Positions 1 through 64,000 of a stretch of DNA of 64,000 nt are shown piece after piece. Location of the stretch: the NCBI RefSeq assembly GCF_014651495.1, contig NZ_BMWZ01000005.1:248001-312000 (forward strand), in the 5' to 3' direction. The position numbers were made by a program, and so were the translations under genes. Under the pieces are notes generated by a model. The model made no database searches, was not told where the DNA came from, and saw only the letters and a list, made by a program, of their open reading frames with translations. Position 1 is the stretch's first letter, and every line of letters begins with the position of its first letter. This DNA comes from Algibacter mikhailovii. GTDB taxonomy: Bacteria > Bacteroidota > Bacteroidia > Flavobacteriales > Flavobacteriaceae.

Positions 1-666
1 AACTACTATTAAGATTGACGTAATACTAAATACTTGCGGTAGCCAAGCCATTCCTTTTGGTAAAAAGCTATTATGAGTTTTAAGCCAATGTATTATTTGT
101 TTGGCGGGAGTTTCAACCGCAACCAAATTAGAAGTAGCTGAATAATATTGGCGCCATTGCGGTTTTTTATTTAATTCTTTAATAGCCTCTTGTCTAGATG
201 TAATATCAAGAATATCGTTTGCTTTTAACGCATGGGCTAACTTTGCAGTACCTTCTTTAATAGTTGTTCTATTAACGAATTGAAAAAAGGACCCTCTACC
301 AAAGAGGTCAATATCTAAGCTGTAAAAATGCTTTGGATCTTGAAATTGTAGCCCTGAATCTCTATCGTGAAAGTTGCCATTCGCAATGTCTATTTCATCT
401 GTGTTTATCTGAATGAGCTTTTTATGAAATGAGCGTTGTCGTTTTAAATCGGTGTATTTTGATAGCAGGTATAAAAAGAGGATGACCCCTACAATAAGAA
501 GAGGGACCATTATTTGTAAGGCATTAAAAAATAAATAAACACCAAAGCCAGAAACTATAAAAACTAGCAAGCGTAGGATACTTAAGGTAGCAATTTGTCG
601 CCCTAAACGTTTAACTTCATTTTGGTATTTATCTGCATGTTCATGATAATATGTAACCGGATTCAT
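1..666 (-). CDS. MutS-related membrane protein, 5' part (C-terminus outside window)
   Basis: The frame is open from an ATG at 664-666 through 222 codons to the window edge, so only the N-terminal part is present. Two hydrophobic stretches follow a basic start (about residues 25-60), then a soluble part containing DLFGRGSFFQFVNRTTIKEG near residues 113-132. That pattern matches the MutS core (domain III) found in MutS and in a Bacteroidota family of MutS-like proteins carrying N-terminal membrane segments instead of the mismatch-binding domain. The ATPase domain would lie outside the window. The role of this family is not settled; mismatch repair should not be assumed. The membrane anchoring is inferred from hydrophobicity only. 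Confidence 0.65.
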   Translation of the reverse strand, partial: MNPVTYYHEHADKYQNEVKRLGRQIATLSILRLLVFIVSGFGVYLFFNALQIMVPLLIVGVILFLYLLSKYTDLKRQRSFHKKLIQINTDEIDIANGNFHDRDSGLQFQDPKHFYSLDIDLFGRGSFFQFVNRTTIKEGTAKLAHALKANDILDITSRQEAIKELNKKPQWRQYYSATSNLVAVETPAKQIIHWLKTHNSFLPKGMAWLPQVFSITSILIVV

Positions 667-695
667 TTCTAAATTTATTGAGAGGTAAAGAAACG

Positions 696-724
696 AAAAA
701 AGCCCTGAATACATTCAGGGCTTT
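696..724 (-). terminator. Rho-independent terminator of the BI-1 gene
   Basis: AGCCCTGAAT and ATTCAGGGCT (701-722) form a 10-bp perfect stem with a two-base loop. On the minus strand it is followed by a run of T, just after the stop codon of the gene ending at 749. Confidence 0.8.
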
Positions 725-748
725 CATCATATATTTTTGTTAAAGCGA

Positions 749-1453
749 TTAATCTCTCGATAGAAAAATGCTTAATACATACCAAAATAATAACATTAAT
801 GAGGCAAATAATCCTAGCGCAGCAGGAATATACTCATCATTGGTATATTTATTTACCAAATTTGAAGTTTGATATATAATAGAACCAGCGGCCAGTAAAC
901 ACATACCTACAGAAAACCACAATCCTAAATTAAATCCGAATAAACTGCCAGCAATGATTAAACCCATAGCTATAAAAAAGCCAACGGTTAAACCCGTTCT
1001 TAAAAACGAAAAATCCTTTTTTGTAACAAAAACTACAGCTGATAAGCCCGTAAACAGCGCCAAGGTGACAATAGCTGCTTGATTTAAAATTTCTGGGCCA
1101 GATTCCATGTAAAATGCGGCAATATAAATTAGCGGAACAAAAATTAAGGCTTCGGCCAGAATGTAAATGCCAAAGGCTAAATACTGCATGTTTTTGTCTG
1201 GTGTTTTTAAGGTCATTTTTTCGGCATAGTTAGTAATAAACATAAAGCCTCCAAGCATAATCAACCAACGCCAACCTTCAGTCATAGACAGCATAAAATC
1301 AATAATGGTATCACTTTGAAGTAATAAGTATTCAAATAGAATAAATACTAATACGCCGCCAGCGACATGGGAATATGTCTTTTTGTAAAAAGCTACTTTT
1401 TCAGCGTCGTCTAAATGCGCTACTAATAATTTATTTCCAATATTGTTTTCCAT
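749..1453 (-). CDS. Bax inhibitor-1/YccA family membrane protein
   Basis: A 234-residue polytopic protein with about seven hydrophobic segments after a hydrophilic N-terminus of about 25 residues. The spacing of the segments and the length fit the BI-1/YccA (TMBIM) family, whose studied bacterial members are pH-sensitive calcium-leak channels or modulators of the FtsH protease. Which of these roles applies here cannot be read from the sequence. It has its own terminator downstream and another hairpin terminator upstream (1498-1523), so it is probably monocistronic. The ATG at 1451-1453 is the only sensible start. Confidence 0.75.
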   Translation of the reverse strand: MENNIGNKLLVAHLDDAEKVAFYKKTYSHVAGGVLVFILFEYLLLQSDTIIDFMLSMTEGWRWLIMLGGFMFITNYAEKMTLKTPDKNMQYLAFGIYILAEALIFVPLIYIAAFYMESGPEILNQAAIVTLALFTGLSAVVFVTKKDFSFLRTGLTVGFFIAMGLIIAGSLFGFNLGLWFSVGMCLLAAGSIIYQTSNLVNKYTNDEYIPAALGLFASLMLLFWYVLSIFLSRD

Positions 1454-1497
1454 AATTGTTTAGATGTGTTTTATTTTCTCACGACAATATATAAAAA

Positions 1498-1523
1498 AAA
1501 GCTCCGAAACCAATCGAAGCTTT
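1498..1523 (-). terminator. Rho-independent terminator of the zinc peptidase gene
   Basis: Read on the minus strand, AAAGCTTCGA pairs with TCGGAGCTTT (one G-T pair) around a short loop and is followed by a T run. It lies 25 bases downstream of the stop codon at 1548. Confidence 0.75.
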
Positions 1524-1547
1524 ATCCTTATTTTATGTTCTTTATAT

Positions 1548-2243
1548 CTAATCTCGACCTCCAAAAACTTGAAGCGCCCAATATAGCAAGTTGGCTAAGG
1601 CACCAATGGCGGCCACCAAATATGTTCTTGCTGCCCATTTTAGAGCATCTTCAGAACCTTTATATTCTTCTGGAGTTACCATGTTTTTATTTTTCAGCCA
1701 AGCCAAAGCTCTATTACTCGCGTCATACTCTACAGGCAATGTAATAAAACTAAAGAGTGTTGCAAATCCCATAAAGACCACACCTAATACAGCTACCCAC
1801 CAGCCTAAACCTATGCCTGCAGCGCCACCAAGCACTAACCCTCCAATAATTAACCATTGAGACATGCCCGAAGTTACACTTACCATAGGTACCAAGGTAG
1901 ATCGCATTTGCAACCAACTGTAGGCTTGAGCATGCTGAACTGCATGACCGCACTCGTGTGCTGCTACTGCAGCCGCCGCGGCATTACGTTGATTATACAC
2001 AGCTTCACTAAGATTAACCGTTTTGTTTTTTGGATTATAATGATCTGTTAAACGCCCAGGTGTTGAAATAACTTCAACATCATAAATACCATTATCTGCT
2101 AACATTTTTTTAGCAATTTCAGCACCACTCATTCCGTTGCGTAAATGTACTTTAGAGTATTTTGCGAACTTACGTTTTAGCGTATTGCTTACTGCCCAAC
2201 TCACTAAGGCAACGGCTCCAATTAATATATAATATCCGATCAT
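1548..2243 (-). CDS. YugP-type zinc metallopeptidase, membrane
   Basis: A 231-residue protein with an N-terminal membrane segment, a soluble loop carrying HECGH at residues 96-100, two central hydrophobic segments (about 127-170) and a C-terminal one (about 212-227). Glu172 in LPVEYDASNRA is the likely third zinc ligand. This is the architecture of the DUF-type zinc metallopeptidase family that includes Bacillus YugP. The substrate is unknown. The full-length family core is present and the HExxH motif is intact, so an active enzyme is expected. It lies 95 bases upstream of the BI-1 gene on the same strand but is separated from it by a terminator. Confidence 0.8.
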   Translation of the reverse strand: MIGYYILIGAVALVSWAVSNTLKRKFAKYSKVHLRNGMSGAEIAKKMLADNGIYDVEVISTPGRLTDHYNPKNKTVNLSEAVYNQRNAAAAAVAAHECGHAVQHAQAYSWLQMRSTLVPMVSVTSGMSQWLIIGGLVLGGAAGIGLGWWVAVLGVVFMGFATLFSFITLPVEYDASNRALAWLKNKNMVTPEEYKGSEDALKWAARTYLVAAIGALANLLYWALQVFGGRD

Positions 2244-2340
2244 TTTTTCTTTTTTAAATTGTGATTACTCCACTAAATATAACAAAAATAACGCCAAGGT
2301 TTTTTAGTGAAATTTTGTCAGGACATTATCTGTATGATAC

Positions 2341-2384
2341 ATTAAAGCCGTTTAAATCTTAATTTAAGATTCAAACGGCTTTAA
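2341..2384. terminator. Bidirectional hairpin terminator
   Basis: ATTAAAGCCGTTT at 2341 pairs with AAACGGCTTTAAT ending at 2384; the stem continues through AATCTT/AAGATT after one mismatch, with an AATT loop. It sits 22 bases past the stop codon of the alanine dehydrogenase gene. The T run is short on either strand. Confidence 0.65.
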
Positions 2385-2405
2385 TCAACGCTCTATCATT
2401 AGATG

Positions 2406-3503
2406 CTACACGCTTAACTCTAAATTGAAAGCTTCAGCAATTTCTTTATATACAATTTTGCCTTTTACAACATTCAGTCCCTTTGATAAAGGTAAACTGT
2501 TTCTGCAAGCTGTTTCCCAGCCTTCATTGGCTAACTTTATCACATAAGGCAACGTTACATTGGTTAAAGCTACTGTAGAGGTGTGCGGTACAGCGCCTGG
2601 CATATTTGCAACACAATAGTGCACCACGTCATTTATAATATACGTTGGGTTTTCATGCGTTGTTGCCTTAGTGGTCTCAAAACAACCACCTTGATCTACC
2701 GCTACATCAACAATTACTGCGCCTGGGTGCATGTCTTTAAGCATGTCCTTGGTGATTAATTTTGGTGCTTTTGCACCTTTAATTAATACGCCTCCAATAA
2801 TTAAATCAGTTTCTTTAATGCGTTTCCTGATATTATACTCACTAGAAAACTCGGTTACCACATGATTGGGCATGACATCATTTACATAACGCAATTGCTT
2901 CATATTAATATCCATAATTGTAACGTGCGCTCCTAAGCCAGCGGCCATTTTAGCAGCCTGAATCCCTACAATTCCTGCACCTAAAACCAAAACCTTACCA
3001 GGAGGAACTCCCGGAACACCACCTAATAAGACACCGCGTCCTTTAATGGGTTTTTCTAAATATTTAGCACCTTGTTGTATGGACATTCTACCTGCTACTT
3101 CAGACATAGGAATTAATAATGGTAGTGAACCATCAGCGTCTTCAACCGTTTCGTATGCAATGCAAATGGCCTTGCTATCAATCATGGCTTTTGTTAACAC
3201 TTCGCTAGAGGCAAAATGAAAATAGGTAAAAACCACTTGATCCGGTTTTATTAATCCGTATTCAGATTCAATAGGCTCTTTTACTTTTACAATCATATCG
3301 CTTGAAGCATAGACATCTTCAATGGTTAATAAAATAATGGCGCCTACTTCTAAATAGTCCTCATCAAAGAAACCGCTACCAAAACCAGCTTGAGTTTGAA
3401 CAAAAACAGTATGATTTCTTTTAGTAAGCTCAAAAACACCGGCTGGCGTGATGCCAACTCTACTTTCATTATTCTTAATTTCTTTAGGAACGCCAATTTT
3501 CAT
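2406..3503 (-). CDS. ald: Alanine dehydrogenase
   Basis: A 365-residue enzyme interconverting L-alanine and pyruvate plus ammonia with NAD(H). The key residues of the family fall at the canonical numbers: Arg15 (NNESRVG), Lys75 (KVKEP), His96 (TYFHF) and Asp270 (VDVAVDQGG). The Rossmann motif GAGIVG is at 175-180, with Asp198 placed to bind the adenine ribose and so favour NAD over NADP. Length is normal for the family. It is cytoplasmic and probably serves alanine catabolism or nitrogen balance. It is a single gene, with a terminator just downstream and about 170 bases of non-coding sequence before the next gene. Confidence 0.92.
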   Translation of the reverse strand: MKIGVPKEIKNNESRVGITPAGVFELTKRNHTVFVQTQAGFGSGFFDEDYLEVGAIILLTIEDVYASSDMIVKVKEPIESEYGLIKPDQVVFTYFHFASSEVLTKAMIDSKAICIAYETVEDADGSLPLLIPMSEVAGRMSIQQGAKYLEKPIKGRGVLLGGVPGVPPGKVLVLGAGIVGIQAAKMAAGLGAHVTIMDINMKQLRYVNDVMPNHVVTEFSSEYNIRKRIKETDLIIGGVLIKGAKAPKLITKDMLKDMHPGAVIVDVAVDQGGCFETTKATTHENPTYIINDVVHYCVANMPGAVPHTSTVALTNVTLPYVIKLANEGWETACRNSLPLSKGLNVVKGKIVYKEIAEAFNLELSV

Positions 3504-3672
3504 AAATATATTTTTAGGTTAATTTCTGCGTGCAAATTACAACGAAATGAGGAAAAAAATGAACTGTAAATGAAGTCCAATAGATTTTTGTGAAATCAAA
3601 AAAAATGAAATTACTATTTTGTCAAAAAGGGAATTTGAGCAATAAAATATGCGGGGGAATTACTAATTTGAT

Positions 3673-3933
3673 TTAATTTTTGCCGTATTTAATTTTGAAA
3701 TACATCAATAAAAATGACGATATTACGGTAATACTATTAGCAAAAATCATAGATGGGCTATTTTTTAAGACGCCATAGATTAACCAAGATACAATACCTA
3801 TAAAAAAAAGAATGAGCATGGGTAATGACAAACTTGACACATCCTTTGTCTTCCATGTTTTATATACTTGTGGTAAGAATGCAGCCGTTGTTAATACGGC
3901 GGCTAAAAAACCAATAATCTCAATACTATCCAT
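3673..3933 (-). CDS. SemiSWEET-type sugar transporter
   Basis: An 86-residue protein with three predicted helices (about 4-23, 37-56 and 62-80). FLPQVYKTWKTKDVSSLS at 19-36 contains the PQ motif of the MtN3/SWEET repeat. This is exactly one triple-helix bundle, the size of bacterial SemiSWEETs, which dimerise to form a bidirectional sugar uniporter in the inner membrane. The substrate cannot be told from sequence. It stands alone between ald and leuS on the same strand, about 180 bases from either neighbour. Confidence 0.88.
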   Translation of the reverse strand: MDSIEIIGFLAAVLTTAAFLPQVYKTWKTKDVSSLSLPMLILFFIGIVSWLIYGVLKNSPSMIFANSITVISSFLLMYFKIKYGKN

Positions 3934-4035
3934 TTACGTTTCTCAATTATGTAGATGCAATATTGTCAAGTCCTTAATTAACGGTTTGCCTTCTTGTAAA
4001 GAATCCTTAATACTAACAAGGCGCTATTCGAATAA

Positions 4036-4063
4036 TTTGGATTCCTAATTTATAGGAATCCAA
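4036..4063. terminator. Inverted repeat, probable terminator of leuS
   Basis: TTTGGATTCCTA and TAGGAATCCAAA form a perfect 12-bp stem with a four-base loop, 50 bases after the leuS stop codon. No long T run follows on the minus strand, so termination is likely but not certain. Confidence 0.55.
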
Positions 4064-4113
4064 ATAAAAACAACTTGTCTTAGGTATTTATTACTTAAAT
4101 CGCTTTAATTGCA

Positions 4114-7100
4114 TTATCCAACAATATTTACAATTTTACCAGGAACCACAATCACTTTTTTAGGTGTTCTTCCTGCTAATTGTTCTTGTGTTTTTTCGTT
4201 TGCCAAGACTGCTTCTTCAATAGCATCTTTACTCATATCCAATGGTAATTCCATGGTGAAACGCATTTTACCATTAAATGAGATTGGATAATTCTTACTA
4301 CTTTCTACCAAATGACTGGCATCAAATTCTGGAAAAGCTGCCGTAGAAATAGAGGTGGTATTTCCTAATTGACTCCAAAGTTCTTCGGCAATATGCGGCG
4401 CATATGGTGATATTAAAATCAATAATGGCTCTAGGATATCCTTGCTAGTACATTTCTGAGCCGTTAACTCATTAGTGGCAATCATAAACGTCGACACCGA
4501 TGTATTAAAAGAAAAGTTCTCAATATCTTCTTGAACCTTCTTAATGGTTTTATGAAGCGTTTTTAAATTATCTTTTGTTGGGGCGGCATCTGTAACTTTT
4601 AGTCCGTTATCATCCGCATATAATTTCCAAAGTTTTTTAAGGAATGAATGCACACCGGTAATACCAGCCGTATTCCAAGGTTTATATTGTTCTAATGGGC
4701 CTAAAAACATTTCATAAAGGCGTAAACTATCTGCACCATAATCTGCTACAATATCATCTGGATTGACCACATTGTATTTGGATTTGGACATTTTTTCAAC
4801 GTCACGACCCACTTTGTAAACATCGTTGCCTTCTTCAATTATTTCGCCTTTTTCTCCAATAAAAATAGCTGCTTTATACTCTTCTCTCCAATTTCTAAAA
4901 GCTTTAACATCTAATTCATTTGAACTATTAACAAAGGATACATCGGCATGAATAGCATGAACTCTTTTTAAGTCAATATTCACATTAACTAATCTTCCCT
5001 TATCCAAATTAATCGATGCTAATTTGGTTCTAACCTTATTTGTGAATTCAACCTTTTCCTCGACAGAATCCTTTAGTCTATTTAATAATTCTGATGAAAC
5101 AAAAACATTGAATTTATACATTTGATCTTTGATGTCTTCTCCTTTTCCATCAAATCCAAAACTACCTAAGTCAAGTCTATAAGCAAAAGCACTCGTCCCC
5201 AAAATCATACCTTGGTTAATCAGCTTTTTAGCATACTCATCATAGGGCACAACCCCTTTATCAAACAAGAATTTTTGCCAAAAACGTGAATACAATAAAT
5301 GTCCTGTAGCATGCTCGCTTCCGCCTATATACAAATCAACATCTTGCCAATAATCCATAGCTTCTTTTGAAGCGATTTCATTTTGGTTATCCGGATCCAT
5401 ATAACGCATAAAATAGTATGAACTTCCTGCCCAACCTGGCATGGTATTCAATTCTAAAGGATGAATAGTTTCATTATCAATCAAATCATTTGAAACAACT
5501 TCATTTTTTGCAGTGTCCCAAGCCCAAACAGTTGCGTTTCCTAAAGGAGGTTCACCAGTTTCGGTTGGTAAGTATTTTTCAACTTCAGGTAATTTTATTG
5601 GTAAATGCTCCGCTTCTATCATTTGTGGCAAGCCATTCATGTAGTAAACGGGAAACGGTTCACCCCAATAGCGTTGACGTGAAAATACGGCATCTCGCAA
5701 TCTGTAGTTCGTTTTTCCTTCACCTTGACCAATTTGCTCTAATTCGTAAATAGCCCGTTTTGTCGCTTTTTTATAATTCAATCCATTAAGGAAATCACTA
5801 TTTGCAATAATTGTTTTTTCTTTATCTGAAAAGGCTTCTTCAGAAATATCAACACCTTCAAAAATATTAGGAATAGGAATATTAAAATGGTTTGCAAAAG
5901 CGTAATCGCGTTCATCGCCACAAGGTACAGACATGACAGCCCCTGTGCCGTAACCTGCTAAAACATAATCGCCAATCCAAATAGGAATAGGTTCTTTTGA
6001 AAACGGATGTTCGGCATAAGCTCCTGTAAATGCTCCAGAAATGGTTTTTACATCTGCCATTCTATCGCGCTCACTACGTTTTGCAGTCGCTTTAATATAA
6101 GTATCAACCTCTTCTTTTTGCTCAGGAGTTGTTATTTTGGACACCAACTCATGCTCCGGTGCTAGGGTCATGAACGACACGCCAAAAATAGTATCTGGAC
6201 GCGTTGTAAACACGTCAATTACGGCATCATGATTATTTACATTAAAAGATACTGATGCACCAACCGATTTCCCGATCCAGTTACGCTGACTTTCTTTTAA
6301 AGAATCGGTCCAATCAATTTTATTTAAGCCTTGAAGTAAACGTTCAGCATAAGCCGAAATACGCATACTCCATTGCGTCATTTTTTTTCTAATAACAGGG
6401 TGGCCACCACGTTCAGAAACGCCGTTCACAATTTCGTCATTAGCCAAAACAGTTCCTAAAGCAGGACACCAGTTTACCTCTGTTTCCGCTAAATAAGTTA
6501 ATCTGTATTGTAATAGTATTTTTTGTTGCTTTTCTGAAGAAAAGTCATTCCAGTCTTCAGCTGAAAACGACTCAATATTATCATCACAAACGGCATTAAC
6601 ATTTGAATTGCCTTCAGTAGAAAATAGTTTTTCTAAAGTACTAATGTCTTCAGCCTTGTCTGTGTCATTGTTATACCAAGAATTAAACAGTTGAATAAAA
6701 ATCCACTGCGTCCATTTGTAATAAGAGGGATCAGATGTTCTTACTTCTCTAGACCAATCAAAAGAAAAACCAATTTGGTCTAATTGGCGTCTATAGGTAC
6801 TAATATTATCTTTTGTTGTAATGGCTGGGTGTTGTCCGGTTTGTATGGCGTACTGCTCGGCTGGTAAACCAAAAGAATCATACCCTTGCGGATGCAATAC
6901 ATTAAACCCTTGATGACGTTTGTAACGCGCATAAATATCTGAGGCTATATAACCTAGCGGATGACCAACATGCAATCCTGCACCACTTGGATAAGGAAAC
7001 ATATCCAAAACATAATATTTTGGTTTTTCACTTTGGTTTTCTGCTTTAAATGTTTGGTTTTCTGCCCAATACTTTTGCCATTTGGCTTCAATTTCGTTGA

Positions 7101-7119
7101 AATTGTACTTCATTGTCAT
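4114..7119 (-). CDS. leuS: Leucine--tRNA ligase
   Basis: A class I aminoacyl-tRNA synthetase that charges tRNA-Leu. The HIGH-type motif is HVGH at residues 50-53 within PYPSGAGLHVGHPLGY, and KMSKS lies near residue 775. The editing domain lies between about 260 and 470, with the WCPALGTVLANDEI segment near 220. At 1001 residues it is longer than the usual 850-950: there is a negatively charged insertion around 155-205, and a further lysine/valine-rich insertion of about 50 residues shortly before KMSKS. Two in-frame ATGs lie six bases apart; AAGGA directly precedes the first, so the second (7113) may be the one used. It is cytoplasmic and essential. Confidence 0.95.
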   Translation of the reverse strand: MTMKYNFNEIEAKWQKYWAENQTFKAENQSEKPKYYVLDMFPYPSGAGLHVGHPLGYIASDIYARYKRHQGFNVLHPQGYDSFGLPAEQYAIQTGQHPAITTKDNISTYRRQLDQIGFSFDWSREVRTSDPSYYKWTQWIFIQLFNSWYNNDTDKAEDISTLEKLFSTEGNSNVNAVCDDNIESFSAEDWNDFSSEKQQKILLQYRLTYLAETEVNWCPALGTVLANDEIVNGVSERGGHPVIRKKMTQWSMRISAYAERLLQGLNKIDWTDSLKESQRNWIGKSVGASVSFNVNNHDAVIDVFTTRPDTIFGVSFMTLAPEHELVSKITTPEQKEEVDTYIKATAKRSERDRMADVKTISGAFTGAYAEHPFSKEPIPIWIGDYVLAGYGTGAVMSVPCGDERDYAFANHFNIPIPNIFEGVDISEEAFSDKEKTIIANSDFLNGLNYKKATKRAIYELEQIGQGEGKTNYRLRDAVFSRQRYWGEPFPVYYMNGLPQMIEAEHLPIKLPEVEKYLPTETGEPPLGNATVWAWDTAKNEVVSNDLIDNETIHPLELNTMPGWAGSSYYFMRYMDPDNQNEIASKEAMDYWQDVDLYIGGSEHATGHLLYSRFWQKFLFDKGVVPYDEYAKKLINQGMILGTSAFAYRLDLGSFGFDGKGEDIKDQMYKFNVFVSSELLNRLKDSVEEKVEFTNKVRTKLASINLDKGRLVNVNIDLKRVHAIHADVSFVNSSNELDVKAFRNWREEYKAAIFIGEKGEIIEEGNDVYKVGRDVEKMSKSKYNVVNPDDIVADYGADSLRLYEMFLGPLEQYKPWNTAGITGVHSFLKKLWKLYADDNGLKVTDAAPTKDNLKTLHKTIKKVQEDIENFSFNTSVSTFMIATNELTAQKCTSKDILEPLLILISPYAPHIAEELWSQLGNTTSISTAAFPEFDASHLVESSKNYPISFNGKMRFTMELPLDMSKDAIEEAVLANEKTQEQLAGRTPKKVIVVPGKIVNIVG

Positions 7120-7216
7120 CCTTATTTAAGAAGTTGCAAATTTACGTTTTAATTGGAAACCGAGTAGCCATATGCACAAAAAATGAGTTTCGTAAATATT
7201 TATAAAATATTACGTT

Positions 7217-7224
7217 TACTTTTG
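7217..7224 (+). promoter_or_regulatory. Bacteroidota -7 promoter element before the EamA gene
   Basis: TACTTTTG matches the TAnnTTTG consensus of Bacteroidota sigma-ABfr promoters and lies 42 bases before the start codon at 7266. No clear TTTG -33 element is seen at the usual spacing. Confidence 0.4.
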
Positions 7225-7265
7225 GTGAAATAAAAAGGGGAATTCATTAAAATCTAATACTAATC

Positions 7266-8183
7266 TTGAGTAAAAGCAATATAATAAAAGCGCATTTTGC
7301 CTTGTTTGCAACACATGTCATTTATGCAGCAAATCATTTTATTGCTAAAGGAATTATGCCCGAAAAAATTAACCCAACCCCCTTTGTTTTCTTCAGGGTT
7401 TTAGGTGCGGGATTGATATTTTGGTTCATTAAGTTGTTTGTTAAAGAAAAAATAGAAAAGAAAGATATTTTTAGACTGATGCTCTGTGGACTCTTTGGTG
7501 CGTCTTGTAATCAGTTATTCTTTTTTCATGGATTGAGTTTAACTTCACCTATAGATACCTCCATTATAATGACATCTGCACCAGCAGTAGTTTTTATTTT
7601 AAGTATGATTGTATTAAAAGAAAAAGCAAATAAATATAAAATATTAGGCCTTGCTATTGGGGCTTCAGGAGCTATTGGATTAGTGTGGTATGGTCAAGTA
7701 GCTGAGGGAACTAGTAGTTTTTTAGGTAATCTTTTTGTGTTTATGAATGTATTGTTTTATTCATTATATCAAGTTACTGTTAAACCGTTAATGAAGAAAT
7801 ATCATTTTATTAGCATTATCAGTTGGGTGTTTTTATTTGGATTGCTATTTGTAATTCCCTTTGGGATGAATGATGTATTGTATAATACAGATTATGACTT
7901 ATTTGATTTTAGCACCTATATGGTCATAGCCTATGTTATTGTGTTTACAACATTCCTAACCTTTCTATTCAATATTTATGCACTCAGACAAGTTTCTCCA
8001 TCAGTTGCAGGGAGTTATACTTATGTACAACCTGCGGTGAGTTTTGTAATTGTGTTTATCTTATCCATGTTGCTCAATGATAATACCTATAATGAGGATG
8101 TAAATTGGATAAAGATTACGTCATGTCTTTTAGTAATTATAGGGGTGTACCTAATCAGTATGAAGCCAAAGACTTTTTCTTAG
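7266..8183 (+). CDS. EamA/DMT-family transporter
   Basis: A 305-residue integral membrane protein with about ten hydrophobic segments and the internal two-fold repeat typical of the drug/metabolite transporter (EamA, RhaT-like) family. Such proteins export amino acids or other metabolites; the substrate cannot be predicted. The start is a TTG at 7266; no ATG lies near enough to keep the first helix intact. It is divergent from leuS and about 100 bases ahead of ftsX. A second, only distantly similar EamA gene lies at 35408-36307. Confidence 0.8.
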   Translation: MSKSNIIKAHFALFATHVIYAANHFIAKGIMPEKINPTPFVFFRVLGAGLIFWFIKLFVKEKIEKKDIFRLMLCGLFGASCNQLFFFHGLSLTSPIDTSIIMTSAPAVVFILSMIVLKEKANKYKILGLAIGASGAIGLVWYGQVAEGTSSFLGNLFVFMNVLFYSLYQVTVKPLMKKYHFISIISWVFLFGLLFVIPFGMNDVLYNTDYDLFDFSTYMVIAYVIVFTTFLTFLFNIYALRQVSPSVAGSYTYVQPAVSFVIVFILSMLLNDNTYNEDVNWIKITSCLLVIIGVYLISMKPKTFS

Positions 8184-8280
8184 TCCATGGTCTTTTACAA
8201 CAAATTGCTGATGTTTTAGTTTATATAAATTATAGATTGCGTTTACTTTATTATTTTTACGCTATTAATCCAATTATTTT

Positions 8281-9159
8281 ATGAGTTCATCATTTGAAAA
8301 ACACCAAAAGCGGAAGCTTATTTCTTCATACTTTTCTGTAGTTTTAAGTATTGCCTTAGTGCTTTTTTTATTAGGATTATTGGGAATGCTTATACTGAAT
8401 GCCCAAAAAGTATCTGATCACTTTAAGGAACAAGTTGTTGTTACTATTTATTTAAAGGATTCTGCCAAGGAAGTTGAAACAAAGCAGCTTGAAAAAAGTT
8501 TAGCTATGGCTGAATATGTTAAGTCTACAGAATACGTTTCAAGAGAACAAGCCGCAGAAATCATGAAAGTTGAAAATGGCGAGGATTTTATGGATTTTGT
8601 GGGCTATAACCCGTTGCAGAATTCTATTGATGTCCATTTGAAAGCGAATTTTGTCACCTCTGAACATCTGGAAAAGATATCAGCGGAAGCCTTAAATAAA
8701 GATTTTGTTGAAGAAGTTACTTATGATAATGACTTGGTGAAGCTCATGAATGACAACGTTAAGAAAATTAGTTTCTGGGTATTACTTGTAAGTGGCATTT
8801 TTACATTAATTGCTGTGCTTTTAATTAATAGTTCTATTCGCTTGGCAGTTTACTCAAAACGATTTACCATAAAAACGATGCAAATGGTTGGAGCAACAAA
8901 ACGTTTTATTAGACGCCCTTTTATTTGGAAAAGCATAAAACTGGGTATTATAGGTGCTTTATTAGCCTTAATTGGCATGGCTATAGTCCTGTACTATTTA
9001 AATAAAACTTTTGTAGAATTAGAATTATTAAGTAATCCAATATTGGTGGGTCTATTATTTGTGGTTGTTTTTGGCTTAGGAATTATCATTACTTGGATTA
9101 GTACACATTTTGCTACCCAGCGTTTCTTAAATTTAAAGACCGATGAATTGTACTACTAG
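8281..9159 (+). CDS. ftsX: Cell division protein FtsX
   Basis: A 292-residue protein with the FtsX layout: cytoplasmic N-terminus, helix 1 (about 18-38), a periplasmic domain of about 130 residues, then three helices (about 165-187, 218-240 and 255-275). The loop between helices 2 and 3 (MVGATKRFIRRPF) is the FtsX/MacB-type coupling segment. With the ATPase FtsE it forms an ABC-type complex that controls peptidoglycan hydrolases at the septum. No ftsE lies in this window, so the two genes are unlinked here. The DUF3098 gene follows on the same strand. Confidence 0.9.
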   Translation: MSSSFEKHQKRKLISSYFSVVLSIALVLFLLGLLGMLILNAQKVSDHFKEQVVVTIYLKDSAKEVETKQLEKSLAMAEYVKSTEYVSREQAAEIMKVENGEDFMDFVGYNPLQNSIDVHLKANFVTSEHLEKISAEALNKDFVEEVTYDNDLVKLMNDNVKKISFWVLLVSGIFTLIAVLLINSSIRLAVYSKRFTIKTMQMVGATKRFIRRPFIWKSIKLGIIGALLALIGMAIVLYYLNKTFVELELLSNPILVGLLFVVVFGLGIIITWISTHFATQRFLNLKTDELYY

Positions 9160-9241
9160 AGGTATAAATTAGAAATAGATTAACATAATAATTTCAAATA
9201 ATTCTATTACTTTGCACTAAATTTTGCGATAGAAGCTAATT

Positions 9242-9496
9242 ATGGGAGAGAAAAAACGTAAAGCAGAAGTAAAGCCAATCTTTGTATTTGGTAAGAAAAA
9301 CTATAAATTTATGTTTATTGGTTTGGCAGTAATTGCTTTAGGTTTTATCCTAATGGCTGGCGGCGGTAGTGACGATCCTCATGTTTTTAACCCGGACATT
9401 TTTAGCTGGAGACGTATTCGTTTAGCACCAGCTTTAGTACTTATTGGCTTTGGTATTCAAATTTATGCCATTCTTTTAAATCCTGATAAGAAATAA
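9242..9496 (+). CDS. DUF3098 small membrane protein
   Basis: An 84-residue protein with two predicted helices (about 22-40 and 61-78) joined by a loop with GGGSDDPHVFNPDIFSWRR, the hallmark of DUF3098. The family is found in Bacteroidota and is usually linked to ftsX and uppP, as here. Its function is unknown; the context suggests a role at the envelope or divisome. The reading frame starts at an ATG with no competing start, 82 bases after ftsX. Confidence 0.82.
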   Translation: MGEKKRKAEVKPIFVFGKKNYKFMFIGLAVIALGFILMAGGGSDDPHVFNPDIFSWRRIRLAPALVLIGFGIQIYAILLNPDKK

Positions 9497-9557
9497 ACAT
9501 ACTTAGGTTTGACTTTACCTTAGTTTTGGCAGAAGTTCCACATTGCTATTAGCGTAT

Positions 9558-10685
9558 TTATTTAATAAAAGTTTCTGCAAATTTTTTTGAAAGGATAGTT
9601 AAGTACTTTTTCCCATTATTTATGGCATCTTCTTTATGCAATGCATAATGATCTATAAGATCTAAATAATCAATGCCAAAATCTTTAATGGATTTATTTT
9701 GAAAATCAAGAGTACCGCAAAACGCTGCCACTTTTATGTTTTTTGTTTTTGCTGAATTGATAACGCCTTTAATCGTTTTTCCTGATAGCGTTTGTGTGTC
9801 CAATTTACCTTCCCCTGTAATAATCCAATCGGCTCCTTCTATGTCATTATCAAAGTTGGCGAGGTTCTTAATAAGTTGAATGCCGGGATCTAATTTACCA
9901 TTTAGAAAAACCTTTGATGCGATACCCATGCCGCCAGCTGCCCCTGCTCCTTTAGTGGATTGAAATTGAACTCCAAAAGTCGCCTCTAGGATTGCAGAAA
10001 AATCTCGAAGCCCTTGGTCTAGCATCACAATATCTTTTTTTGAGGCGCCTTTTTGAGCGGCATAGATATGGGCGGCCCCATTCTTACCATATAAGGGATT
10101 AGAAACATCACAAGCGATGCTAAATTTTACCTTGTTTAGTCTAGGATCAACCTGTGTAAGGTCAATGGCTGTAATGTTAGATAAATTAGCACCAATAGGT
10201 TTAATTTCCGCATTGTTTTTGTCTAAAAAACGATAACCTAATGCTGTGGCCATACCAATGCCACAATCGTTTGTTGCACTTCCTCCTATACCTAAAATTA
10301 TTTTGGTGGCTCCTTTATTAATGGCATCAAGTATCATCTCTCCTGTGCCTAGTGTTGTGGCATTTTTACAATTTAATTGTTCTGATTTCAAAAGTTTGAC
10401 GCCGGAAGCCTCAGCCATTTCAATAAATGCTGTTTCCGTATGATTAGAATATAGGTAAGACGCTAGGATAGGGGAGAAAAGGGGATTAGAAACTTTTACC
10501 TTAATAGTATCTGCTTTAAGATAGAAGTTCACCACTTCAATAGTGCCATCTCCACCATCAGCTAATGGTAGTTTTATAATCTCTATATTAGGATTTACTG
10601 AACGAAGTCCTTTTTCAACAGTTTTACAAAATTCCAATGCCGATAGCGAATTTTTGAATTTATCTGGTGCTAATACTATTTTCAT
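9558..10685 (-). CDS. Glycerate kinase (GarK/GlxK family)
   Basis: A 375-residue enzyme phosphorylating D-glycerate with ATP. The N-terminal APDKFKNSLSA and the substrate loop PLADGGDGT (about 41-49) are typical of class I glycerate kinases, as are LGIGGSATNDCG (about 130-141) and GAGAAGGMG (about 246-254). The product, 2- or 3-phosphoglycerate, enters lower glycolysis. The gene lies on the minus strand between two plus-strand genes (DUF3098 and uppP) that are commonly co-directional neighbours, and so looks like an insertion into that operon. No other glycerate-pathway gene is adjacent. Confidence 0.88.
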   Translation of the reverse strand: MKIVLAPDKFKNSLSALEFCKTVEKGLRSVNPNIEIIKLPLADGGDGTIEVVNFYLKADTIKVKVSNPLFSPILASYLYSNHTETAFIEMAEASGVKLLKSEQLNCKNATTLGTGEMILDAINKGATKIILGIGGSATNDCGIGMATALGYRFLDKNNAEIKPIGANLSNITAIDLTQVDPRLNKVKFSIACDVSNPLYGKNGAAHIYAAQKGASKKDIVMLDQGLRDFSAILEATFGVQFQSTKGAGAAGGMGIASKVFLNGKLDPGIQLIKNLANFDNDIEGADWIITGEGKLDTQTLSGKTIKGVINSAKTKNIKVAAFCGTLDFQNKSIKDFGIDYLDLIDHYALHKEDAINNGKKYLTILSKKFAETFIK

Positions 10686-10770
10686 GACTTCAATTATAAC
10701 CTATCTAAAATAATATTTTATTATTAAGAGAGCGATGTTAATTGTGTGAGTATTTTAATATTTTTGCCCC

Positions 10771-11565
10771 ATGGAAATATTAGATGCAATCATTTTAGGA
10801 ATTATTCAAGGACTTACGGAATTTTTACCAGTATCTTCAAGTGGACATTTAGAACTGGGTAAAGCCATTCTTGGTGATCAATCAGTGCCAGAAGAAAGTT
10901 TGCTTTTCACTGTTGTACTTCATTTTGCCACAGCACTTAGTACTATTGTCGTGTTTAGAAAAGATATCTTAGATCTTATTAAAGGCGCTTTAAAATTTGA
11001 ATGGAATGAAGATTTGCAATTTATTGCTAAAATTGCCGTTTCCATGATTCCAGCGGTGCTGATTGGTTTGTTTTTTGAGGAACAGCTAGAAGCGCTTTTT
11101 GGAGGTAATATTCTTTTAGTAGGTTTTATGCTTTTAATTACGGCTGTCCTACTATTCATGGCAGATAAAGCTAAAGATACTGACAAAAAAGTATCCTTTA
11201 AAAATGCTTTTGTTATTGGTGTTTCGCAAGCTATTGCCATGCTTCCGGGTATTTCTCGTTCAGGAGCTACTATTTCTACCTCAGTTTTACTGGGCAATGA
11301 TAAAACTAAAGCAGCTCGCTTTTCGTTTTTGATGGTGGTACCATTAATATTTGGAAAAATAGCAAAAGACATTTTAAGTGGAGATTTATCATATGATAGT
11401 GGCAATATAACGGCTCTATCGATTGGTTTTATTGCCGCTTTTGTTGCCGGCTTATTTGCCTGCACATGGATGATCTCATTGGTGAAGAAAAGCAAACTTA
11501 CATACTTTGCTGTTTACTGCGCTATTGTTGGCGTCATTGCCATTGCTTTTTCATTATTCTATTAA
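10771..11565 (+). CDS. uppP: Undecaprenyl-diphosphatase
   Basis: A 264-residue polytopic membrane enzyme that dephosphorylates undecaprenyl diphosphate to recycle the lipid carrier for peptidoglycan and O-antigen synthesis; the family is also linked to bacitracin resistance. Both signature regions are present: GLTEFLPVSSSGHLELG near residues 14-30 and LPGISRSGATIS near 155-166. TATTTTTG at 10759-10766 matches the -7 promoter element and is only five bases before the ATG, which would give a nearly leaderless transcript. The stop is one base before truB, so the two are co-transcribed. Confidence 0.95.
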   Translation: MEILDAIILGIIQGLTEFLPVSSSGHLELGKAILGDQSVPEESLLFTVVLHFATALSTIVVFRKDILDLIKGALKFEWNEDLQFIAKIAVSMIPAVLIGLFFEEQLEALFGGNILLVGFMLLITAVLLFMADKAKDTDKKVSFKNAFVIGVSQAIAMLPGISRSGATISTSVLLGNDKTKAARFSFLMVVPLIFGKIAKDILSGDLSYDSGNITALSIGFIAAFVAGLFACTWMISLVKKSKLTYFAVYCAIVGVIAIAFSLFY

Positions 11566-11566
11566 T

Positions 11567-12259
11567 ATGAAGACCGTTGATGATTACCTTTCGGGACAGG
11601 TGCTTTTAATTGATAAACCGTTGCATTGGACCTCTTTTCAAGTGGTGAATAAAATGCGTTGGGAAATACGTCAGGCTTTTAATATTAAAAAAATAAAAGT
11701 AGGACATGCAGGGACTTTAGACCCTTTAGCTACGGGCTTATTGGTTATTTGTACGGGTAAAATGACAAAACAGATTGATACTTTTCAAGGTCAAATAAAG
11801 GAATATACAGGTACCATGGTTTTAGGAAGTACCACGCCATCATTTGATTTAGAAACCGAAATCAATGCATCATTTCCAACACATCATATTACTGAAGATT
11901 TAATACATAAAACCACACAGCAGTTTGTTGGAGAGATTCAACAATTTCCTCCAGTGTTTTCTGCACTAAAAAAGGATGGTAAACGTTTGTATGAATTTGC
12001 TAGAGCCGGAGAACAAGTTGAGGTTAAAGCAAGAACGGTTCAGGTGACGGAGTTTGAAATCACGGCTATTAATAACTTAAATATAGATTTTAGAGTTGTA
12101 TGTAGTAAAGGGACCTATATAAGGTCTTTAGCTAATGATTTTGGAAAAGCCTTAAATTCAGGGGGGCATTTATCTGCTCTTAAAAGAACTAAAATTGGTG
12201 ATTTCAACGTAGAAAATGCCTTGTCTCTTGAAAGCTTTATAAGTAGCTTAACCAACTAA
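11567..12259 (+). CDS. truB: tRNA pseudouridine(55) synthase
   Basis: A 230-residue enzyme that makes pseudouridine 55 in the T-loop of tRNAs. The catalytic aspartate is Asp52 in VGHAGTLDPLATGLLV, and the substrate-binding segment CSKGTYIRSLANDFG lies near residues 178-192. The frame is also open upstream into uppP, but the start at 11567 (MKTVDDYLSGQ) is chosen because it gives the normal family N-terminus and avoids a long overlap. It follows uppP by one base. The C-terminal PUA domain is not evident, as is usual for shorter TruB proteins. Confidence 0.94.
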   Translation: MKTVDDYLSGQVLLIDKPLHWTSFQVVNKMRWEIRQAFNIKKIKVGHAGTLDPLATGLLVICTGKMTKQIDTFQGQIKEYTGTMVLGSTTPSFDLETEINASFPTHHITEDLIHKTTQQFVGEIQQFPPVFSALKKDGKRLYEFARAGEQVEVKARTVQVTEFEITAINNLNIDFRVVCSKGTYIRSLANDFGKALNSGGHLSALKRTKIGDFNVENALSLESFISSLTN

Positions 12260-12285
12260 TTATCTTATTTTACGTATATTTCAAA

Positions 12286-12293
12286 TACCTTTG
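12286..12293 (+). promoter_or_regulatory. Bacteroidota -7 promoter element before the TonB-like gene
   Basis: TACCTTTG is an exact TAnnTTTG match 17 bases before the TTG start at 12311, suggesting that this gene is transcribed separately from truB. The -33 element is not clear. Confidence 0.45.
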
Positions 12294-12310
12294 CGATTAA
12301 TTAGTAAGAT

Positions 12311-13030
12311 TTGCACCTAACAGATCAACATAAAGCCCTACTTATTACATTCCTTATTTCAGGAACTGTAATTCTATTTGTTTTTAATTTAAGTTTAAAA
12401 CAAAAGGATGATATTAGCTCTGAGAGCTATTATGAAATGGAGCCTGAAAAAGAACTTACAGAAGAAGAAATAAAGGCTTTAGAACATTTAGAAAAATTAG
12501 CGAATAGCAAGGCAGAAACAAACAAAGCATTTAACGAAGGCCAGGAAAACAAACATTTTGCGCAAGCTTTTGAAAAGATTGCGCCACCTGAAGATTATGT
12601 TCCTAAACCAAGTACAGATGGTTCTGAAAGTGCCAGTATCCCTGATAAAAAGTTTGAATCTACGGAGTCAAAAATAAATGAAGATGAACTTTCAAAATTC
12701 AATAAATTAAATAATTTGTTGAAAGAAAAACGTTCAGAAAATAACAATGCCAAAAGTTCGATAAGTTTTTCCTTAAAAGACAGGAACAAGGTAAATATCC
12801 CTATCCCAGTATATTTATGTGAAGTAGATGGTAAAATTGTTGTGAATATTCAAGTGAATTCAGCGGGAGATGTAACCAATACTTATGTGAATACGGCATC
12901 GTCAACATCTGATAATGAATGCCTAATTGAACATGCTCTAGAATATGCTAAGCAATCTAGTTTTAGCCCGGACTATTCTAGAGAGTCGCAGCCGGGAACT
13001 ATAACATTTTATTTTATTGGTAAGCGATAG
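12311..13030 (+). CDS. TonB-like periplasmic protein
   Basis: A 239-residue protein with one N-terminal membrane helix (about 9-28), a charged Glu/Lys-rich linker (about 40-155), and a C-terminal domain of about 80 residues. KIVVNIQVNSAGDVT and the final QPGTITFYFIGKR resemble the TonB C-terminal fold, which carries energy to outer-membrane receptors. The linker is acidic rather than proline-rich, so a dedicated or diverged TonB is more likely than a housekeeping one; no ExbB/ExbD is nearby. The start is a TTG. The 3' end overlaps the converging thioredoxin-like gene by 17 bases. Confidence 0.6.
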   Translation: MHLTDQHKALLITFLISGTVILFVFNLSLKQKDDISSESYYEMEPEKELTEEEIKALEHLEKLANSKAETNKAFNEGQENKHFAQAFEKIAPPEDYVPKPSTDGSESASIPDKKFESTESKINEDELSKFNKLNNLLKEKRSENNNAKSSISFSLKDRNKVNIPIPVYLCEVDGKIVVNIQVNSAGDVTNTYVNTASSTSDNECLIEHALEYAKQSSFSPDYSRESQPGTITFYFIGKR

Positions 13031-13631
13031 GTTCTAACTGGCTAAGCAGTTGTGTTATATCTTGAATTACATTTTGCCCTTTGTCATTATTATACCAATG
13101 TTGTAAATCTTCTTTAAAATGAGGCGTTAAAGTACCATGTTTTGATTTAAAGCGTCTTACATAATTTGCTGCTTCTGTTGGTCTTGGACCATAGGTTTGT
13201 ATAACTGCTCCAGATTCATTATCAATAATAATAACTTTCGGTACAGATTTATTTCCAAAGGTTAAAAAGCGATCCATTAATTCAGGATTTTCATCTCTTA
13301 AAACGAGTCTTAAGCTAAGGTTTGAATTTAATTCAGCTATTTTGTTTAATACAGGAATTACATGAGCTGCATCACCACACCAACTCTCTGTAATCACTAA
13401 TAAAGTGATCCTATGATTAAATTCAGAAATTATATCCTGCGCTATTTTGGGCACTTTAATTGTTTTGTCCCAACGTGCCATTCGCTTGTCATTCAGCTTG
13501 GTGTAATTTGCGAAAGCTTTTGTTTTTTCTAATCCAGTAGAGGAGCTATCTTTGGCCAATTGTTTAACCAATGCTCTATAGGATTTATAAGATATACTGC
13601 GTTCTAGGGCTGATTTTATAACGGTATTCAT
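13014..13631 (-). CDS. Thioredoxin-family protein (Thioredoxin_9 type), copy 1
   Basis: A 205-residue protein with a helical N-terminal half and a thioredoxin-fold domain starting near residue 78. LLVITESWCGDAAHVIPVL marks the active-site region: WCGDA replaces WCxxC, so only one cysteine remains. ESGAVIQTYGPRP follows in the position of the cis-proline region. The start at 13631 (MNTVIKSALERS) matches that of its neighbour; the frame extends 12 codons further upstream without similarity. It is a tandem paralog of 13831-14451, with about half of the residues identical by eye. The function is unknown; a redox or chaperone-like role in the cytoplasm is possible. Confidence 0.72.
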   Translation of the reverse strand: MNTVIKSALERSISYKSYRALVKQLAKDSSSTGLEKTKAFANYTKLNDKRMARWDKTIKVPKIAQDIISEFNHRITLLVITESWCGDAAHVIPVLNKIAELNSNLSLRLVLRDENPELMDRFLTFGNKSVPKVIIIDNESGAVIQTYGPRPTEAANYVRRFKSKHGTLTPHFKEDLQHWYNNDKGQNVIQDITQLLSQLEPIAYQ

Positions 13632-13794
13632 AATCTTAAATTTTACGAATGGAAGAACATCCAACAAGGCAAATTTAATTCGCCTGTCTAGTATTTAAGA
13701 TGATTTTTATCATATTTTCAATGTTTGGAACGAAAATCCTAATTTTTATCACAGAACTGATAAATTACTCTTGTTTTTTTCAGTAATTCAAGCT

Positions 13795-13831
13795 CAAAAA
13801 AAGAGGCCAAGCTTTAGCTTGACCTTTTTTT
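13795..13831 (-). terminator. Terminator of thioredoxin-like copy 2
   Basis: AGGCCAAGCT and AGCTTGACCT form a stem around two T bases, flanked by A and T runs on both sides, which allows termination in either direction. It abuts the stop codon at 13831. Confidence 0.75.
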
Positions 13832-14451
13832 TAAACACACATACTAGGTTCCAATTCACATAGTTTCTGCGTGATATCTTCGATAATATTTTGTCCTTTA
13901 TTCTTATTATACCAAAACTGAAGTTTTTCTTTGAATTCAGGCGTAAGCGTGCCATTCTTTTGCTTATAGTCATTGACCATGTTTGTAGCTTCGCTAGGTC
14001 TAGGACCAAAGGTGTCTACCACATCACCTGTTTCATCATCTATCATTAAAAGCTTAGGAATTGCTCTGCCGCCGTTGGTAAGATATTGATCCATTAAGGC
14101 TAAATTTTCATCGCGCAGCACAACGTGTAACTTTATATTATCATTTAGTTCTGCCAACTTATTAATAACAGGAACAACATGGGCAGCATCACCACACCAA
14201 CTTTCTGTGATTACTAACCAAGTCATTTGATGTTGTAAACCTGAAACAAAAGTTTTGGCTTCTTCAGAAATTTTTACTGTTTTATCCCATCGTTTCATAC
14301 GACGTTGATTTAACTTGGTATAGCCAATTAAAGCTTCTGTTTGTTCTGCACCTGTGGTGCCTTCGGTTTCTGTTAATTTATTTACCAAGTTTGAATATTC
14401 TTGATAAGACATACTTTTTTCTAAACTATCTTCTATAACTTGATGTGACAT
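13831..14451 (-). CDS. Thioredoxin-family protein (Thioredoxin_9 type), copy 2
   Basis: A 206-residue tandem paralog of the preceding gene with the same layout: a helical N-terminus (SYQEYSNLVNKLTETEG), then a thioredoxin-like domain with LVITESWCGDAAHVVPVINK near residues 78-97 and VVDTFGPRPSEA further on. Again only the first cysteine of the usual CxxC is present. The two copies share the ending pattern KGQNxIxDITQxLxxLEP. About 200 bases and a terminator separate them, so each probably has its own promoter. The duplication is likely old, since the copies differ throughout. Confidence 0.72.
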   Translation of the reverse strand: MSHQVIEDSLEKSMSYQEYSNLVNKLTETEGTTGAEQTEALIGYTKLNQRRMKRWDKTVKISEEAKTFVSGLQHQMTWLVITESWCGDAAHVVPVINKLAELNDNIKLHVVLRDENLALMDQYLTNGGRAIPKLLMIDDETGDVVDTFGPRPSEATNMVNDYKQKNGTLTPEFKEKLQFWYNKNKGQNIIEDITQKLCELEPSMCV

Positions 14452-14643
14452 TATTTATTTGTTTTATTAGAGCCTTAGCTCAAAAATTAAATCTTTTGTC
14501 CATAAGAATGCTTTATCCTTACTTATTTACTACAAAATAATGACAATACAGGGATATAGTAGGTAACATTTGTTTCATAATAAACAGTAAATTTTCAATT
14601 AGAAATAGTAACTTTAAATGCTAATTAAGACGGCTACCAACGT

Positions 14644-15207
14644 ATGACCAAATATAGATGTGCATGGTGCAAAGGCGATGCCTTATATGAAGCCTATCAT
14701 GATGAAGAATGGGGTGTTCCTGTGTTTAATGATGATACTTTATTTGAATTCTTAACTTTAGAAACATTTCAGGCAGGATTAAGTTGGATTACCGTACTAA
14801 GAAAACGTGAAAATTTTAGAAGGGCCTTTGATAATTTTGACTATAATTTAATAGCCCTATACAAGCAGCCTAAAATTGACTCTCTATTGCAAGATGCCGG
14901 AATTATCAGGAATAAATTAAAGGTAAACGCTACCGTTACTAATGCCCAGGCTTTTATTAAAATCCAAGAAGAATTTGGTAGTTTTAGTACATATATTTGG
15001 CAGTTTACTCAGGGCAAGCCAATAAAAAACGTTTATAAAAAAGCAAGTGAAATTCCCGCAAACACGCCTTTAAGTGATGCAATAAGTAAAGATTTGAAAA
15101 AAAGAGGATTTAAATTTGTTGGGTCCACAGTAGTGTATGCACATATGCAAGCTACTGGTATGGTAAATGATCATGAAGTAAACTGCTTTAGATATGAAGA
15201 AGTTTAA
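14644..15207 (+). CDS. tag: DNA-3-methyladenine glycosylase I
   Basis: A 187-residue base-excision repair enzyme that removes 3-methyladenine. The zinc-snap ligands of the Tag family are all present with canonical spacing: Cys6 (RCAWC) and His19 (AYHDEEWG) at the N-terminus, His177 and Cys181 (DHEVNC) at the C-terminus. LTLETFQAGLSWITVLRKR carries the catalytic and base-binding region. Length is normal. The 3' end overlaps the next gene by 14 bases, so tag is the first gene of a three-gene plus-strand unit with two envelope proteins. Confidence 0.95.
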   Translation: MTKYRCAWCKGDALYEAYHDEEWGVPVFNDDTLFEFLTLETFQAGLSWITVLRKRENFRRAFDNFDYNLIALYKQPKIDSLLQDAGIIRNKLKVNATVTNAQAFIKIQEEFGSFSTYIWQFTQGKPIKNVYKKASEIPANTPLSDAISKDLKKRGFKFVGSTVVYAHMQATGMVNDHEVNCFRYEEV

Positions 15208-15772
15208 GGTTTTTCTTTTTTTATTATGCACTTCTATTTCTTTTGCCCAATCTAAGCATGAAAAAGAAACCCGTATTTCTTCTTCAGAATTTCCAGAAGT
15301 ATCTCATCGTTATTTTAATGGCATTGCTAATCAGGTTAATTACTTGAAGTATTTTAGAGAAGAAAAAGGTGACAGGGTTAGTTTTGAAGCTAAATTTAAA
15401 CTTAATAAATTGCACTATAGTGTGGCATTTAATAGTGAAGGTATTCTAGAAGATATTGAGATTTATATTAAGAAGAAACATATACCAGAAAACGTCTTAA
15501 GTAATATAAATGACTATTTAGATAAGAATTATGATAAAACGAGGCATATAGAAATTCAAAAAAAATATATTAATAATACTTCAAAAAATGACAAGCAATT
15601 CATTGATCATATTTTAGAGAATTCAGAGGGAAATAATACGCACTATAAAATTATAACCGAAACTAAAACGGATGGACAACATGAATTAAGAGAAATTACT
15701 TTTTCTAGTAAAGGCGTCTTTGAGAAATCAAGAATTGTTACATCCTCTTCTTATGAACATGCGCTATATTAG
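15194..15772 (+). CDS. Secreted protein of unknown function
   Basis: A 192-residue protein with a clear signal peptide (MKKFKVFLFLLCTSISFAQ, cleavage after SFA or AQ). The mature part is a charged alpha/beta protein: two stretches of the type 'KLHYSVAFNSEGILEDIEI' and 'GQHELREITFSSKGVFEKS' look like two copies of a PepSY/BLIP-like strand-turn-strand unit. I do not recognise a named family. It overlaps tag upstream by 14 bases and the DUF2490 gene downstream by 20, so it is translated from the same message. The next gene encodes an outer-membrane-like protein, and the two may act together in the envelope. Confidence 0.6.
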   Translation: MKKFKVFLFLLCTSISFAQSKHEKETRISSSEFPEVSHRYFNGIANQVNYLKYFREEKGDRVSFEAKFKLNKLHYSVAFNSEGILEDIEIYIKKKHIPENVLSNINDYLDKNYDKTRHIEIQKKYINNTSKNDKQFIDHILENSEGNNTHYKIITETKTDGQHELREITFSSKGVFEKSRIVTSSSYEHALY

Positions 15773-16442
15773 AACCTTATTTTTTTTAGTTTGTCTTATG
15801 TTCTCATGCAGTGTACATGCACAAATTGAGTTTGTCAGCACTGGAGAAACGGGACTTGCCCTAAAACATCGCGTTTCAAAAAAATATAGTATGGCCTTCT
15901 TATTAAGAAGTCGATATACAATATATAAAGATGAAAACTTAGCTTATTCACAAAATCAAATACATCTTATTCATTTTTCAACCTTTAACTTCAATTACAG
16001 TCATAGTTTAAGTTTGGGTCTTGAGTATAGAAATCAAGAAATGTTTGATGCAGGTCTGAATGAAATACGGGTTTCTGAACAGTTTAATTACATAAAACAA
16101 AAAAGAGGTGTTCGTTATGGGCATAGGGTAAGAGCTGAACAACGGTTTATTGAAACACAAACCATTTTTAGACAACGGTACCGGTTTGCAGTTGATTTTC
16201 CGGTAAATGGGGAGAAATTAGATGTTGGAGAAGCGTATTTAATATTTTCAACTGAGTTTTTATGGAGTTTTACCAAGAACATAAAACCTTTTTATGAACA
16301 AAGGCTAACCCCTCAAATTGGATGGCAAGTTTCTAATGATTTAAAGCTGCAAGGTGGATTAGATTACAGGGCAATAGAAATGTTAAGTAGAAAACCAGAG
16401 CATAATCTTTTTTTGTTAACAACGGCTATTTTTAAAATTTGA
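15753..16442 (+). CDS. DUF2490 outer-membrane-type protein
   Basis: A 229-residue protein with a signal peptide (MNMRYIRTLFFLVCLMFSCSVHA) and a mature part made of alternating amphipathic strands with the spacing of a small beta-barrel. YGHRVRAEQRFIE and FRQRYRFAVDFPV are typical of DUF2490. The family is common in Bacteroidota and of unknown function. The start at 15753 is chosen because it puts the signal peptide at the N-terminus; 15759 would do as well. The gene begins inside the preceding one (20-base overlap), which indicates translational coupling. Confidence 0.7.
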   Translation: MNMRYIRTLFFLVCLMFSCSVHAQIEFVSTGETGLALKHRVSKKYSMAFLLRSRYTIYKDENLAYSQNQIHLIHFSTFNFNYSHSLSLGLEYRNQEMFDAGLNEIRVSEQFNYIKQKRGVRYGHRVRAEQRFIETQTIFRQRYRFAVDFPVNGEKLDVGEAYLIFSTEFLWSFTKNIKPFYEQRLTPQIGWQVSNDLKLQGGLDYRAIEMLSRKPEHNLFLLTTAIFKI

Positions 16443-16627
16443 AATAGAACGACCATGCAGTAGTTCGTTGCAATTTTTGTAAACGTTTTTTAATGGCATT
16501 CAAATGAAAGTTTAAAAAACTTAAAAAAAGCAATACATCCTCATTGTTTTAAAGATTAATTGTAATTTTAAGAAGAATGCCAGAGCCAACTATAATCTAA
16601 GCGAGAAACCAGTATTTTATTATTATT

Positions 16628-17458
16628 TTAGTCTGCTTTGGCTAAGGAGAATTTTGCCAACGGGGCCATTCTTGCTTTGTTTAAATTCATGGTTTCTTCT
16701 ACCACTGTATAATTATCTGCTTTTTGAAGTACCTGCATAAATTGCGAGGCCTGATCCATATTTTCACAAGCCATCATGGTATTCATCATTTGGCCGATTT
16801 CAATTCTATTTCCGGATTTAATGCTATAACTTCCTGAAAACAAATTACAACTGTTATTACCTGACATTCGTGCTTCTTTAGATGAAAACGTTACAAATGC
16901 AGGTTTCCCATCTTTTGGGGTTTGTATTGGTTTCCCCATAAGTTCTGTTAATACCCATTTTTTGTTTTCTAGATTAGAATCGCTGTAATTTTTCATAAGT
17001 CTATACTTTGATGCGAGGTCTCCTTTAATTTGATTTCCTGTCTTATCTAAATGAAATAATATGTTTTCACCAACTTTATAACTTTGACTAGTTTCTCCAT
17101 CACCTATTGTTATTATTGAACCGGAATCATCCCAGGTAAATGAACCAGTATCTCTTAACATACTATCAGGTTTACCTATATAAGAAATAGTTCGGTCATA
17201 TTTATTTTCTTTGTTTAGGGTTATGCTCGTTTTAATGCCTTCGCAATCGGCACAGGGAATAGTTCCATTATAAACCCCTTCCCAATCAAGAGCGTTTTCG
17301 CTAGTATGCCCGTCGGCCTCTTGCCCTAATCCATTTGAACTATCTATCTGTGGGTTGTTGGCATTGGCGTCATCCGTGTTTACTTTAGTACTATTACAAC
17401 TGAATATTACCAAAGCAAATACTACAGTCCAAAAATTTAAATACATTACTTTTTTCAT
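16628..17458 (-). CDS. Lipoprotein with NlpE-like and META domains
   Basis: A 276-residue protein with a lipobox ending in FSC at about residue 21. Residues about 58-155 match the NlpE N-terminal domain: GVYNGTIPCADCEGI has the CxxC pair of the family, followed by TGSFTWDDSGSIITIGD. Residues about 160-270 form a META/HslJ domain (KKWVLTELMGKPI, then MSGNNSCNLFSGSYS and MMACENM). NlpE senses lipoprotein or copper stress in enterobacteria, and HslJ is a heat-inducible outer-membrane lipoprotein; the role in this group is not known. A second META lipoprotein follows upstream at 17737-18417. Confidence 0.82.
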   Translation of the reverse strand: MKKVMYLNFWTVVFALVIFSCNSTKVNTDDANANNPQIDSSNGLGQEADGHTSENALDWEGVYNGTIPCADCEGIKTSITLNKENKYDRTISYIGKPDSMLRDTGSFTWDDSGSIITIGDGETSQSYKVGENILFHLDKTGNQIKGDLASKYRLMKNYSDSNLENKKWVLTELMGKPIQTPKDGKPAFVTFSSKEARMSGNNSCNLFSGSYSIKSGNRIEIGQMMNTMMACENMDQASQFMQVLQKADNYTVVEETMNLNKARMAPLAKFSLAKAD

Positions 17459-17736
17459 TTCTCCGAATTATTTTTATTCCACTTATCAAATTTCCCTAAA
17501 GGGATATTAGTTTTAAATGACACGTTCCATTAATCATACCATAAACGCTAAAGATATAATTTTTTGCTCTTTGCTTGCTTCTTCTATAATTGAAAATACG
17601 CAACCACAATCTCCAAATCCTTCAAAGGGAACCTCTTAAAATAGATGTCTTATTAGATTGATTATTAGTGTTGTTTTCATCTTAACATGAACACAGAATT
17701 AATATGTTTAATGGAAAATGCAATATTTCAGGTAGT

Positions 17737-18417
17737 TCAATCTGTCTTTTTGAAAGTTAATAAAACATTTGAATCTTTCAGTAAAGTCAGCATCCCTTTT
17801 TCAACCATATATTCATTTGAATTCCTCAAGTTTTCTAGAAACTTCAATGACAAGTCTTGATTAGGGCACGCCATTTTTGTTGATACCAGGCTCCCAAATG
17901 TAACCAGCTTGTCTTCAATAGCTTCTAATTTTCCATTGAAATTATTACAGCCATCATTCCCCAAATACGAATTGGAACTCAATTGCACTTCCAAATAGGG
18001 TAATTTTTCAAAAATTTCAATTACGGGCTGACCATCAATCGTTTCTAAAACCCAGATATCATTAATAGTTAATCTTTTATCCTGCTTTTTTGCTATCACT
18101 GTTTTCAAAATATATTTTATGGATGAGCCGTCAGCAACAATTTGATCTTCTGGAATGTCTTCAATGCGAACTTCGATGGTGTATAGGTATCCTGGTTCAT
18201 AATCAAACCCTTCAATCTGAGAATAAAAATTAGACCAATTCTTGTCATCTGGAGACTCCTTGACCTGTAAACAAGACATAGGAGCAACACCCGTGCATGG
18301 TACTTTAAAGCTGTTTATCAATAAGGTTTTAGTTGTATTCCCGGTATTGGTACTACATGATAAAACAAAGGAAAGTAAGAGCATTATACCTGTTTTCATA
18401 TTAAAGTAATTTATCAT
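17737..18417 (-). CDS. Lipoprotein with DUF4377 and META domains
   Basis: A 226-residue protein with a lipobox ending in LSC at about residue 21. The first domain (about 33-115, with CLQVKESPDDKNWSNFYSQI) is of the DUF4377 type. The second is META/HslJ (about 120-225): WVLETIDGQPV, SYLGNDGCNNFNGKLEAI and STKMACPNQDLSLKFL. The order DUF4377-META recurs in Bacteroidota lipoproteins. It shares the META domain with the neighbour at 16628-17458 but has a different N-terminal domain. About 280 bases between the two contain no gene that I can see. Confidence 0.78.
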   Translation of the reverse strand: MINYFNMKTGIMLLLSFVLSCSTNTGNTTKTLLINSFKVPCTGVAPMSCLQVKESPDDKNWSNFYSQIEGFDYEPGYLYTIEVRIEDIPEDQIVADGSSIKYILKTVIAKKQDKRLTINDIWVLETIDGQPVIEIFEKLPYLEVQLSSNSYLGNDGCNNFNGKLEAIEDKLVTFGSLVSTKMACPNQDLSLKFLENLRNSNEYMVEKGMLTLLKDSNVLLTFKKTD

Positions 18418-18453
18418 TGCAAACTAACTTAAGAAATATTCTTTCAAGATTCA

Positions 18454-19077
18454 TTATAAATATTTAAGAAATTTTATTCTAGAAATATCTTCAGCTCCCA
18501 AACTTTCCAGATGTTTTGTATAGACTTGACAGTCAATTAACGCGTAATTTGTGTTTCTAACAAACCAGATAAATCCAAGCTTGCTAGCGTTGCTTTTTTT
18601 TGAAAACATACTCTCACCGCAAAACACACCATTACCCAAATCAACACCGTATAAGCCACCAACCAAGGCATTATCATACCAAACCTCAATCGATTTGGCA
18701 TAACCTAATTCATAAAGCTTTGTGTAAGCGCTGATCATTTTTTGCGTAATCCATGTGCCTTCTTGACCTGTTCTTTTCATGTTTGCACATTGTTCTATAA
18801 TAGTTCCAAAATCTTGATTAATTGTAACTTTAAAGCGTTTGTTTCTTAAAACCTGTACCATGCTTTTGGAAACCTTGAGGTTTTCTGGAAATAACACAAA
18901 GCGTGGATCTGGAGACCACCACAATATAGGCGTATCATTTTCAAACCAAGGAAAAACACCCTTCTTATATGCCAGTAATAAGCGTTCTGCTGAAAGATCA
19001 CCACCCATAGCCAGCAATCCATCTTCAAAGGCTTCATTAGCATCTGGAAACCATAATTCTTGGGTTAAGTAGTGCAT
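18454..19077 (-). CDS. aat: Leucyl/phenylalanyl-tRNA--protein transferase
   Basis: A 207-residue enzyme that attaches Leu or Phe to the N-terminal Lys or Arg of proteins, marking them for ClpAP degradation under the N-end rule. Family blocks are intact: WFPDANEAFEDGLLAMGGDL, ILWWSPDPRFVLFP, QEGTWITQKMISAY, and GGLYGVDLGNGVFCGESMFS near the active site. It is the third gene of a minus-strand unit behind the flavin reductase and DUF3127 genes, an arrangement often seen in Bacteroidota, though a terminator lies between it and DUF3127. Confidence 0.95.
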   Translation of the reverse strand: MHYLTQELWFPDANEAFEDGLLAMGGDLSAERLLLAYKKGVFPWFENDTPILWWSPDPRFVLFPENLKVSKSMVQVLRNKRFKVTINQDFGTIIEQCANMKRTGQEGTWITQKMISAYTKLYELGYAKSIEVWYDNALVGGLYGVDLGNGVFCGESMFSKKSNASKLGFIWFVRNTNYALIDCQVYTKHLESLGAEDISRIKFLKYL

Positions 19078-19096
19078 AAGTCTAAAAATAAAAAAA

Positions 19097-19122
19097 CCTC
19101 ATTGTTAAAAGAAACAATGAGG
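19097..19122 (-). terminator. Terminator of the DUF3127 gene
   Basis: CCTCATTGTT and AACAATGAGG form a 10-bp perfect stem with a six-base loop, followed by seven T on the minus strand. It lies 45 bases after the DUF3127 stop codon and just before the aat start. Confidence 0.8.
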
Positions 19123-19166
19123 CTAAAATTTAAGAGTTCTGTTTTCACAGAATTAAATCTATTTAA

Positions 19167-19544
19167 TTAAAAAGGTAAATCGTCATGATCTTCTTCCTTT
19201 AAATCACCTGCAGGAGCAAAAGCATCAGCAGGTGGCACTGGTGGCATGTTCTCTACACCAGATTCAGCTTGAACAGCTTCAATTCTCCATCCTTGAATAG
19301 AGTTAAAATATTTGGTTTCGCCTTGTGGGTTTACCCATTCTCTACCGCGTAAATTAATGTTAATCTTTACTTGTTGTCCAACTTGATAACTATTCAATAA
19401 ATCTGTCTTATCTTGTACAAACTCCACCATTATGTGTTGAGGATATTGCTCTTCTGTTGTAATTACAATTTCTCTTTTTCTAAACCCATTACTTCCAAAG
19501 GTTTGAGTTTCTCCAACCATTTTAATTCTTCCTTGAATTTCCAT
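19167..19544 (-). CDS. DUF3127 OB-fold protein with SSB-like C-terminal tip
   Basis: A 125-residue protein. Residues 1-95 match DUF3127, predicted to be an OB-fold: MEIQGRIKMVGETQTFGSNG at the start and INLRGREWVNPQGETKYFNS later. The rest is a flexible Ala/Pro-rich tail ending EEDHDDLPF. That ending is the same as the tip of the SSB protein encoded at 39013-39456 (DDDLPF), which in SSB recruits repair and replication partners. The likely role is therefore single-stranded nucleic acid binding, but this is inferred. It starts 30 bases after the flavin reductase gene. Confidence 0.82.
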   Translation of the reverse strand: MEIQGRIKMVGETQTFGSNGFRKREIVITTEEQYPQHIMVEFVQDKTDLLNSYQVGQQVKININLRGREWVNPQGETKYFNSIQGWRIEAVQAESGVENMPPVPPADAFAPAGDLKEEDHDDLPF

Positions 19545-19573
19545 TTACTAGTATTTATAATTGTTTATTGTTT

Positions 19574-20443
19574 TTAGCTTAATAAAATTTTCCACGCACT
19601 TTCTACGTCTCCAAAACTTAAATAGTTTTGGGCCAATTTATGTTTTTCGCTATGCGTAGCTGTTTTTATATTTGAATACCGTTCTTCTAAATTATCAATA
19701 AAATTAATAACGTCTTTTTCAGAGGGTAAACTATCTACATTCCCTAACATGCCTAAATCATTTCCTGTTAAAACCATGCTGTTTTTAACGTGTTTGGGAA
19801 ATTGGTCAACTCCAATTCCTAGAGTCCCTATGGGTTTAGGAATTTCAAAAAATCCTTTTTTGGCCCTACTGTATAAACTTCCTCCAGCTCTAGCTACTAA
19901 ATCTAATTTATTTTGATTAACCGCGTCATTTTCATCTAGTATGCCCTGATCAATATGAAATTTAACCACTTCACAAATTATTAAATTTCCTGCCCCACCG
20001 TCATTACCTAAATGTATGATATCATTAACTTTGCATTCAAACTGCACTGGCGATTCTGCAACCCTATGCGGCTTAACATTTTCTGACTTTAACATGGTTA
20101 ACCCTGCCTTTTCAAATTCATTAATCCCTTGGGCATAATCAGTACTGCTTAAGGACATTTGATAAGTCATATCATAATTTACCATATTAATGACAACCTC
20201 TTTAGTCGCTTCAATATTTTGCAAAGTATGTTTTGTTGTATTGTCTCTTACCCTCCTAGCTGGTGAAAATATCAAAATAGGAGGATTAGCACTAAACACA
20301 TTAAAAAAACTAAATGGCGCCAAATTAGGATTTCCTTGCGCATCAATCGTACTAGCCAAAGCTATGGGTCTTGGCGCAACCGTACTCAATAAATAACTGT
20401 GTAATTTATTGGTTGATAGGGTTTTTGGATCAAACGAAGGCAT
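19574..20443 (-). CDS. Flavin reductase family protein
   Basis: A 289-residue protein with the flavin-reductase-like FMN-binding split-barrel domain in the first 200 residues: LLSTVAPRPIALASTIDAQG near 18-37, NLAPFSFFNVFSANPPI near 40-56, and PSRRxxDNTTKHTLQNI-type sequence (RRVRDNTTKHTLQNI) after it. Such proteins bind FMN and reduce flavins or act as flavin-dependent oxidoreductases; the substrate is not predictable. It is the first gene of the unit with DUF3127 and aat. Confidence 0.82.
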   Translation of the reverse strand: MPSFDPKTLSTNKLHSYLLSTVAPRPIALASTIDAQGNPNLAPFSFFNVFSANPPILIFSPARRVRDNTTKHTLQNIEATKEVVINMVNYDMTYQMSLSSTDYAQGINEFEKAGLTMLKSENVKPHRVAESPVQFECKVNDIIHLGNDGGAGNLIICEVVKFHIDQGILDENDAVNQNKLDLVARAGGSLYSRAKKGFFEIPKPIGTLGIGVDQFPKHVKNSMVLTGNDLGMLGNVDSLPSEKDVINFIDNLEERYSNIKTATHSEKHKLAQNYLSFGDVESAWKILLS

Positions 20444-20654
20444 TTAACTCTTTAATTTGAACAAAACTAATCAAAAAAAACATTAAAATTTAAACTAGTT
20501 TTCAACATTAATATGGCACTATCAACATTTTAGTATTATTTGTGAACAAAAGAAAATCAACTCGAATTGAATATATCAAAAATCTGATTTACTCAACACT
20601 TGAACAATATTATTAACAGATTTGCATTATATTACAAATCAAACTAATTTGTTC

Positions 20655-21806
20655 ATGATATTTACCAAGCACAGCAATGCATTTCGTTGGGTTATAATCA
20701 TTGCATCCTTCACCATCGTTTCTCTTATTTTATGGAAAACTTATGAGTTTTTTCAGCATTTTAAAGAAGAGGAGCGTGCAAAAATGGAAATTTGGTCCTT
20801 TGCTCAAACCGAATTAATAGATTCAGATGTCAATACTAATTTGGATCTCACGCTAAAAGTATTAAACACAAATACAAGTACCCCTGTTTTAGAGATAAAT
20901 AATGATGGCAGCATTGGTAGTCATTTGAATATTGATGAAGCCAAAATAGAAAACAAACAATTTGTAGAAAAACTCATTTTACGGTTTAAGGATGAAAATA
21001 CACCTATTGAAGTGATCTATGATGGCAAATTGAATAGTATTATTTATTATGGGAATTCCCCGTTATTGAATAAACTAAAATATTACCCGCTTGCTTTATT
21101 GCTGATTGTCTTTCTTTTTGGAGCTGTCATTTTCTTCTTTTATAGTAGTAATAAAAATGCTACTCAGAATAAGTTGTGGTCTGGGATGGCAAAAGAAACG
21201 GCCCATCAAATAGGTACCCCTTTATCATCACTAATTGGATGGACAGAAATATTAAAAACAGAAGAAGTAAATCCTGATTATATTGTAGAAATTGAAAAAG
21301 ATGTTGAACGTTTAAAGACAATTACCGAACGTTTTAGTAAGATAGGTTCTTTGCCAACTCTAGAGACGGCTGATATCATTAAAGAGACCGTGGAATCTTA
21401 TGATTATTTAAAGGCAAGGTCTTCAAAACTTATTGAATTTGAAATAATTACGCCAAATGGGGAAATACCTGTAGAACTAAATAAGCAATTGTATAGTTGG
21501 ACTATTGAAAATTTAGTAAAAAATGCAATTGATGCCATGAAGGGGCGGGGGAAGCTAACCATTGAAATATCGCAACTTGAAAATAACGTCAAAGTATCTG
21601 TTAAAGATACAGGTAAGGGGCTTTCTAAAAAGCATTTTTCTAAAATATTTGAGCCAGGATTCACCACTAAAAAGCGCGGTTGGGGATTGGGTTTATCTTT
21701 AACGAGGCGTATTATTGAAGATTTTCATAATGGCAAGATTAAAGTTTTAGAATCGGAAAAAGATAAAGGAACCACAATTCAAATAAATTTAAAACGATCG
21801 GTTTAA
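20655..21806 (+). CDS. Membrane sensor histidine kinase, orphan
   Basis: A 383-residue protein with an N-terminal helix (about 10-28), a periplasmic part of about 110 residues, a second helix (about 146-166) and a cytoplasmic kinase core. The phosphoacceptor is His184 in AKETAHQIGTPLSS. The ATPase domain shows the N box (ENLVKNAIDAM), G1 (DTGKGLS) and G2 (RGWGLGLSLTRRI). No HAMP or PAS domain is evident. The ATG at 20655 is preferred to a TTG 11 codons upstream because it places the first helix normally. No response regulator gene is adjacent, so the partner is elsewhere. Confidence 0.88.
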   Translation: MIFTKHSNAFRWVIIIASFTIVSLILWKTYEFFQHFKEEERAKMEIWSFAQTELIDSDVNTNLDLTLKVLNTNTSTPVLEINNDGSIGSHLNIDEAKIENKQFVEKLILRFKDENTPIEVIYDGKLNSIIYYGNSPLLNKLKYYPLALLLIVFLFGAVIFFFYSSNKNATQNKLWSGMAKETAHQIGTPLSSLIGWTEILKTEEVNPDYIVEIEKDVERLKTITERFSKIGSLPTLETADIIKETVESYDYLKARSSKLIEFEIITPNGEIPVELNKQLYSWTIENLVKNAIDAMKGRGKLTIEISQLENNVKVSVKDTGKGLSKKHFSKIFEPGFTTKKRGWGLGLSLTRRIIEDFHNGKIKVLESEKDKGTTIQINLKRSV

Positions 21807-21925
21807 ATTAAAACCTATTTAGAGTAGCTTATAAGGCAGGTCGATTTAGAGCCCTTCACTGCATTAGATGCATGCTATATCTATAAAAATATTCTAGATG
21901 ATGTTGGAAGGAGTTTCATGCGAAA

Positions 21926-22324
21926 TCATAATTGAGCATATTGAAACCTTATAGCTTCGGCTAAGTCTTCAAATTCCGCGGAAGTCATTTTTGTTTTTTG
22001 AATAAAACGGGCATCCTCCATGGAGTTCAGTGGGATCAGATGCACATGAGTGTGCGGAACTTCCAAACCAATGACACTCATGCCAATTCGGTCGCAAGCC
22101 ACTACTTTTTTTAGGGCTATCGCTACTTTTCTGGAAAAAGACATTAAACCGTTATAAGTCGCTTCATCCAGATCAAAAATTTTATCGACCTCTTTTTTTG
22201 GAATACAAAGGGTATGTCCTTTTGTATTGGGGCTAATATCAAGGAATGCAAAAAAGTCATCGTTTTCAGCAACCTTATAACAAGGAATTTCGCCAAGTAT
22301 TATTTTTGTGAAAATGGAGGACAT
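21926..22324 (-). CDS. HIT-family nucleotide hydrolase
   Basis: A 132-residue protein of the histidine-triad family. The active-site motif HTHVHLIP is near residues 94-101, and FTKIILGEIPCYKVAENDD is the usual N-terminal block of HinT-like proteins. These hydrolyse purine nucleoside phosphoramidates or related adenylates in the cytoplasm. It follows greA by about 50 bases on the same strand and is probably co-transcribed with it; this greA-HIT order is common in Bacteroidota. Length is normal. Confidence 0.92.
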   Translation of the reverse strand: MSSIFTKIILGEIPCYKVAENDDFFAFLDISPNTKGHTLCIPKKEVDKIFDLDEATYNGLMSFSRKVAIALKKVVACDRIGMSVIGLEVPHTHVHLIPLNSMEDARFIQKTKMTSAEFEDLAEAIRFQYAQL

Positions 22325-22375
22325 AAATTGTTTAATTAGGATGCTATTTTAGCTGATATAGGCAACACGGGATTT

Positions 22376-22849
22376 TTATCTGGATATTTCAATAACGTCA
22401 AATTTCATTACGCCATTTGGTACTTGAATTTCGGCAACTTCTCCAACAGATTTTCCAAGTAAACCCTTGCCAATTGGAGAGTTTACTGATATTTTTCCTG
22501 AAGCCAAATCTGCCTCACCATCAGCTACTAAAGTATAATTCATTTCCATACCATTGGTTTGGTTTTTTATTTTCACTTTAGACAGTACCAAGACTTTTGA
22601 ATTATCTAGTTGCGATTCATCAATAACACGAGCTCCAGCTAAAGCATCTTCAAGTTTTGAAATGCGCATTTCTAACATGCCTTGTGCTTCTTTTGCAGCA
22701 TCATATTCAGCATTTTCACTTAAATCTCCTTTATCTCTTGCTTCAGCAATTGCTTTTGAAGCTTTTACACGCTCAATATCCTTAAGCTGTTTTAACTCGT
22801 CTCTAAGTTTTTTTAACCCCTCCGGTGTATAGTAAGATACTTTACTCAT
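22376..22849 (-). CDS. greA: Transcription elongation factor GreA
   Basis: A 157-residue protein that stimulates RNA cleavage by backtracked RNA polymerase. The N-terminal coiled coil (residues 8-75) includes the acidic loop GDLSENAEYDAAKEAQ at 41-56, whose Asp/Glu pair acts in the polymerase active site. The C-terminal FKBP-like domain has INSPIGKGLLGKSVGE-type sequence (VNSPIGKGLLGKSVGE). It is followed by the HIT gene. The leader contains two hairpins that look like terminators, described separately. Confidence 0.96.
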   Translation of the reverse strand: MSKVSYYTPEGLKKLRDELKQLKDIERVKASKAIAEARDKGDLSENAEYDAAKEAQGMLEMRISKLEDALAGARVIDESQLDNSKVLVLSKVKIKNQTNGMEMNYTLVADGEADLASGKISVNSPIGKGLLGKSVGEVAEIQVPNGVMKFDVIEISR

Positions 22850-22874
22850 AACGTCATCGTTTTATTTAATAAAA

Positions 22875-22937
22875 GATGCTGAAATAAATTCAGCATATAA
22901 AAAAATCTCGTTAACACGAGATCGAATAACAAATATA
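22875..22937 (-). promoter_or_regulatory. greA promoter and possible attenuator leader
   Basis: On the minus strand TATATTTG (22930-22937) matches the -7 promoter consensus exactly. The start point should fall about seven bases on, at the foot of ATCTCG/CGAGAT (22905-22922), a six-bp stem followed by seven T, the form of a Rho-independent terminator. A second stem, ATGCTGAA/TTCAGCAT (22875-22895), is also followed by T-rich sequence and ends 26 bases before greA. A -33 TTTG was not found. Whether these hairpins stop transcription is an inference. Confidence 0.55.
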
Positions 22938-22995
22938 CAAAATATTTAAGTCAGTTTACTTTTTGTTGTAAATTGCGCCATTAATTTTTCATCTT

Positions 22996-23424
22996 ATGAA
23001 GTCTTTTTTTATACTCTTATCTACCTTGCTATTAATGGCTTGTAGCAGTAATTCTAATGATAATCCACAGTGTAATTATCTGTTGGATATTGGAGTGAAT
23101 TTTGAAATAGATTTAAGTTTACCAGAGTATAGTCAATTAAATTTTGCAGGAAATTCATTATATATTCCTAATCAAGGGAATGCAGGTCTTATTGTGGCTA
23201 CTACCGGTAGTGCTTTTTATGCTTGGGATGCGGCAGATCCAAATCATGCTTTATCTGCATGCTCGGTCATTGAGCCCAAAGGTCTTTTTGGTGGGTGTGG
23301 TTGTGATGATGACAATACATATGATTTTATAACAGGCAGACCTCAACAAAATGATGGTTTAAGATGTGCATTAAGAAATTACCGAATAGAAAGAGCGGGT
23401 AATATCCTTATTATATTCAACTAA
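22996..23424 (+). CDS. Lipoprotein with degenerate Rieske-like domain
   Basis: A 142-residue protein with a lipobox (LLLMACSS, Cys16). The mature part begins CNYLLDIGVNFEIDLS and contains YIPNQGNAGLIVATTGSAFY, AWDAADPNH, CGCDDDNTYDFITG and RNYRIERAGNILIIFN. The order of strands and the cysteine-rich middle resemble a Rieske [2Fe-2S] domain, but the CxH and CxxH ligand pairs are not present, so no cluster of that type is expected. It belongs, from memory, to a family of small Bacteroidota lipoproteins without assigned function. It converges on the permease gene with a four-base overlap. Confidence 0.6.
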   Translation: MKSFFILLSTLLLMACSSNSNDNPQCNYLLDIGVNFEIDLSLPEYSQLNFAGNSLYIPNQGNAGLIVATTGSAFYAWDAADPNHALSACSVIEPKGLFGGCGCDDDNTYDFITGRPQQNDGLRCALRNYRIERAGNILIIFN

Positions 23425-24008
23425 GAATGTGGTGTAACGGCTATTTTTGGTAATAATTTCTTTTTCCACTGGAAATACCCAACAAAAGAGAATACCAGAT
23501 ATATTAAAGTTAGAATGGTATATAAATTAAGATCTCTTTTTGCATACAGAAATATTGTAACGGCGTTAATGACAATCCAAAATTTCCATGAGGCCAGCTT
23601 TTTTTGTGCCTCTAAATAACTGGCAATAAAACTAAAAATGGTAGTATGTGCATCTAAATATGGCATACTGGCGTTGGTGTAAACATCAAAAAAGTACGCC
23701 AATAGTAATGACAATATTTCTCCTAAAATAATGAGGTAAGCATATGTTTGAAGTGAAAAGTCACTGATTGGTAATTGTTTGTTAGCACTCAAAGATTTTT
23801 TCCAATGAAAAAATCCATAAATACCAATTAATACATAATAAATATATAAAATAGACTCTGAGTATAACCCGGTTCTATAGAATAGAAAAATACTCACCAG
23901 TGATCCCAAGATTCCAAACGCCCAACAAATTATTTTTTCTTTGATTAGAAAGAATAAATAACCTAAACCCAACACCACTGCTATTATTTCTAAATATAAG
24001 TCCATCAA
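23421..24008 (-). CDS. pnuT: PnuC/PnuT-family permease, probable thiamine transporter
   Basis: A 195-residue inner-membrane protein with about seven hydrophobic segments. CWAFGILGSLVSIFLFYRTG and IYYVLIGIYGFFHW are typical of the PnuC family, which moves vitamins such as nicotinamide riboside or thiamine by facilitated diffusion. The gene is the last of an operon headed by a TPP riboswitch and a TonB receptor; in Bacteroidota, PnuC homologs in that setting are assigned as thiamine transporters (PnuT). Assignment to thiamine therefore rests on context. It overlaps the oxygenase gene by four bases (ATGA). Confidence 0.82.
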   Translation of the reverse strand: MMDLYLEIIAVVLGLGYLFFLIKEKIICWAFGILGSLVSIFLFYRTGLYSESILYIYYVLIGIYGFFHWKKSLSANKQLPISDFSLQTYAYLIILGEILSLLLAYFFDVYTNASMPYLDAHTTIFSFIASYLEAQKKLASWKFWIVINAVTIFLYAKRDLNLYTILTLIYLVFSFVGYFQWKKKLLPKIAVTPHS

Positions 24009-24703
24009 AATAAGGATAAATAGTTTTTGAAATAGGCTTCACTTGTAAAGGTTCTATCCATAAATTTCAAAGTCAGATTTGGTTTAGGCAATGAGAAAAA
24101 GGCAAAAGAATAACGTTCCCTGTGGGGATTTAAAAAATCTACCTGATGTTCAAGGGCTTTATATTTGCCATTAGTTAGAAACTCTAGTAAGTACCCTGGA
24201 AAAATGATAATATTATCTGTTAAAGCTAAAACTTGTGTCTCATTTTTTAAATTTTGAAAAGCAAAGCCTTCCGAAGCTCCAAATACAAATACTGTAAATA
24301 AAGAAACATCTACATGTTTTGAAAGCCTTAGGTTTATCGATTGGCTTTTATCTACTTTAGGATAGAAGTTACAGGATATCATATGCCCGATGGCACCGTG
24401 ATAAAAGGCTTCAAGTCCCGGGATGGGTAAATTTTTTATGATGTTGAGCTCAATAGATCTAACTTGTTCAATAAGTAGTTGCCATTCATTTTTTAAAAAA
24501 GGATGAAACTCATTAGGGAACTTTTTGGGTGCTGAAAACTCCGATAGTACAAATGAATGTAGCAAATCTGTCTCATATTGATTACTACTATCTTTTTGCC
24601 CCATATAGGAGTAGCCATCAAAACCACAGTTGTAATACTGCTGAAGAAAATTTTTTCTATACTCAAAAGGTATCGCTAAAAAATCTTCAAATGATGATCT
24701 CAA
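24005..24703 (-). CDS. Fe(II)/2-oxoglutarate-type oxygenase in thiamine operon
   Basis: A protein of about 232 residues resembling the isopenicillin-N-synthase/DIOX superfamily. The iron triad is His130-x-Asp132 (LSKHVDVSLFTV) and His186 (KALEHQVDF); Arg197 and Ser199 (RYS) match the RxS co-substrate motif, and LLEFLTNGKYKALEHQ is the usual strand before the last histidine. The substrate is unknown. The start is uncertain: the frame is open upstream to the end of the receptor gene, but TTG at 24703 is the only standard start seen. It lies between the TonB receptor and the permease and overlaps the permease by four bases, so it is under the TPP riboswitch. Confidence 0.78.
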   Translation of the reverse strand: MRSSFEDFLAIPFEYRKNFLQQYYNCGFDGYSYMGQKDSSNQYETDLLHSFVLSEFSAPKKFPNEFHPFLKNEWQLLIEQVRSIELNIIKNLPIPGLEAFYHGAIGHMISCNFYPKVDKSQSINLRLSKHVDVSLFTVFVFGASEGFAFQNLKNETQVLALTDNIIIFPGYLLEFLTNGKYKALEHQVDFLNPHRERYSFAFFSLPKPNLTLKFMDRTFTSEAYFKNYLSLF

Positions 24704-24785
24704 TAGAACATCGGAAGATTTAGGAATTGTAGTATTAACAATTCCTAAATCTTGACCAATGCTATGTTCCTGCTCTAAAATATGC

Positions 24786-26951
24786 TTAAAATTTTAAGGT
24801 AAGTCCCACTAAAAAGTTAGCTGTAGCTTGAGGGTAATAGCCAGCATAGTATCCTGTTGTTATTCCTGATGGACTTGATGAGTCTTCATAATCATAAGAT
24901 CCAAAATAACCGTTTGATACATATTTTACATTAAAAATATTATTGGCTAAAGCAGTTAACACAATTGACTTGAAAATTTTATTAGGCTTAATTTCGTAGG
25001 TGATATTAAAATCATTCACAAAATAGCTGTCAAGTTTTGAAGCCTCATTATCAGTATTACCCATATATTGTTCGCCAACAAATTTACTTAAAAGAGAAAG
25101 TTGCAAGTTCCCAATAGGCGCGTAGTTAAATGCATTACCTAAAACAACATCAGGAGAAAATGAAATATTAGTATCGCCTAAATTAACTAATTCGCCATCG
25201 ATATTCGATTTGAAATCTTGGTTTTTGTTGTTGCTTAGGGCAACATTTAAACTCATATTAAAATTTTGCGTAAACTGAATATTCCCATCAACTTCAAGAC
25301 CTAGCCTATAGCTCTTTCCGCTAGTTGCTCTAATTGGGCTGCCTACATCATCAAGTTCTCCAGTTAAAACCAGTTGGTTTTGGTAGAACATATAGTATAA
25401 ATTAGTATTCACACTAATTCTATTTTTATTAAATCTCCATCCTAATTCAATATCGTTAAGTGTTTCATGCTCGGTAACACCCGCTTTAAAATCATCTCGA
25501 TTTGGTTCTCTGTTGGCACGTGCATATGACGCATACAGACTATTAAAATCATTAGTCTTATACGTTAATCCTCCTTTAGGGTTAAAGAAACTAAAACTAG
25601 CGTCAGTTATAAATGGCGCTCCATTTGATTCGATACCATTGGTTTTATAATCTACAAAACGCCCTTGTAAATCAACAAATCCAGTTAACTTTTCGGTCAA
25701 CTTAAATGTAGCCTTTGAAAATATGCTCAAATCATTTTTTGTTGCATCTCCTTGGTAATATCTATCTCTGATATTCGCATCAGGAGAAAATTCTCTAGCC
25801 CATATTACTTCACCAAAATGGTCTCCTGAATAGGTGTTGTAAGACACTCCTGAAATAACCTCAAAGGCATTCTTCTTATAGGTTACATTCGCGTTAATTA
25901 CATAAAAATCGTTATCTAACCAACGTCGTCTTATAAGATCTGTAATCGGGTTGTTATCATCATCTACATCAGTGGCAACAACAATTCCATTATACAAATC
26001 AATTTCATCTGTACCCTCTTCAAATTGCTCAAAATATCCTTTCCCTTTTGTATAGTTTAATCCAAGAGTCGTAGACCAATTATTGTTTAAGCGTTCATTC
26101 CAATGCAATTGATAATGGTCTTGCCAGTAATTATCCGTTTCGTTATCGTAGGTATATGGATTTTGCCTTCTATTCTCCTCTAGTTGTTCCGCTGTTAAGC
26201 CAAACCATGCTTGGTAAGTCTGCTCTGATGCTCCAAACGTAATCGCCTTAATTAAAGTATTATCATCTTTGTAGATACCTTGTAAAAAGTATGATTTTAA
26301 ATCGGTAAACGCTCTATCAACATAGCCATCAGAATAAATTTTTGAAAGACGTCCTGATATTTCAAAGTGATCATTTAATAAGCCGGTACTCATTTTAACG
26401 GTATGTTTTCTCGTATTATAACTACCAAAGCTATTGGAAATTTCTCCTGAGGCCTCGTCTGAGTATGCATCTGTTAAGAGGTTTAAACTTGCTCCAAATG
26501 CACCAGAACCATTTGTAGAAGTACCAACCCCACGTTGCAACTGTAAACTTTCTGTAGAAGAGGCAAAATCACCCAGGTTCACCCAGAACGTTCCTTGACT
26601 TTCAGGATCGTTATATGGGATTCCATTAATGGTTACATTTACTCGTGTAGCATCCGTTCCACGAACTCTAATACCTGTGTAGCCAACACCAGCACCGGCA
26701 TCACTCGTAGTTACCACAGATGGCAAGTAATTAAGCAGAATAGGGATGTCCTGCCCTAAATTTCGCTTAGCAAGTTCTTCCTTAGAAACATTACTATGTG
26801 TAATTGGAGAATCTGCATCAACACGTACTGCTTTTACTAAAACTTCGTCAAGTTTTTCTGTTTTAGTTGAATCTTGTACTACTTGATTTTGTTGTGCATA
26901 AGCACTGACTGATAACACTAGGAGTGTTAAAAAAAGAAATAAATTTTTCAT
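24786..26951 (-). CDS. TonB-dependent outer-membrane receptor, probable thiamine uptake
   Basis: A 721-residue outer-membrane protein: signal peptide (MKNLFLFLTLLVLSVSAYAQ), a TonB-box region, a plug domain (about 40-160, with GVGYTGIRVRGTDATRVNV and NGIPYNDPESQG), and a 22-strand barrel ending in the aromatic LVGLTLKF. It has no N-terminal carboxypeptidase-like domain and no SusD partner, which separates it from glycan receptors. A TPP riboswitch lies in its leader, so the substrate is probably thiamine or a derivative. It heads an operon with the oxygenase and PnuT-like genes. Confidence 0.88.
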   Translation of the reverse strand: MKNLFLFLTLLVLSVSAYAQQNQVVQDSTKTEKLDEVLVKAVRVDADSPITHSNVSKEELAKRNLGQDIPILLNYLPSVVTTSDAGAGVGYTGIRVRGTDATRVNVTINGIPYNDPESQGTFWVNLGDFASSTESLQLQRGVGTSTNGSGAFGASLNLLTDAYSDEASGEISNSFGSYNTRKHTVKMSTGLLNDHFEISGRLSKIYSDGYVDRAFTDLKSYFLQGIYKDDNTLIKAITFGASEQTYQAWFGLTAEQLEENRRQNPYTYDNETDNYWQDHYQLHWNERLNNNWSTTLGLNYTKGKGYFEQFEEGTDEIDLYNGIVVATDVDDDNNPITDLIRRRWLDNDFYVINANVTYKKNAFEVISGVSYNTYSGDHFGEVIWAREFSPDANIRDRYYQGDATKNDLSIFSKATFKLTEKLTGFVDLQGRFVDYKTNGIESNGAPFITDASFSFFNPKGGLTYKTNDFNSLYASYARANREPNRDDFKAGVTEHETLNDIELGWRFNKNRISVNTNLYYMFYQNQLVLTGELDDVGSPIRATSGKSYRLGLEVDGNIQFTQNFNMSLNVALSNNKNQDFKSNIDGELVNLGDTNISFSPDVVLGNAFNYAPIGNLQLSLLSKFVGEQYMGNTDNEASKLDSYFVNDFNITYEIKPNKIFKSIVLTALANNIFNVKYVSNGYFGSYDYEDSSSPSGITTGYYAGYYPQATANFLVGLTLKF

Positions 26952-27077
26952 TACGATTGTTTAAAATCGAATAAAAAGAGGTCATTATTCTTTATTGTTA
27001 TTAATTAGTTTTTAACCTTAACAAGGACAAACACATGATATGATACAACCATGCAAAAAGCCTACTTGTTAAAATTC

Positions 27078-27155
27078 ACAATCCCTAAACAGCATTACCT
27101 GTTCTAGGTTCATTGGGTATGATCTCAGCCGATAATAGGCACCCCTTTTTTGAGA
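27078..27155 (-). promoter_or_regulatory. TPP riboswitch (THI element)
   Basis: On the minus strand the conserved core appears in order: GGGGTGCC, GGCTGAGATCATACCC, GAACCTAGAACAGGTAATGC and TTAGGGA. These are the sequence blocks of the thiamine-pyrophosphate aptamer. It lies about 130 bases before the TonB receptor gene. Downstream, TTAACAAG (read at 27065-27072) can pair with CTTGTTAA (27018-27025), and CCTTGTTAAGG forms a small hairpin, but I cannot tell whether the switch acts on transcription or translation. Thiamine excess should lower expression. Confidence 0.93.
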
Positions 27156-27161
27156 ACGCTG

Positions 27162-27169
27162 CAAAAGTA
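27162..27169 (-). promoter_or_regulatory. Bacteroidota -7 promoter element of the thiamine operon
   Basis: TACTTTTG on the minus strand matches TAnnTTTG and sits seven bases before the predicted 5' end of the TPP aptamer, as expected for the promoter of a riboswitch leader. No clear -33 element is seen. Confidence 0.55.
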
Positions 27170-27211
27170 ATAACCATTTATGGATTTTTAATTATGAATT
27201 TATAATTATTT

Positions 27212-27619
27212 TTAATCTACATCAGGTTTTCTTCTGTTCGTCTTTTTATCGGAAAGGAACTTTTTGTTTTTAAGTCGTTTACGAATAACAGCCTTTGGCG
27301 TTTTTGTGGGAATTCTTTTCTTAGGCACCATTAGTGATGTTTTCATCAAATCTAAAAACCGTTTCGACACTAATATTTTGTTTTTATGTTGACTTCTGCT
27401 CTCATCACATTGTAAAATTAATATGCCTTCTTTTGACAATTTATTTTGAAGCTTTTTAAACAGGCGTTCTTTTTGATTTAAGTTAAATGTTACAGATTTA
27501 CTTAAATCAAATATTAATTCAACTTTTGAAGACACTTTGTTTACATGCTGTCCGCCACTACCAGAACTTCTAACCGCTTTAAAATTTAATTCCTGTAATA
27601 GCGCTTCTTCATTAAACAT
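27212..27619 (-). CDS. arfB: Ribosome-rescue peptidyl-tRNA hydrolase ArfB
   Basis: A 135-residue protein with the release-factor catalytic motif GGQ in VRSSGSGGQHVNKVSSKV (about 16-33) and a basic C-terminal tail (KKRIPTKTPKAVIRKRLKNK and after). The combination of a GGQ domain, no codon-recognition domain and a Lys/Arg-rich tail is that of ArfB (YaeJ), which enters the mRNA channel of stalled ribosomes and releases the nascent chain. It starts one base after the DUF4301 stop, so the two are co-transcribed. Confidence 0.92.
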   Translation of the reverse strand: MFNEEALLQELNFKAVRSSGSGGQHVNKVSSKVELIFDLSKSVTFNLNQKERLFKKLQNKLSKEGILILQCDESRSQHKNKILVSKRFLDLMKTSLMVPKKRIPTKTPKAVIRKRLKNKKFLSDKKTNRRKPDVD

Positions 27620-27620
27620 T

Positions 27621-29171
27621 TTAAGATGATTGATGAGCAGGTTTTAATAAATCATTCACTGTTTTTACTGGGTTAAACGTTTCTAATGGCACTTCAACAA
27701 AAATAGAATTCCAATAGGCCATACTGCCATTCCATAATCCAGGAAGTTCTAATGCTTGTATATCTGTTCCATTTTGAGTTTTCATGGTTATAAAAGCAGC
27801 CTCTGGATCTACATATTCTTTTAAATCAAACTTTTCACCTTTGTAATTTCTTACGCCACAAACTAAGTCTGTTGGGTTAAAATGTGTTGCTTTATATACT
27901 ATTTCTTGTTGATTTCTTCGACTAAAATCAATTTGAGCAAATTCAACAATTTGTAGCGAAACTTGATCATCTTTATCTTTTACCCAGAAAGGACCGCCTC
28001 CAGGCTCTCCTTGATTCTTAACCATACCGCATACTCGAATAGGTCTGTTTAATTTGTCTTTTAAATAGCTTATTTTCTCTTGTGTAGTAAAACTTTCAAA
28101 ATCAACAGTTACGGGAACATTTAGGCGATACCTTAAAAATAAAACGATAAGTTTTAAATCAGCATCTGACACAACACCCTCATCTAATTTCTTCAAATAG
28201 GAGAAAACATTTTGTTGCGCTTCTAGCAAAACGCCGGCTAATAACTTTTTGTAATTTGACACCTTTTTGTTCATTTCTGAAACAACAATATTGTCAATGT
28301 TTTTTATAAAAATGAAGTCATTATCTAACTTGTTTAAGTTTTCTAAGAGGGCTCCATGTCCTGCAGGTCTGAACAATATAGAATTGTCATCATTTCTAAC
28401 TACCGAACCTTGATCGGTCAAAGCCACAGTTTCTGTAGCTTCATTTTGGTATGAAAAAGAAGCGTCAAATACTAAGTCTGTTTTGGCCTCGATGGTGCCT
28501 TTTAGGGAATCAAATTCTTGGTTAAATAAATGATGATGATTTTTTGAAACCGTAAAATGAAGATTGGCTTTGCCATTTGATGATGCATATAGGCTGGATT
28601 CAAATAAATGCTCGTTAAAAGCTGTTATAACCTCTTCATTATATTTATGGAAGGGTAGAAGTCCTTTAGGAAGAAAGCTATAATTAAGTTGATTTTCATC
28701 TAGCATTGTCTTTACAAGAAGAAAGGTCTTTTCATTTTCAGATAATGATTCAAAATTAGCATGAACAGTATTGGCTTTAGATAGAATTTCATTATAGAAT
28801 GGGAACTGTTCAAGGTTAGAAATAAAAAATTCTAAAAGCGTATCACTTTTTCTCTCTAAATAGTTTTTTATGGACTCTTTTTCCAGGTTGTAATCTTTTA
28901 AAAATTGAAATAAGAATTTAAACATTCTTGTTGCAGCACCGGATGCCGGAACAAATTTTAAAATAGATAATGATTCTTTATTATCCTCATAAAGTTTTAT
29001 GAATTCTTGAGTCTCTTTTTCATCATAGCTCTCAATTCCTTTGCCAATGGTGGCTGCAGAAACCAAATTTGAATAAGACATTCCATCTTTTAAACGTTTA
29101 ATTTGTGCATGAACTTCGTTAATACTTATTCCTTTATTTTGAATTTGTTTAATATCCTTATCTGAAAACAT
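27621..29171 (-). CDS. DUF4301 protein
   Basis: A 516-residue cytoplasmic protein recognised as DUF4301 from its N-terminal ILKFVPASGAATRMFK (about 74-89) and RPAGHGALLENLN (about 249-261), which resemble the nucleotide-binding loops of sugar-phosphate nucleotidyltransferases, and from RVCGMVKNQGEPGGGPFWVK (about 380-399). The family is largely restricted to Bacteroidota. Enzymatic activity has not been shown as far as I know; a nucleotidyltransferase-like role is an inference. It is co-transcribed with arfB downstream. Confidence 0.78.
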   Translation of the reverse strand: MFSDKDIKQIQNKGISINEVHAQIKRLKDGMSYSNLVSAATIGKGIESYDEKETQEFIKLYEDNKESLSILKFVPASGAATRMFKFLFQFLKDYNLEKESIKNYLERKSDTLLEFFISNLEQFPFYNEILSKANTVHANFESLSENEKTFLLVKTMLDENQLNYSFLPKGLLPFHKYNEEVITAFNEHLFESSLYASSNGKANLHFTVSKNHHHLFNQEFDSLKGTIEAKTDLVFDASFSYQNEATETVALTDQGSVVRNDDNSILFRPAGHGALLENLNKLDNDFIFIKNIDNIVVSEMNKKVSNYKKLLAGVLLEAQQNVFSYLKKLDEGVVSDADLKLIVLFLRYRLNVPVTVDFESFTTQEKISYLKDKLNRPIRVCGMVKNQGEPGGGPFWVKDKDDQVSLQIVEFAQIDFSRRNQQEIVYKATHFNPTDLVCGVRNYKGEKFDLKEYVDPEAAFITMKTQNGTDIQALELPGLWNGSMAYWNSIFVEVPLETFNPVKTVNDLLKPAHQSS

Positions 29172-29383
29172 TGGTCTTTTTCTTTAAGTAATTTATTAAT
29201 ATAATGTATAGCTTTATCTATTTGTACGTTCTTATTGCCTTTTAACAAAATATCTATTCTGCTTATGCTATGTCACATAATTTATAGGTACCCCAAGAGG
29301 TGCTCAAAACGTATTGTAATGTTTTAGTAATTGTTTTATAGGTGCTATTTTTCCAGGATACTCTGAATCAAATAATAGGTACT

Positions 29384-30016
29384 TTAAGCAATTTGTGTAT
29401 TCCTTCTTATATTTCTTTCCCATGCTAAATAACCAAAAATGGCAATAATTGTAAATCCTAAATATTGAACACTTGTAAATGTAAATCCCTTATAATAATA
29501 CAACGGAACTGATATAATATCTCCAACAATCCATAAAATCCAATTTTCTATTTTTCGCCTTGCCATAAGCCACATACCAACAAAAAAGATAGCTGTTGTA
29601 ATGGTGTCAACATAGGCTACCCAACTTGTCCATTTGTTAAAGGCTCTGTAAACTATGTAAACAAAAATTAAAGTACCTAAAAATATAGCTAAACTTGCTT
29701 TTTTTTCGCTAAACGTTGTTTTTGATATTGGAGTAACATGGGTGTCGTCCACTTTTCTTGTCCAAATGAGCCAGCCATAAACACTCATAATGAAATAATA
29801 GGCGTTTATCATCATATCACCTAATAGTTCCCATTTCATTAAGAGATAAACAAAGATAATGGTGCTTATCATCCCTGTAGGAAAAACTAGAATACTATTC
29901 TGTTTAGAAAACCAAACGGATAAAAAACCAAAAATAACAGCTGTTATTTCTAATACGACATCAATGGTTTCATAATTGGCATATTGCCCAAAGAAAAACT
30001 CAAAAATGAAGTTCAT
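29384..30016 (-). CDS. pnuC: PnuC-family nicotinamide riboside transporter
   Basis: A 210-residue polytopic protein with about seven hydrophobic segments and the PnuC landmarks NAYYFIMSVYGWLIWTRK (about 83-100) and IENWILWIVGDIISVPLYYY (about 163-182). It is only distantly similar to the PnuT-like protein at 23421-24008 and has no TPP riboswitch, so nicotinamide riboside is the more likely substrate. It follows the PcrB gene by 84 bases on the same strand. About 210 bases separate it from DUF4301; I see no gene there. Confidence 0.83.
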   Translation of the reverse strand: MNFIFEFFFGQYANYETIDVVLEITAVIFGFLSVWFSKQNSILVFPTGMISTIIFVYLLMKWELLGDMMINAYYFIMSVYGWLIWTRKVDDTHVTPISKTTFSEKKASLAIFLGTLIFVYIVYRAFNKWTSWVAYVDTITTAIFFVGMWLMARRKIENWILWIVGDIISVPLYYYKGFTFTSVQYLGFTIIAIFGYLAWERNIRRNTQIA

Positions 30017-30100
30017 AATGCTGTCTATCAGGTTTTACGGGTTTCATTAGTTTTTTATTTCAACCTTGGCGATCATTCTTATTACAAGACCTACATGTTT

Positions 30101-30823
30101 TTACTGTCGTAGTTCATTAAAAAATAATTCATCTTCTTCAAAAGCTGTACCAATAACAACCAAATCTGCTCCGGCATCAAAAACAACATTCAATTGTTTT
30201 TTACTTTTAATACCCCCTCCAACAATCAACGGCACATCAAGCTCTTTTTTTACACCAGAAATGATTTCTGCTGTTAAATGCTCTTTTGCTCCGCTACCGG
30301 CCTCCAAATATATCAGCTTCAAACCTAATAACTGTCCTGCACTTGCGGTATCAATTATATCTTGAGGTAGATGTCTAGGTAAAGGTCTGGTGTTAGTAAC
30401 CCTTTGAACAGCAGTTGTTTTTCCGCTTTCAATTAAAATATATCCAGTAGGAATAACTTCAATATTAGAATTTTTAAGTTTCGAAATGCTCAAAACATGC
30501 TTACCTATTAGATATTCGGGATTTCTACCTGAAATTAAAGAAAGAAACAAAAGAGCGTTTGCTTCTTTGGTGATTTGAGTTACATCTCCAGGAAATAAAA
30601 CAATAGGAAGTTTTGTGTATTTCTTGATTTCTTGAACCGTTTTTTCAGTCATTAAAACTTCCACAGTACTGCCCCCTACAAAAATATGAGTTGCAACAGA
30701 TGTATTGACCTTTTGAATAAAACTGGAGGTATTCTCTAGTGAAAACTTATCAGGATCAATTAAAACAGCTAAAAGCTTTCGTCCTTTGTTAATGGATTGT
30801 AATATGTCTTTATAAATAGTCAT
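30101..30823 (-). CDS. Geranylgeranylglyceryl/heptaprenylglyceryl phosphate synthase (PcrB family)
   Basis: A 240-residue TIM-barrel enzyme joining a polyprenyl diphosphate to sn-glycerol-1-phosphate. Family blocks: LLAVLIDPDKF near residue 15, HIFVGGSTVEV near 43, LIYLEAGSGAKEHLT near 173 and PLIVGGGIKSKKQL near 200, which bind the phosphate. Bacteroidota members have been found to use geranylgeranyl diphosphate, but the function of the product in these bacteria is unclear. The start at 30823 is chosen because it overlaps the upstream stop by one base (TAATG); the frame extends seven codons further. Confidence 0.9.
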   Translation of the reverse strand: MTIYKDILQSINKGRKLLAVLIDPDKFSLENTSSFIQKVNTSVATHIFVGGSTVEVLMTEKTVQEIKKYTKLPIVLFPGDVTQITKEANALLFLSLISGRNPEYLIGKHVLSISKLKNSNIEVIPTGYILIESGKTTAVQRVTNTRPLPRHLPQDIIDTASAGQLLGLKLIYLEAGSGAKEHLTAEIISGVKKELDVPLIVGGGIKSKKQLNVVFDAGADLVVIGTAFEEDELFFNELRQ

Positions 30824-31449
30824 TAAGCTATCGCATAGGCACATGTAAAGCCTTCAAATTCTAAAAAGTGAATGGTATATCTGTGCTTTTTTTCTTCATA
30901 ATCAATCCATGCTACGGTTTCTTCATCATTCAGGGCAAAAGGAATGACCATTAAACATTTCTTGAAACTCAAACCTGGCGTTGCAAAAAGTTTGTATAAT
31001 GACTCTTTTACACACCAAATGGCAGTTAGCTTTTTTATAAAATCAGCATCTAATTTATTTAAATAATTGAACTCATAGCCAATAAATTTATGAGCAATAA
31101 CGGCAATTTTATCACGCTGTTTTTCAATGTCAATACCAACCGTTAGGTCGCTTATAATAACGGCTGAAAAGTTGAAAGAATGGGTGATTGAAATTTCTTT
31201 GCCATCCTTTAAATGTGGCTTTCCATTATCATCATAAAATAAATCTAAATCTGTGTATCCAAATGCTATTAATAGGTGTCTAACGCTTAAAAACCCTCGT
31301 TGATGCAATACACTCTTCATGCCTAAAACACGCTCTAAAGAATTAGGTTTTAAGGAAAGAGGCTGCATCAAATCTTCATATGACTCCGTAATCTTCCATA
31401 TTTTAACAGTAGTTTGTGAATTTGCAACAATGGTTTTAAATAGTGGCAT
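30823..31449 (-). CDS. 4'-phosphopantetheinyl transferase superfamily protein
   Basis: A 208-residue protein of the Sfp type (two pseudo-repeats in one chain). The magnesium and CoA-binding motifs are present: VGIDIEKQRDK near 103-113 and AIWCVKESLYKLF near 143-155. Sfp-type enzymes attach the phosphopantetheine arm to acyl or peptidyl carrier proteins. No polyketide or peptide synthase lies nearby, so the target is elsewhere or is the fatty-acid ACP. It is translationally coupled to the PcrB gene and divergent from ahcY, a neighbourhood that recurs in Flavobacteriaceae. Confidence 0.88.
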   Translation of the reverse strand: MPLFKTIVANSQTTVKIWKITESYEDLMQPLSLKPNSLERVLGMKSVLHQRGFLSVRHLLIAFGYTDLDLFYDDNGKPHLKDGKEISITHSFNFSAVIISDLTVGIDIEKQRDKIAVIAHKFIGYEFNYLNKLDADFIKKLTAIWCVKESLYKLFATPGLSFKKCLMVIPFALNDEETVAWIDYEEKKHRYTIHFLEFEGFTCAYAIA

Positions 31450-31472
31450 GTACTTTTATGAAAGTTATTGGT

Positions 31473-31480
31473 TATCTTTG
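31473..31480 (+). promoter_or_regulatory. Bacteroidota -7 promoter element of ahcY
   Basis: TATCTTTG matches TAnnTTTG 100 bases before the ahcY start. The leader that would follow contains TTAGCG/CGCTAA (31513-31540), a six-bp stem with a long AT-rich loop. I do not recognise a known SAH or SAM riboswitch in it. Confidence 0.5.
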
Positions 31481-31580
31481 CATCGCTTAATACGCATGTG
31501 AAAATTGGGTTAGCGAATTTAAGTATTTTAAGCGCTAATTACAATCAAGTTTAGGTTTAAAAACAAAAAGAAAAATTGAT

Positions 31581-32897
31581 ATGAGTACAAAAACAATGCC
31601 TTATGTAGCGAGCAAAGTTAAAGATATTACTCTTGCTGATTGGGGACGAAAAGAAATTGAGTTAGCTGAGGCGGAAATGCCTGGTTTAATGAGTTTGCGT
31701 GAAGAATATAGAAATGAACAACCCTTAAAAGGTGCTCGTATTGCTGGATGCTTACATATGACCATTCAAACAGCTGTCTTAATTGAAACTTTACAAGCAT
31801 TGGGTGCTGAAGTTACGTGGAGTTCTTGTAATATTTTCTCAACACAAGATCAAGCAGCGGCGGCTATTGCGGCTGCGGGTACTGCAGTTTATGCTTGGAA
31901 GGATATGACTGAAGAAGAATTTGATTGGTGTATTGAACAAACCTTGTTTTTTGGTGAAGATAGACAACCTTTAAATATGATTCTAGATGATGGCGGTGAT
32001 TTAACTAACATGGTTTTAGATAAATATCCGGAATTAGCTTCAGGAATTAAAGGTTTATCTGAAGAAACAACAACCGGTGTTCATAGGCTTTATGAGCGTG
32101 TTAAAAACGGTACATTACCAATGCCAGCGATTAATGTTAATGATTCTGTCACAAAATCTAAATTCGATAATAAGTACGGATGTAAGGAATCTGCTGTTGA
32201 TGCCATACGTAGGGCTACTGATATTATGTTAGCCGGAAAACGTGTAACTGTATGTGGGTATGGCGATGTTGGAAAAGGTACTGCTGCTTCTTTTAAAGGC
32301 GCTGGTAGTATTGTAACTGTGACTGAAATAGACCCAATTTGTGCACTTCAAGCTGCAATGGATGGTTTTGAAGTTAAAAAACTGGAAACTGTAATTGGCA
32401 ATACAGACATTGTTATTACAACTACAGGTAACAAAGATATCGTACAAGGTCATCATTTCGAAGCGTTAAAGGACAAAGCAATTGTTTGTAATATTGGGCA
32501 TTTTGATAATGAAATTGACATGGCATGGCTAAATGAGAACCACGGTCATACTAAAAATACTATAAAACCTCAAGTTGATAAGTATACCGTAAATGGTAAT
32601 GATATTATCATTCTTGCAGAAGGCCGTTTAGTAAACCTAGGTTGCGCTACAGGTCATCCAAGTTTTGTAATGAGTAATTCATTTACCAACCAAACTTTGG
32701 CACAGATTGAACTATGGAACAATGCAGACGCATATAAAAATGATGTGTATATGTTACCTAAGGCCTTAGATGAAAAAGTAGCTAAATTACACCTGGCAAA
32801 AATAGGTGTAGAGCTTACGGAGCTTCGCGAAGAACAGGCTAGTTATATTGGTGTTACAGTTGAAGGTCCTTACAAGCCGGAACACTACAGATACTAG
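31581..32897 (+). CDS. ahcY: Adenosylhomocysteinase
   Basis: A 438-residue NAD-dependent enzyme that splits S-adenosylhomocysteine into adenosine and homocysteine, clearing the inhibitor of methyltransferases. Family blocks are intact: [20 protein letters not shown] near 51-70, [15 protein letters not shown] near 82-96, the NAD-binding [12 protein letters not shown] near 225-236, and the C-terminal KPEHYRY, whose Lys and Tyr close the NAD pocket. Length is typical of the short bacterial form. It stands alone between its own promoter and a strong terminator. Confidence 0.97.
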
Positions 32898-32953
32898 AGG
32901 AGAAATTTATTTTTAAGACGTACTTAAAAATTAAGTACATTGATATAGCGCAT

Positions 32954-32987
32954 AAAAAAACCAAACAGCAATGTTTGGTTTTTTTAT
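32954..32987 (+). terminator. Rho-independent terminator of ahcY
   Basis: AAAAAACCAAACA and TGTTTGGTTTTTT form a 13-bp perfect stem with a four-base loop, followed by T. It lies 56 bases after the ahcY stop codon. Confidence 0.88.
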
Positions 32988-33091
32988 AAATTTTAACCTA
33001 AGTGAATTTTTTAACCTAGTAGCGGAGTAAGGTTTGTGTCTCTTTTTTGTAATGGTCTAAGTGCTCTATCCTCATAGAAGCTTTCAAGGCA

Positions 33092-33370
33092 TTATTCATC
33101 AACCATATCTTCTTCAAAATACCACCACAAACTTGAATCAATGGAGGACTTAATTTTATTAATATCCACATGGTCTTTTAAAAAGATAGTAATGTTTTCT
33201 CCAACTCTGTTTTGTCCGTGAGTTTCTCTTATTTCAATCATTTCAATTTCCTTAAAATGTTCTAGATGTTTCTTTATTCTTTCATCTAATGATTCATCAC
33301 TTAAATAAATTTTAATTGTTGGGTGCGATGGCGAATTTCTAATTTCAGATCTAAACGGCAGCATAATCAT
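33092..33370 (-). CDS. Small hypothetical protein
   Basis: A 92-residue acidic protein that I do not recognise. It has no signal peptide or membrane segment. The composition and pattern (HPTIKIYLSDESLDERIKKH, then IFLKDHVDINKIKSSID) suggest a small alpha/beta fold. It lies alone between the ahcY terminator and the divergent DUF1569 gene. The ATG at 33370 has no upstream competitor. It could be a remnant of a longer gene, but there are no broken frames around it. Confidence 0.5.
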   Translation of the reverse strand: MIMLPFRSEIRNSPSHPTIKIYLSDESLDERIKKHLEHFKEIEMIEIRETHGQNRVGENITIFLKDHVDINKIKSSIDSSLWWYFEEDMVDE

Positions 33371-33459
33371 ATAGTTTTTAAGTCAAACAATCTGTGATTG
33401 CAAATGCAATACACTAAAGTTAAGAATTTAATTAATATCTTTTGGAATAATTTTTATTG

Positions 33460-33921
33460 ATGACAAAAAAAATAGATTCACTTTTTGATCAAATTGAGAA
33501 GTCCATACCGTTTTATAAACGAAGTAACAAGTCCATATCTAAATCTAGCATAGGCTGGCAATTGGACCATGCCCTCAAGGTTGTAAATCGCGTGACAGCA
33601 ATTTTAATTAAAACCAAGCCAGAACGATATAAGAAAGAATTAAATATTGCTAGGGTAATTTCATTTGCTTTGTGTTATATCCCGCGGGGTAGAGCTAAGG
33701 CACCAAGAGTGGTTATACCACCAGATGTTATAACCAGAGAAGACTTAATTAGTCAATTAAATGAAGCTAGAGCTCAGATAAAAATAGCCGAGCAACTTCC
33801 TGAAAAATCTCATTTTATACATCATGTATTTGGCATGTTGTCAAAAAAACAAACTTTGCGGTTTTTAGAAATTCATACCAAACATCATCTAAAAATTGTC
33901 AATGACATATTGAATAAATAG
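33460..33921 (+). CDS. DUF1569/DinB-like protein
   Basis: A 153-residue, mostly helical protein. GWQLDHALKVVNRV (about 32-45), HFIHHVFGMLSKKQTLRFLE (about 120-139) and HTKHHLKIVNDIL (about 141-153) carry histidines placed like the metal-binding triad of DinB/DUF1569 proteins. The function is unknown; DinB-fold proteins include metal-dependent thiol transferases. The ATG at 33460 is preferred over the TTG one codon upstream. A terminator follows directly. Confidence 0.62.
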   Translation: MTKKIDSLFDQIEKSIPFYKRSNKSISKSSIGWQLDHALKVVNRVTAILIKTKPERYKKELNIARVISFALCYIPRGRAKAPRVVIPPDVITREDLISQLNEARAQIKIAEQLPEKSHFIHHVFGMLSKKQTLRFLEIHTKHHLKIVNDILNK

Positions 33922-33938
33922 AAAGTTAAATGCAAAAA

Positions 33939-33965
33939 AAAGCCCATTCAAAGAGAAAGGGCTTT
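33939..33965. terminator. Terminator between DUF1569 and rpmA
   Basis: AAAGCCC and GGGCTTT pair, with an inner TTC/GAA pair around a small loop; an A run precedes it on the plus strand, i.e. a T run on the minus strand. It can serve the convergent rpmA operon and possibly the DUF1569 gene. Confidence 0.7.
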
Positions 33966-33989
33966 AATACTATTTAAGAAAATATTTTC

Positions 33990-34250
33990 CTAAACCTCAA
34001 AAGGTTCAATAGAAACATAAGATTTGTTATCTTTTTTCTTAGTGAATTTTACAACACCATCAACATAGGCGTGTAATGTATGGTCTTTTCCTTGGTATAC
34101 ATTTTCACCTGGGTGATGCGTGTTACCTCGTTGTCTTAAAATAATGTTTCCAGCAATAGCAGCTTGTCCACCAAAAATCTTAACACCTAAGCGTTTCGAT
34201 TCTGATTCTCTACCATTTTTCGAACTTCCGACTCCTTTTTTATGTGCCAT
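33990..34250 (-). CDS. rpmA: 50S ribosomal protein L27
   Basis: An 86-residue protein of the large ribosomal subunit near the peptidyl-transferase centre. The N-terminus [20 protein letters not shown] matches L27 and begins without the cleavable leader found in Firmicutes. [20 protein letters not shown] is the family signature. It follows rplU by 25 bases in the usual rplU-rpmA order. Confidence 0.97.
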
Positions 34251-34275
34251 TTTATTTCGATTTTAGTTTTTATAA

Positions 34276-34788
34276 TTAACTTAAAGCAGCTATTAAATCG
34301 GCTTTCTTCATGGAAGAAATTCCTTCAACACCTTTTTCTTTTGCTAAAGTTTTCAATTCAGCAACTGTTAATTTGCTTAAATCTTGCGTGTCATCAGCTT
34401 TTGGAGCTGCAACCTCTGCTTTAGCTTTAGGTTCTGCTTTTTTCTCTGCTTTTGCTGGGGCAGCTTTCTTAGCTCCAGAAGCAGCAATGCTTTCAATTAC
34501 AATTTCAGTTAAAGATTGACGGTGACCATTCTTTACACGGTAACCTTTACGTCTTTTCTTTTTGAAAACTATAACTTTATCACCTTTAAGGTGCTTTAAG
34601 ACTTTTGCTCCTACTTGAGCTCCGTCTATAGCCGGGGCGCCTACAGTTACATTGTCACCGTCACCAACTAAAAGAACATTATCGAAAGAAACTTTCTTAC
34701 CTTCTTCAGTTTGTAAGCGATTAACAAAAACTCTTTGGTCTTTTTCAACTTTAAATTGATGCCCTGCTATCTCTACAATTGCGTACAT
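34276..34788 (-). CDS. rplU: 50S ribosomal protein L21 with Rho_N/SAP-like C-terminal domain
   Basis: A 170-residue protein. Residues 1-103 are a standard L21 (MYAIVEIAGHQFKVEKDQ at the start, RKGYRVKNGHRQSLTEIVI near the end). A linker rich in Ala and Lys (about 105-132) leads to a C-terminal helical segment, LSKLTVAELKTLAKEKGV then SSMKKADLIAALS, which looks like the Rho N-terminal/SAP helix-extended-loop-helix fold often linked to nucleic-acid binding. Usual L21 is about 100 residues. The extension is in frame with no sign of frameshift. Confidence 0.93.
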   Translation of the reverse strand: MYAIVEIAGHQFKVEKDQRVFVNRLQTEEGKKVSFDNVLLVGDGDNVTVGAPAIDGAQVGAKVLKHLKGDKVIVFKKKRRKGYRVKNGHRQSLTEIVIESIAASGAKKAAPAKAEKKAEPKAKAEVAAPKADDTQDLSKLTVAELKTLAKEKGVEGISSMKKADLIAALS

Positions 34789-34870
34789 AGCGAATTATTT
34801 ATTAATTAATTTTGTTAAAAAATGAGTGCAAATATACGGCTAATTAATTAAACTGCAAACGTTTTAAGTG

Positions 34871-35317
34871 TTATTGCGGTATATTTCTAGTGTTTTTAAA
34901 AAGTTGCATAACGGTGAGAGCAGAAACAACACTTGTTGCTAAGCCCATAATGGCTACAACGAAAGCTATAATGCCTATATCAGCATTAAACCCACCATTG
35001 ATGGTTTGCAATAACTCTGGTAGAAATTCCAAATTAATTTCCGTGGCATAAAACAAAAAAAAGATGGTGAATATTAAGGTGGCAACAAAGCCCGTAATAA
35101 TTCCCGTTTTAAAACCCATGCTATATGAGAATTCCGTTGGGTTTTCAAGTTTGCTTAAACGTATCGCCTCATAAACACCCAAACCAGTAATAATGGCGTT
35201 TACAAAACTAAACGCTGGATTTGTGTGCTTTCCAAACATCGCTAATACTAGAAAATAAGCTACTAATATTGCACTAGTAACTAGGCCGAAACGGATGGGA
35301 AGAGATAGTTTTTTCAT
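34871..35317 (-). CDS. DUF4199 membrane protein
   Basis: A 148-residue protein with four predicted helices: about 7-28, 33-50, 68-90 and 112-137. The arrangement and Flavobacteriaceae context fit DUF4199. It has no known function. It lies on the same strand as rplU upstream of it in transcription but about 80 bases away, and after an EamA gene with a gap of 90 bases. Confidence 0.68.
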   Translation of the reverse strand: MKKLSLPIRFGLVTSAILVAYFLVLAMFGKHTNPAFSFVNAIITGLGVYEAIRLSKLENPTEFSYSMGFKTGIITGFVATLIFTIFFLFYATEINLEFLPELLQTINGGFNADIGIIAFVVAIMGLATSVVSALTVMQLFKNTRNIPQ

Positions 35318-35407
35318 AATGGTTTTAGAATTAATGCTCTTAAATTTCGTGAAAATTCTCGAAAAAAAATAATTTCAATCCATTAATCTTTCTACGTAAG
35401 TGTCTTA

Positions 35408-36307
35408 TTATAGTTGTTTTAAGCCTGTTTTGGGAATTTTTTTATGAGACATATATACCCCAAATAAAATAATAATACTAGCCGCGCCTTGAACGACACT
35501 AAATCTTTCTCCATCCATATATCCCCAAAGTAAGGCTACTATAGGCATTATAAAAGTGACCGATGACGCGAAAACCGGTGTGGACGTATGTACGAGTTTA
35601 TTAAATAATATTTTAGCTAAGGCTGTGCCAAAAAAAGCTAAAATGGTAATGTAAATCATAGCCATTTTAAAATTAGGATTCTCTAATGTTCTTAAGCTAA
35701 AAAAGTCTGATGAAACCAAAATAACTAATGCTGGAATAAAAATGACAACAAAATTGCCTGTAGCTATGGTTAGTGGTTTTACATGCTGTAAATGTTTTTT
35801 GATAATATTTACATTAGCTGCATACATAAGTGTAGATAAAATTACAAAAATGGCATAAAAATAATTTTGATGTGGATTTAGATTAGCACCTTTTAGAATC
35901 AAAATGGTGGTGCCTATAAAGCCTATAATAACGCCCAAGATCTGCCTTTTAGTTGAAGTTATTTTAAAGATTGTAAACCCCAATAAAATTGTATTTAGCG
36001 GCACTAAAGAATTTAAAACGGAAACCACTGCACTGTCAATTTGAGTTTCAGCGATAGCGAAGAAAAAAGCGGGTATAAACGACCCTAAAATACCTGAAAT
36101 AATTAGCCATTTCCAGTCTGAGCTCTTTATAGTTTTTAGGGTTTTGTACCCCATGGCAAATAAAAAAAGTCCTGTGATAATTACTCTTAAAGCACCAAGC
36201 TGATATGGGGTTAAGCCTAATAAGGCCTTTTTAATCAAGATAAATGAACTTCCCCAAATTAAGGATAAAACTAAGAGATATATCCATTTAGGGTTTATGC
36301 TGCTCAT
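35408..36307 (-). CDS. EamA/DMT-family transporter
   Basis: A 299-residue integral membrane protein with ten predicted helices and the two-fold EamA repeat: YLLVLSLIWGSSFILIKKAL at the N-terminus, and SSVTFIMPIVALLWGYMDGE near 248-267 in the second half. Members export amino acids or metabolites; the substrate cannot be predicted. It belongs to the same superfamily as the gene at 7266-8183 but to a different subgroup. It is divergent from the HMA lipoprotein gene. Confidence 0.83.
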   Translation of the reverse strand: MSSINPKWIYLLVLSLIWGSSFILIKKALLGLTPYQLGALRVIITGLFLFAMGYKTLKTIKSSDWKWLIISGILGSFIPAFFFAIAETQIDSAVVSVLNSLVPLNTILLGFTIFKITSTKRQILGVIIGFIGTTILILKGANLNPHQNYFYAIFVILSTLMYAANVNIIKKHLQHVKPLTIATGNFVVIFIPALVILVSSDFFSLRTLENPNFKMAMIYITILAFFGTALAKILFNKLVHTSTPVFASSVTFIMPIVALLWGYMDGERFSVVQGAASIIILFGVYMSHKKIPKTGLKQL

Positions 36308-36366
36308 ATTGTTGATTTTAAAATCACAAAATTCAGCTTTTTAGACTTAAGAACCGCATTATTTAG

Positions 36367-36374
36367 TAAATTTG
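36367..36374 (+). promoter_or_regulatory. Bacteroidota -7 promoter element of the HMA lipoprotein gene
   Basis: TAAATTTG is an exact TAnnTTTG match 24 bases before the start codon. No clear -33 TTTG is seen. Confidence 0.5.
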
Positions 36375-36398
36375 TGGTCCTAATTTAAATTAAGAATC

Positions 36399-36950
36399 AT
36401 GAAGGCTTTAAAATATATATTAGCATTAACACTTGTAGTAGGAATTACTTTTAGTTGTAAAAACAATGCGAATCCAGAAGTTAAAACTGTTGAGGTTGAA
36501 ACTGAAACAGTTAAAGAATTAGATCCCAACGCAACATATGCTAAAGCAGAATTTACTATAGAGGGTATGACCTGTGCTATTGGTTGCGCTGCAACTATTC
36601 AAAAGAAGATAGCTAAAATGGATGGTGTTAAATCTGCAACTGTAGATTTTGATAGAAAGCTAGCTATGGTAGAGTATAATGAAGCTAAAGTGACGCCTAT
36701 GACTTTAGAAGAAGCTGTTGGTAAAGTTTCGGATACGTACAAAGTCAGTGAGATGAAAACTGTAGAAGATTTTTCTACCAAAAAGTCATGTTCTGCAGAT
36801 TGTAAAAAAGCCTGTTGTGCGAATAAGGAGAAAAAAGCTTGCGAGCCTGGTTGTGAAAAAGATTGTTGTAAAGTAGCAGTTAAGGCTGGAGAAAAAATGG
36901 CTTGTAAAGCGGATTGCAAAGAAGCATGTTGCGTGAAAAAAGAAGCTTAA
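36399..36950 (+). CDS. HMA-domain lipoprotein with cysteine-rich tail
   Basis: A 183-residue protein with a lipobox (ITFSC, Cys20), a heavy-metal-associated domain (about 48-118) and a Cys/Lys-rich tail. The metal site is GMTCAIGCA, with Cys59 and Cys63 spaced CxxxC rather than the usual CxxC. The tail has three repeats of the form CxxxCxxxCC (CSADCKKACC, CEPGCEKDCC, CKADCKEACC), resembling a small metallothionein. It is probably anchored in the envelope and binds copper or zinc; no metal efflux pump gene is adjacent. A terminator follows. Confidence 0.78.
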   Translation: MKALKYILALTLVVGITFSCKNNANPEVKTVEVETETVKELDPNATYAKAEFTIEGMTCAIGCAATIQKKIAKMDGVKSATVDFDRKLAMVEYNEAKVTPMTLEEAVGKVSDTYKVSEMKTVEDFSTKKSCSADCKKACCANKEKKACEPGCEKDCCKVAVKAGEKMACKADCKEACCVKKEA

Positions 36951-36975
36951 TAAAAATAAATTCAATACAATAACT

Positions 36976-37002
36976 AAAAGGTTTCTCCATGAGAAGCCTT
37001 TT
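36976..37002 (+). terminator. Terminator of the HMA lipoprotein gene
   Basis: AAAAGGTTTCTC and GAGAAGCCTTTT form a 12-bp stem (one T-G pair) with a three-base loop, then T. It ends where the convergent gldD gene stops. Confidence 0.8.
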
Positions 37003-37608
37003 TTATTTCCAAGTTACCGTTTCCATAATATGCCTAATATCCTTTTGTAAATAGTGGGCTGCTGGAAGAATAGAATCGTAGTTGGGTTTTGCATAAAAGT
37101 ACAGAGAGCCAGTAAGGAAGTGATTTAAACTATCAGTTACATAAAATTGCGCCGGTGATGCTACGTTTCCCTTAACTTCAGCAAATGAACCATATACCTT
37201 ACGTTCATCATTTTGATATGCTGTAACCGGAATTTCATCTGCTTTTACGGTATGCTTTTGGGTGAAATTTTGGGCATCTCTTAAAAAATCCCTCAGGTTT
37301 TTTTCTTTCTTATCAATGGCTTTATAAGTTAAAAAAATGGTTCCTTTTAGTTCTGGGTATTCTAAATTAATACCATAACTATTTGTAGCAGCAATAACTT
37401 TTTTCGCTTTAACTTTTTTTGCTAGTTCGTTTATTTCAAAAGAAAAAGGAATATCCAAATCAGTTTTAATATAGGTGGCCTCTGGGTATTCTAGTCGCAA
37501 AAGTGCCTTAGGTTTTGGAATATAGTCTTCCCCGCATGATGTCATTACAAAAAAGCTAAGGGCTATAAAGCTTTTAATTATATTGGAATACATTGGTTTC
37601 ACAATCAT
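37003..37608 (-). CDS. gldD: Gliding motility lipoprotein GldD
   Basis: A 201-residue protein with a lipobox (FVMTSCG, Cys25) followed by EDYIPKPKALLRLEYPEATY, the conserved N-terminal block of GldD. It is one of the proteins needed for gliding and type IX secretion-linked motility in Flavobacteriia, though its exact action is not known. It lies 34 bases after gldE, in the conserved order mutY-ssb-gldE-gldD. The start could be the first ATG or the one five codons later. Confidence 0.93.
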   Translation of the reverse strand: MIVKPMYSNIIKSFIALSFFVMTSCGEDYIPKPKALLRLEYPEATYIKTDLDIPFSFEINELAKKVKAKKVIAATNSYGINLEYPELKGTIFLTYKAIDKKEKNLRDFLRDAQNFTQKHTVKADEIPVTAYQNDERKVYGSFAEVKGNVASPAQFYVTDSLNHFLTGSLYFYAKPNYDSILPAAHYLQKDIRHIMETVTWK

Positions 37609-37642
37609 AAAGTTTCAGTTATTAATCCAACTAATTAGTTAT

Positions 37643-38971
37643 TTATAATATGGTAAATTTAACTAGCTTAATGCGCTTCTTATCAAGGGCTTCAATAGTA
37701 AAAACGTAATTTTCAAAATTTATTTTACTATTTAGTTTAGGGAAACTACCTGATATTTCTAATACAAAACCTGCAATTGTTTCGGCTTCACCCTTATTTG
37801 CTTCAAATATAGCGTCGTCTTCGGCTCTAATTATTTTATAAAAGTCCTTTAATGCTGTTTTTCCTTCAAAGACATAGTTGTGATCGTCTAACTTAGAATA
37901 GGTTAAATCTTCATCATCAAACTCATCACTAATATCGCCTACAATCTCCTCAATAATATCCTCTAATGAAATAAGTCCTGAAGTTCCACCGTACTCATCT
38001 ACCACTACAGCTAAATGTACTTTCTTTTCTTGAAACTCAGCCATTAAATCATCTAGTTTCTTATTCTCCGGTATAAAGAATGGTTCTCTCAGAAGTGTGG
38101 TCCAATCAAACTCTTTCCTGTCAATGTATGGTAAGAGGTCTTTGGCGTAAAGAATACCCACAATAGTATCAACATTGTCTTTGTATATAGGAATTCTTGA
38201 GTATCCGTTGGCAATAATTTTCGGCATAACCTCTGCGTAAGTCTGTTCAATATTTAAAGCAAAAATGTCAATACGAGGTCGCATGACCTGTTTTGTGTCT
38301 GTGTTTCCAAAGGACACAATACCTTGTAATATCTTTTGTTCCTCGGTTGTTGTGTCTTCCTCACTAGTTAACTCCAAAGCCTGAGATAATTGATCAACAC
38401 TGATATTAGATTTTTGTCTTCCTAATTTACTGTGAATGGTTAAAGTAACCCCGCGCATTGGCATGCTGATGGGTGTAAGGATTACATCCAATACACGAAG
38501 CGGATAAGCCATAAAGGTCGCGAACTTCACATTATTTCTACTGGCATATATTTTAGGAAGAATCTCTCCGAAAAGCAAAATTAAAAATGTAACAACTACA
38601 ACTTTTAGAAAAAACACTAAATTGACTTTAAAAAAGAAGAAATTAACTTCCGAGTTTATATTTGCAAATAGTACATCACTAATTGCAGCAAATAAGATAA
38701 CCACAGCTATATTGATAAAATTATTAGCTACCAATATCGTGGCAAGTAGTTTTTTTGGTCGATCTAATAATTTAGAAATTATCTCTATACGCTTCGATTT
38801 TTGCTCTAAACCTTCTTCAATATCGGAAATGTTTAGTGAGAAAAATGCCACTTCGGCACCAGATATAAGGGCAGAACAGACTAAAAGTAAAAACAATAAC
38901 GCAAAACTGAGAACAATTGAAGGTTCAATTGTTAGTAAGGGTAGCATTAAACTCGTGGGGTCAGGATCCAA
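37643..38971 (-). CDS. gldE: Gliding motility-associated protein GldE
   Basis: A 442-residue membrane protein of the CorC/HlyC (UPF0053) type. An N-terminal DUF21 domain with three to four helices (about 17-190) is followed by two CBS domains (about 215-340; MRPRIDIFALNIEQ, HLAVVVDEYGGTSGLISLED) and a C-terminal transporter-associated domain ending near 440. GldE is a partner of GldD by gene order and genetics in Flavobacterium. Related proteins transport magnesium or cobalt, so a metal-linked role is possible. Confidence 0.92.
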   Translation of the reverse strand: MDPDPTSLMLPLLTIEPSIVLSFALLFLLLVCSALISGAEVAFFSLNISDIEEGLEQKSKRIEIISKLLDRPKKLLATILVANNFINIAVVILFAAISDVLFANINSEVNFFFFKVNLVFFLKVVVVTFLILLFGEILPKIYASRNNVKFATFMAYPLRVLDVILTPISMPMRGVTLTIHSKLGRQKSNISVDQLSQALELTSEEDTTTEEQKILQGIVSFGNTDTKQVMRPRIDIFALNIEQTYAEVMPKIIANGYSRIPIYKDNVDTIVGILYAKDLLPYIDRKEFDWTTLLREPFFIPENKKLDDLMAEFQEKKVHLAVVVDEYGGTSGLISLEDIIEEIVGDISDEFDDEDLTYSKLDDHNYVFEGKTALKDFYKIIRAEDDAIFEANKGEAETIAGFVLEISGSFPKLNSKINFENYVFTIEALDKKRIKLVKFTIL

Positions 38972-39012
38972 AAACTATTGCTTTAGTTAAACATAGGTTA
39001 TAGGGCATTGCA

Positions 39013-39456
39013 TTAAAATGGTAAATCATCATCAGCTTCATCGGTCGGTTTTGCCTGTGGCCTCGCAACGGGTTGTTCTTTCACAGGTTGGTTTTGAATA
39101 TTGTTATTTCCACTTTCTTTTTTGGTGGAAAGAAATGTGAAATCATTGCAATTAATTTCAGTAGAATAGCGCTCATTTCCTTTGTCATCAGTCCATTTTC
39201 TGGTTTTTAAACGACCTTCAATATAAACCTTGTCACCTTTGCTTAAATATTTTTCGCAAATTTCTGCAGCCTTATTTCTAACTACTATATTATGCCATTC
39301 TGTATTAGTAATACGCTCATTAGTTTGTTTACTAGTATACGTCTCATTGGTTGCTAAAGGAAAACGACCAATACATCCACCGCCTTCAAAATAGTGCATT
39401 TTGATTTCATCTCCTAAATGCCCAATTAGCATTACTTTGTTTAAGGTTCCAGACAT
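39013..39456 (-). CDS. ssb: Single-stranded DNA-binding protein
   Basis: A 147-residue SSB: OB-fold in residues 1-106 (MSGTLNKVMLIGHLGDEIKM, then EWHNIVVRNKAAEICEKYLS and YIEGRLKTRKWTDDKGNERY), a Gln/Pro-rich linker, and the acidic tip DDDLPF that binds partner proteins. It is encoded between mutY and gldE, the usual place in Flavobacteriia. This may be a second, repair-linked SSB rather than the main replicative one; the sequence alone does not decide. Confidence 0.95.
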   Translation of the reverse strand: MSGTLNKVMLIGHLGDEIKMHYFEGGGCIGRFPLATNETYTSKQTNERITNTEWHNIVVRNKAAEICEKYLSKGDKVYIEGRLKTRKWTDDKGNERYSTEINCNDFTFLSTKKESGNNNIQNQPVKEQPVARPQAKPTDEADDDLPF

Positions 39457-39544
39457 ATTTAATAGTAAAATTAGAAAAGCAAAATTAGTTAATTACTTCA
39501 CATGTCTTTAAAATTAATAAAAAAATATGATTGTAATTACTAAA

Positions 39545-40588
39545 CTATTCGAAATTAAAGGATTCAATAAAATTTCCTATTAAAATGGGAACAGGGAAAT
39601 TTTTAATTTCACCCAAGGAAATGCCTTTTAAGGCCAGTGTTTTGGTCTGTACAATCCAAAATCTAGTGTGTAAATGTTGATGAGATAATTTATGTACAAT
39701 GGTGTCCTTATTATATAGCCACAATTCAAAAGTTTCGTCTTTTAGTAATTCAAGGCTATTTATTCTTTCTTTAATGTACTTGGTTTTAGCCTCATCGGTG
39801 GTTTCGATTAAAGGAAATTGATATAAATTTTGCCAAATGCCTTTATCCTTTCGTTTTTCTATGACTGTTCTTCCATCTTCAGAAACAAATACTAAAAAAT
39901 TAAAAAATCTCTTTTTTGCCTTTGAGTTTTTAATTTTAACTGGCAACTGGTTTATTCTGTTTTTATTAAAGGCAATACAACTATCCTTAAAAGGACAAAT
40001 GTTACATTGAGGATTTTTGGGTCTACATTGTACAGCTCCAAATTCCATTATGGCCTGGTTAAAAGCGGCAGGTTCTTTTTTGTCTATTAATTCCTGTGCT
40101 AAAGCTTTAAATTCCTTCTGGCCTTTTGTGGAGTTAATAGGTGTGTCTATTCCGAAATAACGTGATAATACGCGATATACATTGCCATCAACCACAGCTG
40201 TGTTTTCGTTAAAACAGATAGAGGCGATAGCGCTTGCTGTATAATCCCCAACACCTTTTAGCCTTAATAAGTCTTTATATGTATTTGGGAATACACCGTT
40301 AAGGTCTGTAGCAACATATTTAGCAGAAGCGTGTAAGTTCCTTGCTCTAGAATAATAGCCAAGTCCTTGCCATAATTTTAGAACATCATTTTCGTTAGCA
40401 TTTGCTAGATCAAAAACTGTAGGGTAATTAGCGATGAAAGACTCATAATAAGGTAGGCCTTGTTTAACTTGAGTTTGCTGTAAAATTATTTCTGATAACC
40501 AGATATAATAAGGGTTTGTTGTTGTTCTCCAAGGGAGATTCCTCTTATTGTTTGAGTACCAGTTGATTAGGTTTTTTGAAAATATCAT
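39545..40588 (-). CDS. mutY: A/G-specific adenine glycosylase
   Basis: A 347-residue base-excision enzyme removing adenine opposite 8-oxoguanine. The catalytic Glu is in LSEIILQQTQV (about 31-41), the helix-hairpin-helix and Asp are in LKGVGDYTASAIAS and VVDGNVYRVLSRYFG (about 110-146), and four cysteines in CRPKNPQCNICPFKDSC (about 192-208) bind the [4Fe-4S] cluster. The C-terminal NUDIX-like domain that recognises 8-oxoG starts near 230. It heads the mutY-ssb-gldE-gldD unit. Confidence 0.96.
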   Translation of the reverse strand: MIFSKNLINWYSNNKRNLPWRTTTNPYYIWLSEIILQQTQVKQGLPYYESFIANYPTVFDLANANENDVLKLWQGLGYYSRARNLHASAKYVATDLNGVFPNTYKDLLRLKGVGDYTASAIASICFNENTAVVDGNVYRVLSRYFGIDTPINSTKGQKEFKALAQELIDKKEPAAFNQAIMEFGAVQCRPKNPQCNICPFKDSCIAFNKNRINQLPVKIKNSKAKKRFFNFLVFVSEDGRTVIEKRKDKGIWQNLYQFPLIETTDEAKTKYIKERINSLELLKDETFELWLYNKDTIVHKLSHQHLHTRFWIVQTKTLALKGISLGEIKNFPVPILIGNFIESFNFE

Positions 40589-40650
40589 GAAATAATTAAA
40601 TAGAGCAGGTAAAAATAAACGTTTATAATATTAAATTTTAGTGAATTAGG

Positions 40651-40683
40651 TTTGAAATATTGAATATTAAATGCATATATTTG
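40651..40683 (+). promoter_or_regulatory. Complete Bacteroidota-type promoter of the HU gene
   Basis: TTTG at 40651-40654 and TATATTTG at 40676-40683 are separated by 21 bases, matching the TTTG/TAnnTTTG consensus for both elements. The transcript should begin near 40690, giving a leader of about 40 bases before the ATG at 40731. Confidence 0.8.
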
Positions 40684-40730
40684 CATCCCTTTTAGAATTA
40701 ATAGTAACCCAATAAAATATTATAGTAAAA

Positions 40731-41021
40731 ATGACGAAGGCTGATTTAGTAGCAAAAATTTCTGAGAAATTAGGAATTGAAAAAGGAGATGTTCAAGCAA
40801 CAGTAGAAACATTCATGGAAGAAGTAAAAACTTCTTTAGAAGGTGGTGATAATGTTTATTTAAGAGGTTTTGGAAGCTTTATTATCAAAACAAGAGCTGA
40901 AAAAACTGGTAGAAATATTTCAAAAAATACTACCATTAAAATACCAGCTCATAATATTCCTGCATTTAAGCCTGCAAAAGTTTTTGTAGAAGGCGTTAAA
41001 ACTAATGTAGACGTTAAATAA
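40731..41021 (+). CDS. HU/IHF-family DNA-binding protein
   Basis: A 96-residue histone-like protein: TKADLVAKISEKLGIEKGDV at the N-terminal helices, and GFGSFIIKTRAEKTGRNISK-type sequence at the start of the DNA-binding arm, with NIPAFKPAK after it (the tip Pro that intercalates is within KIPAHNIPAF). Length and pattern fit HU. It has a textbook promoter and is followed by the COX24-like gene and then the RNase gene, an arrangement repeated in Bacteroidota. Confidence 0.95.
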   Translation: MTKADLVAKISEKLGIEKGDVQATVETFMEEVKTSLEGGDNVYLRGFGSFIIKTRAEKTGRNISKNTTIKIPAHNIPAFKPAKVFVEGVKTNVDVK

Positions 41022-41060
41022 AAAATTTAAACGAATTATTAATTTAAAAAGACACTATTT

Positions 41061-41153
41061 ATGCCAAGTGGTAAAAAACGTAAAAGACATAAGGTAGCGA
41101 CGCACAAACGTAAGAAACGTAGACGCGCTAACCGTCACAAAAAGAAAAAATAA
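41061..41153 (+). CDS. Very small basic ribosomal-type protein (AURKAIP1/COX24-like)
   Basis: A 30-residue protein starting MPSGKKRKRHKVATHKRKK and ending in a run of four Lys; almost every residue is Lys, Arg or His. From memory this matches the small AURKAIP1/COX24-domain protein of Bacteroidota, related to mitochondrial mS38 and mycobacterial bS22, a small-subunit ribosomal component. It lies 40 bases after HU and is followed at once by a terminator, so HU and this gene form a two-gene transcript. It is too short for most gene finders. Confidence 0.8.
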   Translation: MPSGKKRKRHKVATHKRKKRRRANRHKKKK

Positions 41154-41156
41154 ATC

Positions 41157-41185
41157 AAAAAAGTAGTTAGAACAACTACTTTTTT
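41157..41185 (+). terminator. Terminator after the HU/COX24-like unit
   Basis: AAAAAAGTAGTT and AACTACTTTTTT form a 12-bp perfect stem with a five-base loop ending in T, three bases after the stop codon of the small basic gene. Confidence 0.85.
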
Positions 41186-41214
41186 GATTTTAAAAACAAC
41201 AAGTTCTTTGAAAT

Positions 41215-41258
41215 GAGTTCATCATATTTTTATCACCTTATAGGTGTTTTATGAACTC
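41215..41258 (+). repeat. Nested inverted repeat upstream of rng
   Basis: GAGTTCAT (41215-41222) pairs with ATGAACTC (41251-41258), enclosing a second stem CACCT/AGGTG (41234-41246). A further small hairpin, GGAT/ATCC, follows at 41263-41275. These lie in the 216-base space between the HU unit terminator and rng. They could form a structured leader if transcription of rng starts upstream of them. Confidence 0.5.
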
Positions 41259-41401
41259 CACGGATTTAAAATCCTGTGAAAAATAATGTATAATCCATCT
41301 GTATAATTTGGCAAGCAATATTTTGTTCATAGTTAGTAGTATTATGCTGTTAACTGAATACCAAAATTGCATGCTAAAGCATATAGATTAAAATTAACAC
41401 A

Positions 41402-42949
41402 ATGGATAAAGAATTGATCATTCGATCTAGTTCCGATAATGTTGATTTTGCCTTATTAAAAGATGGAAAACTTATTGAATTACAAAAAGACGAGGATAGT
41501 AATGACTTTTCTGTTGGTGATGTGTTTATTGCCAAAATTAGAAAAGCTGTTCCTGGACTAAATGCTGCATTTGTTAATGTAGGTTATGAGAAAGATGCAT
41601 TTTTGCATTATCATGACTTAGGGCCAAAACTACCTTCACTTTTAAAATTCACAAAACGTGTAAGCACAGGTAAGCTAAAAGATTTTTCTTTAAAAGATTT
41701 CCCATTCGAAAAAGATATTGAGAAAGACGGCAAAATTGCCGACGCCTTAAAATCTAATCAATCGCTATTAGTACAAATTGTAAAAGAACCAATATCAACC
41801 AAGGGGCCTAGAATAAGCTCAGAGCTTTCTATTGCCGGTAGATATATTGTTTTAGTTCCTTTTTCAAATCGCATATCTATTTCTCAAAAAATAGAAGACC
41901 GCGAAGAAAAAGACCGATTAAAACGTTTGGTTAAAAGTATAACGCCCCAAGGATTTGGAGTGATTGTACGTACCGTAGCGCAAGGCAAAAAAGTAGCAGA
42001 ACTAGATAAAGATTTACAAAACTTGCTTAGTCGTTGGACGGCAATGTGTAAAAAGCTGCATAAAGCGCATCATCCTAGTAAGGTATTAGGGGAAATGAAT
42101 AAAGCCTCGTCCATTTTACGAGATATATTCAATGACACCTTTACAGGTATTACTGTAGATGATGAAGAGCTTTATTATCAAATCAAAGATTATGTGCAGG
42201 AAATTGCACCAAAAAAAGAATCAATAGTTAAATTGTATCAGTCCAAAGTTCCCATTTTTGAAAAATTTGGAATTGAAAGACAAATTAAAACCTCTTTTGG
42301 AAAGACCGTTTCCATGACTAAAGGCGCGTATTTAGTAATTGAACATACTGAAGCGTTGCATGTTATAGATGTCAATAGCGGAAACCGCTCTAATAAAGCA
42401 AATAACCAAGAGGATACAGCATTAGAAGTCAATTTGATTTCCGCTACTGAAATGGCCCGTCAATTGCGTTTGCGCGACATGGGTGGTATTATTGTAGTAG
42501 ATTTTATAGATATGACCAGTGCTGAAAACAGGCAAAAGCTATTTAATCACCTTCGTGAAGAAATGAAGGATGACAGAGCAAAACACAAAATATTGCCACC
42601 AAGTAAGTTTGGTTTGATACAAATTACTAGACAACGTGTTCGCCCAGAAATGAACATTAAAACCCGCGAGGAAAATCCGGACGGTATTATGAATGGCGCT
42701 GAGGTTGAAGCACCAATAGGAATCGTGCAAAAAATAAATCACGATCTTGAAAAATTATTTAAAAAAGACTATAACAAGGTGACCTTAAACACACATCCTT
42801 TTATAGCAGCCTTTTTAACTAAGGGTATTCCATCTATACGTTCTAAATGGTTTTTAGAACACAAGAAATGGGTAAAGATTTTACCAAGAGATGCTTACAC
42901 ATACTTAGAATATCATTTTTTTGACAAAGATGGTAATCAGATCAAATAA
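41402..42949 (+). CDS. rng: Ribonuclease E/G family endoribonuclease
   Basis: A 515-residue protein: an S1 domain (about 37-130, interrupted as in RNase E/G) and the catalytic DNase I-like domain, with HVIDVNSGNRS (about 319-329) and GGIIVVDFIDM (about 361-371) carrying the two metal-binding aspartates. It lacks the long C-terminal scaffold of E. coli RNase E, so it is closer to RNase G. It would process rRNA and turn over mRNA. It has its own leader and a terminator just downstream. Confidence 0.95.
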   Translation: MDKELIIRSSSDNVDFALLKDGKLIELQKDEDSNDFSVGDVFIAKIRKAVPGLNAAFVNVGYEKDAFLHYHDLGPKLPSLLKFTKRVSTGKLKDFSLKDFPFEKDIEKDGKIADALKSNQSLLVQIVKEPISTKGPRISSELSIAGRYIVLVPFSNRISISQKIEDREEKDRLKRLVKSITPQGFGVIVRTVAQGKKVAELDKDLQNLLSRWTAMCKKLHKAHHPSKVLGEMNKASSILRDIFNDTFTGITVDDEELYYQIKDYVQEIAPKKESIVKLYQSKVPIFEKFGIERQIKTSFGKTVSMTKGAYLVIEHTEALHVIDVNSGNRSNKANNQEDTALEVNLISATEMARQLRLRDMGGIIVVDFIDMTSAENRQKLFNHLREEMKDDRAKHKILPPSKFGLIQITRQRVRPEMNIKTREENPDGIMNGAEVEAPIGIVQKINHDLEKLFKKDYNKVTLNTHPFIAAFLTKGIPSIRSKWFLEHKKWVKILPRDAYTYLEYHFFDKDGNQIK

Positions 42950-42951
42950 AG

Positions 42952-42985
42952 AAAAACCCTTACTTGAAAAAGTGAGGGTTTTTTG
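42952..42985 (+). terminator. Rho-independent terminator of rng
   Basis: AAAACCCTTACTT and AAGTGAGGGTTTT pair (one T-G pair) around a short A-rich loop and are followed by T. It lies a few bases after the stop codon. Confidence 0.85.
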
Positions 42986-43106
42986 TTTTTATAACTAATA
43001 CTAAATTGAGAAAATTGTATTGTCTTTCTCAAAAATATAAGCACTGATTATTTGTGTTTTAACTTAATTATGATGACTTATAAATCATGAAAAGTGAATA
43101 TAATCA

Positions 43107-43901
43107 CTACCACCAGACTAAAAATATTTTTTTTATGACACCAGTCTTAAATTTTACCCAAAGTAAAGACGAATATTGTTGTTCAAAAAAGCCTTTAATA
43201 GTCGTTTTAAATTCAATAAAACTTTGCCAATTTACATTGGGATGCGGGATTAACAACCAATCAATTTTTTTAGGAATATAAAACTTGCAATCTGTAAACT
43301 GATCAAGGTCATTAGTATTGATATAGTAACCAACAATGCAATCGTTATTTAATGTATGCAGTACATGTTTAGTATTGTTAAATGGTAAAAAAAGCTGCGC
43401 TTTAAAATACACCCGTTGTTGCATATTTTTACTTGATACTCCAAGGTTTTTTAAGTACGGTTTACAACTGTCTGAGTAGAGCAATGGTAGCTGTTTGTGT
43501 TTCAGTTTAATGAGTTTCTCGGTTAATGAATCTTTTCTATTTGGTCCAATAAAATGGTCAATCTCAGTCTCGCCTACGGTGGCGTCATACAAATAAAATT
43601 TATAAATAATTTCAAGGTGTATGGGCTTGTTGTTGAGTATTAAAATACAGTCCAATTCGCCCATGGTGCGCCTCTCTTGTTGTACCTGAATGTTTTCCGC
43701 TAAAACAGAAATATTATCTTGCTGTTTCAACTCAAAGGATACGAGGCGCTCTACATATTTTCCAAGACGAAGATTGTTTTCAATGTTAAAATTGGGTTGA
43801 AAGGGGATGGATTTTAATTCCAATTGAGTCAAACCAAAAACGGCATCATTATGCCATAAATATGGGGTGTCTAAAAATCCTTCGTACCGATTTCTAATCA
43901 T
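43107..43901 (-). CDS. DUF1853 family protein
   Basis: A 264-residue protein starting MIRNRYEGFLDTPYLWHND, a form typical of DUF1853. ERRTMGELDCILILNNKPIHLEI-type sequence (LDCILILNNKPIHLEI, about 77-92) followed by KFYLYD and GPNRKDSLTEKLIKLKHKQL resembles the Glu/Asp...ExK core of PD-(D/E)XK nucleases, but the family is uncharacterised and activity is an inference. It has no membrane segment or signal peptide. It stands alone on the minus strand after a perfect hairpin. Confidence 0.72.
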   Translation of the reverse strand: MIRNRYEGFLDTPYLWHNDAVFGLTQLELKSIPFQPNFNIENNLRLGKYVERLVSFELKQQDNISVLAENIQVQQERRTMGELDCILILNNKPIHLEIIYKFYLYDATVGETEIDHFIGPNRKDSLTEKLIKLKHKQLPLLYSDSCKPYLKNLGVSSKNMQQRVYFKAQLFLPFNNTKHVLHTLNNDCIVGYYINTNDLDQFTDCKFYIPKKIDWLLIPHPNVNWQSFIEFKTTIKGFFEQQYSSLLWVKFKTGVIKKIFLVWW

Positions 43902-43937
43902 TTGCTCTATCCTCTATTAAACCGTCAGCTTTTTGAG

Positions 43938-43975
43938 TTAACTTCATCTTTTTCTGTCGAAAAAGATGAAGTTAA
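43938..43975. repeat. Perfect 17-bp inverted repeat with tetraloop
   Basis: TTAACTTCATCTTTTTC and GAAAAAGATGAAGTTAA match perfectly around TGTC. It lies between the end of the SGNH gene (44008) and the start of DUF1853 (43901). No T run follows the stem on the minus strand, so it is not a standard terminator. Confidence 0.8.
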
Positions 43976-44007
43976 TATAGTTAAATTTCAATTTAGTATA
44001 ATTAGTT

Positions 44008-44784
44008 TTAAAACTGAGATTTAAGTTTTTCTAACGCTATAGGGAGTATTCTTTCAACAAATTTACTGTATGCTAGTGCTGAGGGGTGCAATCTATCTGA
44101 AGCTACAAGTGCTGTATTATTTAATCCATCTCTTGTTATATCTGTAATGTTTACATAGCTAACGGAGATAGATTCGCAATAGTTTTCAGCAAAATTGTTA
44201 TACCTGTCAATTCCATTTGATATATTGACATTGCCTTTCCCAAATGGTGTAAATGCATAATCTGGAATAGATACAACAATAACCTTATCTTTTTGACTGT
44301 TGGCTAGCCGTGTTGCAGTATTTACAAGTCTAATAAATTCATTTTCGAATAATGAAAAAGGTCTTCCTTGAAATTGATTGTTTACCCCAATAAGTAATGT
44401 TACTAAATCAAAATTATCTTTTGGTTTCTCAGCATTGATAGCTGAAATAAGGGAAGATGTTGTCCAACCTGTTTGTGCTATGACTTGTAGCTCAAATTCA
44501 ACCTTAGTATCAAATTCAGATTTTAACGCGGTTTTTAATTGTTCTGGGAATTTACAAGTGTCGCATACACTTTCTCCAATGGTATAACTGTCACCCAAAG
44601 AAAGGATTCTAAACGTTTTCTTTTCATCTTCACTAGATGCTGTGCCTGTTTCTTCTTGGTCTTTGTTGGTTTCAGTTTTTGTTTCAGAATATTCTATTGT
44701 TTCATCAATTTCAGTATTTCCAGAACATCCAACCCACAACAACAAACCTAAGCTAAGATATAGCAAGGTAGATTTCAATTTCAT
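44008..44784 (-). CDS. SGNH/GDSL hydrolase lipoprotein
   Basis: A 258-residue protein with a lipobox (LLLWVGCSG, Cys20) and a Glu/Thr-rich linker, then an SGNH hydrolase domain from about residue 58. Catalytic blocks: LSLGDSYTIGE (Ser, block I), LLIGVNNQFQG (Gly/Asn, block III) and SDRLHPSALAY (Asp and His, block V). It should be an envelope-anchored esterase or lipase; the substrate is unknown. It lies about 90 bases after the SDR gene on the same strand. Confidence 0.88.
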   Translation of the reverse strand: MKLKSTLLYLSLGLLLWVGCSGNTEIDETIEYSETKTETNKDQEETGTASSEDEKKTFRILSLGDSYTIGESVCDTCKFPEQLKTALKSEFDTKVEFELQVIAQTGWTTSSLISAINAEKPKDNFDLVTLLIGVNNQFQGRPFSLFENEFIRLVNTATRLANSQKDKVIVVSIPDYAFTPFGKGNVNISNGIDRYNNFAENYCESISVSYVNITDITRDGLNNTALVASDRLHPSALAYSKFVERILPIALEKLKSQF

Positions 44785-44876
44785 TTTTTCTTTTAAAGAT
44801 AAGACTTTGAGATGAAATTAAAAATTAATAAGTAGTTAAGACTTGACTTGCTCTTAACAATAGTATTAGATTTTAC

Positions 44877-45593
44877 CTAAGGGTTTGTAGACCATAGAGC
44901 AGCACTTTTAAGCATAGCTCTTCTAGGAAGCTTCAGGCCTGCTAGGATTAATTCGGCAAAATCATCAGGTTGTAATACATTTTCTGAACCTTTTTCCATC
45001 ATCCCTAACTCAAGTGTCAGGTCAGATTCTATGGTGCTTGGTGTTAAGGTGTTCACTCTTATGTTGTTTTTTCTAACCTCTTTCATAAGAGATTCAGACA
45101 TTCCAATAACTGCAAATTTTGAAGCACTGTATCCTGATATATTAGGATTTCCGTTTAGGCCAGCGGTTGAGGAAACATTAATAATATCGCCGGCATTTTG
45201 ACTTATGAGGTGTGGTAGCACTTCTTTCGTAACATAATACATGCCCATTACATTTACCTGTATCATTGCGCTCCACTCTTCTACAGGCATATCATTAAAC
45301 GATCCTACGGTACAGATACCTGCATTGTTTACCAAAATATCTATCCCGTTTAAAGTGTTTATTAATGCTTTGATATTCGTTTTAACGTCTTCATAATTTC
45401 CAACATCAAATACAGCATAAGTGGCTTTAACACCTAAGGCTTCAATTTCAGCAACTGTTGCTTTTAAAGTCGCTTCGTTTCTACCAGTTATTCCTATGTC
45501 TATACCTTCTTTTGCTAAGGCCAAAGCTGTAGCTTTTCCAAGGCCTCTACTGCCGCCAGTTATGATGGCTTTTTTGTTTTTTAGATTACTCAT
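44877..45593 (-). CDS. Short-chain dehydrogenase/reductase (FabG-like)
   Basis: A 238-residue SDR with the NAD(P) motif TGGSRGLGKA (about 11-20), NNAG (about 89-92), a catalytic Ser in NVSSTAG (about 139-145) and YSASK (about 154-158). Length is that of 3-oxoacyl-ACP reductases, but most SDRs of this type act on other substrates. It lies downstream of the porin, propeller-Dabb, HbpS-like and Crp genes on the same strand, so it may serve the same pathway. Confidence 0.86.
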   Translation of the reverse strand: MSNLKNKKAIITGGSRGLGKATALALAKEGIDIGITGRNEATLKATVAEIEALGVKATYAVFDVGNYEDVKTNIKALINTLNGIDILVNNAGICTVGSFNDMPVEEWSAMIQVNVMGMYYVTKEVLPHLISQNAGDIINVSSTAGLNGNPNISGYSASKFAVIGMSESLMKEVRKNNIRVNTLTPSTIESDLTLELGMMEKGSENVLQPDDFAELILAGLKLPRRAMLKSAALWSTNP

Positions 45594-45681
45594 TGTTTAT
45601 CTTTTAATATGTTTATTTTTTAATTCTCAAAAGCTTTAACTAATATCTTAATTTACCCACGGATTAGGTGTGTTTTTAGTT

Positions 45682-46845
45682 TTAGAAGTTAGCCTCAATC
45701 CAAACACCAGGAATAACCGCATTGTCGATTAAACCTGAACCGCCAGGCCGGATATCATATTGAACAGCAGGTTGCAGCACAAAATGATTTGTAATCTGAA
45801 AACGATAGCCTAACTCTAATACAATTTCTGATGATAACTCATTCTCTTGTAAGATAGCCCACTCATCACTAAAAGTGCCAATAGTAGCAAAAAATAATAT
45901 TCTATCCTGCTCTCTAGATTTGATTAATCCTTTCCAGTTGACACCTAAGCTACTTTGAAACGGTACTTTAGCGATTTCACCTTGCTGTGAGTAAGCCATG
46001 GTAAGAAAAGAATATAATCCATCTATAAGTTCTATATCAATATGCCCATAAAAACGTGCAAAATGTTCGGATTCACTTCCATGATCAAAATTAGAAAAAG
46101 TACCAAAAGCTTGATGCGTTCCTAAGTAAATTCTGCTATTACGACCTGCAATTTTTCCGAACCAATCATATTGAAAGAATATAGATAAATCATCCGAACT
46201 TCTAAAAGCAAAGTCTAACCCATGTTGCGTTTCGTCAAATACGTCTTTCCCCAATTGATATGCACCCAATTGAAATTGGTGCTTAGAACTAGCATTATAT
46301 TTAAGCCTTGCCCCCCATGTTGGAAATGGAAAAGTGGTCATTAATCCATCTAACAACAAGGTTCTTATGAGGCCATTTACTGTATTATTAAGTGAATAAT
46401 AATACAATGCAGAAACAGAGAAATCGTCGGCAGCAGTAGTACGACCAATTTTTAAGGAAAATTGTTTTCCAAAGTCTTTTTCAATACCTAAATCATACAA
46501 AAAAGTACTTTGTCCTCCAACGACATTCAATGGCTCAAAAACTGAACCAACCTCTTTCTCTAGCCCATTACCATGCCGGTTTATAATAGAAATTTTTCCT
46601 CGCGTACCTTTCCATCCGAACATTTTATCAAAATTAAATCTAAGTCCTGTATAAAGTTGCCCAGCGTAATTACTGGTTTGTTCCAACCCTCCCGAAACAT
46701 TAACTGCTGCAATTGAGGCATAAGATAAAAAAGGATCGATGCCATTTTTTTTCCAATTTCCACTCTGGATGCTATCTGTTTCTTTTGCTTGCCCCAATAA
46801 TATGTATGAAGAAAGAACAAAGAAGATTGAAATTAATTTCTTCAT
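45682..46845 (-). CDS. OprB-type carbohydrate porin-like protein
   Basis: A 387-residue outer-membrane protein with a signal peptide (MKKLISIFFVLSSYILLGQA) and a mature part of amphipathic strands ending in the aromatic GVWIEANF. SGGLEQTSNYAGQLYTGLRF, WGARLKYNASSKHQFQLGAY and DIRPGGSGLIDNAVIPGVW are typical of the OprB family of carbohydrate-selective porins. The substrate is not predictable. A hairpin terminator (46945-46987) separates it from the propeller-Dabb gene upstream. Confidence 0.78.
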   Translation of the reverse strand: MKKLISIFFVLSSYILLGQAKETDSIQSGNWKKNGIDPFLSYASIAAVNVSGGLEQTSNYAGQLYTGLRFNFDKMFGWKGTRGKISIINRHGNGLEKEVGSVFEPLNVVGGQSTFLYDLGIEKDFGKQFSLKIGRTTAADDFSVSALYYYSLNNTVNGLIRTLLLDGLMTTFPFPTWGARLKYNASSKHQFQLGAYQLGKDVFDETQHGLDFAFRSSDDLSIFFQYDWFGKIAGRNSRIYLGTHQAFGTFSNFDHGSESEHFARFYGHIDIELIDGLYSFLTMAYSQQGEIAKVPFQSSLGVNWKGLIKSREQDRILFFATIGTFSDEWAILQENELSSEIVLELGYRFQITNHFVLQPAVQYDIRPGGSGLIDNAVIPGVWIEANF

Positions 46846-46944
46846 TTTATATCAAACTGCGTTTTAGGTACACTAGCGACTTTAAGATTCACTTTTTAAG
46901 CACCCTAGGAATTTTTAGCGCCATTATTCGATTTAATGATTTCT

Positions 46945-46987
46945 AAAACCTAACAAATAAGTAGTTAAAAATTATTTGTTAGGTTTT
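46945..46987 (-). terminator. Terminator after the propeller-Dabb gene
   Basis: AAAACCTAACAAATAA and TTATTTGTTAGGTTTT form a 16-bp perfect stem with an 11-base loop, starting 32 bases after the stop codon at 47019. The T run on the minus strand is short (TTTT within the stem end). Confidence 0.65.
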
Positions 46988-47018
46988 AAATCTAATTACG
47001 TAAGCCGTAATATTCATT

Positions 47019-48542
47019 TTACTTTTCTGCCCAATAATCCATGACTACAGCATCGGCAAAAAATGCAGCATAATTATTTAAAAGTGCGATATGAGCCTCG
47101 TGAAATAAGTATACTTCTCTGGCATGTTCGTCATTAAATGTTATCACAAAAGTATGGGTTAGTCCTTTGGTGTGCCCTTCGGTACTGTCATTTAATCCCC
47201 ATTCAAAATCGGCAACTGTAGGTATTTTGTTTTTCAGGTCTATAAAAGCATTAACGGCTGCATTTATTTGCTCTTCAGAGGCATCTTCTTTATATTTTAG
47301 ATGCACAATATGTTTTATGACTTTATCTCCTCTATCAATTTTAGGGGCAATTTTATAGCTAGCAACTTTTCGTAAATCTGATCTAAAAGAACCAGCAATA
47401 AGGAAGTTATCGTCACCAATTTTATGAGACCTTAAGCCGTAATAAATAGAAAATCCAGTTTCTAAATAATTTATTGGGCTTAGAATGCCTTCTTTATCCA
47501 ATTTGAGCAATTGAATACTAGCATCATCTCTTGTCCCTACTGCTAAAACAGCTTCGTTATTATCTGTTGAAACAATTTCAATTCTGGTTTGTCCTTGAAG
47601 TTTTGTGTTTTCATCATCTTTTAGAACAAAATGCGGGATTAAAGCCCCTTTTTTATCCACTTTAAAAACACTTACACCATCACCGTGATAAACAAAGTCT
47701 GGTCTTTTAATAAAACCACCCCTCTTGTAATATTTATGATGCCTGTGACCAACCACCACATAATGATTTCCATCTAAAGTTGCACCGGTTACGGGGTATG
47801 CACCTGTTAAATATCTATCAGTGGTATTGTCACTTATATTATTAACGTTCTTAAACTTTCCGTTGTCGTAAACTCTAAAACTACTTACGCCATTATCTTG
47901 AAATCCACCAGTATATAAATACGTTTTTCCTTTAATTTTGTGAACAAACATACCTATGATACCATCTGTATGAATAGTCTCATCATCTTTCATAGACATC
48001 ACATGAGTTAACTTTCCATCATCATGTATTTTAAAACTACTTAAACCAGGTGTTTCTTCTAAACCACCAATAAATAAATATGATGCTGATTTCATATGAA
48101 TCACTTGCAATGTAATGGCAACACCAAGATGTGTTTCATCCGTATCTTCAACTAGGGAAACACGTTCTAAAGCGCCGTTATCTAAGATCTTAAAAGTTTC
48201 AATAACGTTTCCGTGCTTGTTGGCCACAAAAAGAAAATCTGTACCATTAATATTATCAGCAACCATACCTCTTGATGGTCCTTTTTCCATATGAAGCTTA
48301 TGATTGCTAATTGGAGTAAGTTTCCCGTCTGCATCTAAGCTGTAAACATCCACATCACCAATACCGCCAGCATATACGTAGTGAGAACCATCTTTTTCAT
48401 AGCTTGTAACAGATACGGTATTCTTGCCAGATATGTTTTTAAAATCTTTTCTGTAAAGCATTAAGTCATCAATGTTTTGCCCAATAGATATTTGAGCTAT
48501 TAGCAACGCAACAAGAAAAACACCTTTTTTAATAGTCTTCAT
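47019..48542 (-). CDS. Secreted beta-propeller fused to a Dabb domain
   Basis: A 507-residue protein with a signal peptide (MKTIKKGVFLVALLIAQISIGQ). Residues about 25-400 are repeats of the type 'VYSLDADGKLTPISNHKL', 'TFKILDNGALERVSL', 'FKIHDDGKLTHVM', 'FRVYDNGKFKNVNN', 'VFKVDKKGALIPH' and 'LLKLDKEGILSPIN', the blades of a lactonase-like seven-bladed propeller. Residues about 405-505 form a stress-responsive A/B barrel (Dabb): IKHIVHLKYKEDASEEQI at the start, THTFVITFNDEHAREVYLFH later. I do not know a characterised protein with this fusion. It follows the HbpS-like gene by 40 bases. Confidence 0.75.
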   Translation of the reverse strand: MKTIKKGVFLVALLIAQISIGQNIDDLMLYRKDFKNISGKNTVSVTSYEKDGSHYVYAGGIGDVDVYSLDADGKLTPISNHKLHMEKGPSRGMVADNINGTDFLFVANKHGNVIETFKILDNGALERVSLVEDTDETHLGVAITLQVIHMKSASYLFIGGLEETPGLSSFKIHDDGKLTHVMSMKDDETIHTDGIIGMFVHKIKGKTYLYTGGFQDNGVSSFRVYDNGKFKNVNNISDNTTDRYLTGAYPVTGATLDGNHYVVVGHRHHKYYKRGGFIKRPDFVYHGDGVSVFKVDKKGALIPHFVLKDDENTKLQGQTRIEIVSTDNNEAVLAVGTRDDASIQLLKLDKEGILSPINYLETGFSIYYGLRSHKIGDDNFLIAGSFRSDLRKVASYKIAPKIDRGDKVIKHIVHLKYKEDASEEQINAAVNAFIDLKNKIPTVADFEWGLNDSTEGHTKGLTHTFVITFNDEHAREVYLFHEAHIALLNNYAAFFADAVVMDYWAEK

Positions 48543-48581
48543 AATTTAAGTCTTTATTCTATCCTTTTTAAAAGTAATCAT

Positions 48582-49070
48582 TTAATATAAAATGGCCTTG
48601 GCTCCTGCAGTAGCAATAGCTCTATCTTGATCAATTGTGCCACCACTTACGCCAATAGCTCCTATGATTTTGCCTTCTTTATTTATAATAGGCAATCCAC
48701 CAGGGAAAGAAACTAAACCATTATTGGTTAATTCAATATTGTAAATGATTCCTCCAGGTTGTGTTAATTCGCCAAGTTTTCCGGTGTCTATATTGAAATA
48801 ACGCGCTGTTTTTGCTTTTTTAATAGCAACGTCTATACTACCAAGGTAAGATTCATCCATTCTAATGAATGCTTTTAGATTGGCTCCGGCATCAACAACG
48901 GCTATATTTACTAATACTTTGGACTCTTCTGCATTTTTCTTTGCAGTCAGGAGGGCTTTTAGGGCTTCGTCATGTGTAAGGTCATTTGTTATTTGAGCAT
49001 GAGATGCATTTGATGATATAGCGAGTATCATTACAAAGGCATATATTTTAGCGTTTTTGAGTATGTTCAT
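48582..49070 (-). CDS. Secreted heme-binding-protein-like (HbpS/GlcG family)
   Basis: A 162-residue protein: a signal peptide (MNILKNAKIYAFVMILAISS, cleavage after SHA) and a single HbpS/GlcG domain. LVNIAVVDAGANLKAFIRMD, the GGIIYNIELTN loop, PGGLPIINKEGKIIGAIGVS and DRAIATAGA are the family's conserved blocks. HbpS binds heme and acts in redox sensing in Streptomyces; many relatives sit next to catabolic enzymes. The start at 49070 is preferred because it places the signal peptide at the N-terminus; the frame is open for 23 more codons. It follows the Crp gene by about 90 bases. Confidence 0.8.
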   Translation of the reverse strand: MNILKNAKIYAFVMILAISSNASHAQITNDLTHDEALKALLTAKKNAEESKVLVNIAVVDAGANLKAFIRMDESYLGSIDVAIKKAKTARYFNIDTGKLGELTQPGGIIYNIELTNNGLVSFPGGLPIINKEGKIIGAIGVSGGTIDQDRAIATAGAKAILY

Positions 49071-49159
49071 AAAACCTGATTTTGGATGTTCTCTGCAAAA
49101 ATCAGAAAAGATGAAGAGAATAAAGTTGAACAAGTTCAACTCAAAGAAAATAATTGAAT

Positions 49160-49744
49160 TTATGCCTGTTTTTTTATTTTGCTTAAAAATTCATGTGTAA
49201 TACCTAGATAACTTGCTATTTGTTTATCCGTTAGTTTTGTTGCTATATTGGGGTAGGTACTAGTAAAATGAAGGTAGCGTTCTCGAGCGGAATAGGTGTT
49301 ATTTCGAATTAAACGACGTTGCCAAGCCACCAAAGCCTTTTGAGACATGACTCTGAATAGTTTCTCTACAATAGGAAGAGATTCATAAAGAGCTAACTTG
49401 TTCGTTCTATGTATTAAAAAAACTTTGCTGTCTTCTAATGCTTGAATATTTAAGTGGGAAGGTTTCTGATTCATAAAACTATCGATGTCCATAACCCACC
49501 AGTCTTTCGAAGCAAAATAAAGTACATTTTCGTTGCCTTTTTTGTCAATGGTAAAAACTCTAAAGCAGCCTTCTATGACAAAACCTTCAAACTTATAAAT
49601 GTCTCCTTGTGTTAATAAGAATTCTTTCTTCTTTATAATTTGTGGTTTAAAGAAACTACAAATAGTATCGAGCTCCTCATTACTAATTTCGACGTATTTT
49701 TTTATGTTTTCTTTAAGTAAGCTGTACGGCATTTTGGAATCCAT
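49160..49744 (-). CDS. Crp/Fnr-family transcriptional regulator
   Basis: A 194-residue protein with an N-terminal cyclic-nucleotide-binding-type beta-roll (about 25-120, KKEFLLTQGDIYKFEGFVIE and NVLYFASKDWWVMD) and a short C-terminal helix-turn-helix (KLTDKQIASYLGITHEFLSK). It has no cysteine cluster, so it is not an FNR-type oxygen sensor. It heads the run HbpS-like, propeller-Dabb, porin and SDR and may control it. The C-terminal DNA-binding domain is short, as is usual for this Bacteroidota subgroup. Confidence 0.85.
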   Translation of the reverse strand: MDSKMPYSLLKENIKKYVEISNEELDTICSFFKPQIIKKKEFLLTQGDIYKFEGFVIEGCFRVFTIDKKGNENVLYFASKDWWVMDIDSFMNQKPSHLNIQALEDSKVFLIHRTNKLALYESLPIVEKLFRVMSQKALVAWQRRLIRNNTYSARERYLHFTSTYPNIATKLTDKQIASYLGITHEFLSKIKKQA

Positions 49745-49894
49745 TAAGTATTAAACTAAAGTATAATATTTTATTGAGATTTTAATTGCCATGGTGAGCG
49801 AACTCAAAACATATAAATCATGTTTTCACGCCTAAAGTATGTTTTTTTTGAATAATTGATAAAATTAATAAAAGTGATTTCTTGGAAATAGAAT

Positions 49895-49925
49895 AAAAAA
49901 AAGCCCCTTTTAGGGGCTTTTTTAA
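49895..49925. terminator. Strong bidirectional terminator
   Basis: AAAGCCCC and GGGGCTTT with flanking A and T runs form a long stem with a small loop. It lies 16 bases after the stop codon of the large gene at 49941. Confidence 0.88.
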
Positions 49926-49940
49926 TTTTAAATTAATAGT

Positions 49941-52900
49941 CTATTTTTTGTACAAAGGATCTAAACCAATGGTACCTACTAGACGCTTTAAGTAATCTTT
50001 AGATTTAAAATCACTATACGTTTTTTTAGTAGCTTCCAAACGTTCATTTAGCTGCAGATCACCTACTAAAATATCATTGTGGGGATCGTTTATAAACGCT
50101 TCTAAATAGTCTATTTGAGAAGCATAATAAGTTATATCCTTTTTCTGTTTTAGTGCTAATCTCTCTTTATACCAATCTGCATTGATGACATAATCTCTAT
50201 CAAAATATTGTCTTAATTCTGGATCACTGATGTCTTTGCCTTCATAATGTCCATATGCCATAATATTTAATAGAATTTTTAAAGGTGGAATAGCTGCTTC
50301 AATGCTTCCATCTTCAAAATAGTTTAATGCCACCTTCTGTTGTGCTTCAACTATATTGTTTATACCGTCTACATAATCTTCTAGATTTTGTAATTCTGGC
50401 TTTAACATACGTTCATTAAAAACAGCAGTAGGTTCGTCAAACAATCTATTTAAGCATAATAGAGAAAATGTTTTTGTAATTCTATAGCCTAAACGACTAG
50501 CTAATATTTTCTCACCATTATGTTCAAAATCTTCAAGTTTTTCTAGAGAACCATTAGCAATTAAATTTGCGGGGTCTCTATCTTCTGGTGCCATTCTAGC
50601 CCAGATTTCCGGAATTAATAAACTAACATCATGATCAATTTTGTTTTCAGCACCAACATAACCAGCTGCGGTACTAAACCCATTAGACTCTGTTAAAATA
50701 TGAGATAGTAAAGCATTGTTTAAATCGGTGGTTGGCGTCAACATATTAAACGGCGCCTTTGTTAATGCCCCTTCTGATCCAGCGCCTGTAGTTGAAGGCG
50801 ATTTACCAGTTAAACTACAAATGAAGTCCATAAACAATTCAGGGGTTTCCTGATAGTGAATTGGGTTATAAACAGCTAATGGTCTAATACCTGCTTCTCT
50901 ATCTGCTGGATTATTTCTTCTTCCGGGTAAAACAGCATTTACTGTATGAATTACAGGGTCACTAAGTTTAATCTTTCTCTTTAAACGAACACCCATGTCA
51001 GAGATGTATGATGCTTCGGTTTCATTATAAAATCTATTAGGTTCTAAATAACGAGGGTTTTTAGTTGGTAATCCATCTTCTATAATTCTAGGGTGAGATG
51101 GCAGTACAAACTGTATATTGTCATCATCGCTATCAATTATTTCTTTGATAAAGTCTTGAACGGGCTGCGTATACTTATCATAACTAATGGTGTCTTCATA
51201 GATTTCAATGGCATCCTGTTTAGTCAACATTTCATAATTTGTCAAGAATCTTCCATCTGAAATAATATCTAATTCAGCACCTTTGTCATACCCTCTAACA
51301 ATGGCTTCATCAGGTCTTTGGAACAAGTGGGCCTCGCAGTTAACCAATACTTTTACACTAGAATTACTATACTCTGGATTTAAATCTTTGAGTAGCTCTT
51401 TAGGTAGCGTTATTGATGCAGTAATATCGTCTTCCGTTTGGATTTTTTCACTTGCAGAGAAATCTGAACGTAATTTATTAAGCATCCAATTTCCTTGTTC
51501 GTTGAACCCAATTCTCACATAACTACCTACTACAGGGTTGTTGTTGTAAAGTAGAGATGTTCCTTCAACACCATTTATAATATCTACAGACATCATGTCC
51601 TTCCAGTTAAGTTTACCTCCATGGGCTTGTCTAAATAGTCGTTTTACAAATAAGACTAAAGAGCGTATATGGACAGGGATGTTTTCTAGCCATTCATTAA
51701 ACTCATCGGTGTTTTCGTCAGAAGGCGTTAGTAATTTTACAACAGAACCTAATGTTCTTTCTTCACTTAAAAATGATCTTGATTTTGGTCTGTTAGGGTC
51801 CTTATCTTTCCATCTTGTGGAATAATTAAATTCAATAATTTCATCGGCTTTTTTGAAATCTTCCTCAATATTATGAATGTTAAATCTTCCGTAAGTAATA
51901 GCATTCTGCATAGACTTAGAAATCTCAGATTTACCACCTCCTGAAACGGTACAAGGTTTATGACAAAATACACCTTCTGGATAGGTTTCTACAATTCGCC
52001 ATAGGTCGATAGATTTATGTTTTTCTAATCTTAGTTTGTTTCCAGAAGGATGGACATAGGTTTTAAAAGGTGATAATTTTAGTTTTTGTTCCTTACCTTT
52101 AAAGTTCCATGTGATGCTATTTGTATTCGTATTGAAATAAGACGATTCCGGAATATAAACTATGTTAGGATAGTTATTGTCAACCGCATAATTTTCTGGT
52201 TTAACAGTAATGCGATCTCCTAGCAAAGTTTTAACATCTTCAAAGGTGTGGTCTAGGCCATAATAGTGATTATAGTCATTACAATTTACGGTGTCACCCA
52301 TAACCCTTCTTGCATAGGCTATAGCGCCTCCTGCATGTTCTTCTTCAAGCATGCCATAGAGATTCGCAGAATAGCTAATCTGTGTTTTTATTTCTTTCTT
52401 AGAATATCCATAATAATTATCAGCAATAATGGTTACTACTACACCACTTTCATCTCTACAAGTGATTTTAAAAGCACCACCATCATTATAAAGTTCATTT
52501 TCCTCTATCCAACACATGCCATCTTTTTTCTGACGGTCTGTTGCATCGTCAAAATGTGGAAGTCCTACATCTTTCTTTTTAAGCTTTAACAAATGAGGTG
52601 CAAGAATGATGCATCCTGTATGCCCGGTCCAATGTTCAGGGTCTAATGCTGCATCATTATGTGCTAAATTAGGATTACCTGCATTGCCAAAAATGTTTTC
52701 AACGAAGTCTAAATTACTCACTAAAGAGCCTGGAGCAAAGAAACGAACTTCTAATCTTTTTTCAGAAATAACACCTTTTACTTCTGGGCATACCACTGGT
52801 CTTAGCAACATAGAGACCATAGTTAAGGCTTTCTCCTTTTGATTTGATGTAAACGGAAGTGTATTTAACTCGTCAGTAGGTTTAAAGGCTGCATTGATAA

Positions 52901-53393
52901 AATGAGCCAAAACCACTTTAGGAACTTCTTTTTTATCTAAGGGCACAGGAAGGGGACCTTCAACAATATGAAAGGTGCCTTTCGTTGTTCTTTTATCGTG
53001 TAAAGGATTGTTTAAAATGCCTTGCTTTAGTCGTTTAGAATTCACTAAATCACTTTCAAAAGAATTCCCATCAGGAGGTAAACTCGCTTCACGCGCTTGT
53101 CCCTTTTTTGATAGAATTAAAGTGTTATTGGGAAGTTTAAATGACTTTTCTATGGATACGTCCTTTAAATAGTTGTCAATAAAACTTTGAATTCTTGAAT
53201 CAGCAGGTGATAAGTGATTTGCTAAAAGTCTTGATTTCTCTCTAAGACTCATAATAAGGGCCCGAGTAGTTTTTTCAAATTCTGGATCACAAAACTTTTC
53301 TTGGCTATCTTCTTTGTCTTTAAATACTGGCTGTCCTATAGCAGCTAATTGTAAATTGATAAATTGAACAATGTCTTTTCTTGATTCTTCCAT
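49941..53393 (-). CDS. Probable PPi-dependent phosphoenolpyruvate carboxykinase
   Basis: A 1150-residue cytoplasmic protein with no signal peptide or membrane segment. It carries CHKPCTVSGGGKSEISKS near residue 480, a PEPCK-like phosphate-binding loop, and SPSTTGAGSEGALTKAPFN near 860; EDHWTGHTGC-type (DPEHWTGHTGCIILAPH) and SYSANLYGMLEEEHAGGA blocks lie in the N-terminal third. From memory these blocks and the length match the PPi-type PEPCK of Propionibacterium and Entamoeba (EC 4.1.1.38), which interconverts PEP, CO2 and phosphate with oxaloacetate and PPi. The ATG at 53393 is preferred over one eight codons upstream because it matches the family's N-terminus. No metabolic genes are adjacent. 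Confidence 0.7.
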   Translation of the reverse strand: MEESRKDIVQFINLQLAAIGQPVFKDKEDSQEKFCDPEFEKTTRALIMSLREKSRLLANHLSPADSRIQSFIDNYLKDVSIEKSFKLPNNTLILSKKGQAREASLPPDGNSFESDLVNSKRLKQGILNNPLHDKRTTKGTFHIVEGPLPVPLDKKEVPKVVLAHFINAAFKPTDELNTLPFTSNQKEKALTMVSMLLRPVVCPEVKGVISEKRLEVRFFAPGSLVSNLDFVENIFGNAGNPNLAHNDAALDPEHWTGHTGCIILAPHLLKLKKKDVGLPHFDDATDRQKKDGMCWIEENELYNDGGAFKITCRDESGVVVTIIADNYYGYSKKEIKTQISYSANLYGMLEEEHAGGAIAYARRVMGDTVNCNDYNHYYGLDHTFEDVKTLLGDRITVKPENYAVDNNYPNIVYIPESSYFNTNTNSITWNFKGKEQKLKLSPFKTYVHPSGNKLRLEKHKSIDLWRIVETYPEGVFCHKPCTVSGGGKSEISKSMQNAITYGRFNIHNIEEDFKKADEIIEFNYSTRWKDKDPNRPKSRSFLSEERTLGSVVKLLTPSDENTDEFNEWLENIPVHIRSLVLFVKRLFRQAHGGKLNWKDMMSVDIINGVEGTSLLYNNNPVVGSYVRIGFNEQGNWMLNKLRSDFSASEKIQTEDDITASITLPKELLKDLNPEYSNSSVKVLVNCEAHLFQRPDEAIVRGYDKGAELDIISDGRFLTNYEMLTKQDAIEIYEDTISYDKYTQPVQDFIKEIIDSDDDNIQFVLPSHPRIIEDGLPTKNPRYLEPNRFYNETEASYISDMGVRLKRKIKLSDPVIHTVNAVLPGRRNNPADREAGIRPLAVYNPIHYQETPELFMDFICSLTGKSPSTTGAGSEGALTKAPFNMLTPTTDLNNALLSHILTESNGFSTAAGYVGAENKIDHDVSLLIPEIWARMAPEDRDPANLIANGSLEKLEDFEHNGEKILASRLGYRITKTFSLLCLNRLFDEPTAVFNERMLKPELQNLEDYVDGINNIVEAQQKVALNYFEDGSIEAAIPPLKILLNIMAYGHYEGKDISDPELRQYFDRDYVINADWYKERLALKQKKDITYYASQIDYLEAFINDPHNDILVGDLQLNERLEATKKTYSDFKSKDYLKRLVGTIGLDPLYKK

Positions 53394-53517
53394 ATTATTA
53401 AAAGTTAGAATACCCATAGTATTCTGGTTCGCTTACAAATTTAGTATGTGATTTCAGTAAAAAACCTGTCAAAAGTCAGTCTACCGATAATTTTATTCGA
53501 AATCGTTTGAGTAAAAA

Positions 53518-54696
53518 CTATTTAAATGCGTTTAATCCAGTAATGTCTAATCCGGTGATTAGTAAATGTATATCATGTGTTCCTTCATAGGTTATAACAC
53601 TTTCAAGGTTCATTGCATGACGCATAATGCTATATTCTCCGGTAATGCCCATACCTCCAAGTATTTGTCTTGCTTCTCTTGCAATATTTAGGGCCATATG
53701 CACATTATTGCGTTTTGCCATTGATATTTGAGCAGAAGTTGCCTTGTTCTCATTTTTCAAAAGCCCAAGTCGCCAGGTCAAAATTTGCGCCTTCGTAATC
53801 TCCGTAATCATTTCAGCTAATTTCTTTTGTTGCAGTTGAAATTGACCAATAGGTTTGCCAAATTGTATCCGTTCTTTGCTATACCGCAGTGCTGTATCAT
53901 AGCAATCCATGGCTGCACCAATAGCGCCCCAAGCAATACCATATCGAGCAGAATCTAAGCATCCAAGTGGAGCGCCTAATCCTGATTTATTGGGCAGTAA
54001 GTTTTCCTTGGGTACTTTGACGTTATCAAATATTAATTCACCTGTGGCGGACGCTCTTAAAGACCATTTACTATGTGTTTTAGGTGTTGAAAATCCTTCC
54101 ATTCCGCGCTCTACAAGTAGCCCATGAATACGTCCGTTTTCATCCTTTGCCCAAACAACAGCTACATGAGCAAAAGGTGCATTACTAATCCACATTTTGG
54201 CTCCGTTTAATAAATAGTGGTCCCCTTTATCTTTAAAATTAGTAATCATGCCTGCTGGGTTGCTGCCATGATCGGGTTCTGTTAAACCAAAGCAACCTAT
54301 CCATGCACCACTGGCAAGTTTTGGTAAGTATTTTTGTCGTTGTAGTTCATTACCATACTTCCATATAGGATACATTACCAATGAAGATTGTACAGATGCC
54401 GTGCTTCGAATTCCGGAATCACCGCGTTCAATTTCCTGCATGATGAGACCATAAGAAATTTGATCGAGCCCAGCGCCACCATATTTCATAGGAATGTATG
54501 GGCCAAAAGCTCCAATCTCGGCCAAGCCCTTAGTAATATGCATTGGGAATTCTGATTTTTGGGCATAGTCTTCAATAATGGGAGATATTTCTTTTTTTAC
54601 CCAATTTCTGGTCGTATCACGTACTAATTTGTGTTCATCAGTAAGTAATTCATCCAGGTTGTAGTAGTCTGGAGCTTCAAATAAATCAGATGCCAT
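53518..54696 (-). CDS. Acyl-CoA dehydrogenase, glutaryl-CoA dehydrogenase type
   Basis: A 392-residue flavoenzyme. SGIRSTASVQSSLVMYPIWK (about 93-112) is the substrate-binding block typical of glutaryl-CoA dehydrogenase; FGLTEPDHGSNPAGM (about 136-150) binds FAD, and the catalytic Glu is in ITYEGTHDIHLLITGLDITG (about 368-387). The enzyme oxidises and decarboxylates glutaryl-CoA to crotonyl-CoA in lysine and tryptophan breakdown. No other lysine-degradation gene is adjacent, so the substrate rests on the motifs. It lies 125 bases from the PEPCK gene. Confidence 0.88.
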   Translation of the reverse strand: MASDLFEAPDYYNLDELLTDEHKLVRDTTRNWVKKEISPIIEDYAQKSEFPMHITKGLAEIGAFGPYIPMKYGGAGLDQISYGLIMQEIERGDSGIRSTASVQSSLVMYPIWKYGNELQRQKYLPKLASGAWIGCFGLTEPDHGSNPAGMITNFKDKGDHYLLNGAKMWISNAPFAHVAVVWAKDENGRIHGLLVERGMEGFSTPKTHSKWSLRASATGELIFDNVKVPKENLLPNKSGLGAPLGCLDSARYGIAWGAIGAAMDCYDTALRYSKERIQFGKPIGQFQLQQKKLAEMITEITKAQILTWRLGLLKNENKATSAQISMAKRNNVHMALNIAREARQILGGMGITGEYSIMRHAMNLESVITYEGTHDIHLLITGLDITGLNAFK

Positions 54697-54804
54697 AATA
54701 ACAAAATTAAAGTGCTGAAAATGAAAATAATTATTAAAAAACAGCTTTTGTTGTCAAATAATCATTTTATATCACTCAAATTTAATTAATCTTTATTGAA
54801 TGTG

Positions 54805-55521
54805 TTACATTTTTAGATAGAATTCTTTTGTTAAATTAATGTATTCAGGAGTGTATTGATGCCTATCAAATTCAATAGTTAAGTCTTCTTTGATAATGTT
54901 CTGTTTATTATAGGAGAATTCAATGAGACTTCTTTTTATTTCAGAAGAAGGGTTTCCTTTTACATGTAAAATTTTATGAGCAAAAAGTCCCAATTTAGAG
55001 GCAATACTAATAAAATATGATTCCTGATTATAGGGAATTACAACAGCGAACACACCGTTTTTATTGAGAAGTTTTGAAACACTTTCCAATAAATGTTCAA
55101 AAGGCATCGCTTCTTGAAACCGAGCTAAATCACGCTGGTTATTTTTTGTTTTATAATCTTCGGCGAAAAAAGGAGGATTGCATATGATTAAGTCGTATTG
55201 ATCATCTATCTCATTTGCAAATTCTTCTAATGACGCATGGTAGCAAAAAAGACGGTCTCCCCATGGCGATTGCTCAAAATTGTCAACACATTGCTCATAT
55301 GCTAGATTATCAATTTCTAGGGCGTCTATTACTTCTGCAGCACTGCGTTGGGCAAGCATTAGCGATAGAATACCCGTGCCTGCACCAATATCTAAAATCG
55401 AAAAGGGTTGGTTTTTAAGTGAAGTCCAAGCGCCTAAAAGTACAGCATCAGTGCCAATTTTCATGGCGCATTGATTTTGGTTTACTTGGAAATTTTTGAA
55501 CTTAAATGGTTTTGAAGACAT
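54805..55521 (-). CDS. trmN6: tRNA1(Val) (adenine(37)-N6)-methyltransferase
   Basis: A 238-residue class I methyltransferase. The SAM motif is ILDIGAGTGILSLMLAQR (about 41-58), and the N6-adenine signature NPPFF is near residue 119 (LIICNPPFFAEDY). FKFKNFQVNQNQCAMKIGTD at the N-terminus is typical of TrmN6/YfiC, which methylates A37 of tRNA-Val. The start at 55521 (MSSKPFKFKNF) is preferred; the frame has another ATG three codons upstream. It is a single gene. Confidence 0.92.
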   Translation of the reverse strand: MSSKPFKFKNFQVNQNQCAMKIGTDAVLLGAWTSLKNQPFSILDIGAGTGILSLMLAQRSAAEVIDALEIDNLAYEQCVDNFEQSPWGDRLFCYHASLEEFANEIDDQYDLIICNPPFFAEDYKTKNNQRDLARFQEAMPFEHLLESVSKLLNKNGVFAVVIPYNQESYFISIASKLGLFAHKILHVKGNPSSEIKRSLIEFSYNKQNIIKEDLTIEFDRHQYTPEYINLTKEFYLKM

Positions 55522-55725
55522 AGTGAGCATTTGAAATTCAAAACTAGTAAATTAAGGTTTAATTAGCACTTCGAATATTGTGGATTTGTCTTACATTATT
55601 TGTGTTTCATGTAATTTATCATCGGTTAAGCGCGAATTATTACGATTAATTTGGTATCTTAATGTTCTGATTACAAACAAACTAAACTAAACGAGCTTGT
55701 TTTATACTCAAAAACCCCCAGTATT

Positions 55726-56196
55726 ATGAAAAACACAAAACTAATTATCTCACAATTAAATGAACTTTTAGCTCTAAATTATTACGCAGAAAAAATATAC
55801 TTAGATGCCTTAAATGAAGTAGAAAATGAAGATTTAAAGCATTTTTGCCGAGCTATGGCCTTTGAGCGTATTGAATTTTGCAGGTTTTTAGGAGCAGAAA
55901 TTCTGCAGTTAAAGGGAAATCCTAAATATCCTGATCATATGAGACATGAGTCAAATATGCTTCAATCTAATTTTAGGTATACCATTTGTGTTAATGATAA
56001 TAAGGCTATTATTGACGAGCTGATTAGAATTAAAACATGGAGTATTGAAAAATATGAGGAAAGCTTTAAGAAAGTGGGTTTTCCAGAGCACATTTTTACG
56101 CTCCTAAAAAATCAGAAATCTATTCTTGAACAAAGTTTAGCTTCTGTGCGCTCCAGCAGCGGAACGTTTAATCAATTTTTGCGCACAGCCAATTAG
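55726..56196 (+). CDS. PA2169/DUF2383-type four-helix-bundle protein, copy 1
   Basis: A 156-residue, fully helical protein. ISQLNELLALNYYAEKIYLD at residues 8-27, EDLKHFCRAMAFERIEFCRF at about 35-54 and later helices resemble the ferritin-like DUF2383/PA2169 family, usually with no metal ligands assigned. The function is unknown; relatives are often stress-induced. It has a tandem paralog at 56409-56861. An AT-rich 195-base stretch lies upstream and has no gene that I can see. Confidence 0.65.
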   Translation: MKNTKLIISQLNELLALNYYAEKIYLDALNEVENEDLKHFCRAMAFERIEFCRFLGAEILQLKGNPKYPDHMRHESNMLQSNFRYTICVNDNKAIIDELIRIKTWSIEKYEESFKKVGFPEHIFTLLKNQKSILEQSLASVRSSSGTFNQFLRTAN

Positions 56197-56240
56197 GACA
56201 ATTATATTTTTACTGACCTCAAAAGTGTGAGTACTATTTT

Positions 56241-56270
56241 TTTGTTAAAAAATTAAGAAGTTTACCTTTG
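56241..56270 (+). promoter_or_regulatory. Complete Bacteroidota-type promoter before copy 2
   Basis: TTTG at 56241-56244 and TACCTTTG at 56263-56270 are spaced by 18 bases, matching both consensus elements. The transcript would start near 56276, giving a leader of about 130 bases before 56409. This means copy 2 can be transcribed on its own. Confidence 0.7.
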
Positions 56271-56408
56271 AAATAGCGTTAAAATCTGGCAATTTGTATT
56301 AAACTTTGTTAAATAAAACTACAGCTCGTTATCCCAAATTAATTTTGTGAAAAACCTTATTCTAATGTTTGGCGTATATAAACTATAGAGTAAGTAAAAT
56401 AATGAGTT

Positions 56409-56861
56409 ATGAAGCGATTTGATGTTATTATAGAAAAAATGAATGATTTGTTAATCATGAATGATGAGGCTGAAAAAATATATTTTGAACTTCTTGAAAA
56501 AACAAGTGAAGAAGAATTGAAAATTATTTTTAAAGAAAGTAGTTTAGAGAGAAATGAATTTGGCAAGAACTTGAAACTTGAAATTTTAAAGCTCAATGGT
56601 GAACCCGAATATTCGAGAAAAACGAAAAGTGATTTATATAAGCACTGGATGAATCTTAGAAACTTTCTTTTATTTGAAGATGATAAGAATTTGTTAGAAG
56701 AAGTCTATAACTTAAAAGCTATAAGTGTTAAGAAATACAATGAACTGCTTAGTGAAATGAGTCTGCCGTTGTCTACCTGTAAATTACTATTAAGACAGCG
56801 CGATACTATTGAAGATGGTATGGTGCTTTTAAAGCGACATAAAGAGGCCTATGTGGCATAA
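56409..56861 (+). CDS. PA2169/DUF2383-type four-helix-bundle protein, copy 2
   Basis: A 150-residue helical protein with the same layout as the preceding gene: MKRFDVIIEKMNDLLIMNDE, then EAEKIYFELLEKTSEEELKI, matching copy 1 at the EKIY core and at the later ERxEFxxxLxxEILxLxGxPxY block (residues about 46-70). Copies are perhaps 30% identical by eye. It has its own promoter, and ends just before a perfect palindromic terminator shared with rimM. The function is unknown. Confidence 0.6.
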   Translation: MKRFDVIIEKMNDLLIMNDEAEKIYFELLEKTSEEELKIIFKESSLERNEFGKNLKLEILKLNGEPEYSRKTKSDLYKHWMNLRNFLLFEDDKNLLEEVYNLKAISVKKYNELLSEMSLPLSTCKLLLRQRDTIEDGMVLLKRHKEAYVA

Positions 56862-56874
56862 AATCGTGTGCTTT

Positions 56875-56918
56875 AAAAGAGATGCCTTAAATAGTTAACT
56901 ATTTAAGGCATCTCTTTT
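56875..56918. terminator. Perfect 44-base palindromic bidirectional terminator
   Basis: AAAAGAGATGCCTTAAATAG pairs exactly with the sequence ending at 56918; the whole stretch is a perfect palindrome with GTTAAC at its centre, flanked by A and T runs. It separates the convergent copy 2 and rimM genes. Confidence 0.9.
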
Positions 56919-56919
56919 T

Positions 56920-57444
56920 TTATAAATATAAATCAATTAATCCCTCCGGCGTTTTAACGAGAATAGTTTTCGTTTCTCTATCTACCTTAATAATGAACTC
57001 ATCATTCATTGGTATTAAAATTTCAACACCTGACCGGTCTATTTCAAACAGGGCTTGTGCTGTTGAGTCATTAATGGCTTTTATAATGCCCACTTCTCCA
57101 TAATTTTGGTCATTAACGGTAAAGCCAATAACTTCATGGAAATAGAATTTGTTGCCTTCAAGTTTAGGGAGTAAGTCTAAAGGTAAATACAATCCGCTTT
57201 TCATGATTGCATCGGCATCAGCTTCGCTTTCTACATCTTCAAATTTGATGCGTAGCAGCTCAGACTTGTGTAATTGAGAACTTTCTACAAAAAAAGGAAT
57301 CAAGTTGTTACGAAGCTCTAAAAAAATGGCGTCTAAATGTTCGTATATTTCCGGCTGATCGGTATCTAGTTTGGCAAGTACCTCACCTTTGAAACTATAT
57401 TTTTTAACAATTTTGCCTAGATAGAAGCAGTCTTTTTTTTTCAT
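56920..57444 (-). CDS. rimM: 16S rRNA processing protein RimM
   Basis: A 174-residue protein that binds S19 and assists 30S subunit maturation. The N-terminal RimM barrel starts CFYLGKIVKKYSFKGEVLAK (residues 6-25), and the PRC-barrel domain includes YFHEVIGFTVNDQNYGEVG (about 100-118) and VEILIPMNDEFIIKVDRETK (about 139-158). It follows rpsP as usual, but a hairpin terminator lies between them. Confidence 0.93.
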   Translation of the reverse strand: MKKKDCFYLGKIVKKYSFKGEVLAKLDTDQPEIYEHLDAIFLELRNNLIPFFVESSQLHKSELLRIKFEDVESEADADAIMKSGLYLPLDLLPKLEGNKFYFHEVIGFTVNDQNYGEVGIIKAINDSTAQALFEIDRSGVEILIPMNDEFIIKVDRETKTILVKTPEGLIDLYL

Positions 57445-57560
57445 AAAAAGTTAAATTATTATTTCAGCAAAGAGCGATGTCTTTAAGTATAAAATTTGGG
57501 TTTTAATCCATACGTTTTATAACGGCTGCTTGGTAAATATATTTAAATATTTTGAACAAA

Positions 57561-57588
57561 AAACTCCGATAAATAAATACCGGAGTTT
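57561..57588 (-). terminator. Terminator or attenuator between rpsP and rimM
   Basis: AAACTCCG and CGGAGTTT form an eight-bp stem with a 12-base AT loop and are followed by T on the minus strand. It lies 25 bases after the rpsP stop and 117 before rimM, so it may reduce rimM transcription. Confidence 0.7.
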
Positions 57589-57612
57589 AAAAGTATAAAA
57601 AAATGATGTTTT

Positions 57613-58113
57613 TTATTCTTCTTCGTTTGTAGCTTCAGTTTCAGCTGTTGCTTCTTCTTCAACTACAGGTGCAGCTGCAGCAATTCTTGCTTCATTAACA
57701 GCTTTTTCAGCTGCTAAAGCATCTGCTTTCGCTTTAGCTTCTGATTCAGATAAACCATCAGCTTTAGCTTGAATTTTACCTGCTTTCTCCTCTAACCAAG
57801 CAGTGAATTTAGCTTCTGCTTGCTCTTCAGTTAAAGCACCTTTTCTAACACCACCAGCAAGGTGATTTTTTAGTAAAGCTCCTTTATAAGATAAAAGGTT
57901 CTTTGCAGTGTCAGTTGGTTGCGCTCCATTTTGTAACCATGTTACAGTACCATCAACGTCTAACTCAACAGTTGCAGGGTTTGTGTTTGGATTGTAGATA
58001 CCTAATTTTTCTAAGTATTTACCATCTCTTTTTGAACGTGCATCAGCTGCTACGATCCAGTAAAAAGGTTTTCCTTTTTTACCATGTCTTTGTAATCTAA
58101 TCTTTACTGGCAT
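57613..58113 (-). CDS. rpsP: 30S ribosomal protein S16 with long acidic tail
   Basis: A 166-residue protein. The first 80 residues are S16 (MPVKIRLQRHGKKGKPFYWI, then SKRDGKYLEKLGIYNPNT and QPTDTAKNLLSYKGAL). The rest is an Ala/Glu/Lys-rich helical segment ending TAETEATNEEE. Typical S16 is 80-100 residues; longer forms are common in Bacteroidota. The tail is in frame and has no repeats of note. It precedes rimM. Confidence 0.95.
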   Translation of the reverse strand: MPVKIRLQRHGKKGKPFYWIVAADARSKRDGKYLEKLGIYNPNTNPATVELDVDGTVTWLQNGAQPTDTAKNLLSYKGALLKNHLAGGVRKGALTEEQAEAKFTAWLEEKAGKIQAKADGLSESEAKAKADALAAEKAVNEARIAAAAPVVEEEATAETEATNEEE

Positions 58114-58246
58114 AATAATTAATTATTTGAGGTTCTCGACCTCGGTTATTAATGAGGGCGCAAAGATACTATATTTTTTAATATAGAAGTCTTTTTGTGG
58201 TATTAAAAATCAGGGTTTTAATGCTTGTTTTTCAAGGTATTGAAAA

Positions 58247-59311
58247 TTAAAATAGCAAACAAACAGGCGAAGGTGTTTCCGTTGTGTTTAAAAAGGATAG
58301 CTCTCCCGTATTTTTATCCACTGAGAAAACACTAATGTTGTTGCTCTTTTGGTTAGCTACCAATAAAAATTTTCCAGAAGGATCTAATGCGAAGTTCCTT
58401 GGCCAGTCCCCGTGAACAGTCATATTTTGAATTTTGTCTAGAGTTCCTGTGTCAAGATTTCTTTTAAAAACAGCTATGCTATTTTCGCCTCTATTAGAGC
58501 CATAAAGAAAACGTTCATCCTTTGAAAGATGAATGTCGGCACATTTGTTTTCTCCTTTATAGGTTTCTTCTAAAGTAGAATCGTAGTCAATTTGCTCAAA
58601 ACCAGTATCTGTCCTTTTAACCGAAGTTATGGAGCCACCGTATTCATTTATGATGTATACGTAATTGCCGTCTTGAGATATTACAAAATGTCTTGGCCCA
58701 GGATTTCCTTCAATGTGTATTATGGATTTAGATACCATTTCATAGGATTTGTTCCCTTTCTTATATTGATAGAGTCTGTTTCTCCCTAAATCTGCCACAA
58801 ATAATTCATCTTTGTAAAACTTAGCAGAGTGGGCACGCGCCGGACTTTGGCCTTCAATGTTGTGGTTAAAAGTTTGATGTGCTTTTTCTAAACGTCCATT
58901 TTTATTAATGTCATAAATAGACACTGTTCCTCCGCCATAGTTGGAAACTACTGCTCTGTTTCCGGTCTTGTTTGTTGAAATATGACATGGTCCTTTTCCA
59001 TTACTACTTACAGAATTTATAAATTCTAATGTACCATCAGATTTTAATTTAAAAGCAGTAGCAGCACCTGTTTCTCCTTCTCCAACGGCATAGATGTATT
59101 TCTTGTTAGGCGAAAATGCTAAAAATGACGGGTTTTGAACGGCTACTGCAAGTTTTTGATTCGATAGCTCGCCTGTTTCTGTGTTGAAATCAAATTTATA
59201 AATTCCTTCACTCATTCCGCTGGTGTAAGTGCCAACATACATTGTGGTATTTTGAGCGATGCAGTTGAAAATAGATAATAGAACTAATAGAGCCGACAAG
59301 GAAGATTTCAT
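58247..59311 (-). CDS. Secreted lactonase-type seven-bladed propeller protein
   Basis: A 354-residue protein with a signal peptide (MKSSLSALLVLLSIFNCIAQ) and a propeller of the YbhE/6-phosphogluconolactonase family: TMYVGTYTSGMSEGIYKFDF at the start, GGGTVSIYDINKNGRLEKAH, ARAHSAKFYKDELFVADLGR and PRNFALDPSGKFLLVANQKS in the blades. The signal peptide indicates an envelope location, so it is unlikely to act on cytoplasmic 6-phosphogluconolactone; the substrate is unknown. Its repeats resemble those of the propeller-Dabb protein at 47019-48542. Confidence 0.82.
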   Translation of the reverse strand: MKSSLSALLVLLSIFNCIAQNTTMYVGTYTSGMSEGIYKFDFNTETGELSNQKLAVAVQNPSFLAFSPNKKYIYAVGEGETGAATAFKLKSDGTLEFINSVSSNGKGPCHISTNKTGNRAVVSNYGGGTVSIYDINKNGRLEKAHQTFNHNIEGQSPARAHSAKFYKDELFVADLGRNRLYQYKKGNKSYEMVSKSIIHIEGNPGPRHFVISQDGNYVYIINEYGGSITSVKRTDTGFEQIDYDSTLEETYKGENKCADIHLSKDERFLYGSNRGENSIAVFKRNLDTGTLDKIQNMTVHGDWPRNFALDPSGKFLLVANQKSNNISVFSVDKNTGELSFLNTTETPSPVCLLF

Positions 59312-59447
59312 TTGAAATGACGTTTAAGGTTTAAATGTAAAATAAATAAACCAATTAAATTAGTAATCATTATGAACTTTTTTGTTCACAACTCTTCAAA
59401 ACTTCATTTTAAAAAAGTATAAATTCTACCTATTTTTATAGGCTCGT

Positions 59448-59455
59448 TATTTTTG
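59448..59455 (+). promoter_or_regulatory. Possible -7 promoter element of dnaE
   Basis: TATTTTTG matches TAnnTTTG 38 bases before the dnaE start codon. No -33 TTTG is visible at the expected spacing, so this is a weak call. Confidence 0.35.
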
Positions 59456-59493
59456 AAGCAACAAATAGCTAGAACAACAGATAAACTTACTGC

Positions 59494-62400
59494 ATGTACT
59501 TAATTTTTGACACTGAAACTACCGGATTACCAAAACGTTGGGATGCACCCATTACAGATACAGATAATTGGCCAAGGTGTATCCAAATTGCATGGCAACT
59601 GCATGATGCAATGGGTAAATGTATCGACAGTCAAGATTATTTGGTGCAACCTGATGGTTTTAATATTCCCTATGATGCTGAAAAGATTCATGGTATTTCT
59701 ACCGAATTAGCACAAGAGCAAGGGGTGCCTTTGAGTGAGGTTTTAGAGAAGTTTAATGAGGCTTTAGGTAAGACCAAATTTGTTGTTGGGCAGAATGTAA
59801 AGTTCGATTTGAATATTATGGGAGCTGAATTCGTTCGAGAGAATGTTGAAAACCCATTGCAAGAACTCCCCGTTTTGGATACTTGTACAGAGCATACAGC
59901 CAGTCTATGTGAAATACCAGGTGGGCGATATGGTAAATTCAAGTTGCCAACCTTAACAGAGTTGCATGAGTTTTTATTCAATCAGCCGTTTGCAGAAGCG
60001 CATAACGCCACGGCCGATGTTGAGGCTACTACCCGCTGTTTTTTAGAGTTAATTCGTTTAGAAGAATATACGAAAGAGCAGTTGGATGTTCAGCCGGAAT
60101 ATTTTGAGAATTTCAAAAAGGAAAATCCGAATAGTATTCAGCTTATTGGTTTAAAGCACATAAATCTTAAAAAAGAGAGTGCTAAAATTAGCGAGCGGAT
60201 AAAAAAAACTCAGGAAGTTGAAATTTCATCCGAAGAAATAAATCAAAACGCATCTGATTTAGCAGATGTAGATTTTGTACACCTACATAATCACTCGCAA
60301 TTTTCGGTTTTACAATCTACCATGGGTGTTGCCGATATTGTTTCTGCAGCAGCCAAGTACAATATGCCTGCAGTGGCCTTAACAGACCATGCTAATATGA
60401 TGGGAGCGTTCCATTTTGTGAATGCGGTAAACAAACATAATAGCAGTGCCAAAGCGAAAATAGCCGAAGCCGAAGCACAAGGAGAATCTACTGATGTCAA
60501 GACTATCAAGCCTATTGTAGGATGTGAGTTTTTTGTTTGTGAAGATCATACAGATAAATCTAGAAAGGATAATGGTTATCAAATTGTATTACTAGCGAAG
60601 AATAAAAATGGATATCATAATTTGGCGAAATTATCATCTCACGCTTTCGTAGATGGGTTTTATTATGTGCCTAGGATTGATAAAAAACTCATTGAAACCT
60701 ATAAAGAGGATGTCATTGTATTGACAGGAAATTTATATGGTGAGGTGCCAAGTAAGGTTTTGAATGTTGGTGAAAACCAGGCTGAAGAAGCTTTGCTTTG
60801 GTGGAAAGAAGCGTTTGGAGATGATTTGTATGTCGAGTTAATGCGGCATAATCAGGATGATGAAGATCGTGTTAATCCAACGTTGATAAAGCTTGCTAGA
60901 AAGCACGGCGTAAAACTAATTGCGTCTAATAACACCTATTATCAAAATCAAGAAGATGCCAATGCACATGATATTCTTTTGTGTGTAAAGGAAGGAGAAA
61001 AACAAGCCACGCCAATAGGTCGAGGGCGCGGATATCGTTATGGATTACCTAATCAGGAGTATTATTTTAAGTCTCCTGAGGATATGAAAGAATTGTTTAA
61101 AGATGTGCCCGAGGCTATTACCAACGTTCAAGAGGTTGTAGGTAAGATTGAGGCCTATCAATTAGCTCGTGATGTATTATTACCTGCTTTTGATATTCCA
61201 GATGAATTTAGGCACGACGAGGATTTAATTGATGGAGGTAAACGTGGAGAAAATGCCTATTTAAAGCATTTGGTGTATGAAGGTGCTAAAAAACGTTATG
61301 AAGTACCTTTATCAGAAGAGGTGGTTGAGCGTCTTGATTTTGAATTAAATGTTATTGAAAATACCGGTTATCCAGGATACTTCTTGATTGTTGAAGATTT
61401 TATTCGAGAAGCGAGAAATATGGACGTTTCTGTGGGGCCAGGAAGGGGGTCTGCAGCGGGTTCAGTGGCGGCATATTGTCTTTGGATTACAAATATCGAT
61501 CCTTTAAAGTACGATTTACTTTTTGAGCGTTTCTTGAATCCAGATCGTGTAAGTATGCCCGATATTGATATCGATTTTGATGATGAAGGTCGAAGTCGAG
61601 TTATGGATTACGTGATTGAAAAATATGGTGCAAATCAGGTGGCTCAAATTATCACCTATGGTACTATGGCTGCAAAATCCTCAATTAGAGATACTGCTCG
61701 TGTACTTGATTTGCCACTGTTTGATGCTGATAGAATTGCTAAGTTAATTCCAACCATGTCCAAGCTAGGTAAGATTTTTGGCTTAGATGAAAAGGAACTT
61801 GGAAAGAAATTTAGAGCAGAAGATTTAGAAAAAGTTAATGAGCTTTTAAATATAGCTGACGGAAATGATTTGCCAGCAGAAACCGTAAATCTTGCAAGAA
61901 CCTTAGAAGGATCAGTAAGGAATACAGGAATTCACGCTTGTGGGGTTATTATCACTCCAGATGACATAACTAAATTTGTTCCTGTTTCGGTAGCAAAAGA
62001 TTCAGACTTATATGTGACACAGTTTGATAACTCGGTGGTGGAAGATGCCGGGTTGTTGAAGATGGATTTCTTGGGTTTAAAAACACTAACCTTAATTAAG
62101 GATACCGTTAAAATTGTCAAGGCCAAGCATGATATTCAGCTTGACCCTGAAAGTTTTCCGCTGGATGATAAAGAAACGTATGCATTATTTCAACGTGGTG
62201 AGACGGTTGGGGTGTTTCAATATGAATCTCCCGGAATGCAGAAGCATTTACGTGATTTAAAGCCTACTGTTTTTGAAGATTTAATTGCCATGAACGCGTT
62301 ATACCGTCCAGGACCAATGGAGTATATTCCAAGTTTTGTTAGACGAAAACACGGTGATGAAGAAATAGAGTATGATTTGCCGGCTATGGAAGAGTACCTT

Positions 62401-63882
62401 AAGGAGACTTATGGTATTACGGTTTACCAGGAGCAAGTGATGTTACTTTCTCAAAGTCTTGCTGATTTTACTAAAGGTGAGGCCGATGTTTTGCGTAAGG
62501 CGATGGGGAAAAAACAAATTGCTGTTCTTGATAAAATGAAGCCTAAGTTTATTGATCAAGCCAGTGCTAACGGTCATGATGCTAAAATCCTTGAGAAAGT
62601 ATGGAAAGACTGGGAGGCCTTTGCTAGTTATGCTTTTAATAAATCACACTCTACCTGTTACGCATGGATAGCCTATCAGACCGCATACTTAAAGGCGCAT
62701 TATCCTGCAGAATATATGGCTGCAGTATTGTCTAATAATATGAACGACATCAAACAGGTTACTTTCTTTATGGAGGAGTGTAAGCGTATGAAATTAGATG
62801 TTCTAGGTCCCGATATCAATGAATCATTCTACAAGTTTTCTGTAAATAAAGATTATGCGGTACGTTTTGGTATGGGAGCAATAAAAGGTGTTGGGCATGG
62901 CGCTGTAATGACCATTGTTGATAACAGAAAAAAGGACGGACCTTATAAATCTATTTTTGATTTTGCTAAACGCATCGATTTACGCGCTGCAAATAAAAAA
63001 GCTTTTGAGAATTTGGCTCTCGCAGGCGGGTTTGATGGTTTAGGAAATACGCATCGTGCCCAATACTTTCATGATGACGGAGATGGGATTACCTTTTTAG
63101 AAAAAGCCATAAAGTATGCCCAAAAGCATAAGGAAAATGAAAATTCTGCCCAAGTAAGTTTGTTTGGTGAAGCTAGTGAAGTTCAGATCGCAGAACCCGA
63201 AGTACCGCCATGTGAAACTTGGGGAACAATGGAAACTTTGAGTAAAGAGCGCGAGGTGGTAGGTGTTTACATTTCAGGACATCCATTAGATGATTTTAAA
63301 ACGGAAATGAAAACCTTCTGTAATGGAACTGTTGGTATGTTCTATAATTTAGAACCTTATGTAAATAGAGAAATTATTTTTGGGGGTGTTGTAACTGATG
63401 TGCAACATCGTGTAAGCAAACAGGGTAAAGGTTGGGCTTTGTTTACTGTAGAAGATTATACCGATAGTTTTGAGTTTAGGGTGTTTGGAGAAGAGTATTT
63501 AAAATTTCGACATTTTTTGATGCAAAATAGCTTTGTGTTTGTTAAAACTTTTGTTCGAGAAGGTTGGACAAATAAGGATACTGGTAAAAAGAGTGACCCA
63601 AGATTACAGTTTAATAGTTTCCAGTTGTTACATGATGTCATGGAGCAGTATGCTAAAAAACTATCCATTCAAGTAGATATAAAAGACCTTGATGAGCGAA
63701 AAATATTGAATTTGAAAGATTTACTTCATATGCATCCGGGTAATCAAGCTTTGAGTTTTCTAGTTTATGATACTAAAGAAAAAGTAAAATTGACTATGCC
63801 AAGTCGAAGACAAAAAGTCAAAGTATCTCAGGAGTTATTGAATGAGTTAGAGACTCAAAATGTGCGCTACAAGTTGAATTAA
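59494..63882 (+). CDS. dnaE: DNA polymerase III alpha subunit with N-terminal proofreading exonuclease
   Basis: A 1462-residue replicative polymerase. Residues about 1-190 form a DnaQ-type exonuclease: FDTETTG (4-10), GQNVKFDLN (about 98-106) and AHNATADVEAT give the DEDDh residues. The PHP domain follows near 268 (HLHNHSQFSV, ALTDHANMMG), then the palm, with GPGRGSAAGSV and the catalytic aspartates of PDIDIDFDD near 690, then fingers, a tandem HhH and an OB-fold (IIFGGVVTDVQHRVSKQGKG near 1290). The fused exonuclease supplies proofreading within the same chain, as in other Bacteroidota. The ATG at 59494 keeps the exonuclease intact. Confidence 0.95.
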   Translation: MYLIFDTETTGLPKRWDAPITDTDNWPRCIQIAWQLHDAMGKCIDSQDYLVQPDGFNIPYDAEKIHGISTELAQEQGVPLSEVLEKFNEALGKTKFVVGQNVKFDLNIMGAEFVRENVENPLQELPVLDTCTEHTASLCEIPGGRYGKFKLPTLTELHEFLFNQPFAEAHNATADVEATTRCFLELIRLEEYTKEQLDVQPEYFENFKKENPNSIQLIGLKHINLKKESAKISERIKKTQEVEISSEEINQNASDLADVDFVHLHNHSQFSVLQSTMGVADIVSAAAKYNMPAVALTDHANMMGAFHFVNAVNKHNSSAKAKIAEAEAQGESTDVKTIKPIVGCEFFVCEDHTDKSRKDNGYQIVLLAKNKNGYHNLAKLSSHAFVDGFYYVPRIDKKLIETYKEDVIVLTGNLYGEVPSKVLNVGENQAEEALLWWKEAFGDDLYVELMRHNQDDEDRVNPTLIKLARKHGVKLIASNNTYYQNQEDANAHDILLCVKEGEKQATPIGRGRGYRYGLPNQEYYFKSPEDMKELFKDVPEAITNVQEVVGKIEAYQLARDVLLPAFDIPDEFRHDEDLIDGGKRGENAYLKHLVYEGAKKRYEVPLSEEVVERLDFELNVIENTGYPGYFLIVEDFIREARNMDVSVGPGRGSAAGSVAAYCLWITNIDPLKYDLLFERFLNPDRVSMPDIDIDFDDEGRSRVMDYVIEKYGANQVAQIITYGTMAAKSSIRDTARVLDLPLFDADRIAKLIPTMSKLGKIFGLDEKELGKKFRAEDLEKVNELLNIADGNDLPAETVNLARTLEGSVRNTGIHACGVIITPDDITKFVPVSVAKDSDLYVTQFDNSVVEDAGLLKMDFLGLKTLTLIKDTVKIVKAKHDIQLDPESFPLDDKETYALFQRGETVGVFQYESPGMQKHLRDLKPTVFEDLIAMNALYRPGPMEYIPSFVRRKHGDEEIEYDLPAMEEYLKETYGITVYQEQVMLLSQSLADFTKGEADVLRKAMGKKQIAVLDKMKPKFIDQASANGHDAKILEKVWKDWEAFASYAFNKSHSTCYAWIAYQTAYLKAHYPAEYMAAVLSNNMNDIKQVTFFMEECKRMKLDVLGPDINESFYKFSVNKDYAVRFGMGAIKGVGHGAVMTIVDNRKKDGPYKSIFDFAKRIDLRAANKKAFENLALAGGFDGLGNTHRAQYFHDDGDGITFLEKAIKYAQKHKENENSAQVSLFGEASEVQIAEPEVPPCETWGTMETLSKEREVVGVYISGHPLDDFKTEMKTFCNGTVGMFYNLEPYVNREIIFGGVVTDVQHRVSKQGKGWALFTVEDYTDSFEFRVFGEEYLKFRHFLMQNSFVFVKTFVREGWTNKDTGKKSDPRLQFNSFQLLHDVMEQYAKKLSIQVDIKDLDERKILNLKDLLHMHPGNQALSFLVYDTKEKVKLTMPSRRQKVKVSQELLNELETQNVRYKLN

Positions 63883-64000
63883 AGGCAAAACTAGGGCCTT
63901 ATAATGTTAAATTTGGATTATTATTAGCTTTAATTATTAATTCAAAAATAGTGGATGTGTTTTTTTTTGTGGTTGGTTTTTTTTTGTAATTTAAAAAAAA

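Follow-up and report, generated by a model that had tools for sequence, protein, structure and literature searches.

Why should a 2OG-Fe(II) oxygenase be encoded in an operon for the uptake of vitamin B1? The question arises from a 64,000-nucleotide stretch of the Algibacter mikhailovii genome (the window; the genome is referred to as G000), in which an oxygenase gene, here called OXY, lies behind a TPP riboswitch among genes for transport. It touches on a wider one, namely which B1-related molecules are usable for bacterioplankton, most of which are described in PMC10881298 as unable to make vitamin B1.

The operon and its riboswitch

An earlier note on this DNA had proposed the order TPP aptamer, TonB receptor, oxygenase and PnuC-type permease, and searches with Rfam and Pfam profiles recovered all of these parts in that order. 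The features are as follows, with a second permease gene listed for context.

27065..27156, minus strand: TPP riboswitch aptamer (RF00059, 46.7 bits, E 3.4e-8, model positions 1-105 of 105)
24786..26951, minus strand: TonB-dependent outer-membrane receptor, 721 aa (PF00593 and PF07715)
24005..24790 (open frame), minus strand: 2OG-Fe(II) oxygenase OXY (PF03171, E 9.6e-12)
23421..24005, minus strand: PnuT-type inner-membrane permease (PF04973, E 6.9e-45)
29384..30016, minus strand: second PnuC-family permease, PNUC (PF04973, E 2.7e-51)

The match at 27065-27156, which encloses the aptamer placed earlier at 27078-27155, is the only TPP match in G000 at E 0.001. Because its score is under the Rfam gathering score (46.7 vs 54.3 bits), it is absent from a default Rfam scan of the window and was recovered by an E-value threshold in a short stretch. 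The aptamer core nevertheless spans the whole RF00059 model (GGGGUGCC, GGCUGAGAU, ACCC, UGAACCU, UAAU and AGGGA), and TPP aptamers at five other OXY loci scored 59-74.5 bits. The leader gave a folding z of -2.2, with no switch states or terminator resolved. Regulation of the operon by TPP would be of the OFF type. The sequence TANNTTTG at 27162-27169, which we take to be a Bacteroidota-type -7 box, was found 107 times in the window against 106.8 expected by chance and is therefore not used as evidence.

The receptor is of the TPP-controlled kind (OMthi/omr1-like), and its orthologs follow TPP aptamers in genomes that have no oxygenase as well (e.g. G086, G001 and G129). In a tree the permease fell in a supported clade of its own (99/95), separate from the PnuC clade; a branch uniting it with the PnuT of G016, which is TPK-linked, had a support of just 83/20. 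It also scores above the cut-off of the NCBIfam PnuC model (90.6 against 42.45 bits); context and phylogeny suggest that it is a PnuT and that its cargo is thiamine-like. The locus unites a TPP aptamer, a TonB receptor and a PnuT-type permease, the set of parts by which a TPP-controlled thiamine uptake operon is recognized. A pyrophosphokinase gene is not always within such units, as in G129, whose unit is without one. The four-base overlap formerly given for the oxygenase and permease genes proved to be one base (TGATG, with the permease ATG at 24005), and would be four only if the permease starts at TTG 24008. In several relatives a gene for a NadR-type kinase comes after PNUC; no match to this kinase was found in G000 at E 1e-10. 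Among 20 genomes, the NadR-type kinase and thiamine pyrophosphokinase (TPK) were never seen together.

The oxygenase OXY

OXY in G000 has no ATG start. The called frame (24005-24703, 232 aa) begins with TTG at 24703, but the true start probably lies upstream at a non-ATG codon, because the frame is open up to 24790, the nearest relatives share the upstream residues GIVxTTxPKSSD, and residues 13-29 of the upstream stretch were modeled by AlphaFold2 with fair to high confidence (mean pLDDT of the OXY model, 90.9). A frameshifted fusion of the TonB and OXY genes was considered and is contradicted by relatives in which OXY has a separate ATG start, such as L053 of Algibacter onchidii.

The match of OXY to PF03171 (45.6 bits) is well above the curated cut-off of 23. 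The HxD...H iron ligands and the RxS motif have established roles in the 2OG-Fe(II) family. Both motifs, which the earlier note had pointed out, are present and identical across the compared homologs: H159, D161, H215, R226 and S228, counted from the frame opening at 24790, were invariant in 21 sequences (L055, L064 and G926 excluded) and in a set of 20 that includes L055 and L064. OXY would be expected to use 2OG as co-substrate. The label "IPNS-type" holds at the level of the superfamily; a profile search put plant dioxygenases at the top (51 bits), IPNS reached 28 bits across 94 positions, and structures tied. Foldseek ranked thymine-7-hydroxylase (5c3p) first by E-value, while in VIA-align its Z of 20.0 (best, 20.8) was level with many others. 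Structure comparison singles out no substrate, since many 2OG oxygenases match about equally, and an NCBIfam search gave no match at E 0.01. A block, FDGYSxxGQxDSxNQ, is specific to the OXY family.

Neighbors of OXY in other genomes

Searches for OXY, one of which was limited to two peptide patterns and may miss relatives, yielded 24 loci, which come from Bacteroidota, from Gammaproteobacteria and from a MAG labeled Roseovarius (G000, which is the window; G017=L050; L051; L052; G145=L053; L054; L055; G002=L056; L057; L058; G109=L059; L060-L065; G260=L066; L067; G040; G650; G821; G902; G926). L055 and L064 stop 135 and 21 bases after OXY, respectively, and no PnuT or TonB ortholog was found upstream of OXY in either; the remaining 22, which have flanking DNA on either side of OXY, serve as the denominator. 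A PnuC/PnuT-family gene directly adjoins OXY in 21 of the 22. At 12 of the 22 a TonB receptor is present in the cluster, and 10 of these 12 gave a TPP aptamer match at E 0.01 or better in the search concerned. A match at L052 (28.3 bits, E 0.18) was not counted, and the upstream region of L054 runs off the contig. The aptamer of L051 scored 36.7 bits and missed the E 0.001 threshold in the whole-genome (G249) search. Homologs of the oxygenase therefore do lie near thiamine genes, which the earlier note had put forward as a check.

Four Gammaproteobacteria (riboswitch scores of 72.2-74.5 bits) and Ekhidna (59.4 bits) have the same partners in a different order; in the Gammaproteobacteria the riboswitch stands before a convergent TonB gene and not before OXY. 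Because the same gene set recurs in distant bacteria, the grouping is not due to chance, and the association of OXY with thiamine-uptake genes looks functional. The OXY-PnuT pair is without a nearby TonB gene or TPP riboswitch at 9 of the 22 loci, and in three of these nine genomes TPP-TonB was not found elsewhere in the genome. The sole locus without PnuT is that of G926, where a TonB remnant faces OXY as in relatives and the genome has no TPP match. Inspection of the loci by eye revealed no further gene, of a kind that could be a lyase, that recurs next to OXY and the permease, and the scans of OXY loci listed no xanthine riboswitch.

OXY is rare. It was found in 6 of 249 Flavobacteriaceae genomes, in none beyond G000 of 395 genomes drawn from the phylum (E 1e-30), and in no plasmid record (E 1e-5). 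Permease orthologs occur in 8 of the 249 family genomes and adjoin OXY in 6; in G129, one of the other two genomes, the permease gene is still behind TPP-TonB. As a control we used the 320-aa IPNS-like paralogs of Flavobacteriaceae (L002, L008-L031), distant homologs of OXY (26-36% identity for the listed loci) that, compared with OXY, are longer and widespread. None of their 25 loci has a PnuT/PnuC neighbor; because the flanks were mostly 1.5 kb and ORFs cut by locus ends were unlisted, this speaks for PnuT-sized neighbors and less for TonB genes. Distances among OXY proteins and among permeases were correlated (Mantel r 0.63 for 21 pairs; none of 5000 permutations reached this value), a result that is confounded by species relatedness and hence is not independent support.

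Proposed role of OXY and comparison with known systems

Salvage of an imported thiamine derivative is our best reading of OXY, whose substrate and reaction are putative. We give about an even chance to the view that the locus is a thiamine-starvation acquisition operon in which OXY makes usable thiamine from an imported, modified form. At low TPP the riboswitch would permit expression; the TonB receptor would import a thiamine-type compound, PnuT would move it through the inner membrane, and OXY would oxidize it in the cytoplasm with Fe(II), O2 and 2-oxoglutarate. The substrate may be a modified thiamine with pyrimidine and thiazole still joined. Hydroxylation beside a heteroatom, or of a substituent at C2, could then free the product, presumably thiamine, by oxidative dealkylation or deacylation, for conversion to TPP by the TPK of G000.

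The thiamine genes of OXY genomes bear on this scheme. ThiC was not detected in G000, its best ThiE match (19.5 bits) is unconvincing, and its TPK gene (C8) is away from the operon. Convincing ThiE is absent from 13 of 19 OXY genomes, G000 included, and ThiE-like matches of at least 79 bits occur in the other six, judged by the best match per genome (21.7 bits or less was called absent, and none fell between). The 19 comprise six genomes that are all at least 99% complete and 13 of unstated completeness, with L052, G650, G821, G902 and G926 left out; of the kinds of TMP synthase, the search covers ThiE. In the 13, ThiE would not be available to couple free pyrimidine and thiazole, which favors a substrate in which the thiamine skeleton is intact, while in the six the moieties could be used. 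Of six OXY genomes in which TPK was looked for, three (G017, G109 and G040) gave no match, so that there the last step would need another kinase. It is tentatively proposed, at somewhat under an even chance, that OXY is a dedicated Fe(II)/2OG oxygenase for B1 that converts an unrecognized environmental form of thiamine, its rings still joined, to usable thiamine in the cell.

The main rival, which we consider unlikely, is that OXY guards the transporter by oxidizing damaged thiamine or toxic analogues that come in through the receptor and permease and would otherwise block TPP enzymes. On this reading too the enzyme should be co-expressed with the importer, and detoxification of analogues is compatible with the same genomic evidence. 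OXY tracks the permease (21 of 22 loci) more strictly than the riboswitch (10 of 22), its patchy and rare occurrence would suit an accessory defense, and as no salvageable product is required the ThiE and TPK status is irrelevant. However, under TPP control the enzyme would be made in thiamine shortage, a pattern more typical of acquisition, and we know of no thiamine analogue for such a setting.

It is rather improbable that OXY salvages moieties, oxidizing free pyrimidine (e.g. a methyl group to give HMP) or free thiazole. Thymine-7-hydroxylase, first in Foldseek, oxidizes the methyl group of thymine, and in Maribacter antarcticus the operon runs on to an NMT1/THI5-like gene 26 bases after the permease. 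The six genomes with ThiE-like matches suit this reading, but the 13 without weaken it, as had to be said of the pyrimidine or thiazole option of the earlier note, and in VIA-align thymine-7-hydroxylase ties with many. A cargo outside thiamine is very improbable. Specificities vary within the PnuC family, and the permease might carry nicotinamide riboside, a nucleoside or a purine, with a like substrate for OXY and an accidental TPP link, as the nine loci without nearby TPP-TonB might suggest. A precedent is given in PMC7373994, in which IPNS-like dioxygenases and NMT1/THI5-like genes are described behind xanthine riboswitches and thiamine annotations had misled. Against this, Bacteroidota and Gammaproteobacteria both show the TPP-TonB linkage, in differing arrangements, the scanned OXY loci list no such riboswitch, and the G129 permease, of the same clade, keeps its TPP-TonB partner without OXY. 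That OXY is a passenger with no role in B1 metabolism, as the earlier note had allowed and its rare, patchy occurrence might suggest, is hardly credible given the permease adjacency and an active site conserved across phyla.

An oxygenase step on an imported B1-related molecule appears to be undescribed; we found no description of such an oxygenase in B1 uptake in the open-licence papers searched. The link between this oxygenase and B1 import, seen in two phyla, suggests that imported molecules are chemically edited in some cells. If OXY is a dedicated B1 oxygenase, it would represent a new salvage reaction common to marine Bacteroidota and Gammaproteobacteria and point to a pool of B1 vitamers not yet measured; if it is a guard, it would be a transporter-tied defense against thiamine antimetabolites. 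The family offers a direct handle, as its substrate would reveal a naturally relevant form of B1.

OXY has its fold, HxD...H and RxS in common with thymine-7-hydroxylase, IPNS and plant 2OG dioxygenases (5c3p, 1bk0 and 6lsv), but identity in structure alignments is only ~12-20% and the OXY-specific block sets it apart. The operon itself resembles the OMthi-pnuT-tnr3 operon of Bacteroidetes, which PMC5613172 describes as also combining a TPP riboswitch, a TonB receptor and a PnuT-type permease; in the same source, Bacteroides PnuT expressed in E. coli is reported to transport thiamine. In contrast to that operon, G000 has the oxygenase between receptor and permease and TPK elsewhere, whereas the classical form with TPK is found in G016. 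The 2OG dioxygenase MgdH, from a guanidine-riboswitch operon, is described in PMC12508155 as demethylating methylguanidine. Its ligand and its operon are different and the proposed likeness is one of function: OXY may similarly be a 2OG-Fe(II) dioxygenase of a riboswitch operon that makes a modified ligand usable.

The operon in the window

The order claimed in an earlier note on this DNA, from TPP aptamer through TonB receptor and oxygenase (OXY) to permease, was borne out, and all four elements lie on the minus strand.

Features of the operon in the window
27065-27156, minus strand: TPP aptamer, 46.7 bits, E 3.4e-8, whole model aligned
24786-26951, minus strand: TonB receptor, 3' of the aptamer and 5' of OXY
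24005-24790, minus strand: OXY, an oxygenase by Pfam match (PF03171), between the TonB receptor and the permease
23421-24005, minus strand: permease by Pfam match (PF04973), 3' of OXY

The aptamer was the sole TPP match at E 0.001 in a genome-wide search of the host (G000). Because it scores below the Rfam gathering score, it was missed by the default Rfam scan of the window, in which the only match was an S16-Flavobacteria ribosomal protein leader (58118-58153, minus strand, 59.2 bits). The overlap between OXY and the permease, previously given as four bases, is a single base (TGATG), as it also is in L051, L052 and L059.

OXY has no ATG start, and the called ORF opens at TTG (24703). Initiation there would remove residues conserved upstream in relatives, including a confident strand of the AlphaFold2 model. 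The conserved frame extends upstream of this TTG, the only TTG start of OXY (24703-24790, minus strand), and contains no in-frame ATG, GTG or TTG. The same conserved stretch lies upstream of the first ATG of OXY in the congener G017, a genome grouped in the same genus as G000. A non-standard start codon is possible for OXY in the window.

A small lipoprotein-like ORF (22996-23424, plus strand) without a Pfam match at E 0.01 is convergent to the operon. In several relatives, ORFs judged by eye to resemble it adjoin TonB or PnuT.

Distribution of OXY and its linkage to the permease

OXY orthologs are rare. They were found in 6 of 249 Flavobacteriaceae genomes (at least 208 bits), where the next best match, from a family of mostly 320-aa paralogs, scored 40 bits. 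They were present in 5 of 390 genomes of the order of Pseudohalioglobus, and a scan restricted to two peptide patterns, across 84,980 species genomes, yielded 18 loci. Pooling all surveys and merging overlaps left 24 distinct loci.

The earlier note had proposed scoring how often OXY homologs adjoin TPP riboswitches and thiamine genes. A PnuC/PnuT-family gene is immediately beside OXY in 21 of the 22 loci with DNA on both sides, and no such neighbour was seen at 25 control loci of the long paralogs. In a tree of 53 rows, 20 of the 21 adjacent permeases fall in one supported clade (99/95), which holds two members without OXY; the permease beside OXY in L058 is a divergent member of the PF04973 family. 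Permease orthologs occur in eight of the 249 family genomes and adjoin OXY in six; G129 has TonB and permease but lacks OXY, and in G099 only the permease is present.

The exception among the OXY loci is G926, with no PnuT at the locus and no TPP match genome-wide. Its locus (L123, 6839-8047) has a lone OXY and a broken, convergent TonB receptor remnant (57% identity over 70 residues, then a shifted frame) that faces OXY as the TonB gene does in relatives. One reading is that this is a decaying or moved cluster. Small ORFs, two weak V_AS5 matches and one group II intron match surround it.

TonB, OXY and permease follow one another on one strand in seven loci (the window, L050-L054 and L067), while in five (L065, L066, G650, G821 and G902) the TonB gene is convergent on OXY and the permease divergent from it. 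The TPP aptamer was detected at 10 of these 12 loci, scoring 72.2-74.5 bits in four Gammaproteobacteria and 59.4 in Ekhidna. The L052 match is marginal (28.3 bits), the L054 contig stops short of the aptamer position, and the L051 aptamer (36.7 bits in the locus scan) is absent at E 0.001 from the whole-genome search of G249. In Maribacter antarcticus an NMT1/THI5-like gene (L067:9380-10285) starts 26 bases behind the permease; by eye it has no obvious signal peptide, and a solute-binding protein (4nmy), ThiY (3ix1) and THI13/THI5 are its closest relatives of known structure.

The other nine loci have just OXY and its permease, and the stretches scanned there showed no TPP riboswitch, so not every OXY gene is itself under TPP control. 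Six of these nine genomes (G002, G109, G040, G252, G255 and G256) have a TPP aptamer-TonB receptor unit elsewhere; none was found in G253, G254 or G257. Since the pair occurs both with and without this unit, we regard it as the unit of inheritance, joined to the aptamer and receptor in different arrangements. A link that recurs in such varied form is stronger evidence than conservation of a single operon would be.

Thiamine genes of the hosts

ThiC was not detected in G000 and is missing from five of six OXY genomes. The best ThiE match in G000 scored 19.5 bits against a cut-off of 145.1, and contig 8 encodes a thiamine pyrophosphokinase (TPK; thi_PPkinase, 114 bits, cut-off 76.4). With this gene content, intact thiamine should be needed. 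TPK was found in three of six OXY genomes. Convincing ThiE was missing from 13 of 19 OXY genomes tested and a ThiE-like match of at least 79 bits was found in six, the search being for TMP synthases of the ThiE type. ThiE was above the cut-off in 6 of 14 compared genomes without OXY; its absence is thus common in the family anyway and does not explain OXY. The absence would nevertheless limit the useful product of OXY, in most hosts, to a two-ring compound.

Several relatives have a second PnuC and a NadR-type kinase (PF13521) ahead of the TPP aptamer-TonB receptor unit. The kinase was noted at L032:11077-11658, L068, L069, L070, L108 and L128; in the window the second PnuC (29384-30016) lacks this partner. 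The kinase was present in 15 of 20 genomes and TPK in four, never together, and G237 has neither; the chance of all four TPK genomes falling among the five without the kinase is 5/4845 if genome relatedness is ignored. G000 has TPK and no NadR-type kinase; G017 has the kinase, no TPK, and no second PnuC at the matching position. As a lead rather than a result, the PnuC-kinase pair may serve thiamine instead of nicotinamide riboside in these bacteria, and the kinase is a candidate replacement thiamine kinase.

The enzyme and its proposed role

The AlphaFold2 model of OXY has the 2OG-oxygenase fold (mean pLDDT 90.9). Thymine-7-hydroxylase was the top Foldseek match by a small margin, and VIA-align Z scores ran only from 20.8 to 18.7 across the best fifty entries, so that no substrate can be deduced from the structure. 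Across 21 OXY sequences there is no variation in the metal ligands, in RxS or at D58, Y60, Q65, N70, Q71, E114, N141 and Y143; five of the last eight residues lie within the family's FDGYSxxGQxDSxNQ block. A sequence not among these 21, L064, has Q in place of D58.

The likeliest role for OXY would be to salvage a modified thiamine, stripping it of a substituent by oxidation. From the observed gene content, linkage and conserved active site we infer that a thiamine-like compound would be imported and then oxidised by OXY in the cytoplasm, losing its substituent and releasing thiamine. A rival role, protection against thiamine analogues entering through that importer, is almost as good a fit. 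TPP riboswitches usually turn genes off when TPP is high. According to PMC5613172, however, transport genes of B. thetaiotaomicron changed little with thiamine.

Among the matches listed, titles and abstract openings in the open-licence literature contain no description of this oxygenase. One caution is that, according to PMC7373994, the genes for IPNS-like dioxygenases and NMT1/THI5-like proteins that follow the NMT1 motif belong to purine and not thiamine metabolism; the riboswitch detected here is the one for TPP itself, and the loci scanned gave no xanthine riboswitch. Salvage by OXY would have a counterpart in MgdH, a 2OG dioxygenase encoded in an operon with a guanidine riboswitch; according to PMC12508155, its reaction is the demethylation of methylguanidine. 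Both are 2OG-type dioxygenases in riboswitch-linked settings, but operon and riboswitch ligand differ, guanidine for MgdH and TPP in the window.
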